Part shown: positions 1-45,266 of the stretch, in pieces | Layout: every line of letters begins with the position of its first letter | Position numbering within the stretch: position 1 is the stretch's first letter | Source: Patescibacteria group bacterium | GTDB lineage: Bacteria; Patescibacteriota; Gracilibacteria; Absconditabacterales; Absconditicoccaceae | NCBI GenBank assembly: GCA_017992195.1 | Contig: JAGOPC010000005.1 | Coordinates: 1-45,266 of the forward strand | DNA: 45,266 nt | Direction of reading: 5' to 3' | Notes under the pieces: generated by a model | What the model was told of the DNA's origin: nothing | What the model saw: only the letters and a program-made list of their open reading frames with translations | The model's database searches: none | Program-made: the position numbers and the translations under genes

Positions 1-259
1 CCGACATCCCATCATCAGCCGTCGGCGGCGGTAGCTCTTGTCTCAGCTGCAATGGCAACAGGAAACGTCTGTTTTTCTTCTGCAGCGCCGCCTCTATCGC
101 CTGGATACGATTTTGCTGCAAACCCATACTCGTCAGATAGTTGTGATCGATACGATATCGCGCAGCAAAAAAGCCAACGTTGATAAATAACAAAATCACC
201 AGCGTTGAAATAGCTGTGAAAAGCGTAAACTGGAGCGCAATGCGTGACGAGGTTCTCAT
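1..259 (-). CDS. N-terminal part of a membrane-anchored protein, possibly a sensor kinase (partial)
   Basis: Reading the minus strand from an ATG at 259 gives an open frame of 86 codons that runs off the left edge. It starts MRTSSRIALQFTLFTAISTL and continues through a single hydrophobic helix (about residues 9-32) into a charged, helix-prone stretch rich in Gln, Lys and Arg. A short cytoplasmic tail, one membrane helix and an extracytoplasmic segment are typical of the start of a two-component sensor histidine kinase, but no kinase motif lies inside the window, so this is a guess from architecture. A weak purine run lies about 20 bases before the ATG. It is downstream of, and separated by a terminator from, the exported repeat protein at 379-999. 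Confidence 0.5.
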   Translation of the reverse strand, partial: MRTSSRIALQFTLFTAISTLVILLFINVGFFAARYRIDHNYLTSMGLQQNRIQAIEAALQKKNRRFLLPLQLRQELPPPTADDGMS

Positions 260-300
260 GATTAACGATATTATGCGGATTTCACCTTAAAACAAGCTTA

Positions 301-341
301 AAAAACTCCCCCTCCGCATTAGTTGCCGAGAAGAAGTTTTT
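301..341 (-). terminator. Rho-independent terminator of the 379-999 gene
   Basis: On the minus strand AAAAACTTCTTCTC pairs, with some G-U pairs, with GGAGGGGGAGTTTTT around a loop of about 12 bases, ending in a T-run. It lies just after the TAA stop of the exported repeat protein and before the start of the edge gene. Confidence 0.65.
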
Positions 342-378
342 ATGAGTGGGATTTATAAAAGATAGGAGATACTATCTA

Positions 379-999
379 TTATTTAGCAGATTTATTTGTT
401 TGTCTTGTAACCATCTTCGCAAACTGCTCAGCAGTTATCTTGCCCTCCATCGGAGTTCATTTCACTGCAGTTTGGAATGCGGCATAGTCATTGTTCGCGA
501 TAGCAGTTTCTACTGCCTGACGAGATTTATGTTGTGTCGCTCTTTCGTTGAACTCTGCCTGTGTTGGAGTCGTTGCAGCGACGAACGCATTGTAATCGTT
601 ATTAGCAAGCGCTGTTTCAGCAGCCTGGTGCTTTTGCGACATAGTTACCATCTTAGCAAACTGATCCTGAGTTGGAGCCGTCATGTCGGATGGTTTTTTA
701 GTGTCGGCATTTCGCGCCGCGAGGAATGCAGTATAATCATTGTTTTGTATTGCTGTTTGGATTGCACTGTTTTCCGAACCAAACATTCACTTACCCTTTA
801 CCATTCATTTCATCATTCACTTTTTCATATGACCAAATCCTCTTTCTCACTTTCCTTCCTTAAACATTTTTCCCATCGTTGTCGATGTTTTTGCATTGGT
901 AGTAAGCGTACCAGACGTATTGTTGGCTGATACCAGAGATATTGCAGATAGGCCAATCAATGATGCTATACCTGCGAATGCGAGTGTTTTCTTGTTCAT
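379..999 (-). CDS. Exported protein with three NNDYxAF repeats
   Basis: With UGA=Gly this reads as 206 residues ending in TAA; in the standard code only a 109-residue fragment would be seen. The first 27 residues (MNKKTLAFAGIASLIGLSAI, then SLVSAN) are a clear signal peptide. A Gly/Lys/Met-rich basic linker follows, in which five of the glycines are UGA. The C-terminal half alternates two short motifs three times: an AIxNNDYxAF unit (QNNDYTAF, ANNDYNAF, ANNDYAAF) and a unit resembling QFAKMVT (QDQFAKMVT, QAEFNERAT, AEQFAKMVT). The family is unknown to me; the repeats suggest a small helical repeat domain acting outside the membrane. No Shine-Dalgarno sequence precedes the start. Confidence 0.8.
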
Positions 1000-1081
1000 G
1001 TTTGTGTATGAGAGTATAAAAGTTAGGGCTGTACAGCATTCCCGATATGAATCAAAGGAATGCCGCTGTTATACGAACGAA

Positions 1082-1100
1082 TATTAAGAGAATCTTAATA
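1082..1100. promoter_or_regulatory. 8-bp inverted repeat upstream of the 379-999 gene
   Basis: TATTAAGA and TCTTAATA are perfect inverted repeats separated by GAA, about 80 bases upstream of the exported repeat protein. It could be an operator or a weak RNA hairpin; no T-run follows on either strand. Confidence 0.35.
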
Positions 1101-1102
1101 CA

Positions 1103-1132
1103 GAAAAAGGCGCAGATGGAAGCGCCCTTTTT
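1103..1132 (-). terminator. Terminator of the 1152-1850 gene
   Basis: AAAAAGGCGC and GCGCCCTTTTT form a hairpin with one bulged C and an eight-base loop. It lies directly after the TAA stop at 1152 on the minus strand and could work in both directions because both flanks are A/T tracts. Confidence 0.6.
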
Positions 1133-1151
1133 ACAAACTCCTTGTGAATAC

Positions 1152-1850
1152 TTATTTAATATCTGTACGAGAAGAAGAATCATCAACTGTACTATAATCC
1201 GTCTTCTTTATTTTCGTCAGTAATATTTTTAGTAGATTAGTTCTTCCTATAATGAACCTAGCAAATTCATCCTGTTTCGTGCTATCTATATAAGGAAGAA
1301 GCGAATCTTTATAAACATCTATAGCTGCGTCTGCCTGAGCTAGCATATCCGACAAGTTTTGTGTACCGCTATTTACCGAGATAGTATGAGTTTCAAGCAA
1401 TCTTTTCTGTGTAGCCAGAAGCGTTTTAACGGCACTCTGTATCGCTGCAGACATAACTCTTCTTTCGTTGAATGTTCCCCCTTTTTTCAGATACGCTGCG
1501 ATGTAGCCATTTTCCGTACGGTAGGCAGCAACGTCCTGAGCATTTTGTCTTACGATCGTTTGAACAACCTGTTTTATCTCCTCCTGCTTTGTTCCTGTCA
1601 CAGCCGAGCCAGTGATGACACTACTACCTGTACCAAGCTTTGGCATCGGTCTCTTAACAGGCAATGCGGGCCTCTTATCAAGCAGCTTAATGAGTGACGG
1701 GCGCACATTTGGCCTTCCGACGACAGGCTTTACCGAGTTTCCGACGCTCGTAGTAGTTGGGGGTGTCTCCAATATCTGAGTAGCGAATGTCACTCCACCA
1801 AGTGCAACTATGCTTACGGCTACAGCAAGCAAGTGTTTCTTCATGTGCAT
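1152..1850 (-). CDS. Exported or membrane-anchored helical protein of unknown function
   Basis: 232 residues ending in TAA, without UGA codons. It begins with a hydrophobic signal or anchor segment (KKHLLAVAVSIVALGGVTFA, residues 4-23). A Pro/Arg/Lys-rich low-complexity stretch follows to about residue 75, and then a helix-rich domain with many Gln, Ala and Lys. A start at the internal ATG two codons downstream (MKKHLL) would give a more typical signal peptide. I do not recognise the family. The gene sits on the same strand as the repeat protein at 379-999 but has its own terminator. Confidence 0.65.
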   Translation of the reverse strand: MHMKKHLLAVAVSIVALGGVTFATQILETPPTTTSVGNSVKPVVGRPNVRPSLIKLLDKRPALPVKRPMPKLGTGSSVITGSAVTGTKQEEIKQVVQTIVRQNAQDVAAYRTENGYIAAYLKKGGTFNERRVMSAAIQSAVKTLLATQKRLLETHTISVNSGTQNLSDMLAQADAAIDVYKDSLLPYIDSTKQDEFARFIIGRTNLLKILLTKIKKTDYSTVDDSSSRTDIK

Positions 1851-1933
1851 AATGTATGAAAAAAATTAAATACCCCACCAATATAGGCAATTTATCTTCT
1901 AAAAACAAATGAAAAAAATTACTATATAATCTG

Positions 1934-1961
1934 TAGACTTTTATCTACTCGCGACTATACT
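1934..1961 (+). promoter_or_regulatory. Sigma-70-type promoter of the first TrmB gene
   Basis: TAGACT (1934-1939) and TATACT (1956-1961) are separated by 16 bases, giving a leader of about 35 bases before the ATG at 2003. The same 16-base spacing recurs at many promoters in this window. Confidence 0.55.
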
Positions 1962-2002
1962 TAGGGACAACATTACTAATTTTACACATTTCCTTCCATC
2001 TC

Positions 2003-2773
2003 ATGGATAAATCTCTCATAGATATTTTGCGCGATACTGGCCTCAGCGATAAAGAGGCTTTGGTCTATATGACTAACCTCCAACTCGGCCAGGCACCTGT
2101 TAGTACTATAGCAAGACATATGCATGAGAATAGAGTCACAGTCTACTCTATATTAAAAAATCTTATCGCCAAAGGGCTTGCCAAATCCGCGACGAAAAAG
2201 AACACCACCTATTATAGCGTGATCGAACCGGAGAAGTTAGCAAAAAAAGCTGTAGAAAAAGCTCAACGTCTTGAATCCATAGTGCCTCAACTAATGGCGA
2301 TGGCAACAAAGATCGACACACCAGTGAAAACACAGTTTTTCGAAGGACTCGAATGAATCAAGACTGTCTACGAAAACGTTATCCTTTCAGGAGAAGAGAT
2401 GCCGAAGTGAGAACCTTTTCTCGCATTTGTAGGCGCCTGTGAGCTTGCGCCAGAGCTTGAAAGTTATTTCACAGGAGAGTTCATTCCACGAAGATTAAAG
2501 TTTCCTACAAAGACGATGGCGATCATCTCCAATCTTTCTAATTCCTATGCAAAGTATAATTATAACAAACATGATGCCATCGCACTGAACGATGAACTGT
2601 TTGATTTTGCAAATGAGATCATCATATGCTGAAAAGATCAAGTCGTCCTTATGATGTACGCGCAGCATGAAATGTCGGCTCTTGTTATCCACAGCAGCAC
2701 CCTCCATGAGGCTCTCAAAGCCATGTTTCACATGATTCGGAAGATGCATAAAGCCCTTCACAAAAAGAAGTAG
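2003..2773 (+). CDS. TrmB-family transcriptional regulator (copy 1)
   Basis: 256 residues with three in-frame UGA read as Gly, ending in TAG. Residues 1-75 match a TrmB winged helix-turn-helix: GLSDKEALVYMTNLQLGQAP, then STIARHMHENRVTVYSILKN and a wing ending TTYYSVIEP. A helical linker and the typical FFEGLEGIKTVYENV segment follow, where the Gly of EGI is UGA. The C-terminal half is the ligand-sensing-like domain seen in the other two copies. TrmB proteins generally sense small molecules, often sugars, and repress or activate neighbouring genes. It is 64 bases upstream of the membrane protein gene at 2838 and probably co-transcribed with it. Two homologues lie at 13050 and 16831 in the same kind of pairing. 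Confidence 0.85.
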
Positions 2774-2837
2774 AAATTTGCCAAAAGAACTCCAAATCCA
2801 TATACTTATAGCAAGGCAACTTTCGCCTTATTAACCC

Positions 2838-4607
2838 ATGAAATCACGCGATATCGGAAAGTTTATCTCAGAAAAAGTAGGTCTGCGCTCAAAAGCAGAT
2901 AATTTTGCTATAAATCCCGCAAAGGTCGTCGAATATATCGACGGTTCAACCTGAGACCGTAATGTGAACAATACCCCACGATGAGATAAGGCAGCACTCT
3001 ATATCGGCAAGATGAGCCGCAGCGAAAATAATCTATACAGTGACGAGAACCTCATAGGAATGCTCAGATTTGCAGTTGAAACAAACCATCAAAAAGAAAA
3101 AATCAATCTCATCCTCTGCCCTATCCTCTACCAGAGTTTAGCCTCTGAGGAAGCGAAAGCAGATATTATGTCATTTGCAGAACAAAAAAAACATATTCTT
3201 ACGCTTATCAAGAAAGCGAAACTACCTTCTGAACTCTTTGCTATTCACGATCTTGCTAGCGGACATCAAGAGCTCTTTAGCGCCGTCAGAGAAAAAGATA
3301 TCGATGCCCTCTCTACGAAGACACCTTTAAGACACGTAGCTTCTCCAAAGAGTGTAGAAATAGCACAATACTTGTATGGACTCACGCAGAAATATCCGGA
3401 CGTAAAAAAGAATCTTCTTTCCGCTATGCCAGAAGATCTTAAAGGTAATCTACCCAAAGATGATCCCCTCCACTACTATGGCATGCTTGAAATAGCGTGT
3501 CGTCTACACGATCTTGCAAGATGAGTTACTATGCAATGAGGAATGATCAGACAAAAGAAGTTTGATGAGATCATGAGTTACGTATTGAATCTTTCAGAAG
3601 AAGAGATACCGGAGATAAAAGAACTGCATCGCTGGCTAGCAAGCAACAAACAGCCTGCGCTTTCTAAATGGTATTTTAAGAATAAGGCATATAAAGAACT
3701 TGTCGTAAAAGAAGATCACGAGAAGAACAGAAAAATGAAAAAGAAATATATTATCGCGATGGTTGCAGCGAGTCTGGGGTCGGTATTGATATGATGAACA
3801 GCAGTACATGAATATATGAAAAATGTGGAAAAGAGTAAATATAAGGAGAAGATGGGAGAGTTATTGAAGCAGAAGTTAAAGTATGAAAAGCTGTGATTGG
3901 GGTTTCATTTTATCATGGATGATAAGACATATAATGAAAGCCCTGAGAAGAAAGTAGAACTCGTTAATTATACGACAGATAGAATCTATAAGTATATTTT
4001 GAAGCGCTACGCGATAGATCCTAGAGAGGAAGATGCATTGAGAGGGCTGATACAAAATGAGTTACTCAAAAAAAATCGGACGAATAGCAACTTAAAGATC
4101 AACGACGTCAACAGAGATATGGATCAGGCAGGATGGTTTGCGTATCATTTTATTGAAAATGAACTTATCCCCAATAACAAGATTGCGCTGGAAGGAATAT
4201 GAATGGATACGAGACCATATAGTAATTTGCTTAAAGAACAAAGGCTGTTTGAGAATATTATTCACAAAAAAGACAGCCTGACCTTGATCAAAGATCAATA
4301 TACCCTGACCGATCCGCTCACACATACTCTCACGCGCACGTGAAGAGCTACTTCCGTTGAGCATCTATGAACATTCATTAGTGACTCATATGATCAAGAA
4401 TATGATCTCGTAAAGGTCATCATCGACCAACAAGGAGGAGGCATCATGCCCGGGTATCACGAAGAGTTACTAGTTGCTAAGAGTATTTATAGCCAAGATG
4501 AAATGTACTCGGTGGATGTCTGAAAGAGCGTAGCAAAAGAACTGCTTGCGTTATGGGAGAAATCAAAATCAGGGAAAGAGCAAAAATAAGCGTTGTTTTC
4601 ATGTAAT
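2838..4607 (+). CDS. Large membrane-anchored protein paired with TrmB copy 1
   Basis: 589 residues with about a dozen UGA read as Gly; the standard code would break it into at least three pieces. The N-terminal part (about residues 50-230) is an alpha/beta-looking domain with the segment ALYIGKMSRSENN, then many short helices. This resembles the ALIGIS..NSYFS region of tRNA-dependent cyclodipeptide synthases only loosely, so I do not assign it. A basic helix leads into one membrane segment (KKKYIIAMVAASLGSVLIGG, about residues 299-318), then a charged helix and a C-terminal domain beginning near TDRIYKYILKRYAIDPREED. That order (catalytic-type domain, KKK, membrane helix, charged helix, alpha domain with a YxID segment) is repeated in the methyltransferase fusion at 13793. 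The exact 3' end depends on reading to TAA. Confidence 0.7.
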
Positions 4608-4645
4608 GTAGAAGAATATCTACTACATTTTCCACTTTACCTTCG

Positions 4646-4673
4646 TTGACTTATAGCATTTGAACAATACCAT
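4646..4673 (+). promoter_or_regulatory. Weak promoter candidate before the ABC importer operon
   Basis: TTGACT (4646-4651) and TACCAT (4668-4673) are 16 bases apart. The -10 is poor and overlaps the terminator hairpin at 4666, so this is tentative. Confidence 0.25.
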
Positions 4674-4692
4674 TCTGAGGTATTTATTTTTT
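4666..4692 (+). terminator. Short terminator after the 2838-4607 gene
   Basis: AATACC (4666-4671), a seven-base loop and GGTATT (4679-4684) are followed by TATTTTTT. The stem is only six pairs, so read-through into the importer operon is possible. Confidence 0.4.
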
Positions 4693-4706
4693 GTATTATC
4701 TCTTAC

Positions 4707-5843
4707 ATGAAGAAATTACTCGTCAGCGCTATTGCCATTTCGGCTATCGTTCTCGCAGGATGCGGAACACAAACAGCAAACAATACGTCGAATGGGCCCG
4801 TAACAGTGAAAGTTGGAGTGATCGCTCCTTTATCGTGACCTGCCGCTGCGTATGGTGAGGATATTGTGAATGTTGTTAAAAAATATGTTGATGCATTTAA
4901 TAGTTCACAAAATGAATATAAGATAGATGCGATTATGGAAGACGGAAAGTGTAGTGGGAAAGATGCCACCTCTGCCATACAGAAGCTCATCAATGTCGAC
5001 AATGTAAGTATGATCTACGGAGGCGCATGCTCTTCTGAGACTCTTGCAGCAGGTAAGATCGCACAAGCAGCGAAAGTATTTATGTTGTCTGCTGTGTCGT
5101 CTGCTCCACAAGTTTCAGAGATCGGAGATTACGTATATAGATATTACAGCGATACTATCGCGGCGAAGGAGGTTGCGAGCTTCATCAACAATAAGTCACA
5201 AAAGATTGCTATTGTGTCGGAGACAACAGACTTTGCGCAAGGATTTGCTAATGCATTCAAAGAAAACTTCAAGTGAGCTATAGGATATGAAACAACCTTT
5301 AGCACCGAAGAAAAAGACTTTAACATCATTGCTAAAAACTTAGCAACAAAGGCAAACGATATTGATTTTATCATGATCTCAAATCAATCAAACACCACTA
5401 TGATTAGCATTGCAAAGGCTATGATCAGCAATGGAGTTTGGGATACGTTTAAAAATAGAATCTTCTTTACTGTAGGAGCTGATGCAGCTGATGTAAAAGA
5501 AGCGCTCGGCAACAAGAGAGAAGGACTTTATAGTTACAATGCGGCTGATCTCACAGCACTTGGGAACAATTTACAGGTTATAAATGAGTTTGAAAAGGAG
5601 CATCCTATCAAATCCGACAAGAACTATGTTGTCATCGAGATTGAAGGCATACAGGCAATTATCGACGGCATCAAAGCAGGAAATACAACATCTGATAGTT
5701 TGAAAGCATATTTTGACGGCTTCAAAACAAAGAACAGAAATGGAATCTTTGGACCTTACTACTTTAACGAAAAGCGTGACGCAGAAGGTATTCACTATAT
5801 CATGACGCAAATACAAAGTGGATCTGTAGCTACTATCGAATAA
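4707..5843 (+). CDS. Liv-type ABC transporter substrate-binding lipoprotein
   Basis: 378 residues ending in TAA. The N-terminus is a lipoprotein signal peptide with lipobox LAGC (Cys 19), so the mature protein is anchored to the outer face of the membrane. The mature part opens VTVKVGVIAPLSGPAAAYGE, the hallmark of type 1 periplasmic-binding proteins of the branched-chain amino acid (LivJ) family; the Gly of LSGP is the UGA at 4836. Later segments (SNQSNTTMISIAKAM, and GIFGPYYFNEKRDAEG near the end) also fit the family. It would deliver a substrate, commonly an amino acid, amide or urea-like compound, to the permeases encoded directly downstream. The true ligand cannot be read from sequence. 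Confidence 0.88.
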
Positions 5844-5847
5844 GGCG

Positions 5848-6666
5848 ATGATAACATACATCTTATTTAATACGCTTATTTACTGAAGCATCGCCTTCAT
5901 ACTCAGCGCATGTTTTGCCTATGCAAAATACCTCAACGTAACGCTAGGAGGTTTTATGATCTTGAGCACTTATACGCTATCAGTCCTCATAAAGGACTGA
6001 TGGTCATGGACATACATAAGCGTATTTATCTGAATCATTGTCATCTATCGAGCGACGAACTACGTTGTCGTTCATTACTTTCACAACGAAAGACAAAGGG
6101 ATCTTTTTGGTCTGATCTTCACACTGGGCGGATCAATTTTCCTGGAAAACATCACAAACCTCATCTATGGCGCTTCTCCTGTAAGCTTTCAGCGATCACA
6201 CATAACCTGATGGCAGATCGCCATAATTCTTATAGTACTCAATATCATGATTATCTATGTATTTAAAATGACATATATGGGGAAAATACGAAGGTGAATA
6301 TACGCGAATACAGGCTCGGTACGCGCACTAGGAGTCCGCACAAATCGTATGATACAAAACTTACTAATGATCATGCTACCTGGTTTAGTTGCTCTCGGAG
6401 CCATCATCGCCAACGAGTGAGCTATGAAAGCAAGCGACAACCTCTTCTACATTATTAAAGGAGTAGGAATCGTAATCATGGTAGGTTTAGAAAAAAGAGA
6501 GTATATATTCCTTGGCACTCTCCTCTATGTGATACTCGAATACGTTCTTTTCATCTGACTCTGACGGCCTATCGAATTCAAAGAGACGTGCATACTTATC
6601 CTCATATTAGTGATACTATTGGTTAAGCCGCAGTGACTTTTTAGCATAAAAGCAAGAAACATTTAA
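5848..6666 (+). CDS. Liv-type ABC transporter permease (LivH-like)
   Basis: 272 residues ending in TAA, starting four bases after the binding-protein stop. It has about eight hydrophobic helices and several UGA-encoded glycines inside membrane segments. The central ANTGSVRALGVRTNRM stretch is the cytoplasmic coupling loop typical of LivH (normally similar to RA...LGI....), which contacts the ATPase. No part of this gene is visible as a long frame in the standard code. Gene order and topology support pairing with the next gene to form the membrane channel. Confidence 0.82.
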
Positions 6667-7542
6667 ATGTCTCTCCCCTTCGTCTATCATCTTCTGATCA
6701 CTGCGATCATATTTTATGTTCTTGCGACGGGATTTAAATTTTTTCTCAAACTAAGATTATCCATAGATTGCTCTTATATAGCGATTATCATTTTCGCCAG
6801 TTATATTACTGCCCTGCTAAACATGCATTTTGAGCGACCTATGCTAGCCACGATTCCTATAGCCTGGCTAGCATCTATCGTATTTACCATACTGATTCTC
6901 TATCTTTCAAAACGCCTCTCCCAGGTATATTTCATCGTAGGAACGTTGGCTCTCTATATGCTCGTATATCAACTCTCCATAAATCGGGTATCCGTTACTT
7001 GAGGAAGTTTTTGATTATCAGGCATCACCAGACTATTGGCCGGCAATGTACTCATAAAATGACTGTGAAACTTTTTAATAGTAGCAGGCGTTATCGGTGC
7101 ACTCGTGCTCGTCTGACTTACACTCTTTAAGAGGACATATATCTATGCCATCCTTAAATGACGAGGTGAAAACGAAAACATACTCAAAATACTCTGAGTA
7201 AAAATCCCCGTCTATACGTGAATCATGATAGCGCTTACATCGCTCTGTGCGGTTATCTGAGCGAACCTCTACACGTACTACTATCTCTATATCGACCCTG
7301 CCAGCTTTTGGCTCAATATGCTCATACTCTTACTGGTCATTTCTTTCTTGTCATACAAGCGATGAGAGCGACAAACTTTTCTTATATCCGTGCTGATCAT
7401 TTTTGTGTACGAGTACCTCAGGTTTTTCAAGCTGGTCGACCCATCACTCCTTGGTTACATAAGGGAAAGCATCTTCGCACTACTCATCATGGTCACCTCA
7501 TTCATCACCTTCCGCAAAACATCCTTTGGAAGAGATCACTAA
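6667..7542 (+). CDS. Liv-type ABC transporter permease (LivM-like)
   Basis: 291 residues ending in TAA. The ATG follows the previous stop with no gap (TAAATG), indicating translational coupling. It is strongly hydrophobic with about eight to nine helices. The segment YAILKGRGENENILKILGVK is the LivM-type cytoplasmic loop (the family usually has R..a.....A...GI). At least eleven glycines are UGA, an extreme density that hides all but the first 111 codons from standard-code gene finders. It should form a heterodimeric channel with the LivH-like protein. Confidence 0.82.
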
Positions 7543-7567
7543 AAATATTTACAAATTTATTCATTCC

Positions 7568-8299
7568 ATGTTACATATCGAAAATCTTGAGCGACATATC
7601 GGAAACAATCACATCATCAATGGTGTTGATTTGACGATCAAAGAAGGACAAGCGATAGGACTTGTGGGACCGAACGGGTGCGGAAAGACGTCGTTGATCA
7701 ATCTCATAAATGGCTTTCAGAAGCCACAACATGGGTCTATCGTCTTTGATGGGCAGCATATTACCAATATGTCCGTTGAACAAAGATCGTTGCTCGGGGT
7801 CGGACGCGTCTTCCAGAGTTTTGGTATCTTTAAAAATCTGACCCTGCAGGAAAATCTTGCACTCGCATTTGTGCACAAGTTAAGACGGCGACAAAAATGG
7901 TTACCGATTAGTTATCTGCCGAAAGAGATGAAGGAACAAATAAAAGATATTTTAGAGCAACTGGAGCTTTATGATAAGAGAAAGCATCTGGCATGATCAC
8001 TGTCGGGCGGACAGATGAGACTGCTCGAGATAGCGAGACTCTACCTGCAAGATACGAAACTTTATCTGTTGGACGAGCCGACAGCAGGGGTGAGTCCTAA
8101 GCTCAAATGAAAAGTAATCGAGCTACTCAAGAAAATTATCCAAGCCTGAAAGACAGTGATCATCGTGGAACACGACTTTGCATTCTTGGGTAAGTTCGTC
8201 GATACGTTGTTTGTCATGAACGACGGTAAAATTATTTTGAAGTGAACGTATGAGGATATTAAAGATAATGATAAGTTGAAAGAGGTCTATTTTGGGTAG
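7568..8299 (+). CDS. Liv-type ABC transporter ATP-binding protein
   Basis: 243 residues ending in TAG. It has Walker A GPNGCGKTS (about residues 34-42; the family more often has GPNGAGKT), a Q-loop FQSFGIF, signature LSGGQ (145-149), Walker B YLLDEPTAGVSP (about 167) and switch His in VEHD. The UGA just before the signature encodes the Gly of AGSLSGGQ. I chose ATG 7568 (MLHIENLERH) over the in-frame ATG at 7526, because 7526 lies inside the permease gene and would add a non-family extension. It couples ATP hydrolysis to import. Only one ATPase gene is present, whereas Liv systems usually have two (LivG and LivF). Confidence 0.87.
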
Positions 8300-8320
8300 G
8301 AAATAAGCCGTTTTAGACTC

Positions 8321-8348
8321 TTGACTTCGCCTTATAAAAGGCTACAAT
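8321..8348 (+). promoter_or_regulatory. Strong sigma-70-type promoter of the 8369 gene
   Basis: TTGACT (8321-8326), 16-base spacer, TACAAT (8343-8348). Initiation would be about 15 bases before the ATG at 8369, giving a very short leader. Confidence 0.7.
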
Positions 8349-8368
8349 TTCCGGACACACAAAAATAA

Positions 8369-8716
8369 ATGAGTATGAAAAATGTATATGTTATATTAAC
8401 AATCCTCGCCATATTTTTGATCGGCGGATGGGCAGCAATGCGGTTTTTATATGATCAGCCTGGAGGTGTAGCCGATATACCTCTTGCGATAGGCATCCTC
8501 TTTATGCTACCGGTTATCTTCCGAAAATGGAGGAACTTGCTGGTCTTTATCAGCCTTGCTCTGTTATCCACGGGAGCATTCAGTCTGATCACGCCAGAGA
8601 TAGAAGATTTTTTCTTTCTATTCATGCTGTTAAGTATTGGGTGTATTGTGCTTGCGATGCAATGCAAGAGGACCACATTTATTCTCCCCATGCCGAAGTC
8701 GGCGGAGTCGGATTAA
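8369..8716 (+). CDS. Small multi-pass membrane protein
   Basis: 115 residues ending in TAA with four predicted hydrophobic segments (about 6-26, 36-51, 56-74 and 79-97) and a short polar tail. No motif identifies a family. The likely start is the first ATG (MSMKNVYV) or the ATG two codons later. It has its own promoter and terminator and so is probably a single-gene unit separate from the importer operon. There are no UGA codons, which is not informative at this length. Confidence 0.65.
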   Translation: MSMKNVYVILTILAIFLIGGWAAMRFLYDQPGGVADIPLAIGILFMLPVIFRKWRNLLVFISLALLSTGAFSLITPEIEDFFFLFMLLSIGCIVLAMQCKRTTFILPMPKSAESD

Positions 8717-8740
8717 TAGCTGTTAGGAAAAATAGTTGAG

Positions 8741-8768
8741 CTTAGGGCGTGTTTGCTCTAAGTTTTTT
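8741..8768 (+). terminator. Terminator of the 8369 gene
   Basis: CTTAGGGC (8741-8748), loop GTGTTT, GCTCTAAG (8755-8762), then six T. The stem is eight pairs including one G-U. Confidence 0.75.
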
Positions 8769-8786
8769 GATAAAGAAAAAACCGCA
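8763..8786. repeat. 24-bp direct repeat, copy 1
   Basis: Six T, GATAAAG, six A, CCGCA: identical to 9643-9666. The preceding bases (GCTCTAAG versus GCTGTAGAA) are also similar, so the related block is about 32 bases. The two copies bracket the small-RNA candidate and the NYN gene. Confidence 0.8.
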
Positions 8787-8832
8787 AATATTCTCAAAAA
8801 ATGCTAAAATCTATGGGAAATTAAGGTAAAAC

Positions 8833-8860
8833 TTGAAATCCACATAAAAGTGATTATAGT
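8833..8860 (+). promoter_or_regulatory. Promoter of a candidate small RNA or leader
   Basis: TTGAAA (8833-8838), 16-base spacer, TATAGT (8855-8860). Transcription would start near 8867, about 68 bases before a terminator and 87 bases before the next ATG. Confidence 0.55.
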
Positions 8861-8866
8861 GGAAAC

Positions 8867-8934
8867 ACACCCGAGGTATGGAATGTGCAAACATTGCCTG
8901 CCCACCCCCGAGTAACCATTCTCGAGGTTTTTTT
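8867..8934 (+). ncRNA. Candidate small RNA or attenuator leader upstream of the NYN gene
   Basis: A promoter-like pair ends at 8860, and a hairpin plus seven T ends at 8934, delimiting an RNA of about 68 nt with no convincing reading frame. Inside, AATGT-GCAA-ACATT forms a hairpin closed by a GNRA tetraloop. It does not match any riboswitch consensus I can recall. Because it ends about 20 bases before the NYN start codon, it could be a free small RNA or a premature-termination control element for that gene. Confidence 0.4.
8904..8934 (+). terminator. Intrinsic terminator ahead of the NYN gene
   Basis: CCCCGAG, an eight-base loop and CTCGAGG (with one bulged or mismatched base) are followed by seven T. 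It lies in the leader rather than after a gene. Confidence 0.6.
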
Positions 8935-8953
8935 AAAAGTTAAAAACAAAAAA

Positions 8954-9640
8954 ATGACTAAAAGAAAAATAAATATTTATATTGATTGATTTAATCTCTA
9001 TTTTGCACTAAAGAATCACTCCTGAAAAGCCCATTTATGGCTGAATCTCAAGGCTCTCGCTAAGAAATATATGTCACCAGATCAGGAATTAGAAACGATA
9101 TATTATTTTAGCGCATTTAGTGCGGCAGATGCATACGACAAAATAAAACATCAACGCTACATTGAGGCTTTAAAAACGGAAGGAATAAAGATTATTATGG
9201 GAGAGTATCAGAAAGTAACAAGAAAATTCAGCAAGAAGATGCCGATTATTTACGTAGAACACATAAGCGATCCTCTCATTCCCTATACTATTAAGCAAAA
9301 ATGTATTCCTGAGAAGATACATTATAAAAATTTTGAGGAAAAAAGAACTGATGTGAATATAGCAACGAGAATAGTGGCTGACGCATTTTTGAGCACCTGT
9401 GACGATATGATGATTATTACCGGAGATAGCGATATCGCTCCGGCTATTTATATGGTCAAACGATATTGTAAAGAAATCAGGATAACGAGTGTTCTTCCTA
9501 TCAAGTCAAAGTGACAGCATATCCAGTCATTCGCAGACGTAAAGAAAACTATGGGTTCTATAGACATTGCTCATTCTCTTTTTCCGCCTCTTATCAAAAC
9601 AAAGAGAGGAAGTATCGTAAGACCAGCTAATCGGCTGTAG
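8954..9640 (+). CDS. NYN-domain (PIN-like, LabA/DUF88) ribonuclease candidate
   Basis: 228 residues ending in TAG. The N-terminus INIYIDGFNLYFALK is the NYN signature with the first catalytic Asp; its Gly is the UGA at 8987. The middle has EKRTDVNIATRIVADAF and the C-terminal motif MMIITGDSDIAPAIYMV, which carries the conserved acidic residues (the family usually reads K..D..l..D......vlvSgDsDf.p). NYN proteins are metal-dependent RNases acting on structured RNA or tRNA. The length fits the family. It follows a possible attenuator and is bracketed by two identical 24-bp repeats. Starting at the later ATG (9071) would remove the catalytic Asp, so 8954 is the right start. Confidence 0.85.
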
Positions 9641-9642
9641 AA

Positions 9643-9666
9643 TTTTTTGATAAAGAAAAAACCGCA
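9643..9666. repeat. 24-bp direct repeat, copy 2
   Basis: Identical to 8763-8786. Here it runs directly into the terminator hairpin of the minus-strand operon. Confidence 0.8.
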
Positions 9667-9681
9667 GGAGGACCTGCGGTT
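9650..9681 (-). terminator. Terminator of the 9701-11869 minus-strand operon
   Basis: AACCGCAGG (9660-9668), loop AGGA, CCTGCGGTT (9673-9681): a perfect nine-pair stem. On the minus strand it is followed by a T-rich tail. Confidence 0.85.
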
Positions 9682-9700
9682 GCACTAGATATGGCGTTTT

Positions 9701-10594
9701 CTATTCGTCTAACTTCTTTTTTGTAAAATAGATCGTCATAGAATCAGCTTTGTCTTTGTCTTTTGCCATTTCAGCAATCTTTTGTTTCACTTCTTTTTTC
9801 CTTTTTAAGAACTCTGTATGAGATACAATGCCGGGGACTAAAGCAGGAGGGTTGTCCATCAATAGCTCTTTTATCCTTTCAGAAGAACGTGAGTGCAGCA
9901 TATTATTTTTGCACCAGATATCCACGAACCAGATATCGTTCTTTTCTATATGGACACGTAAGATCTCAAGATCTCTTACAGGCATAACTAAAGGATGGCG
10001 ATAGTTGAGCTCCCACGCATAGCCCCCTGCTTGATAGTCATGATTATCTGAATGAACTATAGGAGACAAAAAACAATAATATTTATTTACCGTTCCTCCC
10101 ATATACATTGCCGATTCCCACCTCGGAGGGGTAATCCACATAAAATCATACTCTGTGTCGAGGTGTAGGTTATAGGGATAAATGACCATATGAGTGTACT
10201 TTTTATACGCATTTTCATCCCGCGAACGTAAGTAAGGCAACACCGGCAAATAGACACCAGTCATCTGACTTTCTAAAAAGCGTATCACTGCGTTTCTCTG
10301 TTTGGAGTGCGTTTTAAAAAACGACTTATACGCTCTCTTAGCAGTAGCACTATATATCTTATGTGCAGCTTTCTCTTCACGCATAGCGACGGTAGACGCT
10401 TTCGCATTATCAAATGGAGAGTCCAGCAGCAATGTGCTTTTCTCCGCCATAGATTTTCTTATGGCCGCAATCAGCGCTTCAATATTCGCATCTCCCAGTC
10501 TATGGATATTATCATAGGTGATACCGTGAAGTGTTATTTCACATTCCTTTAAGATGATGTGAAGTGGGATGAGTAATTTTATTTGTTTTTTCAT
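9701..10594 (-). CDS. Hypothetical protein, probably acquired
   Basis: 297 residues ending in TAG, without a UGA codon. No signal peptide; the N-terminus (MKKQIKLLIPLHIILKECEI) is weakly hydrophobic. The middle is rich in Tyr and Trp (for example YPYNLHLDTEYDFMWITPPR) and the tail is very Lys-rich. I recognise no motif. It is the last gene of a four-gene minus-strand set (11869 to 9701) whose members all lack UGA-Gly and have A-rich, Shine-Dalgarno-free leaders. Confidence 0.65.
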   Translation of the reverse strand: MKKQIKLLIPLHIILKECEITLHGITYDNIHRLGDANIEALIAAIRKSMAEKSTLLLDSPFDNAKASTVAMREEKAAHKIYSATAKRAYKSFFKTHSKQRNAVIRFLESQMTGVYLPVLPYLRSRDENAYKKYTHMVIYPYNLHLDTEYDFMWITPPRWESAMYMGGTVNKYYCFLSPIVHSDNHDYQAGGYAWELNYRHPLVMPVRDLEILRVHIEKNDIWFVDIWCKNNMLHSRSSERIKELLMDNPPALVPGIVSHTEFLKRKKEVKQKIAEMAKDKDKADSMTIYFTKKKLDE

Positions 10595-10629
10595 ACAATG
10601 ATTTTACGATGTTTCTGAATAATTGTTTA

Positions 10630-11013
10630 CTAAAAGCCACCAAATGGACATTTTTGACTTCTGATGCTTTTTCCTGTCTTTGGCTCATAGACCTCAAGGA
10701 TCTCTGTGCTGGATGTAGCGCTTACCGGCGTAGTCCACCTTTTAAAGCGAATTGCATATGCGGTACCGATTTGCACTGTATCCGTTCTGGAAAAGTATAC
10801 GCCATCTACCTTTTTTCCTCCCTGGCCCACAGCCTCTATTTCCATACTTGTGCAATGAGTCCCATCAGGAAGTGTCCAGCTACTGTCTTTTTTATGATGT
10901 TCTTGAACAGCGCTGGTAGTTGATACTGAATTTTCAGCATCAGTTGATTTGTTCGTATCGCATGAGCTCAAGCAATATATGAGGAGCAAGGCGATGATTA
11001 GTACGTTTTTCAT
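10630..11013 (-). CDS. Small lipoprotein, Bacteroidota-like, probably acquired
   Basis: 127 residues ending in TAG. The signal peptide ends in LSSC (Cys 18), a type II lipobox, followed by DTNKSTDAEN. A Ser/Thr-rich linker comes next, then a small domain with two further Cys (HCTS and QKCPF) that may pair. A signal sequence of this style and the leader ACTAAAAAAATG without Shine-Dalgarno are common in Bacteroidota. No function can be assigned. Confidence 0.65.
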   Translation of the reverse strand: MKNVLIIALLLIYCLSSCDTNKSTDAENSVSTTSAVQEHHKKDSSWTLPDGTHCTSMEIEAVGQGGKKVDGVYFSRTDTVQIGTAYAIRFKRWTTPVSATSSTEILEVYEPKTGKSIRSQKCPFGGF

Positions 11014-11029
11014 TTTTTTAGTAGTTTAT

Positions 11030-11404
11030 TTAGTGATTTAATATTTTCTTTCTTATTCGCTGCTTTCGTAATGGAAGTATGTAGTATTTTCTAGGACGCT
11101 TTGTTGTCCCCGCATAGTTAAAGACAATTTTATCAAATTTCATGATGCGGGCCTTTGCGATAATACTATGTATCGGCTCACGCCACATAGTCCACCTACC
11201 CTCCTCATGTTCGTTTGTCAGGAAGGTCGTTGCATGTTTTTTTGTAGCCCAAACATAAAGTATCCTGTCTGAATTTTCTCTAGTAGTTCTTACTTCCTTA
11301 TGGTCAGCCGTACCCATCAAAATAGCAGTACGTATGATACCAAGATCCATCTTTTCAAGGATGTTCAATGGTCCGTATTTCTTTTTTCTACGTTTCTGTT
11401 CCAT
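11030..11404 (-). CDS. Hypothetical basic protein, probably acquired
   Basis: 124 residues ending in TAA, without UGA codons. It is strongly basic at both ends (MEQKRRKKKYG and the final RKQRIRKKILNH) and has no signal peptide or membrane segment, so it is likely cytoplasmic. It is 16 bases upstream of the lipoprotein gene and 24 bases downstream of the gene at 11429. It shares the MEQ start of its upstream neighbour. Family not recognised. Confidence 0.6.
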   Translation of the reverse strand: MEQKRRKKKYGPLNILEKMDLGIIRTAILMGTADHKEVRTTRENSDRILYVWATKKHATTFLTNEHEEGRWTMWREPIHSIIAKARIMKFDKIVFNYAGTTKRPRKYYILPLRKQRIRKKILNH

Positions 11405-11428
11405 GTCATAAGTTTTTTTGAAATGATG

Positions 11429-11869
11429 TTATAAGAGCACATGTTTTGTTTCATCAAAGACAAAGAAGTATTCAGTGAGCTTACATTGGATGCCTTTCAA
11501 TGATTCATCTTTCTGCATTTTTTCTAGCAACTCTCGGGCATCATTAGTCGTCCAAGGCTCTGCCGCTCCTTCTTCATGTGCCTCTTTTTCCATTTGCCGT
11601 AAAGTCACTGGCTTTGCATTTAGGAAATAAGTTTTTGATTGGTTTACCTCCTTAGATTCTAGTTGTATGTTATCCGAAGTAAGATAAAACAATTTCTCCA
11701 TTGTGTAGAAAGCATGCACGGGAATATCAGAACCGGGACGTCCTGCTTTTGGTACTTGTAGTTTAAGTTCCTGAGGATCGGCAGTAGTTGTTTCAATAAT
11801 AACATTTTTATAGGTTCCCATTTTCAAGAACACACAAAAGATTTTTCTGATAATTGTATTCTGTTCCAT
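11429..11869 (-). CDS. Hypothetical protein, probably acquired
   Basis: 146 residues ending in TAA, without UGA codons. The alternative ATG 16 codons in (MGTYKNVIIETTTADP) may be the true start, because the first residues look unlike the rest. Beyond that the protein is a soluble alpha/beta-looking sequence with no recognisable motif. It is the first gene of the four-gene minus-strand set and lies after the terminator of the outer-membrane-like gene. Confidence 0.6.
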   Translation of the reverse strand: MEQNTIIRKIFCVFLKMGTYKNVIIETTTADPQELKLQVPKAGRPGSDIPVHAFYTMEKLFYLTSDNIQLESKEVNQSKTYFLNAKPVTLRQMEKEAHEEGAAEPWTTNDARELLEKMQKDESLKGIQCKLTEYFFVFDETKHVLL

Positions 11870-11904
11870 AAAATATTTTTTAATGTTGAATGAACAATGT
11901 TGTT

Positions 11905-11934
11905 AAGAAAAAGCGGGGCCGAAAAAAGCCCCGC
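11905..11934 (-). terminator. GC-rich terminator of the 11955-12845 gene
   Basis: GCGGGGC (11913-11919) and GCCCCGC (11928-11934) form a perfect seven-pair stem, followed on the minus strand by TTTTTCTT. It is the most GC-rich stem in the window, like the gene it ends. Confidence 0.85.
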
Positions 11935-11954
11935 CCTATTAGTGAATACGTAGT

Positions 11955-12845
11955 TTACAACGAAACAAAGAGATAAGCCTTGATGGCCTTTGCCTCGTAG
12001 GAGTAACCCATGCCGATGATGGATTTGATATAGCCTGCTTGCACCAGTTTGATGAGGCCCGCTTCGAAGCGGATGACATCTTTTTTGGGAAGAGAGTAAC
12101 CAAAGTCCGTGTAAAGCATGAGTTGTTGTTTGCGGTGGAGCATAAAGCTACTGATGTTGGCGATGAGATCATCGCTTTTCCAGATACTTGTAGAAGTCCA
12201 CCTGCCTTTCGCATAGCCTAAGCCCAGACCGGTCGTGCGGGTACACTCCTGGTGAAAGGCTGAGAGCTGGAAGCTGCCAATGTTTGCGGCGAGTTGATAC
12301 TCGGGCATGCCTTGGCGGATGCCGACACCGGCGCCGATCATAGTCGTTCCCGAAGGCAGATATTTGATCTGTGCGCGGGGCGCTACGCCGGGGAATTGAG
12401 CCTTGGTAAAAGGTTCGAACTGGCCCCAGTGGGTAACCGGATGTGGACGATGAAGGCCTGCAGTAAGTGTCGGGCCGATGCCAATTTCGGTAAGCCATTT
12501 CTTATGAGGCTGATATTGCAACCAGAAGGCCTGAAACGAAAGGGACGTTTTCCCTACCACCTCATACTCTGCTGCAACGAGCGACCTCAGTGCAAATTTT
12601 GGACTTACCTTCCAGACAACTGACGCGCCAACTCTTACTGATGCGAACTTGTCGAATTGCTTGGATTCATTTGAATCGTGCAGATAACGGCTTGTAGCTA
12701 ACGCCCCGGCATAGACCTTGTCAACGACAAAGGAGCTATCGGGAGTGGCGGCAACATTGAGCATCTGCGCATTCGTCTTGGCTGTGAATAATAGCATGGT
12801 AATAACGCCTACCATAGCGACGATACATGTGTGTAGATTTTTCAT
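11955..12845 (-). CDS. Exported beta-rich protein resembling a Bacteroidota outer-membrane protein, probably acquired
   Basis: 296 residues ending in TAA, without UGA codons. A signal peptide (MKNLHTCIVAMVGVITMLLF ending at TNAQ, about residue 27) has the NAQ cleavage context common in Bacteroidota. The mature part alternates polar and aromatic/hydrophobic residues (FQLSAFHQECTRTTGLGLGY, then FMLHRKQQLMLYTDFGYSL) and ends in an amphipathic strand (AYLFVSL), as outer-membrane barrels do. Candidate phyla radiation bacteria are not thought to have an outer membrane, so its role here is unclear. Codon use is visibly more GC-rich than in its neighbours. It has its own promoter and terminator. Confidence 0.7.
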   Translation of the reverse strand: MKNLHTCIVAMVGVITMLLFTAKTNAQMLNVAATPDSSFVVDKVYAGALATSRYLHDSNESKQFDKFASVRVGASVVWKVSPKFALRSLVAAEYEVVGKTSLSFQAFWLQYQPHKKWLTEIGIGPTLTAGLHRPHPVTHWGQFEPFTKAQFPGVAPRAQIKYLPSGTTMIGAGVGIRQGMPEYQLAANIGSFQLSAFHQECTRTTGLGLGYAKGRWTSTSIWKSDDLIANISSFMLHRKQQLMLYTDFGYSLPKKDVIRFEAGLIKLVQAGYIKSIIGMGYSYEAKAIKAYLFVSL

Positions 12846-12884
12846 ATTTTTTGGGATGATTTTTTAGTTTTTGTTTGTTCTATT

Positions 12885-12912
12885 ATTGTATGCCTGACGT
12901 ACTATATGTCAA
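12885..12912 (-). promoter_or_regulatory. Promoter of the 11955-12845 gene
   Basis: On the minus strand TTGACA (12912-12907), 16-base spacer, TACAAT (12890-12885). An A-rich leader of about 35 bases without Shine-Dalgarno follows. Confidence 0.7.
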
Positions 12913-12972
12913 TAATGTGTATGATAATTCTGTTGTTTGACTCAACCAACAGGCAGGCGTTTTTGGAGGAAT

Positions 12973-13000
12973 TTGCGCCTATCCTCGTTATTCGTATAAT
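12973..13000 (+). promoter_or_regulatory. Promoter of TrmB copy 2
   Basis: TTGCGC (12973-12978), 16-base spacer, TATAAT (12995-13000), about 43 bases of leader before ATG 13050. Confidence 0.55.
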
Positions 13001-13049
13001 TGTGTAATATAAGCGCATTTTATGAAATTTATCCTTACTCGTTATCCCT

Positions 13050-13790
13050 ATGGAATCATTGTTACTTACGCTCCAACAGTACGGTCTTTCGGAGAAAGAA
13101 GCGAAGGTCTATCTCACTACCCTACAACTTGGCTCTGCACCAGGTAGTTCTATCGCAAGAAACAGCCAGGAAAACCGCGCAACGGTCTATACGATCCTCA
13201 AGGAGCTGCAGAAAAAAGGCATCGTCAACGAGGTCAGAAAAGGCAATATGACTTATTTTTCGGTGGTTGCACCTGAACTCCTCCTCAGAGAACTTGAAGA
13301 CAAATATAACACTTTTAAGGAGAAGATCCCCGAGTTCCTGGCTATGGCTGAGAAATTTGGCAATAAGCCGAAGATACAATTTTTTGAAGGGATAGAGGGC
13401 GTGAAGAAGATGTATGAGGATCTTTTAAGCTCACAGACAGAGATATTATCGTTTCTTGGTATCGAGCAAAGTAACAAAGATCTCCTCTACTATCTCAACA
13501 GAGAGTTTCTCGTGAAGCGCATAAAAAATGATATCCACGCAAAAGTGATTCTTTCTGATACTCCGGCAAATCAAAGATACGCAGGCATTGATGAGAAAGC
13601 AAAAAAACAATCTATCCTTATCAAGAAGTCAGGCTTTATGATAGAGGGAGAGATCAACATCTACGGACCAAATAAGATAAGCATCGCTTTGATGAATGAT
13701 AATGAGATGTCAGGGTTAATCATTTCTAGCGAGCAGCTGTATACAACATGTAAAAATATTTTTGATTTAGTGCGGATGCAAAACAAATAG
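13050..13790 (+). CDS. TrmB-family transcriptional regulator (copy 2)
   Basis: 246 residues ending in TAG, the only copy without UGA. The winged helix-turn-helix (about residues 8-75) reads QQYGLSEKEAKVYLTTLQLG, SSIARNSQENRATVYTILKE and a wing TYFSVVAPELLL. The linker FFEGIEGVKKMYEDLL and the C-terminal alpha/beta domain (HAKVILSDTPANQ, KSGFMIEGEINIYGPNKISI) match copies 1 and 3. It lies two bases upstream of the methyltransferase fusion at 13793, so the pair is almost certainly one transcript. A self-regulated pair responding to a small molecule is likely but inferred from the family only. Confidence 0.88.
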   Translation: MESLLLTLQQYGLSEKEAKVYLTTLQLGSAPGSSIARNSQENRATVYTILKELQKKGIVNEVRKGNMTYFSVVAPELLLRELEDKYNTFKEKIPEFLAMAEKFGNKPKIQFFEGIEGVKKMYEDLLSSQTEILSFLGIEQSNKDLLYYLNREFLVKRIKNDIHAKVILSDTPANQRYAGIDEKAKKQSILIKKSGFMIEGEINIYGPNKISIALMNDNEMSGLIISSEQLYTTCKNIFDLVRMQNK

Positions 13791-13792
13791 AT

Positions 13793-16168
13793 ATGAGCAA
13801 CAAAATGCTATCAACAGCATGAGTCAACGACAATAGAGAGTCAACCAAAGTTGATAAGATTTGAACATATCTTGACCAGCTCTTTGATCCGAACCAGGAA
13901 CCGACTGGTATGTTTTTGTATGATCGGGGAAATCCGCTAACACAGGACAATGGCGCGTATGAGTTCTCTCAGGTATTACGTTCACAAAAATATAGCGAAC
14001 TCAGCAGCACTGAAGCGACACTTTATAAAAACAATAAAGAGCTTATTACCTACTACTTCGACGGGAAGCATGTCAGAAACGTTATTGATATGGGTTGCGG
14101 CGATGGACAAAAGAGCTCGGCGATCCTCACTGATGTGCTCGGAGAAAGACTCAAAGGAAAAACATATATTCCCGCCGACATCAGCCCTTACTTTGTTGAT
14201 CACGCATCTGCGCAGATGAAATCTCTGATGCAGGAGAAACAGCGGCCTATCAAAGTGACATGAACAAAGATCGACTTTCTTTCAGACGACACGCTCAAAG
14301 ACATCAAGAACAAAATGTATTTCTTCTTAGGAGGATCTATTGGAAACTTCTCTGACGCACAGATCATCCAGCTATTAAAAAACATGTCATCCGACACGGC
14401 GTTCGGCAGGAAAAATAATATCGTACTGAGTTATTTCACCGCACCAGATCCGGCACACGAGACCTATCACGACGATATCAAAAAAATGCTCGCTGCATAC
14501 GGAGATCCGGATAAAACAAATCCATACCATGATGCAAACACCACTGGACATACTAAAAAACGAGTACTTGATGGCTTTCAATCGCTGGGCATACCACTCG
14601 ACTCAATAGAATTTACTGTACAATATGACGATCAGCACAATAGGGTTTTAAGCGGAGCAAAAGTAAAAAAATCATTTACCATACAACATGCAGGCAAAAA
14701 CTACACGAAACAAGAAGGTGAATATCTTCGGGCTATTCAGTCGAGAAGATTTACGACGGATAAAATGAGAACTCTTGCAGAGGCAGCAGGTACACATATG
14801 CGAAATCCCAGTGAAGAAGATGGTATGGCTATGGCGATTCTAGAGGCCTCAAGATCTCCTGAAGCAAAAGAGAAGATTCGTCTTATGAAGAAAGCAGCGC
14901 TAGTGGTTGCAAGTTCAGCGATTCTTCTAACGGGGGCACTGACAGCAGGTATGGAGCTGCAAAAGAAAAAACAAAAAGAAAAAGAGAAAAAGGAGTTTGT
15001 GAAAGAGATGGCACCTTGGATGAATCAATTTGGAGAAATGCGTGGAATGTATACTCTTTGAAAGAGTTGAGAGTCAGACGTGGAGATGATGTGGAACAGC
15101 TATGAGTATCAGAGAAATCGCATGAAAATGATCTATGGCATAGATGACGATAAGGCGGAAGCGATGAGACGCAGCTTTTTGAGCCGGCTCATAAAAGCGC
15201 AAGCTCATGGGAAATATTCAGTACCTGGTCGTTTTGGCGGCGGAGAGAGCTTCATCCATAAACTCAACGACTTCGTTGCAGAAAGAGGCGATGATTATGG
15301 TCTAAGCACTAAAGATTACTTTTGATATCTCGATCTTGATGATGAAGCTATGCAAAACACACTGAATAGTAATAAAGAAGAGCCCAAGACGAAAGAGTTA
15401 CATGTTATCAAAGAGCAGATTATAAATAATGACTTCTATATGGATGTTTTTGACAATGAGTACTCGACTCTTGGAAAGGTTGGGACTGCACTGATCAATG
15501 GAAAGAGATATATTGTAGCCTCACATATCCTGAATAACCAGCACGACACATTATCAGTAGAAACAGGCAAGCAATTTCTTGATATCTACTATATGAATAC
15601 TCCAGGGCTATTTGCATTTTCTCAGCAGATAGCAGAAAGGTTAAAGATCAATGCGGGAAATATGTGGGTCGCTTATGGAAGAAGCGGAAACAAGTATCAG
15701 GAAAGTGCACAGGTGCAGATCCAAACAAAGATCGCCTCTCTTTTAGCTCAAGGCTATAAGTTTGATTTCTATCAGCTCAATGCCACTGACAATGAGTATG
15801 AGCTCGCTTTTTTTGCCCAGACGTTTCTTGAGCTGCCTGATAGCGCCTATAAAGACGCAGAGATCAGCAATCGGGAGTATTTCAAGGAACATAATGTTGC
15901 TCCGCTCCTCGATACTTCTATAAGACTCATCAAAGAACGCCATATCAATAAACACCCTCTCACCATAAAGCAGGAAAACCAACTCAAAAGCATGATCTTC
16001 CATAAAATCTATCTAAACGGAACATACAGGGGTCTCACTGCTGAAAACGTCCTTGAAGAACTACATGATGAAATAGATAAAGAACTTAATCCTCCACCAC
16101 TCCCCTGAACGCGCAATCCAGGAGAAACCGCAAGAAATGTGGCGTGATGATATCATGGGATGAGATAA
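13793..16168 (+). CDS. EgtD-like SAM methyltransferase fused to a membrane helix and C-terminal domain
   Basis: 791 residues ending in TAA with several UGA-Gly. Residues about 40-360 resemble histidine-specific methyltransferases (EgtD/DUF2260): VIDMGCGDGQKSSAIL (about 97-112; EgtD has ELGSG..EKTR.LL), YIPADISPYFVDHA, FLGGSIGNFSDAQ (about 178-190; EgtD FLGSTIGNL) and RRFTTDKMRTLAEAAG. These family enzymes transfer methyl groups to the alpha-amino group of histidine. The fold is supported; the substrate is not. A single membrane helix follows (about 369-388, KAALVVASSAILLTGALTAG), then a Lys/Glu helix, an alpha domain near YGIDDDKAEAMRR and a long C-terminal region (about 520-790) of unknown type. 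The architecture after the enzyme domain parallels the protein at 2838. Confidence 0.75.
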
Positions 16169-16188
16169 AAAATATAGAAATAATGAAA

Positions 16189-16211
16189 CTCTCTCCTCGC
16201 GAGAGATTTTT
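16189..16211 (+). terminator. Terminator of the TrmB-2/methyltransferase operon
   Basis: CTCTC (16191-16195), loop CTCGC, GAGAG (16201-16205), then ATTTTTC. Confidence 0.55.
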
Positions 16212-16233
16212 CTATGTACAATTTTTTAGCATT

Positions 16234-16259
16234 AAAAAAAAGAGCTCTGTAAACAGAGC
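16234..16259 (-). terminator. Terminator of the 16279-16638 gene
   Basis: On the minus strand GCTCTG, loop TTTA, CAGAGC, then TC and eight T. It begins about 20 bases after the UGA stop of the gene. Confidence 0.75.
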
Positions 16260-16278
16260 CCCAAAGAGGTAGATCCGA

Positions 16279-16638
16279 TCAGGACGTCGGAGATGGAAGA
16301 GTCGAAGGTGGGACAGAGCGACTCGTCCATTTGATGTAGAGAATCACTCCACCCAGTATGCATATGAGTCCAGCCACCAGCAGACACCACCACTGGCTTT
16401 GCGTCACAGGACTGTGCCAGCCGATCATATTAGCGATCTGATAATCGTAGTAAGCGTCGCCATCATAGGATTGACGAGCCTCGCGGATATCATACTTATC
16501 CGGAGAGCCGTCAAGCAAATAGACCATCAGCGCCCATACCATGATCACCAAGGTCATGAACATTTGTCCAATGGTTTTGCCGATGGCCTTCAGCTTAGCG
16601 ATGAATACTGGCCTGTTAATTGTAATTAGCTTTTTCAT
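16279..16638 (-). CDS. Small two-helix membrane protein ending in UGA, probably a standard-code acquisition
   Basis: 119 residues ending in TGA, unlike the other genes of the window whose stops I checked. A basic N-terminus leads into a membrane helix (about residues 24-42, IGQMFMTLVIMVWALMVYLL), then a polar Tyr/Asp-rich loop, a second helix (about 84-102, WWCLLVAGLICILGGVILYI) and a Ser/Pro/Thr-rich tail. A terminator starts 20 bases after the TGA, so termination at UGA fits the gene's design. If UGA is glycine here, translation would run through the hairpin. The leader (ACTAAAAACACAACGATATG) is A-rich and lacks Shine-Dalgarno, like the 10-13 kb genes. Function unknown. Confidence 0.65.
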   Translation of the reverse strand: MKKLITINRPVFIAKLKAIGKTIGQMFMTLVIMVWALMVYLLDGSPDKYDIREARQSYDGDAYYDYQIANMIGWHSPVTQSQWWCLLVAGLICILGGVILYIKWTSRSVPPSTLPSPTS

Positions 16639-16679
16639 ATCGTTGTGTTTTTAGTTGTGTATATTTTGTTAGCATCGAG

Positions 16680-16707
16680 ATCATAACGCAGTTATCTTAT
16701 AAGTCAA
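16680..16707 (-). promoter_or_regulatory. Promoter of the 16279-16638 gene
   Basis: On the minus strand TTGACT (16707-16702), 16-base spacer, TATGAT (16685-16680). Confidence 0.65.
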
Positions 16708-16768
16708 TATATCCTCCTCTCTTTCTGTTGTTATAGTTCATCAACACCCATCCCAAAAATACCAATAA

Positions 16769-16797
16769 TTGCTGCCTATCAACGCTTTCAATATAAT
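16769..16797 (+). promoter_or_regulatory. Promoter of TrmB copy 3
   Basis: TTGCTG (16769-16774), 17-base spacer, perfect TATAAT (16792-16797), about 28 bases of leader to ATG 16831. Confidence 0.55.
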
Positions 16798-16830
16798 GGT
16801 AGTAATTACTTTTTCTTACCCGCGAATCCC

Positions 16831-17571
16831 ATGAACAACCTTATTCATTCTCTTCAACAGTACGGCCTTTCTGACAAGGAGGCAAAGGTCTATCTCGCAT
16901 CACTTGAACTTGGCGCTGCGCCGGCAAGTAGTATTGCCAGACGCTGTACTGAAAATAGATGAACCGTCTACTCTATCCTCAAAGAGCTGCAGAAGCAGTG
17001 AATCGTACAGGAGCTCAAAAGAAATGAGGTCAGTTATTTTTCGGTAATCTCTCCGGAGGTATTGCTGAAGAATATTGAAGAGAAACACGAAACGATGAAA
17101 AAGAACCTCCCAGAGTTCATGGCACTTGCAAGTAAGTTTGGAAACAAGCCCAAGATCACTTACTACGAAGGAGTCGCAGGAATTAAGAGCCAGTACGCCG
17201 ATCTGTTGGAGTATGATGCTCCTCTGTTCTCATTTTTGAGCGACGACGACATTGCACCTGAGTTACAGAAGTTTCTCAATACGGAGTTTGTAAAGAAAAG
17301 ACAGGCAAGATGAATTCATGCGTCGGTCATCGTTAGTAATCATGAAGTTAATAAAGAGTATTTAAATGCGGTAAAGAAAGATAAGTCTACAAAGGTAAAA
17401 ATGATGAAGAGTAATTTTGAGGGAATGAAGGGTGAAATTATACTGTATGGCGAAAACAAGATCGCCTTTGTGCTCTACTCGCCGACAGAACTTTCGGGCT
17501 ACACGATTGAAAGTGACCAGATGTACTCGTCGCTGAAGAGCATCTTTATGGGATTATGGAGCGTGTTGTAA
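16831..17571 (+). CDS. TrmB-family transcriptional regulator (copy 3)
   Basis: 246 residues ending in TAA with three UGA-Gly (in ENRGTVYSIL, KQGIVQEL and QARGIHAS). The N-terminal winged helix is very close to copy 2: QQYGLSDKEAKVYLASLELG, SSIARRCTENRGTVYSILKE, SYFSVISPEVLL. The segment KFGNKPKITYYEGVAGIKSQ and the C-terminal domain (ASVIVSNHEVNKEY, GEIILYGENKIAFVLY) follow copy 2 as well. In the standard code the helix-turn-helix would be lost. Its stop overlaps the start of the next gene (TAATG), so the methyltransferase at 17571 is translationally coupled to it. Confidence 0.87.
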
Positions 17572-18764
17572 TGAGCGAAATAAAGAAGAACAGAAATAAG
17601 ATAAGCACAGAAGCTGATCAGACAGCGTCATTTTCCAGCGCGACAACAGCCGCTTCAGAGGCGATCTCATTGATTCTTCAGGATACAAGTAAAGAAATTG
17701 CATCGCTCAAAGAAGGGAAGATCCCAACCGAGGTCATTTATGCGTGAGAAGCAGGGAAGAAACTTTGAGCTATAGATCACCAGGGGACACACCCCTACAC
17801 CCTGCTTGTGAATAATGGTTTCCTCGACATGTTCATCAGCGCATGACCCGACTTCCAATACAGCGCTAAAAAATTACGAGAGTGTCTCTGACGTATGGAC
17901 ACACGGATAGATATTGGAACAGGAAATGGCATTGTTTCAAATATGGTTGCGTTTCCTATCGTTTCACAGAGAGCGTCCGCAAGACTAGATCGCGAGATCA
18001 AAGCACTCAGAAACAAGGAACTAGACGATCTTCCCGATGAGTCTCATAAGCCTCATTTCATCGCATGCGATCTCAGTAAAGCATCGCTGTCGTTAGCAGA
18101 AGATCTCGCGAAAGATCACTTCCACGATCTAGAAAAACTTTTCACCCTCGAGTACTATCAGGGCACTTTTCAGAAACTCCTTGCAGAGAACAACGACGAA
18201 AAACCAAGACTCATCACCATGTTCAATGTGTTGGCCAACTTTGAATACGACGACCTAAAGAAGATCCTCCAGGATGTAGCCGATGCGATGAAGCCATGAG
18301 ATATATTCATACCGAGCTTTTTCGCTATGCATGATATGTGAAAATCTATGGCATTTGGCATGCCTTTCTATCATCTGACTAGACTGCTGTATGAAAACAA
18401 TGAAACTGAAGATCGGTGCGTTTCTGCATTCTGCGACAGATATAAAGTAGACCCACAGAATGTGAGATATAATGTAGACCGGGAAAATGATGGAAGAGAT
18501 TTTATTGATGTAACGCTTTCTATGCCAAAAAAAATAACATTACACGTACCAGGGAACAATAAAAAAGAAATCAATCTTCCGGCAAACGAGTGCAGGAATA
18601 CTACTCATAGCTCTACCCCATGCACTACATTCAGCGTTTTCAAATCATACAGAATGTCTCAAAAATCGATCAAAGAACTTTGTGAATCCGTCTGATTTAA
18701 GATCGATTATGAGCTCTATGACCGCGAAAGCATCCACTTCGCGCCAGTCTTATATAAGCCATAA
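17571..18764 (+). CDS. EgtD-like SAM methyltransferase, stand-alone
   Basis: 397 residues ending in TAA with several UGA-Gly. The SAM-binding core is TRIDIGTGNGIVSNMV (about residues 111-126) and FIACDLSKASLSLAEDL, followed by the motif-III-like MFNVLANFEYDDLKKILQDV. The C-terminal FSVFKSYRMSQKSIKELCES with VGFKI is the EgtD-type end (substrate-pocket helix followed by a Gly-Phe turn) and finishes ESIHFAPVLYKP. Unlike the enzyme at 13793 it has no membrane helix. It is more divergent from EgtD than that copy, so the substrate may differ. Start ATG 17571 overlaps the TrmB-3 stop; the in-frame ATG at 17556 is inside that gene. Confidence 0.7.
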
Positions 18765-18795
18765 TCATCGCTTGTTGAGGAAGTTCGACAGCAGT

Positions 18796-18830
18796 AAATC
18801 GTAGTAGGCAATTGCCTTCTGCGATTTTTT
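18796..18830 (+). terminator. Terminator of the TrmB-3/methyltransferase operon
   Basis: AAATCG pairs with CGATTT outside an inner AGGCAATTGCCT palindrome, and a run of six T follows. A long, strong hairpin. Confidence 0.8.
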
Positions 18831-18882
18831 ATTTATGATTTAATTTATCAAGAAGTCAACATTTATACGTTACATTGCATCA

Positions 18883-19044
18883 ATGAATAACATACTCCAC
18901 CCAACAGAGAATTCTGTTGATAACACCCAGCAAGAGACTCGCCATGGGCACATTGATACAGACTCTAGCTACTATATCGTTGATCGCAGCCGCAAAGTAC
19001 CACGCAAACCAAACTTAGATCAGCTAGATGAAATACGAAACTAA
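18883..19044 (+). CDS. Small hypothetical protein of 53 residues
   Basis: Open frame from ATG 18883 to TAA with an ordinary composition: an acidic, Asn/Thr-rich N-terminus and a basic patch (VDRSRKVPRKP). It is 45 bases upstream of the 934-residue gene, on the same strand. No family or motif is recognised; it is supported only by position, by its start context and by the absence of any competing frame. Confidence 0.35.
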   Translation: MNNILHPTENSVDNTQQETRHGHIDTDSSYYIVDRSRKVPRKPNLDQLDEIRN

Positions 19045-19089
19045 TCAACAGCTCAACATACCATTATTTACTATATTCTTCCCACTACC

Positions 19090-21894
19090 ATGACTAAAAA
19101 ATCATTAAATCAAACTGAAGACAACGTACTTGATATTGCACAAAGCTCTTCTCTTACCATGAGTCACAATGCTGAAGTATTTCATCAGCTTGGTCTTGAA
19201 CAAAAGCAGACTTACTTCAGAGAACAGTATGGAAAAGTCACAGGGACAACCTGATTTTTCGATTACTGGTTCAGCAAAGGAATTAAAGACACTAAGAGCT
19301 TTACACCCTCTGAAGGTATCATCGTAGATGCATGTATAGCAAAAGATGGATGATATTACGAAGGTGGAGGTGGAGACAGCAGAAATGGTATCATAGCTAT
19401 CATAGGTGATGACGTTTTTTCAGTCTGACGAGCAGAATACTATAGATCAGAAGGAAAAGACAGGAAAGACAACAAATCATTGGATTATAAAGAAATTGTT
19501 GACTGTACTTATAATGCTGAGAGTAAAGCATACGCCATAAAAGTAAAAACTGAAAACGGTGGCACTAAAGACATCACTCTCGAGAAGGGAAAGCCGCACT
19601 CTTTTGATGAAGGCCTTATCTGAAGACTATATATTCCAAGTGGGATTAAAGCAGACGCCAACTCGACTGTTGCTGCATGAGATCTTACTGACAGTTTGTC
19701 TGCAGAAAAAAAGGACGAAGAAAAGCCATATACGCCAGAACAAATGTACGATGAAGCATTTACGCTCTATATGGAGGAAGGTTCTCATCGAAGAGCGAAT
19801 AGCTTACTTAAAGAAAATCTTATAAAAGACACTTCTAAACATCAAGAAAACATATTAAAACTTTTTAATATAAATTTTCCAAAAAGTGATTCTAACTATT
19901 TTAACAATCCTCTTGAGTCTTCTTTCTTTTTGCTTTCGCTCATCCAAGATCAGACAAAGAAAAAAGAGGCAGCAAAAAGAATTACTGAGTATTTGATCGG
20001 AGCCCCTAAATGTCACGATATGGAGTCTATTGAGCAGCTTATAAAAGCAGTAAATATAATATGATCAGACAAAGAAGATTACTATCAAACCTACTTCTTT
20101 GCGCATTGCAATCAGTTCTCTATTGAGCCAAATTCTTGGTCTAGTGACCCTAAAGATACTGAGAAACGCTATAAAAATCTTGAAATTCTTGCACAAGATA
20201 AAATAGAAAACCACCAAGCGCTCTATGAAGGATATCTAAAAAGAGGATGACTACGAGATACTTGTTTAGGGTGGTCAAAGGATCGTGCAGAAAAAGCATG
20301 AGAAATTATGAAGAAATTCTTTGCTGATCATGGAATTACCGAAGTAGATTTCTTCCCAGAAGATTATGACATAAGTAGAAGAGCCGAGAGTCTTAAGACT
20401 ATCGTTGAACTTATAAAAAGTGAGACGATATCTCAGAGGAAAGGACAAGAGATTGTTACAAGGAATCTCGCAGGATTCAAAGCTTATTTAGAAAAAGAGC
20501 GCAAAGGTTTCTTGGAGTTCTATGAAGTTCTCTATAGCAATTTTGATGTATCTTATGACAAGGATTATTTCAATGAGATGAGTCGTTTAGTTGGTCGCAT
20601 GAATGGCGACAGTGGTGAAAAAAGGATTATAGATCCACACGCAAATGATAAAAACTATATAAGAAAACTCTTAGAAAGTGCTTGTGAACAAGAGCATTTA
20701 CATACGCTCGACACACTTTATAAGAAAAATCTTATCATCTATCGCAAATACATAGTGGCTTATGCAGCTTTGTGTTTTAAACATGGGGACACAAGGCAAT
20801 TAGAAAAGGTTATGACTGAAGCAAAGATAACAGAAAAAGAGAAAAAGCAAATCATCAAGCCAATATATGCAAATGGTAAAATAAAAGATAATGATAGCGA
20901 CTTCAATTACATCCCCTACATTACCTATGAGATGGCGATTGATACACTTAAACGCTATCTTGATCCGGCAGAGAAGAAATTCGAAACATATAAAGATAGT
21001 TATGTACCTAAGGCCATTATAGAACATAGCGAAGCGCTACTCAAGCGTGCAGATATTACTCCTGCATATGTACAGCAACGACTTAACGATCTCCATGCTG
21101 CAAAAAACCGGGAAGGCATATACGTTCTTCTTCAAGCCGGCGGCTTGAAAATCGACAAGACTATAGTAAGCAATCGGGTTCGTGACTCACTCAGAGCATG
21201 AGAGTTCGACATAGCCGAAAAATTAGCGGAACGCAGCTGACTCATCGAAGTACGAGAGAAGCCTATCAACATAGAAAGAATAAAAGCGGGAAAGGTAAAA
21301 TATGAGCACAAAATACCCGAATACATTAAAAAGTATCAGCTAGGACAAGAGTATCACAAATACGCTCTCGACTTGAAGATTAAGTCAGGGAATCTCGAAG
21401 AAGTTTTGAAGTACGCCAAAGAGCACAATGTAACCCTTGCTCCTTCACAGTGCCAAGCATATCGTGAAGTGAAGGCAAAACAAATTGCTGATGAGAAAAA
21501 AAGGGAAGAAGAGAGCATTGAACAAGAAAGACTTGAAGCACTTAAGCGCGTAGAGATCGCAAAAGAGTTTATAACGCTTATCGAGCAGTGAAAGTGGCGC
21601 CCCGACATTGTACTAAATTATAAGAAGAGCCAGAAGTTCATCTTCTTCCGTAATGATGATGGATTACATGTAGCATCTCATCCACTCGAGTACCATGCAG
21701 ATATTGCAGGGAAAGTAGGAGCGAAGAAAGAACAGATGCTTGGTGGTGGATGGATCAACATGGATAACGATGCAAAGACTATCAGACTCTACTGAAATTC
21801 AGGTTCATACGGAGCAGTACCATTAGAATATAGGGATGTACTCGTGCAGGTAATGAGTAAGTCATATCCGGAGTATACGGTAAGTATTGAATAA
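19090..21894 (+). CDS. Very large protein with a C-terminal PHPT1/Janus (Ocnus)-like domain
   Basis: 934 residues ending in TAA with at least ten UGA-Gly. Residues about 50-170 form a beta-rich domain (YYEGGGGDSRNGIIAI, VGRAEYYRSEGKDRKDNKSLDY) that resembles a stretch of the gene at 23036. A long helical, charged middle (about 200-830) follows, ending in a Glu/Lys coiled-coil-like stretch near KKREEESIEQERLE. The last 90 residues (FIFFRNDDGLHVASH, EYHADIAGKVG, MLGGGWINMDNDAKTIRLYG, SGSYG, YPEYTVSIE) match from memory the order of PHPT1 motifs (EYHADIYDKV, LGGGRI, KKIHVYGYSMAYG, YPDYEVTW). His 869 aligns with the catalytic His53 of human PHPT1. This suggests phosphohistidine or phospholysine phosphatase chemistry, or binding by the same fold. 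Confidence 0.7.
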
Positions 21895-21916
21895 TTTTAT
21901 AACCCTTAAAAACACG

Positions 21917-23005
21917 ATGACAGATAAACTCCATATAAATACAGACCATCAAACACCAGAGAAGGATGCAAATGCATCCTCTCCTTCTCAAGTAATTGCT
22001 GATAACGCTCAGCAACAAATTGCTCACACCCTCAAACCTGAAGACAGAGAGACCTTAATTAACTCTCTTAAGTTCATTTGACGACCAAAGGATGAGAAAG
22101 ATGATCTAATCAAGGTTCGCATCAAAGGATTTATAGACAATCCTGAGCTTACAGGGGCGTATATCGTAAGTGTTTGGGCAAAAGAAAAAGAATATGATCA
22201 CCTCAGCGACTTCAAAGGAATCGCCATTGCTAATAATATTTTAAGAGCAGATCCTACAGCGAAGATCATCATAGCTGGCATACTCGCCTATTCGTTTCTC
22301 GAGAAACAGTGTGGCAAAACGAATGAACGAGCAGCGATCAAGAACAATCCTCGCGTAAAGTTTCTTGACTGTCTCTCCCCTATTACTGAGATGAATAGTT
22401 TCACCTTCGGCGACAGAAATCAATTATCAGACGAAGCAAAGGAGGGAGTAAAGAAATTGAATCAAAGCTATCTTGGACAGATCCTTCACTGCCTTGAGCC
22501 TTATAAGATCAAAGATGTGCGAAATCCTACTGCCGACGAACAACAGCATATAGACCGTGCTTTTGAATATACACAAAAGTATTTTCCAGGTCTCGATACA
22601 AAAGAAAAAATGCTGGAGTACATGATGAACGTAAAACTTGATCTTCCGGAAGTGATGAAAGGACAAAGAGTCGAAGGCGTATTTTGTGACGTCGATGGGA
22701 CACTTATAGAGTATGCAGCAGCAGGATCACCCGATGAAGGCACTCAAAAACTCAGAGAAGAAGTTGTTACTCTACTGAAGAAATACGAGTCAGAAGGAAA
22801 AACCATCACTATCTGGACAGGAGGAAATCTCGAAGAGAAGACCACGTACTTAAGATCGCTGGGAATTACACGGCCTATCGTCAGCAAGTACAACTACGCA
22901 GGCGCAACAGCCGCAATAGTGATCGACGACATCGGCCTCGAAGCATTTCAAATGCAATCTAAAATTACAGCTGAAACATTTATTGATGCGAAACTTATCA
23001 AATAA
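21917..23005 (+). CDS. Protein with a C-terminal HAD-type phosphatase domain
   Basis: 362 residues ending in TAA with one UGA-Gly (KFIGRPKDE). The C-terminal third carries HAD motif I in EGVFCDVDGTLIEYAAAG (nucleophile Asp in CDVDGT), motif II TITIWTGGNLEEKTTYLRS and an acidic motif IV VIDDIGLEAF, so phosphoryl hydrolysis is plausible. The N-terminal 230 residues look alpha/beta but match nothing I know. ATG 21917 (MTDKLHINTD) was preferred to the upstream in-frame ATG 21887, which overlaps the previous gene. The gene lies 22 bases after the Ocnus-domain protein, in the same transcription direction. Confidence 0.72.
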
Positions 23006-23035
23006 TAATTCTTTATTCATTCTCACGATTCATTC

Positions 23036-25072
23036 ATGAAAGCGACACCTGAATTAGATTCAAATTCCATCAATAATCCCAATGCAATCCTTATCAACAA
23101 ACTTTTGAAGGACACAAAGGGGGAAATCACCATAGAATATGGTTCTGTTTACGAAGAAAAAGAAGGGGCGAACCGCTCGGATAAAAATCATCTTCGTTAC
23201 TATGACAAATATAAATACACATTGGATGATCTCTACTCTTTCATTGATAAACATATAGCAAACTATGATAAAAAGATCGTTAAGCCTAAAAATGCCAAGC
23301 AAACAAAAGTGTACCATTCTCAGTATGCATACGATCGTGATACTCTTATAAAACACGCTTTAGGGCAAATATCTACTATCATTAATAATATCAAACGACA
23401 AGTAGCAGAAAAACATACACTCGAATATATGCAGCAAAATAATATTCCATTGATACCCTCTTCAGAGACGAAAAGAAGAAGAGATAGTTTTATCGGTAGT
23501 TATGGAAGCCAGGAAGAAAAAGAAAATGGCAAGCCATATGGGGTTATAAAAAACAATCCCTTCCCTGCTAAGGCTTCTACTGATATAAAACTTTTGACTT
23601 CAGAAATCTGGAATCATACTAATGAGCAAGACATAGCCAATAAGCGCAATCAACTATGCAAAGGTATATATGAAATTTTAAAACCATGTCTAACAAAAGA
23701 AAAGAATACTGCTCGAACATGTGATCTTTTTGGATTCGAAGTGAAGAATGATTGAAGTACGTATAGTTACTCATGAGATATAGACTCTCAGGAATATCAA
23801 AAGAAAGGAGCATGATCTATCTCAACGAGTTTTAAGGAGACGAGCTCAAAAGAGAAGAAAGGACCTCAAGTTTCTTTCCGCGTACAGATAGACAAGGAAC
23901 TCTATTCATGTCCGCTAGAAGAGTATGTGAAATACGAGGATCAGATAAAAGCATTGCAAACGAGCCTAGAGATCCAACCTGCGATGAGATTCGATCATCA
24001 TTTCAATAGTCCAACATGCGGACGGTATTACATTTCCTCGGAAGAGAATTTCAAAGTACTCGGCATCAGAGATCTTTTCAAATACTCAAGCGACAGATCA
24101 TATAGTTTACCAAAATGAAGATTTAACGAAGCTATGAACTCCGTTCTAACGGATGAAGAAAAAGCTATTTTTGCAGCAGAAGAAAAGAAGATGAAAGACA
24201 TTGAAAGTAATTATGCACTATTTCTAGAAAATAGAAAAAGACAGGAGAAAATCTTGAAGACCCTTTCTGAAGCTAAAGATATTTCTAAAAAAGATCTCCT
24301 GGAACACATGCCTGCCTTCGTAGAGCATCTGATGCATATAGAGTATCCTCGTAGCATAAAAATTGATATCCCCAATAAACTCGCTACCTACATCAGATGA
24401 TACTCTGACTACAATGGAAGCGGTGGTTCAGAGTACGGTCTTTATATTACTGCCTGGTATAACGGCGAGCTAAAAGCAGAAAAAGTGGTCTATAGAGATC
24501 GTTATAATCAATCTAAAGACGATCGATCTCTCAATTTTGATACGCTTACTCTTACTAGCGCGACAAAATCAGAAGATGGGAAAAAGATTGAAATAAAGCT
24601 TTTAGCAAAGAGCAAGGAGAGAGAGAAAAAATATGGTTTCACTTTTGACGTCAATGAAGAAATCAAGAAATCACTCTTAAGTAGTGATGAACAGCAAGAA
24701 TTTAAAAAGAAATTTACAGAATGAAAACAAGCCGTCCTCCAGCTAAAATGAGAAGACTTTCAAAGTCGTGGTATTAGAAAAATGCCTGTCTACTGCCTCC
24801 CTGCAGAGATGTGCTTTAATAATATGCCCCAAGACGACGTCCCGTATAGTGCGCCGACCATTAGTAGCGAATACATAGATCCTTCCAAAGGCAAGTGAGC
24901 AGTCATCATCAAAACACAGATCGATCATTGCGCAGGACATAAAAGACAGTTTGAGCGAGAAGGATACATTATTAATCAAGATGGAAGCTATACATATGCC
25001 TTTAGAGATTGTGCATGGGATAGTGAAAATAAACAAATACGCACGACAGCTGAAGATTTACTAAAACAATAA
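23036..25072 (+). CDS. Large hypothetical protein sharing a beta-rich domain with the 19090 gene
   Basis: 678 residues ending in TAA with seven or more UGA-Gly. Residues 1-240 are charged and helical. The central part has a Lys/Glu helix (EEKAIFAAEEKKMKDIESNY), and about residue 445 a segment begins (YSDYNGSGGSEYGLYITAWY, then VYRDRYNQSKDDRSLNFDTL) that resembles the N-terminal beta domain of the protein at 19090. The end (KGAVIIKTQIDHCAGHKRQF, then FRDCAWDSENKQIRT) contains paired Cys and His residues but no recognised site. No signal peptide or membrane helix. It is 30 bases after the HAD gene and likely in the same operon. Confidence 0.65.
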
Positions 25073-25102
25073 ATAATAATCTTTTAAAATTATCCTACTC
25101 TC

Positions 25103-25822
25103 ATGGAAAAGACAAGTGAGCAACAAGAGACAAGAGTAAACGATATTAAAAATAGTGGCAAGGGAAATCTGCTGCAAAAAATCAGCAAGAGAATTGCCAA
25201 AGAATTACACAATAAAACCGTTGAAGATCTTCGTGAAGGTTTCGATGGTCTCTTTGGGAAATGAGAGATGACTCCTGAACGTCTTGCCACCTTAAAGAAA
25301 TTCAATCTTGAAGGATTACTTCTCTCTGACGAAGAAAGAATAGTAGATAGCGAGAAGAAGGTGGGACGAATCTCTCAGTACTGGCAGGATCTTGCACATT
25401 TTTCTCTTGGCGTATATGTTACACTGAAACCGGCAAGTGTACGCATTGAGATGCCAGAAACATCAGGCTCTTATAAGTTCATTTTCGTTGAACCAGGGAT
25501 CATGATGGGAGATCAATTCACTCTTATGGCAGGCACAGAAGGTTTTCATGCTAACATTTGGGCTCGTTATAAGGAGAACAACAAAAATGATACCAATAAA
25601 CATTTCTTTGAAGTTTCGAAAGGTTCTGAACAAGTAAATATACTATGAGGTGGTTGGATCGATCTGGATGTTGAAAATAAACATATCAGATTCTACGGCA
25701 GTTCATGAAGCTATGCGTATGTCTCAGATAAGATAATCGAGCGAGCAACAAAGAGCCTCAGAGATCAAGGTCGAACGACCACGATAGAGATGGATTATCG
25801 CGGAAAGACATTGAAAGAATAA
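25103..25822 (+). CDS. PHPT1/Janus (Ocnus)-like domain protein
   Basis: 239 residues ending in TAA with several UGA-Gly. A helical N-terminus (1-110) precedes an Ocnus-like domain: YKFIFVEPG, GTEGFHANIWARYKEN (His 149 aligned with the PHPT1 catalytic His), ILGGGWIDLDVENKHIRFYG, SSGSYAYVS and a final beta strand TTTIEMDYRG. The first Gly of GGG (residue 182) is encoded by UGA at 25646. This is the most complete match of the three related proteins in the window. Activity is not proven by the sequence, since some homologues of the family are not known to be phosphatases. It is 30 bases after the 678-residue gene. Confidence 0.7.
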
Positions 25823-25826
25823 CAAG

Positions 25827-25853
25827 AAAACTCTCCGTAGGGAGAGTTTTTTT
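25827..25853. terminator. Bidirectional terminator between the Ocnus gene and uvrA
   Basis: AAAACTCTCC (25827-25836), loop GTAG, GGAGAGTTTT (25841-25850) plus three more T. Perfect ten-pair stem with A and T tails that serve both converging genes. Confidence 0.9.
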
Positions 25854-25876
25854 ACTTATAATAAGCGTTCTTGAAT

Positions 25877-28800
25877 TTATTTCTTCACCTTCCCCATCTC
25901 TAGATAGATAACTTCATCTGCAAACTTCAATAAGGTCTTATCGTGCTCGATCATCAGGATCGTATCACCCTTATTCAGAAACTGCTTCAATACCAGGAGT
26001 AGTTTTTCGATATCCGATGGATGGAGTCCTACCGTTGGTTCATCCAAGAAATAAATTGTATGTCCTCTGTACTGTTTCAATAAGTGCTTCACTAATTTAA
26101 TACGCTGAGACTCTCCTCCGGATAGTGTATGCGCTGGTTGTCCCATCTTGAGGTAGCCAAGCCCAATATCGACCATTAGTTTCAGTTCATCAGCGATGAA
26201 ACCAATATCTTTGAAAAGTTCATAGGCTTGATAAACGTACATCTCGAGGATGTCAGAGACATTGTTTCCATGCCGGTAGATCGAAAGGATTTCTGACTTG
26301 TAGCGTTTACCGTGACAGAGTTCACATGGTACATAGGTGTCCGGTAAGAATTGCAGCTCGACTTTTTTGTAACCGTATCCTTCACATGCAGGACAAGCTC
26401 CCTTCGATGAGTTGAATGAGAAGTGACCAGCCTGGAAGCCCATGAACTTCGCCTGATCGGTCCCGGCAAAGATCTTACGAATGTTGTCGAATGTTCCGAT
26501 GAACGTACCGGGACAACTACGTGGAGTTTTTCCGATGCTCGTCTGATCGACGTAGATCACGTTGTCGACCTTATCGTAACCGGTGATGGTTTCGACGCCG
26601 ATCGTGCTGTAAAACTCCTGCACTGCAAGATTTTCCAGATTCGAATACTCTTCACGCTTCATGACCGGCGATGCGACGATCTCGCTCCACGACATTCCCC
26701 TCTTGAGTAATTGTAATCTTATCCAACCCTGTACGAACTTTGTCTTCTCTTCAAAAAACTTAAACAATGTATCGAACATCAACGTTGTTTTACCTGCACC
26801 CGATGGTCCCGTAATGATGGAGAACGCACCTAAACGGAAATTCACATCAATATCCTGCAGATTATTTTGTGATGCTTTTTTCACTTTGATCCACTTGTCA
26901 TCCGGCGTATGTTCAAAAGTCACATCGATGAATTTCTTTCCGGTTATATAATCTGCCGTCAGCGTTGACGACTTCACAAACTTGTCATACGGTCCTGAGA
27001 ATAACAGGTGACCTCCAAAGTCGCCTGATCCTGGGCCGATTTCAACCACCCGGTCAGATGCTTTGATAAATGCTTCGTTATGCTCCACTACGAGAATGGT
27101 GTTACCCATATCTTTAAGGGATTTAATAGCCGCGATGGTACGTTCGATCTCGCGATCATCAAGTCCGATCGTCGGTTCATCCAGTACGTAAATAATTCCC
27201 GTGAGTTTATTACCGAGTTGTTTTGCTAGTCTCAAACGCTGGATCTCTCCACCCGAAAGTGTATCGATCTGTCTGTGTAGATTCAGATGTCATAATCCGA
27301 GATTCGCGATCGTCTGAATTCTATCCAGCAGCGGCGTTAAGATACGCCCCACAAGCACCTCCGGCTTGTCGGTCGTCTCGCGATAAAGCTCAAGTCTCTT
27401 GATCAGATCGCCGATTGTCATCCTCTGCAGATCGTAGATGGTGAACATCTCCTCGACGTTCTGTTCGAAAATATTTGTCGGCTGCTTGCCCGGTTTTCCC
27501 ATATAAAGGAACACGTACATCGACTCCTTACGCAGCTTACTACCACGACATTCTGAACACGGCTGCATCTGGAACATCGCCTGAAAGTCGACGCTGAGCA
27601 CTCACTTGTTGTACTGCGACGTCAACACATCCTGGATACCGTTATAGTGCATGCTGATATATTTTCCTCACATTCATAATCTAAGAAGCTCATTATCTCC
27701 GTCGATCACCACTTGCTGAAACCGCTGTGGAAGCTGAGTCCAATTCGCATCTTCGTCCATTGAATATTTCTGCGCGAGCTTTTTCAGGATCGTCTGACCC
27801 AATACAGAGTCCTTCCATGGTATCACTGCCTTCGACAAAACGGCTCATCTATCGATGATACGGTCCATATCTACCTGCAAGATTTCACCCAGTCCGTGAC
27901 AGTGCTGACACGCTCCTTCCGCTCTGTTCGGCGAAAAGTGCTGCGTCGTAAACTCCGGATACGAGATATCATAGTCAGGATCATAGTTCTTATCGGTGAA
28001 CCGGCGGATACTATTCGCCACCGTAAACACCTCTTTATCTAAGTTCTTCGACACCTCATTATCATCATCCTGCTTACTTTCTAATCCTTCATAGACACCA
28101 AACTTCTTGGTCAATGACAAAATTTTAATAATGTCGTCTTTCAAACGTCCTATCTTCGCCTCCTCTATGGTTACACGATCGAAGATCCCATATATTTTTA
28201 TCGGGAAAAACTTTTCAGGAATATGTGGCGATTCGAGATAGAAATATTCAATCACACTTGCTTCAGCTACTGATTCGAGAGCCTGATGCTTATGCTCCTC
28301 TCTCGCCTGCTGGATGATACTCACATTTGTATTCAACGTTTCCACTTCTTCTGATTTCTTTCCTTTCTTTTTCTTCTTATCATCAGATTCCGGTTCATCG
28401 TTCGTAATAGTTTTTGCATTTTCCCCATTACCCATAAGGATAAGATATCTTGTGAATCCATCTCCATTCTCCACCTTTGTGCGATTTCTTTTCACGAACT
28501 TGAGAAATGTCAGTTCATCCTCAAACTTTCCAGCCTCCTGAACGAGATAAACTTTCTTATTGAGATATCTGTGTTTAATATCATCAACGATCTGATCAAT
28601 ACTCTGTGGCTTGATGATCTTTCCCGATCCGAAAGAGTAAATATCACCAAGCTTTGCATACATCAAACGTAAGTAGTCGTCGATCTCTGTAAGAGTTCCC
28701 ACGGTCGAACGCGCGTTACCAACACGCTTATTTTGTTCAATGGCAATGGCAGGAGATAATCATTCAGTATAATCAATGTCCGGTCTTTCTCCAAGATTGA

Positions 28801-29152
28801 AAAATTGTCTCAGATATGATGAAAGAGACTCGATATAACGATATTGTCCTTCCTTATAGACGGTGTCGAATGCGAATGATGATTTTCCTGAACCGGAAAC
28901 ACCAACGACCGAGACGATCTTATTTTTTGGAATAGTGACATCGATATCACGAAGATTGTGTGTCTTCACACCGCGAAAAACGATCTTCTCACCTTCTGGA
29001 AGATGCGCCTCCGGTTTAATATGATCACCAGTTGTGATAATCTCGTCCGGAAGAATCGTTTTCTTTGATTTTGCAGCAGATTTAGCAGCCGCGACAGGCT
29101 TCTTCTTACCTGATCCAGCGAGTCTGTCATTTATTTTTGGAGTGCGCGGCAT
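25877..29152 (-). CDS. uvrA: UvrA excinuclease subunit (divergent, first zinc finger incomplete)
   Basis: 1091 residues ending in TAA, longer than the usual ~940. Six UGA-Gly would split it in the standard code. Nucleotide-binding half 1 has Walker A VGVSGSGKSSFAFDT (about 84-96), the UvrA-specific EGLSPAIAIEQ (Gly by UGA at 28760), signature DTLSGGEIQRLRLA and Walker B VYVLDEPTIGL. Half 2 has TGPSGAGKTTLMF, the zinc finger ACPACEGYG...PCELCHGKRY, HTLSGGESQRIKL and FLDEPTVGLHP. UvrA recognises DNA damage and loads UvrB. The first zinc finger keeps ACQHC, but the upstream Cys pair (CPIC in E. coli) is absent. A Lys-rich low-complexity insertion (DDKKKKKGKKSEEVE) sits in the UvrB-binding region. 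An N-terminal Lys/Ala-rich extension of about 50 residues is also unusual. Confidence 0.9.
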
Positions 29153-29185
29153 ACATATCCCCTAAAGCAATAAATCGAATATTCC

Positions 29186-29213
29186 TTTATAGTTTTCTTT
29201 GTGGGAAATACAA
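29186..29213 (-). promoter_or_regulatory. Promoter of uvrA
   Basis: On the minus strand TTGTAT (29213-29208), 16-base spacer, TATAAA (29191-29186), about 30 bases before the start codon. Confidence 0.55.
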
Positions 29214-29221
29214 TTGCAAAC

Positions 29222-29261
29222 AAAAAAAATAGGGTAGAATCTGAGAACAGAATCCACCCTT
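29222..29261 (-). terminator. Terminator of the 29343-30314 gene
   Basis: AGGGTGGATTCTG and AGATTCTACCCT form a long, slightly imperfect stem on the minus strand, followed by TATTTTTTTTG. Confidence 0.75.
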
Positions 29262-29342
29262 TAACTAACCCATTAATTCACAACTCTCCTCTGGCAAGGA
29301 GAATAGTATTATATCGGCATTTTTGGAGAAAACAAGAGGAAT

Positions 29343-30314
29343 TTATTGCGCAAAATTGAGCATCGTCAGCACGTCGATCTCGTCGCTCTCCCACTCTCTT
29401 TGAAAGGTATGCAGATCGCTGGTGTGGTGTAATGGGACAATGAAGCCATTGGTGGTTTTCTTGTACTGCTCATTGAATCTCTCCAGAAAGTATGTATTGG
29501 AAATCAGTGACGATGCGATCAGCAAATCCTGCCCCGGCTTGACAAAATCCTTCATCCGACGCATCAGTGTCTCGGTGTAAAAATCGACAGACTGGATAAC
29601 GAGATTTTTAGCAAACTCATTGAGTTCGATCTCAGCGGTCGACTTGAAAAAGTACGGCAGCACATTGTTTTCCTTATAGATCTCTTTGAGCATACGAACT
29701 CCCAGATTGATTCTCTCACATCTGGTATATTTTCCGTGAGTAAGCGTGATGATCTTTGCGTATTCGTCGAAAATATAGAGAAGCTGGAGTTGCGGTTTAC
29801 GAAGAGATTTTTTAAGATACCCTACCGTATAGAAACTTTGTGGATAGATCTTGATCTTGTGCATATCGCGCCCAAAGACCGATTTAATGACGTTGCAGGG
29901 ACGTTTTTGCAGAAACACAAAGGTCAGCGTCGCATGGATAGTCCCGACCTCCCCCAGAATATATGGCTTATCAACACCGTTCACACTGATATTATCGATC
30001 AGGTAGTAGAGTTTCTCACCTCCCGCCTTATAGTGCGACTTAATATATCCAAGCCTCTCATTGACGATATTTTGCATATCCCTCACCGAAATCTTTTCCG
30101 TCGAACAAAAATCCAGATCAACCGTATACAAATCAAAATTATCTTCATCAAGGAGCAAAACGATACTCTCTTTTTTCTCATGGAAACTATACGCATCACG
30201 CATCATCTCCTTCATCTCACCCATTTTATGTGAGGTCTGAAATTTCCCTCCATGCTTATGGAAGTATCTGTACCCACCCTTCTCGTCGCTCCGTCTGTCT
30301 ACAAATATGTGCAT
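29343..30314 (-). CDS. Protein of unknown function, possibly an actin-like (FtsA/PilM) ATPase
   Basis: 323 residues ending in TAA, without UGA codons. No signal peptide or membrane helix. The C-terminal half has a short beta-hairpin-like stretch (LLYIFDEYAKIITLTHGKYT), the INLGVRMLKEIYKEN segment and a later LLIASSLISNTYFLERFNEQ. This order resembles the second half of FtsA/PilM-type actin-fold proteins, but the phosphate-binding loops are not clearly conserved, so the call is weak. A good Shine-Dalgarno (AAAGGAG, three bases before the ATG) is present, which is unusual in this window. It ends before the uvrA promoter and has its own terminator. Confidence 0.5.
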   Translation of the reverse strand: MHIFVDRRSDEKGGYRYFHKHGGKFQTSHKMGEMKEMMRDAYSFHEKKESIVLLLDEDNFDLYTVDLDFCSTEKISVRDMQNIVNERLGYIKSHYKAGGEKLYYLIDNISVNGVDKPYILGEVGTIHATLTFVFLQKRPCNVIKSVFGRDMHKIKIYPQSFYTVGYLKKSLRKPQLQLLYIFDEYAKIITLTHGKYTRCERINLGVRMLKEIYKENNVLPYFFKSTAEIELNEFAKNLVIQSVDFYTETLMRRMKDFVKPGQDLLIASSLISNTYFLERFNEQYKKTTNGFIVPLHHTSDLHTFQREWESDEIDVLTMLNFAQ

Positions 30315-30396
30315 CTGCTCCTTTGCTCCAATAATCTCATTAAATGCGAAAGTAGTTATATAGAATAACCCCGTCCCATCAAGCCCAGAAAAAATA

Positions 30397-30424
30397 TTGT
30401 ATTATCAAGAAATAAGTATAGTAT
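30397..30424 (+). promoter_or_regulatory. Possible promoter of the glycosyltransferase gene
   Basis: TTGTAT (30397-30402) with TAGTAT 16 bases on, or TATAGT 14 bases on. The match is modest. Confidence 0.3.
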
Positions 30425-30479
30425 GAAGCCCGAAGAAAGCACGAGTAAGAATCTACGATTTATGAGTTAACAACTTTGG

Positions 30480-31580
30480 ATGAATAGTTTGTTTCCGTAT
30501 GTGTGAGCAGCAATATTTTGTTTTATGGTAGCCGTTTTTGGCATCGAAGTTTTCACGAAATGGAAAATCCTCGATAAGCCCGGCCCTGACGTACCCGCCC
30601 GTGCGGGTGTACCGAATATGCAGGGAATTTTCCTCATATTGGGCTTTGTCGGCTCGATGTTGATTTTCTTCCCGGAGTATCTGCATCAGAAACAGTTCCT
30701 CGGATTGCTGTTCGGTAGTGTACTGATTGGTCTGGTAGAGACCGTCGACACGATCATTGGCTTGAATTATACAGGACTGAAGACCAGAGGGTTAAACAAG
30801 AAAATCAGGTTACTGGCGCAGATCATCGCGATCTTTATCGCTATGTTCATCGGCGGCATCAGTATAGAGAGCTTTTCGATCGGAGGTCGGACAGTTGGCG
30901 TGCCATTTGTCTTAGCCGCTATCATATTGATCATATGGTTTACCGGCTTCACCAATGCTATCAACCGGATCGATGGTGTGAATGCGTTGTCGAGTTGACT
31001 GTCGACGATCGGGTTCCTGACGATCTATCTGCTTCTCCAGCAGGTGGTCTTCCCGTCATATCCAAATATAGGTGCGGAAAGCGCCGCAACACTTTCGATG
31101 ATCACCAATGTTGCCTTTGTGATGACGGTCCTGGGAATCATCTACACGACGATCGAATATAAACCAATAGGGAGGCTGAGAGATATCGGTACGATGTTCC
31201 TCTGATTTGTCTTGGCGTATGTTGCGTTGCTTGGTGGCGCAAAGATCGGAACTATCCTTGTTGCTTTGTCGATCCCTATCTTCGACGCTATATGGGTATT
31301 CATCAACAGAATTTTCATCATGAAAAAGTCTCCTCTGAAAGGCGACTATACACACATTCACTATAGATTGCTGGCATTAGGCTGGAATCGTCATGAAATC
31401 CGCCGATTTGTCCGGGGTTGGTCTATCTTCTTCATGGTAATAATCCTCCTCCAGTGAACCGACAGACTCGCAAAGATCATTATATTTATCATGATGTTTT
31501 TGATCTTCTTTGGTGTACATATCTACTTGTTTTGGATCAAGAAGATGCCTATGGAATATAAGTTGCCGGAGAAGAAATAA
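30480..31580 (+). CDS. WecA/MraY/TagO-type glycosyl-1-phosphate transferase
   Basis: 366 residues ending in TAA with about four UGA-Gly. About ten membrane helices. Family landmarks in order: DVPARAGVPNMQGIF (usually P.pR.GG), VETVDTIIGLN in place of the DD motif, GFTNAINRIDGVNALSSG (the family has NxxNxxDGxDGLaaG; the last Gly here is UGA), and THIHYRLLALGWNRHE, the WecA-type HxHxRL motif. These enzymes link a sugar-1-phosphate from a UDP-sugar to undecaprenyl phosphate at the inner face of the membrane, starting a cell-wall or surface polysaccharide. The altered Asp residues are noted in the findings. The product sugar cannot be told. Confidence 0.8.
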
Positions 31581-31581
31581 T

Positions 31582-31809
31582 CTAAGCTTCAAGAAACTGT
31601 TTTTTTGTAATACCCGAGCATTCGAACATATACATAAGCGTATCCACTATCATAGGTTTATTAGTATGATGAACAACCATAAATTCATGATCGACAAAAG
31701 GACTATATCGAACTTCATGCGTTCCTGCCGAGTTCTTCACATAGCTACATCATAGTTTTTCTAACTTCTTTTTTACGTCCTTATACGTAAAAGAGTTCAT
31801 TATACCCAT
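31582..31809 (-). CDS. hicA: HicA-family mRNA interferase toxin
   Basis: 75 residues from ATG 31809 (or 72 from ATG 31800, MNSFTYKD, which looks more typical), ending in TAG. One UGA-Gly (KLGCSYV). The pattern YKDVKKKLEKLGCSYVKNSA, GTHEVRYSP with the catalytic-type His, VVHHTNKPMIVDTLMYMFE and GITKKQFLEA follows the HicA double-stranded-RNA-binding fold (K.hGf...r..GSH..y...). HicA toxins cleave mRNA when not held by HicB. It lies 42 bases downstream of the antitoxin candidate. Its stop is one base from the stop of the converging glycosyltransferase gene. Confidence 0.75.
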
Positions 31810-31851
31810 ATAATTTTGTTTTTATTTTTATAAGTAGAAAAACGTCTATAA

Positions 31852-32103
31852 TTAGAATATATAGGCGAATTGATGATCCATTAGCTTATTATAATCTATT
31901 GGAGTTCACTCTCTTTTCATTTTTGACTCTAACATATCTTTTACAATTTCAGGAGTAAGTTTTTGTATTTCCTCAAAAGAAGACGCCTCTACAAGAAGTC
32001 ATGGCACCTGTTTACTCATAGCAAGAAAATAAATCTCTCCGTTTTCTTGCACTTTTTCTACATTAACAACAATCGTATCTATAGCCATCGTAGCGTAGCT
32101 CAT
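31852..32103 (-). CDS. hicB: HicB-family antitoxin
   Basis: 83 residues ending in TAA with two UGA-Gly. The core IYFLAMSKQVPGLLVEASSF, EEIQKLTPEIVKDMLESKM follows the HicB partial RNase-H fold (...f....d.PGl.teG.t.eEa..ni.e.i), with the Gly of PGL given by UGA. No separate DNA-binding domain is visible at this short length. HicB neutralises HicA and usually represses its own promoter. Position upstream of the toxin and the nearby promoter and palindrome suggest autoregulation. Confidence 0.7.
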
Positions 32104-32136
32104 TAAAACATCTACATAATAAAAGTGGACATAATA

Positions 32137-32144
32137 ATTGCAAT
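32137..32144. promoter_or_regulatory. ATTGCAAT palindrome, copy near the hicB promoter
   Basis: An 8-bp perfect palindrome located just downstream of the hicB -10, where a repressor would block transcription. A second copy lies at 32285 next to the Rad50-like gene. Binding protein unknown. Confidence 0.35.
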
Positions 32145-32148
32145 GGGT

Positions 32149-32176
32149 TTTATATAGCAATTTATTTCATTTTCAA
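32149..32176 (-). promoter_or_regulatory. Promoter of hicBA
   Basis: On the minus strand TTGAAA (32176-32171), 16-base spacer, TATAAA (32154-32149), about 40 bases before the hicB ATG. Confidence 0.6.
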
Positions 32177-32284
32177 GTTTACTGTAGAATTCATGGCAAT
32201 ATTATCATAATTTGATAGTCAATAAGCCATTTTTAGTAGTTATTGTGATTTGAGGACCGAATATATATAATACCGTCAATTATC

Positions 32285-32292
32285 ATTGCAAT
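32285..32292. promoter_or_regulatory. ATTGCAAT palindrome, copy at the Rad50-like gene
   Basis: Second perfect copy of the palindrome at 32137. It ends eight bases before ATG 32300, within ATCATTGCAATTTACC. Confidence 0.35.
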
Positions 32293-32299
32293 TTACCCT

Positions 32300-34627
32300 A
32301 TGCAACTCCTCGCCACCACCTATCAAAACATTTGACCTTTTCTCGACCGCACATTGACGGTAGCTTTTCATAAAGGGAAATATTTGATCAAGGCGCCTAT
32401 AGGGAGTGGAAAGTCGTTTATGTTCTTTGACGGGCCGATATTTGGACTGTATAAGTACGGTGGCCGCACGATGCTAAGTATGAAAGCCAAAGAGGGATCT
32501 ATCAAGGCGCTCTTTGAGGCTGGAGAGAACTATTTTCTGGTGATCAGAACGCTCTCTCGTACCAAATCGGGCGGCGACAGCGTGAAGTCTAAATTGTTCG
32601 AGGTGAAATGAGACATGCAACAACTGGTTGCAGGAATAAGCGGCGTGGTGAATGAGAATATGGATATAGAGGATCTGCTTCGTTCGCAGGGAGCAACAGT
32701 AGAAGAGGTCGTCTTCAAGAATGAGACTGATTTGCAGCAGAACTTAGCGGATTTTCTGCCGCCGAGAGAAGTCTACACGAGTACGACGTTTCTTATGCAG
32801 GATAGCGAGAATATGTTCGAGATGACTCCTGCGGACAGGATCAACGTCTTCAAAAATATTTTTGGGCTGCTCGATATCGACGAGGCGAAAGAGATTATTT
32901 CTGATGCGAAGAAGGAGGCGACTGCCCTGCTCAAGTCGAGACGCAATACCGATGATGTGAATGCGAAGCTACAAAGAATGGTAAATGAGTATATTACACT
33001 CGTGAGTGAAAATAATGAACGACTTACTGACGAGATCATCACACATGCAAACGATCGAAGTATGGTGCACGACAAACTCGGGATCGAAAACTTCGACCTT
33101 GCTTCTCTTCCTCTTGCCTCACGGCAGTGACTGGCCATGACCTACGACCAGAAAAGATCGGCTTATCAGAGCCTTTTGGGACAGATCCAGGCACTTGAAA
33201 AACAGCAGAAGACAGTAGACATTGAACTCACTAAAATCACCAGTCAAAAAAAGAATGCATTAATTACGATCGAGCAACTTGAAAAGAAATTAAACACCGA
33301 CAATAGTGAAGCAATAAAAAAATTACAGGAAGAGAAAAAAACAACTGTTGTACAACAGGAGAATATTGTTGCTACCCTACCCCTTCAGGAGCTCAATATT
33401 AGTTCTGTCTATGAATTAAATACGTATATCAGCGAGCTCACACAGAAATGAAAAATGCTCAAGCAGACAAAAGAAATCTTAGAACAGAAAGTGGAATTAA
33501 TTGAAAAACAGTTAAAAGATATAGATGAGCAGAAAGCGAATGTAGAAAAACAGTTAGAGCTGGTAAAATCAAACAGCAAGAAAAACGAGTTCATCTGTGA
33601 TCTCATAGGTGATAAGCCATGTCCTTACGTAGATCTTATTAATTCGGCATATTCGAAGAATATAGACAAACAGCAAGAATTATTGGCAAAACAACTAGAA
33701 TCGTTAGATAAATCGAAAGTAGAAAAAGAGAAAGTGAAAGTTGCGCAGGAGTTACTAAGTGCGAAGAGTGAATATGCGGGCGCGATAGAAGAATATAAGA
33801 AATTTGATTTTAAGAAAATAAAAGAAGAGATTGATCGTTATTCGGTGTTGGATAGTGCGCGTCAGGAGGTTGATAAAAAATTATTGTCGTTAGAAAAAGA
33901 GAAGGAAAATCAGGAAGAACAGAAGCGCGCGTTAGTTGAGCTACAGGCTTCACTGAGCCATTATGACGAGTCGGCAAAGACACTTGAGAAGCAACAGTCA
34001 GAGATCAGCGATGAGCTTACGAAGATCAGAGCCACAGCAAATATCAATGAGCTCGATAAGATCGAGGCGATGCTCGCATCTATCGCGAAATGTATGAAAC
34101 TTCTTGAAGCTGTCAGCGATCTTGTCGCCACGCACAAAAACAATATGCTCATGATCAAGCAGCTTGAGGAAAAAGAGACGATGCTCGGGCAGCTCTACAA
34201 TATTTTCAGCAAAGAAATTATGATCTATGTGTTACAGCAGACGCTGCCTCTTTTTGCGGATGTGCTGAATAATCTGCTCGCAAAGGTCGTGGACTACACA
34301 GTAAGTTTTGAGACAAACACGACCAGCGATAAGATAGAGCTCGAGATCAAAGTCCACGACGCGAAGTGAGAGAGGCTCGTGAAGTCACTATCATGAGGCC
34401 AGAAGACTGTTCTTAGGCTCACTCGAACGCTCGCCATCTGTATCTTCACTCGCAGCAACGCTCTCTTCCTTGACGAAACGGTGAACAATATCGACAGAGA
34501 TACGATCGGGAAGGTTGCAGACTTAATTGAGGACTTTACGAAAACACACGATATAACGTTCTATATCATCACGCACTCGGAGGCTATTCAGGAGATGGAA
34601 ATTTGGGATAAAGTTATTTCTTTGTAA
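32300..34627 (+). CDS. Rad50/SbcC/SMC-like ATPase
   Basis: 775 residues ending in TAA with five or more UGA-Gly. It opens with Walker A KAPIGSGKSFMFFDGP (about 34-41), then the N-terminal ATPase segment ending FEMTPADRINVFKNIFGLLD, followed by two long charged coiled-coil arms (about 220-640). Between the arms GDKPCPYVDLI takes the place of the Rad50 zinc hook (normally CxxC) but keeps only one of the hook Cys. The C-terminal lobe has signature KSLSGGQKTVLRLTRTLA (Gly 699 by UGA at 34394), Walker B NALFLDE, and a D-loop and switch SEAIQEM. Such proteins tether and process DNA ends or act in defence systems. No Mre11/SbcD-type partner is adjacent. The N-terminus is short of the usual Rad50 Q-loop spacing. 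Confidence 0.8.
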
Positions 34628-35942
34628 AGTTATTTGTGAAATTGACTGTATCTGTTTGTTTGTAGCGAGGCATTGCTACTCTATTATCGCGACCAATGTG
34701 CTTATAGACCGACTCTCTCCAGTAGTTAAATTTATGCTTAAAGTTTTTCCTAAGGATTTGTGCATTATCTGAAATAGAGGTACGATCTGAAAGAAACTGG
34801 TCATAGGCAGTATTGATATAGACCTTTATCGGCATAACTTCAATCTTTCCCGCCCTTCACACTTTCTTTGTAACCTCATGGACAACTTTATCATAAAGCG
34901 CGCTATGAAGGCTTTTATGAGCAGCCCAATCGATATTGTACATACGAATATCTTCTCCATATGGCAAAACATATGATTTTGCGTCGATGAGATAAACTGG
35001 CACATAGACTTTCTTATTCCTGTAGGCGGTTTTATCTATAACGATGAAGTCCACTCCCTGCTGCACATCAAGCGCATCGATACTTGCACGATCTAGCTTT
35101 ACGATTTTCATATCTCATTGCTTATTAAAGAAATCGAGACAGATCGCATGAGAGATAAATCACTTTGCTTGACTCAGCGCTGTACTGCTTTGCAGATTGC
35201 TACCGATAAGATTATGAATATTATCATTGAATACTTTCATAAAATCCCTCACAACCTGCGGCAAATGAGAAACAATTCCATGTTTAAAAAAGTGGGCAGC
35301 GAGATAGTCGCCCATCTTCTGCTGAACGTGGGCAAAATTGAGTATGATGAGATGATCTCTATCAGGTGACTGACCGAGGAGCAACTTATCAATTGCCTTT
35401 AGGTGTGGCGTCACCTGAGCGTTCATATAATGAACCGCCTGTTTAATCTCATTTTCAGGTTTTATTACTCTTCTTGCCTTATTTCCTCTAGCTATAGCGT
35501 CTTGAATTTGCTTTTGAATGGCAGGCGAAAAATCTACAGAACTAAGAACCTTAAAGCCGCCAACAGCCGCAGTCATGATCTGCTTGGGCCTTTCTTGTAA
35601 AACCTCTTTCACTTCCTCCACAATATCTTGACTCCTCTGCTTTGCATTGCGTGCAGTTTTCGCCAGACGAGATGTTAAATGTTGTGACTTATGTTGCAGT
35701 GGAGGCAAACCTTTTTCGTCTGCTGCTGCTATTGTTTTCACGGGAATCTCATCTTCTATCTGAACTGCTATATCTTCTGCAGGTCTGACTCTTTCTTCTA
35801 CTATCTTCTCTCACTCCAACGCTTCGCTTATCTGAATCTTTTTCTCCTCTTCCATTTTTTTCCTTTTCTCAAAATCACGCTGCTGCTTTTTCAGCACATA
35901 CGGAGGCAACTCATCAAAATACTTTCTAAAATTATTTGACAT
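34614..35942 (-). CDS. Unknown protein with a possible PD-(D/E)XK nuclease core
   Basis: 442 residues ending in TAA with four or more UGA-Gly; the standard code splits it into three pieces. The N-terminal 60 residues are Lys/Glu-rich and coiled-coil-like, and a helical middle follows. Near residue 295 the segment GVDFIVIDKTAYRNKKVYVP, VYLIDAKSYVLPYGEDIRMY has an Asp and, about 20 residues on, a D-A-K triad resembling the PD-(D/E)XK catalytic core. This is suggestive only. The last 14 bases overlap the Rad50-like gene tail-to-tail. It has its own TTGACA promoter. Alternative: a DNA- or RNA-binding protein with no enzymatic role. Confidence 0.6.
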
Positions 35943-35972
35943 AGGGAATTATCAAAAACAGCTAACTCGCAT

Positions 35973-36000
35973 AGTTTACTGCTTTGATCTTATATGTCAA
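35973..36000 (-). promoter_or_regulatory. Promoter of the 34614-35942 gene
   Basis: On the minus strand TTGACA (36000-35995), 16-base spacer, TAAACT (35978-35973), about 30 bases before the start codon. Confidence 0.6.
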
Positions 36001-36017
36001 TCCTTCGATCCTAGAAA

Positions 36018-38423
36018 TTACAGCTTCACATTCTTCGTATTCTCACACTCCGGATACTTGTTACATGCTAGGAAGAAACCGCGTTTTGACTTCTTGATGT
36101 GCATCGTTCCCTTGCCGCATTTGTCGCATGGGACTCACCCGAACTTCTCTTCCAGTTCGATCATTTTCTCATTTGGGATCGATGAGATCCGTTTTACTTT
36201 AGGATACTCAGATGACGTTAAGAACGGACCAAATCTACCCATGCGAACGACTATCGTTCCTCCTTCCGGACACGGCTGGCCTTCGTATTTCTCACGCAAT
36301 GGCTCAAGCGCGTCTTTCTCCTCCTGCGATTTTTCCGTATAGTCGCAATCCGGATATCTACTACAACCGATAAACTTTCCAAAACGCGTAAACTTATAGA
36401 TCAGATCTCATTCAGTACATTTCGGACATTTTCTTCCAACAGGAACGATCTCCTTATCTCACTTCTTAGCTTCTGTTATCGTCTTTTCAAATTCTCCATA
36501 AAAGTCCTGCATCATCTTATTCCGAGAGGTCTTTCCTTCCGCAACGGTATCGAGCTCATTTTCCATCTTTGCAGTGAACTCGTAGTTCATAAGATTATCG
36601 AAATTTTTCACGAGAAAGTCGTTTACGAGAAATGCGATCTCGGTTGGATGAAGTTTTTTATCTTCTTTTTTAAGTACGTATCCTCTGTCCTGGATAGTTG
36701 AAATCGTCGGTGCGTATGTTGACGGACGGCCGATACCGTAGCCCTCAAGCGCTTTTACAAGCGATGCTTCCGTATATCTTGCCGGTGGACGAGAGAACGC
36801 CTGTGAGGCGATGATCTCCTTTGTCGGCAACACAACTCATTTATCAAGTGCAGGCAATGTCTGCTCGCCTCCCTCCTCTTCTTCATCTTCTTTTCCATAG
36901 AGCACCAGAAATCCGGCGAATAATATGCGCTGACCTTTAGCAACCCACTCCTGCTGTGTTCCCTCAGGATTGAATGTGTAGGTCGTATTGAGCACCTTTG
37001 CGCTTGCCATCTGTGATGCCACCGTGCGCGCCCGGATCAGTTCGTACAATTTCAGCTCCTGCCCGCTCAATCAGCTTGCGGCAGGTATGCGATCGATAGA
37101 GGTCGGTCTGATCGCCTCGTGCGCCTCCTGTGCGTTCTTACTTTTCGTCGCGTATTTTCTTACCGTCAAATACTCAGCGCCATAGGCATGCTCAATATAT
37201 TTCGAAGCGGCGGCGATCGCAAGTCATGACAGATTGACGCTGTCCGTTCTCATGTATGTAATAAATCCGCTTTCATAGAGCTTTTGCGCAGTCATCATCA
37301 CCTGTTTGACCGATCGCCCCAATCTTCCTGCTCCTGCTTGCTGGAGAGTAGAGGTTGTGAACGGCGCTGCTGGGTTTCTGGCAGAAGTTTTCTCAACAAT
37401 ATCCGTTAGGGTGAAATTCGAATTTGCAGCATATGTATGCACTAACCATCCCGTCTTCTCATTGGTTCCGACCTGTGGCGTCATATTGGTCGCAAGTGTC
37501 TTCACCATCGCTTCCGCGTCACCAAGCGTCTTCAATTCAACCGCCTTACCGGCATTCTTATTGAGCTCACATAAGATCGAACTATTCTTATGCGCCAGAT
37601 GTGCCTTCAAACTCCACGACTCTTCCGGCTTAAAGTTCTGAATCTCTCTCTCTTTTTCAACGATCATCTTCACAGCTACCGACTGCACACGTCATGCAGA
37701 GAGCCCACGACGAATTTTCGTCCACAAGACCGGCGACACGTTAAATCCGACCAGACGATCAAGTAAACGTCTTGCCTGCTGCGCATTCACGAGATTCATA
37801 TCGATGAATCTTGGCTTACTGACAGCCTCGTCGATCGCACTCTTCGTAATTTCATGAAACACAATACGCGCCGTTTTGTCGACCGGCAAACCTAACGCCT
37901 GAGCCACATGCCACGCAATTGCTTCTCCTTCGCGGTCCTCGTCAGTCGCAAGCCATACTTTTTTTGCGACTTTCGCATCCCTCTTCAACTCTGCGATCAC
38001 CTTCTTTTTATCTGGCGATATCTCATACGTCGGTTTGAAATTGTTTTTTACATCAATTCCCAAAGTTTTCTGAGGCAAGTCAGAAACATGTCCAAATGAG
38101 GCTTTTACCTCCCATTCGCTTCCTAAAAATCACTTAATGGTTTTCCCCTTCGCCGGAGACTCAACGATAACAAGGTTCTTCCCCGTCACATCGGCTCCCG
38201 ACAATGTATATGATCTAGTAAAGCCTTTCTTTTCAGTTGGCTTCTCCGTCGTTTTTTTCGCTGCTTTACTAGCTGTTTTCTTCGCTGCTCTTTTTGCTGG
38301 GGTTTTCTTTTTACTAGCTATAACCCCCTCGATAATACTTTCTGTACTGTCACCCTCGGTGACTACTGCCTTTTTTGCTTTCGCAGCGCTGCTGGCAGAA
38401 CGCTTAGTGCTCTTTACTGGCAT
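36018..38423 (-). CDS. topA: DNA topoisomerase I (type IA)
   Basis: 801 residues ending in TAA with eight UGA-Gly. An N-terminal Lys/Ala-rich tail (about 1-75) precedes the Toprim domain (LVIVESPAKGKTIKGFLG, LATDEDREGEAIAWHVA) and the core with GLSAGRVQSVAVKMI (Gly by UGA at 37692). The active-site Tyr is in FITYMRTDS (about residue 390). YGIGRPSTYAPTIS lies in domain III. The C-terminal zinc-binding tail has CPEC...GCSRYPDC and CDKC...ACNKYPEC; the finger between them is degenerate (CPEGG and SSEYPK). It relaxes negative supercoils by single-strand passage. The promoter is divergent from that of the gene at 38558. Confidence 0.95.
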
Positions 38424-38462
38424 ATTATGTAATGATCGATTAAAGATACAAAACTGGCTTTT

Positions 38463-38490
38463 AATATAAGTAAGGTGTATAAAATTGCAA
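38463..38490 (-). promoter_or_regulatory. Promoter of topA
   Basis: On the minus strand TTGCAA (38490-38485), 16-base spacer, TATATT (38468-38463), about 35 bases before the topA start codon. Confidence 0.6.
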
Positions 38491-38500
38491 GGATGTATGT

Positions 38501-38528
38501 TTGACTTCTTATTGTGAGTATTTATAAT
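38501..38528 (+). promoter_or_regulatory. Promoter of the 38558 gene
   Basis: TTGACT (38501-38506), 16-base spacer, perfect TATAAT (38523-38528). The leader is about 23 bases with no Shine-Dalgarno. Confidence 0.75.
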
Positions 38529-38557
38529 AGCGATTCGTATGCCTATTCTCCTTTCTC

Positions 38558-41332
38558 ATGACAAATACCGTCGCTACGATTCACGAAAATAATGAAAAAA
38601 ATACAGCACATGCAGCCGTCATGGAAGTTTTAGTGAATCTAAAAAAGACGGTCGTCAGTATTTCTCTCGACTCTCCGGAACAGATCGTCTCACTCTACCA
38701 AGTTGCGCTAACCTGTAAGGACAAACTCATTGAACTCTATTTTCATTATTCTGACGAACTCCAATATGACCTGAGCGTCAATGTTGATAAGAAGGACGAT
38801 GATGATATAAGAAAGGTCTGACTCTATGCGACCATCATGAATCTTTTAGAACAGCAGCTCTTTGACTATACTAATCACTATGGCCGCATCCAGGTAGTCG
38901 AGAATGAAGAGATAGATTCTCCTTCTCAGATCTTTGTCACTGTGTTGCATGACGAGACATCGCTTTCAGACATATTACCCGTTGTCCGATGAGATGATAG
39001 TGAGCAGATACAGAAAAATATCAGAAAACTTTTTAATGGATACAAGTCTGCAATTCTTTGGGCGATAAGCGATCTCCAGGGCAACAAGGAGGTCCTCTCA
39101 TATCAGCTTTCGACTACAGAAAATCTTTCACAGACCTTTCGTCTGCTCTCATTTGAGATCAATGGAAACAACTCTTCACCCGAGATGACTGAAGGATATG
39201 AGACCATAGAGAGTATTTTCCCACACCTCTACGTCAGAAATCCCGACTATCAGAATAATATCTATCTTGGATATGATATTGCGCAAAAGCGCATCCAAAC
39301 ACTACAGGAAAAGAATGCGATCAAAGAAGCGATTGAAAAAGGAGATGAATCACAGAGGCTTCAGCAGCCTGAAAATGGACAAGCGAGTACTTTACCTGTG
39401 CATAGCGCGGCGCTCAAGGTCCTTACAAGAGAAGAACTTCCGCAGAAAGAACTCATCTATCAAAGAGTACTTAAAATGTGGCAGGGACGATACGCAAAGA
39501 ATGAGGAAACATTTGAGGCAGACACAGCAGACAAAACAGTGGCAGAAAAAAGAGACCGAGAAGAACTGTTGAGGTGGGTAGCGTATGCGGAAGAAAAACT
39601 ACAGAAACTTCCTGAAGGCATCCCAGCAAGTGAGCTAGATAATGCCATTAGCGCATTACTTTTCCCGCTTTATAAAAGAAAGCAGAATATCCAAAGGCGT
39701 ACCCCATTTTATCTTTCGCCATCGCTGAAAAAATCTGACGCAAGAGAGTATTCAGACAAGCTCATTCGCAAATATAGGGATATAGCAGCTATACCAGATG
39801 ACAAAAGAGTTCACAAAAGAGAAAAAAGCACTATGTATGGGCGAAAATACGATAGTATCGAAAGTTTTTTCGATGCAGAGCGAAAGAAGAAACGAGCTGA
39901 GCTCGAAGCAAAGGGGAAAAAACTTTTTAGTATTGATGAAGAGTGATTAAATAAAAGAATGCAGCGTGCCCACACAGAGGCCATGTTTAGCGACAAAGAT
40001 AGGTTAACAGCGATGGTTCACTATTTCTGGATAAATTACTCATGGATAGATATGAAAGATATTCAGGATTTTATTGAGGAATATCTTGAAAGCAGAAAAT
40101 TATTAGCAACCACGAAAAAAGATCTCATAGCAGACGTTGATAAGCTTGATCGCCCACAGAAACTCAGAGAGACACAACAAGAAGTCCAAGCAGAACGAAA
40201 TGATAAATTTGTCCACGATGAAAAGACTATACAACGCATCTACTATGCAGTTCTCCATGAGGTAATTGACAACGCTTGTATCGTACGACACGATAAAGAA
40301 CACAAAGAAAGGACATTCGCTTCATTAGATATCCTGCACGAGGTCTTTACAGACTTGCTCACTGAAGATAAGATCAACATCAAATGTTTACATAAAGCCT
40401 ATCAGCAAGTCTATATGCACTATAGAGCTACAGGAATAGACGCGTATGGAGTCCAGGATATGCTTGCGCACATCAAAAAAAATCTTTCACCAAAGCTCAG
40501 GATAGATATAGCAGACATGACCAAAGTATTGCAACATAACTATGATGAGTATGCGCGCAATAAAATATATATTCCTGGGCAAGAGTACCGTGATACACAC
40601 TATCAGCAGCTTGCTAACATCTTTGGAGTAAAATTAATCATGCGTAAAAGGAAAATGATGGAAGATCTCCTGATCGAACAAACGCATACGCCACATAAAA
40701 TGAAACGCATCGACTATATAGGCGACGACTATGCGCATAGATCAGGCATGTCAGAATGGACGATACACGACACTCAAAAATATTTACAAGAAGTAGGTTC
40801 ACTGCTACTTCCTGAAGACGCAAGAGCTGCAGACATCCGCGAAATCAATGATATACCTCCTGAGCAATGGGTAAACCTTGATACAGTTATTCCTATTAGT
40901 GATACACTCCCTCGTCTTCGTTTCCGCTGTCATGGCGCATGGAAAAAAGATGGGCTAATGGAAGGAAACTATGTGCTCTGATATAATGCACAAAGTGGAA
41001 TGCTCGAACTTATCTACGATAGCCTTCTCAGAATGCATCATGATATCATAGAGCAATACGCTCTTCACCCATCCTCTATTCTTGGTGGTGGCTATGCTAC
41101 GATAAATAAGTGAATACAAGAGATTCTTCTTGAGTCATATATGCCACTCTTTCTGCATGAACCAAGGATCGTCTCAGTCGTGGCATTTAAGAATGCTTTT
41201 AAAAATATTCTTCCTCAAGCAAAAATTGTTATCGGAGAAGACGGCATGCAAAACGTTGAACACCACTTTGATGAAGAATACGGGAAAAAGAAAGAAGAAC
41301 AGCCAGAGAATTCCGACGATCTACCATTTTAA
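38558..41332 (+). CDS. Very large helical protein, with a weakly Ocnus-like C-terminus
   Basis: 924 residues ending in TAA with four or more UGA-Gly. Mostly helical and highly charged (for example ERKKKRAELEAKGKKLFSID and KRKMMEDLLIEQTHTPHKMK), with no signal peptide, membrane helix or known enzyme motif in the first 780 residues. The end (YVLGYNAQSGMLELIYDSLL, MHHDIIEQYALHPSSILGGG, YATINKGIQEILLES) lines up loosely with the PHPT1-like domains at 19090 and 25103: HHDI near His 827-828 and a following SILGGG. The YG-S-YG motif is lost, so it may be a degenerate relative. It is divergent from topA and has one of the best promoters in the window. Confidence 0.6.
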
Positions 41333-41358
41333 AAAACAGCCCGCTAGGAGCTGTTTTT
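41332..41358. terminator. Bidirectional terminator between the 38558 gene and the DsbA-like gene
   Basis: AAAAACAGC (41332-41340) and GCTGTTTTT (41350-41358) pair perfectly around a nine-base loop. Confidence 0.8.
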
Positions 41359-41390
41359 CTTTTATATATTGAATGAATACGTTTTAAGAA

Positions 41391-42260
41391 TTACTTAGCT
41401 CGTCCGTCGATGATTTGAGTGAATGTGTCGACTGGATATGCTCCGGAAACAAGTTTGTATGAACCATCTTCATTGTTGATGATGAGGTTTCCTGGCGTTC
41501 CACCTGATTTGAATGAGAGCGCTTCCTGTCGGTTTGCTGAGTAAGCAGAGAGCAGTTCCTTTGTGTCAAGACAGCTGGCAAAGTTTTTAGCATTGAGGCC
41601 AGCTTCTTTTGCGAAGGTTGCAACCTGTGAATTTGCTACTGGCGCCTCAGGAGTAGAACCTCCTACCATCTTGTCATACATGGCATAGTAAGCCTTGTCT
41701 CCTCCGAGTTTTCCTGCACATAAGAGTGCGAGAGATTTGTACTCAGTACCTGGATGATTAACACCTTGTACTGCTTTTACGATATGATTCACATCACCAT
41801 CGTATTTGCTCATCACATTTTCTATCGTCTTGTCTTTATAGTGTCTGATACAGAAAGGACATTCAGGATCGCTATATTCAACGATAGTGAACTTTGCGTC
41901 TTTCTCTCCGTGCACATATGCTCCTTCTTTCATCTTTACTAATTGGTCAGCAGTGATCTTTCCTGAAGGAAACTGCTCCTGTTGCTGTTGCGTATTTGCC
42001 TGAGTATCACCTGCAGGCTGTCCTGCCATCTGGCCGAGAGCGCTGTCGATCTGCTGTGCCTGAGCTGCCTTAAAGCCATCTGAACTGTATAATTGCTTCA
42101 GTTTTTCATAATTTTCATGTCCGCCGACTTTCATCGCTTCAACGTTTTCTACAGCACGAGCGATAGAGCTTCTCATGAATACAAATCAAGCTGCCACGAT
42201 GATCAGTGTAAGAGCCGACATAATGACCAATGCCATATGTAGAGCGTGTTCTTTTTTCAT
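41391..42260 (-). CDS. DsbA-like membrane-anchored thiol-disulfide oxidoreductase
   Basis: 289 residues ending in TAA with one UGA-Gly (AAGFVF). N-terminal membrane anchor (about 9-28, MALVIMSALTLIIVAAGFVF), then a Gln-rich linker and a thioredoxin-fold domain with FTIVEYSDPECPFCIRHYKD; the active-site CPFC is at residues 134-137. The cis-Pro loop is GGTPGNLII (about 252), and a helical insertion carries a possible second Cys pair. BdbD/DsbA-type enzymes introduce disulfides in exported proteins. No DsbB or VKOR partner is in the window. Residues around VENVEAMKVGGHENYEKLKQ resemble the neighbouring protein at 42344. Confidence 0.85.
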
Positions 42261-42343
42261 ATATCTTTTTATAAAGGGATAAATTTTGAAATATTGAATG
42301 AAGAATATGTAGATTATGATTTGTTAATCGCGAATTTGATTAT

Positions 42344-42712
42344 TTATTGGCTAGCTGCTTCATCACCAGTCATCATCATATCAGTTGCAGGCATCTCGTC
42401 TCCTGAAATTCCCATCTCGTTCATACTACCTGACTGAGATTGCATTTGCTTATAGATCTCGATCTGAGATTTGATCTGATCAACCTGTTCACCGAAGATC
42501 GCAGCGTTGTCCATGTAGATCTGTTTAAGTTCTGCGTATTTTTCCGGTCCTCCGACTTTCACTGCTTCTGCGTTATCAATACCCCTTTGCACCATCGCAG
42601 GCAAAGTGAAGTAAGTAAGCGCTGAAAATGCTGCTGCGATAAGAGCAAAAATAAGGGCAGCAGTTGCAACACCGTTTGTGTTTCTCACTGTTGCGTTGTC
42701 CATATGATTCAT
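42344..42712 (-). CDS. Membrane-anchored protein related to the DsbA linker
   Basis: 122 residues from ATG 42712 ending in TAA; the upstream in-frame TTG could add three residues, but ATG is the better start. One membrane helix (about 17-37, TAALIFALIAAAFSALTYFT). The next segment, DNAEAVKVGGPEKYAELKQI, is clearly similar to the post-helix stretch of the DsbA-like protein. The C-terminus is Met/Gln-rich with no catalytic motif. Its role may be assembly with, or a relic of, the oxidoreductase. Confidence 0.65.
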   Translation of the reverse strand: MNHMDNATVRNTNGVATAALIFALIAAAFSALTYFTLPAMVQRGIDNAEAVKVGGPEKYAELKQIYMDNAAIFGEQVDQIKSQIEIYKQMQSQSGSMNEMGISGDEMPATDMMMTGDEAASQ

Positions 42713-42848
42713 AGTTAGCAAAATATAAGAGGATAAAAAGCTCTTTACTCTAGCAGTTTACCTACTAAAAATCAAGATATGAAATAAACTTACGATTGAC
42801 AAACGCTAATTTCCATCTTGTCGCCTTAAGAAATTCTTAATTAGTTGG

Positions 42849-43304
42849 TTATTCTTCTGTATTCGGAGCTCAGCATGATGGACAGAACTCGTAATGCAAC
42901 TGATAGTGGTGCTTACACTCTTTACACTTTGTCGTAAGTTCGCTACCACATGAGATACAGTAGTCGTGGTAAAGCGGATTTTTGCTGCCACATGAGTAGC
43001 AAAGTGCGATCTGGATAGCGAGTGCTTCTCTTCGTCCCTGACGATCCCATTTATATCTAACAGGTCTGAAAAGTAAGTAGAGCGGTAGACCGACGATCGG
43101 CGTAGCAATACCTACAAGCAGGATACATAGTATTTGCACCCACACGCTATTTGTTCTTGCTCCACTATCTTTCATCGTTCGAAGGATCGCGACGATCCGG
43201 ATGAAGAGAGCGATACCTATACCCCAACTAAATGCGTCATTATTTCCCTGCAATCCCTGCATGATCTGACCGATGAAAGGATTTTCCATGATACCAGTAA
43301 ACAT
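42849..43304 (-). CDS. Membrane protein with a C-terminal double zinc ribbon
   Basis: 151 residues ending in TAA with one UGA-Gly (PSCGAPN); without that codon the last zinc ligand would be lost. Two membrane helices (about 28-42 and 54-76) are followed by four Cys pairs: CYSCG, CISCG, CKECK and CPSCG. The spacing is that of a tandem zinc-ribbon (DZR) domain, which usually mediates protein or nucleic-acid contacts. Orientation (ribbon inside) is inferred from the basic loop RPVRYKWDRQGRR. Upstream of the 42344 gene on the same strand. Confidence 0.75.
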
Positions 43305-43350
43305 AGCAATCTACTTAGATATGTAAAAATGTGAAATGAATAATTTTATA

Positions 43351-45266
43351 TTACTCCAATGTCTTCTTTACTATCTTTAGAGAACTCACATGTTTTTTCA
43401 ATTCGTTTATGAGAAATTGGATTTTAGCAGGATTGTTAACGTCAACTGTCAGATAAACATATTGTTGATTTGTTCCGTGCATTTCGGAATGAATGCCCGT
43501 AATATTTAAGCGCAGCTCTGAAAACACTTCAAAAAGTTGCAATAGAATTCCTGGCTGATCATCACACAAAAGTTTCAACGAAAATTTATAATTACTCTGC
43601 TCCTGCCCTGCCCGATGCGCCTCAAGAAGCTTATTATAGGAGACGCTTTGCAGTGCGACACAGCTCATTCAGTGAACTTTAATACCATCTTTTCACGAAC
43701 GGGAGATAACTTTATCACCCACCTGCGGACGACATTCAGGACAGAGAAAATAACCGATACTCATATCACCATCAACTACCACGGTCTGCGCAAGTGGGCT
43801 GAAAGTCGAACTACCTTTCTTTTTCTTTTCTGCCTGTTGATAGAGTACGTCATCCGACAAAAGATCCTTATATATCTTTTTTACAAAAGCATTATAACCA
43901 AACTGCCTATCAAGAAGCTGCAACAACACACGATCGAATTCGGTATTTTTATACTGTCTCGTAATGCGGTCATCTTTACTATAAAGTGGTGGCAACGAAA
44001 GTTCTTTAAGTTTTTCATCAAGAAGTTTGAGCGACCTATCAAGAAGGTGAATTCTTTCCTTGGTCTTCAAAAATTTTGTCAGCTTTGCTTTCGCGCTGGG
44101 CGTGTGCAGATATTCGAACCAATTACTCGAACCGGTAAACTTATTTTTAAACGCATTGATCACAACGATATCTCACGTATTCAGTCTTTGCGAAATCGGC
44201 ACGATACTACCATTTACCGTAGCATTGTTAAATCTGAGTCCCAGATCAGAATGGATGCGAAATGCAAAATCAAGCACACTACTTCACTCCGGTAGCTCGA
44301 TCACATCTCATTTCTGCGTGTAGACGAAAATATTATGATCAAAAAGCTCTATGTTCATATCGGTCTTAAATTTTTCTTTATCTAACTCGTTCGCATAGGC
44401 GGCGACGATCTCCTGGAGTCTTTTTATCCACTGCGCCTGACGTTCACTGATCGTGGTCGATCCACGATTTTCGGCGTAGCCGAAATGGGCTGCAACTCAG
44501 TACTCTGCGACGTCATCCATCTCTTCGGTACGAATCTGAATTTCGACCGGGAAGTCGAACATTCCGAGAATAGTCGTGTGGATACTCTTATATTCGTTGG
44601 ATTTAGGTATAGCGATGTAGTCTTTAATTTTTTTAATAAGTGGTATATAATGTGCGTGGATCACTCCAAGAATGTTGTAGCAGTTTCCGATATTATCCGT
44701 GACGATACGAAATGCGATCAGATCGGTCACCTTTGAGATGTCAGTTGAGTTATACTTGCGCTGTAGTTTTTCGAAAATTCTGTAAGGACTTTTGATCCTT
44801 CCAATCACATGCGTCATAGGGATGTGCTCCTCCGCGAGAAGGTTTTGCAGCATCTCCACACCCTTTTGCGTGATAGTATCATGTACGCCGAGCATCTTTT
44901 CCAGATATGAGAAAATTCTATCAAACTCTTTAGGGTAAAGAATCTTAAACGCTCCATTTTCAAGAAATTGCTGATAGTAGAAAAGTCCAAGTCTCTTGGC
45001 TATAGGCACATAAATTTTCAGTGTCTCTTCTGCGATACGTTGTCTTTTCTCTTCCTTCGGATGATAGTGAAGCGTTTGGATATTATGAATACGATCGACC
45101 AGTTTGACGAAAATAACACGAAGATCCTTACCCATCGCCAGGAATGTTTTCTTCAGGGTCTCTAGTTGCCTATCTTCTCACGAGTAACGGACTTTAGCCA
45201 CTTTTACAAGACCTTCACAGAGATTTGCCACCTCTATTCCGAACTCTTTTTTCACATCGTCGTAAG
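43351..45266 (-). CDS. rel: RelA/SpoT-type (p)ppGpp synthetase/hydrolase (5' partial)
   Basis: The 3' end is a TAA at 43351; the 5' end lies beyond the right edge. Reading UGA as Gly, the window encodes about 638 residues. The hydrolase (HD) part is present in LRVIFVKLVDRIHNIQTLHY, preceded by residues up to the edge. The synthetase part has GRIKSPYRIFEKLQ, KVTDLIAFRIV, YKSIHTTIL and VEIQIRTEEMDDVAEYGVAA. A TGS domain follows (FVYTQKGDVIELPEGSSVLD, Gly of KGD by UGA), then a Cys-containing segment and a C-terminal ACT domain (ending DQPGILLQLFEVFSELRLNI, SEMHG). It makes and degrades the alarmone under starvation. The gene is broken into at least four pieces in the standard code. Confidence 0.92.

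Follow-up and report, generated by a model that had tools for sequence, protein, structure and literature searches.

The UGA-ended gene and its surroundings

Within the window, the 45,266-nucleotide stretch of DNA analysed here as a whole, a small gene on the minus strand ends in TGA and lies between two genes that contain in-frame TGA codons (Table 1). The first-pass annotation had reported a 119-residue gene with this stop, and we confirmed its start codon, its 119 sense codons and its strand. The frame contains no internal TGA, 8 glycine codons and 5 tryptophan codons, at a GC content of 0.49. A hairpin-T terminator follows the TGA, as had also been reported, although the distance is 16 nt rather than the 20 bases given there; the 86-nt stretch that holds it has an MFE of −19.7 kcal/mol (z −2.65). 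The locus thus consists of a single gene enclosed by its own promoter and its own terminator, as in a moron-type cargo gene. Past the TGA, the frame reads glycine (for UGA) followed by SDLPLWGS, exactly the readthrough peptide predicted earlier, and remains open over 89 further codons, reaching into the convergent neighbour before it meets a stop whose last base is 16009. The next in-frame TAA or TAG lies past the hairpin, at +270 nt, and the RNA end is predicted near +49, so that the transcript would contain no readable stop before its 3′ end.

The encoded protein is modeled by single-sequence AlphaFold2 with helices at 9–43 and 80–105 (mean pLDDT 67). We found no homologue of it in 40 relatives, where the sole second match (on a contig C14, at 32% identity, weak and interrupted by a TAA) was judged to be due to chance, nor by peptide patterns in genome and viral contigs, nor by tblastn in phages and plasmids. 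Among 398 genomes of a Bacteroidota order there was one weak match, inside a 505-aa frame, and Pfam, PHROGs, NCBIfam and the PDB gave no convincing family. This lack of homologues, together with the weak score that the native codon model gives to the ORF (4.3 for 120 codons), is what might be expected if the ORF were spurious or a decaying remnant and its TGA meaningless. We regard that as improbable, because the promoter, the leader, the 119-codon frame, the two helices and the terminator lie in register on one strand, in the same layout as dozens of others.

No phage family match was found around the gene, and its flanks are TrmB-type regulator and methyltransferase genes with in-frame TGA codons, which places it outside a phage or prophage. 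These flanking genes belong to a tandem arrangement of a TrmB-type regulator and a Methyltransf_33-type gene, at 13050-16168 and again at 16831-18764, with a foreign unit lying divergently upstream of each TrmB copy. The two units have similar upstream DNA, a likeness that reflects merely the paralogous TrmB genes. The AlphaFold model of the 296-aa sister protein was too poor for use.

Table 1. Features of the window around the UGA-ended gene and its sister units
Feature	Position	Strand	Remarks
UGA-ended ORF	16279..16638	−	119 codons; small protein, 2 predicted membrane helices; ATG at 16638
TGA codon	16281-16279	−	taken as ancestral stop (standard code); Gly codon in this genome
Rho-independent terminator	16241..16262	−	hairpin of 9 pairs, 4-nt loop, then T8; starts 16 nt after TGA
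Leader	16639..16679	−	A/C-rich, no Shine-Dalgarno, ..ACACAACTAAAAACACAACGAT; A run at −10 to −14 (16648-16652)
Sigma-70 promoter match	16680..16707	−	TTGACT-N16-TATGAT; consensus match, 10/12
Flanking native gene	13793..16168	+	Methyltransf_33 domain; 9 in-frame TGA
Flanking native gene	16831..17571	+	TrmB-type regulator; 3 in-frame TGA
Sister unit	11955..12845	−	296 codons, TGA-free; signal peptide of Bacteroidota-like type (..KTNAQ); ends in TAA, with the hairpin 19 nt on
Sister-unit promoter	12912-12885	−	TTGACA-N16-TACAAT
TGA-free ORF	11429..11869	−	146 codons; same minus-strand cluster as 11955..12845; stop TAA
TGA-free ORF	11030..11404	−	124 codons; minus-strand cluster with 11429..11869; stop TAA
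TGA-free ORF	10630..11013	−	127 codons; lipoprotein-like N terminus; stop TAG
TGA-free ORF	9701..10594	−	297 codons; stop TAG; terminator hairpin 9681-9660
Further unit of the class	8369..8716	+	115 codons; stop TAA; leader TTCCGGACACACAAAAATAA

Reading of UGA in this genome

We analysed all 47 contigs of the assembly, an incomplete MAG of 59% completeness in which 4 contigs are masked with N, using home-made gene calls. Across the 783 genes called under code 25, TGA makes up 14.6% of glycine codons and only about a fifth (~20%) of native genes lack it; those in the window contain many in-frame TGA codons. A 74-nt tRNA(UCA) at C32:5151-5224 has its best similarity score to tRNA-Gly(UCC). ARAGORN labels it ‘SeC’, but its length and similarity identify it as tRNA-Gly(UCA), and a selenoprotein reading was rejected. 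RF1 is present with its PAT motif kept, and its gene, prfA, contains two TGA codons, one of which aligns with a conserved glycine. RF2 (prfB) was not found in the assembly: no match exceeded the cut-off, and the sole sub-threshold match was the RF1 locus. Likewise, prfB is undetected in all available BD1-5 genomes (PMC6851277). Because no RF2 was found and a glycine-like tRNA(UCA) is present, UGA is expected to be read as glycine nearly always.

These observations bear on two proposals of the first-pass annotation. Its suggestion of a standard-code import, though not that the import was recent, is supported, and more strongly than this locus alone could show, because the gene belongs to a class of such units across the assembly, at least nine of which end in UGA. 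Its description of the stop as leaky understates the case, since UGA should be glycine almost without exception. The other proposal, an unusual UGA stop context, is unneeded and found no support. That nine UGA-ended units persist might be taken to mean that UGA does terminate here, through its context, through misreading by RF1 or through an unknown factor. We find this hardly credible, given that RF2 was not found, that no context is shared after the UGAs of the class and that thousands of other UGAs in the genome are read through.

Stand-alone units in the standard code

As the 119-aa protein had no homologue in the sets searched, the history of its gene is argued here from its class. Sorting by codon usage gave ~60 TGA-free, Trp-rich ORFs (Trp 2.3% in the seed set versus 0.6% in native genes), and aligning their ends revealed a common layout: a TTGACW-N16-TATAAT promoter, an A-rich leader without a Shine-Dalgarno sequence, a TGA-free Trp-rich ORF, a stop and, ~20–30 nt further on, a terminator. 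A promoter-based scan of the whole assembly for this layout, with a home-made unit finder in which promoters are consensus matches, returned 43 units, ending in TAA (32), TGA (9) or TAG (2); a wider layout search gave 53 standard-code units, 9 with a TGA stop, with a few doubtful ones included. Four more UGA-ended ORFs (C8:1002, C18:34375, C19:17950 and C27:6181) have the terminator and no strong promoter match. Two of the UGA-ended units resemble enzymes: one is an acyltransferase over its Pfam cut-off, the other a MaoC-like protein below it.

As a comparison, we counted ORFs that span 40 codons or more, lie outside the called genes and stop 0–50 nt short of a strong terminator, without an in-frame TAA or TAG ahead of the hairpin. 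In the whole assembly, 10 such ORFs end in TGA, which exceeds chance: seven pseudo-stop codons gave 0, 2, 2, 0, 1, 3 and 0. Judged by translation, a few of the 10 are evidently spurious, C3:24698 and C18:33780 being shadows of real ORFs in other frames.

The units sit singly among TGA-using genes on many contigs, and an all-against-all comparison found no common flank. Integron gene cassettes, which are promoterless genes followed by a shared attC site, were rejected as an explanation, for the units carry promoters and have no common flank. Short repeated DNA (up to ~100 bp), perhaps a small dispersed repeat, is common to the flanks of some of them (C14:8452, C20:26910 and C26:3220 downstream, C30:10434 upstream). 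In an assembly of this kind, a MAG in 47 contigs with 59% completeness and with an N gap flanked by a repeat on contig C33, one might suspect that standard-code contigs of another organism had been chimerically joined or had otherwise contaminated the bin. We consider this most unlikely, as single units between TGA-using genes on many contigs would require dozens of independent joins, and the relative G021 has similar units, 6 of 7 of those with A/C-rich leaders being TGA-free.

The absence of TGA from units called as ‘code-11’ is true by definition and is not evidence alone; we therefore used the ratio by leader type, from a search that accepts either code. A/C-rich leaders precede 28 standard-code units versus a single code-25 unit (28/29), and other leaders precede 25 versus 11 (25/36). 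In G021 (385 kb sampled, GC 0.30), the corresponding ratios are 6 to 1 for A/C-rich leaders and 4 to 4 for others; the code-25 units of that genome write half or more of their glycine codons as TGA, and native G021 genes are heavy TGA users. None of the TGA-free stand-alone units found in G021 ends in TGA.

Among 44 units, leader position −12 is A in 93%, positions −13 and −11 are A in ~75% and position −1 is T in 70%, whereas native genes have neither the A peak nor the T. This logo is restricted to units whose leaders contain at least 55% A+C, a selection that cannot by itself create the −12 peak. F. johnsoniae shows A enrichment from −14 to −11, with A-12 and A-13 stimulating translation (PMC6847099). 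At the level of sequence, then, the unit leaders match the Bacteroidetes initiation motif and not the native leaders. Native genes of this genome also lack a Shine-Dalgarno sequence, and the promoter spacer of the units, 16 nt, is that of native promoters. Genes of a standard-code Nomurabacteria MAG (G059) likewise have leaders without a Shine-Dalgarno sequence and with T at −1. Three contigs of that bin (C16, C6 and C13) differ from its other contigs in having AQN-type signal peptides, leaders that end in runs of A and an RpoD that looks Bacteroidota-like, and are possibly contaminating.

Origin of the units and fate of UGA-ended transcripts

The units are best read as horizontally acquired standard-code genes that are not yet recoded. 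The class, its TGA-free coding and its leaders are read directly from the DNA; the donor we infer. Several units encode signal peptides ending in AQ, which are common in Bacteroidota. A PyrE unit of the same class, which adjoins a UGA-ended unit on contig C26, has a homologue in standard-code Bacteroidota, with 54% identity to the best of 198 Bacteroidota genomes versus 41% to the best of 287 Patescibacteria and no homologue in its own family. In a tree, it falls within the Bacteroidota side on a long branch (1.37). The pyrE genes of the matching Bacteroidota lack such a promoter, the Bacteroidota promoter type being TAnnTTTG. A simple direct transfer from Bacteroidota therefore fails to explain the uniform promoters of the units, which are TTGACW-N16-TATAAT with a native-like 16-nt spacer. 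Searching a collection of genome contigs for the promoter-leader pattern returned mostly Clostridia with Shine-Dalgarno sequences and no donor.

The units might instead have arrived on phages or plasmids with both Bacteroidota and Gracilibacteria as hosts, as moron-like cargo readable in both codes, the UGA-ended members tolerating a C-terminal extension. Phage morons are autonomous single genes with their own promoter and terminator, and the units resemble them as single foreign genes with promoter, leader and terminator set between resident genes. Phages predicted for Gracilibacteria offer a second likeness, in that most lack in-frame TGA in a host with UGA as glycine, TGA stands at some gene ends, and five of nine with other hosts match Bacteroidetes spacers (PMC10746230). 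We hold this origin to be possible but rather unlikely. Unlike morons, the units are chromosomal in a Patescibacteria genome, with no phage context shown and a code unused by the host, and the proteins tested matched nothing in collections of phages, plasmids and viruses apart from one viral match, L078, a local similarity within a phage gene that is due to chance. The phages of that study are reported to have backup stops after TGA and its integrated prophages to use code 25 (PMC10746230), whereas the units are chromosomal single genes and six of the nine UGA-ended ones have no backup stop before the predicted RNA end.

It is also conceivable, though very improbable, that the units stay in the standard code so as to be expressed, after DNA transfer in the fashion of T-DNA, in a host cell that uses this code, such as that of a Bacteroidota host or prey. 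The Bacteroidetes-type leaders, Bacteroidota-like signal peptides, absent TGA codons and intact UGA stops would then be the signature of this arrangement, and run-off into the terminator, with UGA as glycine, would silence the units in their carrier.

For the gene at 16279, the absence of in-frame TGA and the presence of TGA where a stop would serve contrast with native usage in the way expected of a horizontally acquired standard-code gene in a code-25 genome. We think it probable that it is such a gene, one of dozens of stand-alone units, still in the standard code and with the donor's stop as its TGA, and that its translation would read through into the terminator, run off and need rescue by SmpB and tmRNA. 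The course of expression that we infer is as follows. If the gene is transcribed here, UGA would be decoded as glycine and the ribosome would enter the terminator hairpin, reaching the mRNA 3′ end without a stop and stalling there with the extended protein. Rescue through SmpB and tmRNA would follow, and the product would probably be degraded, leaving a UGA-ended gene effectively silent or poorly expressed until a UGA → UAA mutation. Trans-translation is likely because an SmpB homologue is encoded, on contig C41; no tmRNA was found in the assembly, which is an incomplete genome.

Genes of the arfA type have no stop before the terminator, so that the mRNA ends first and the product is tmRNA-dependent. 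The UGA-ended units share with them the lack of a readable stop before the mRNA end; arfA, however, is a regulated native gene, whereas the missing stop of the units follows from a mismatch of codes. A second parallel is recoded E. coli, in which UAG-ending proteins are degraded through tmRNA (PMC6207430). There, as here, the host cannot terminate at an imported stop and tmRNA-based rescue is expected. The units differ in being natural and in that UGA is a sense codon here, so that the ribosome would extend the protein and run off the mRNA rather than stall at a codon without an assignment.

Alternative codes are thought to be a barrier to gene transfer, and here a natural genome contains dozens of standard-code-looking genes, several of them ended by a codon at which the cell should not stop. 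The units make it possible to test directly what recoded organisms do with imported genes, offer an internal clock by which code conversion can be timed and may give a clue to the host of this uncultured lineage of symbionts.

Six of the nine promoter-bearing UGA-ended units contain no in-frame UAA or UAG before the predicted RNA 3′ end, and their translation should therefore run off the mRNA; the other three have a backup stop. One of the six, C33:5344, is marginal, its stop lying only ~3 nt beyond the predicted RNA end. On the same contig, the N gap at C33:6080-6260 is flanked by the repeated end of this UGA-ended gene (5344-6033), likely an assembly fault.
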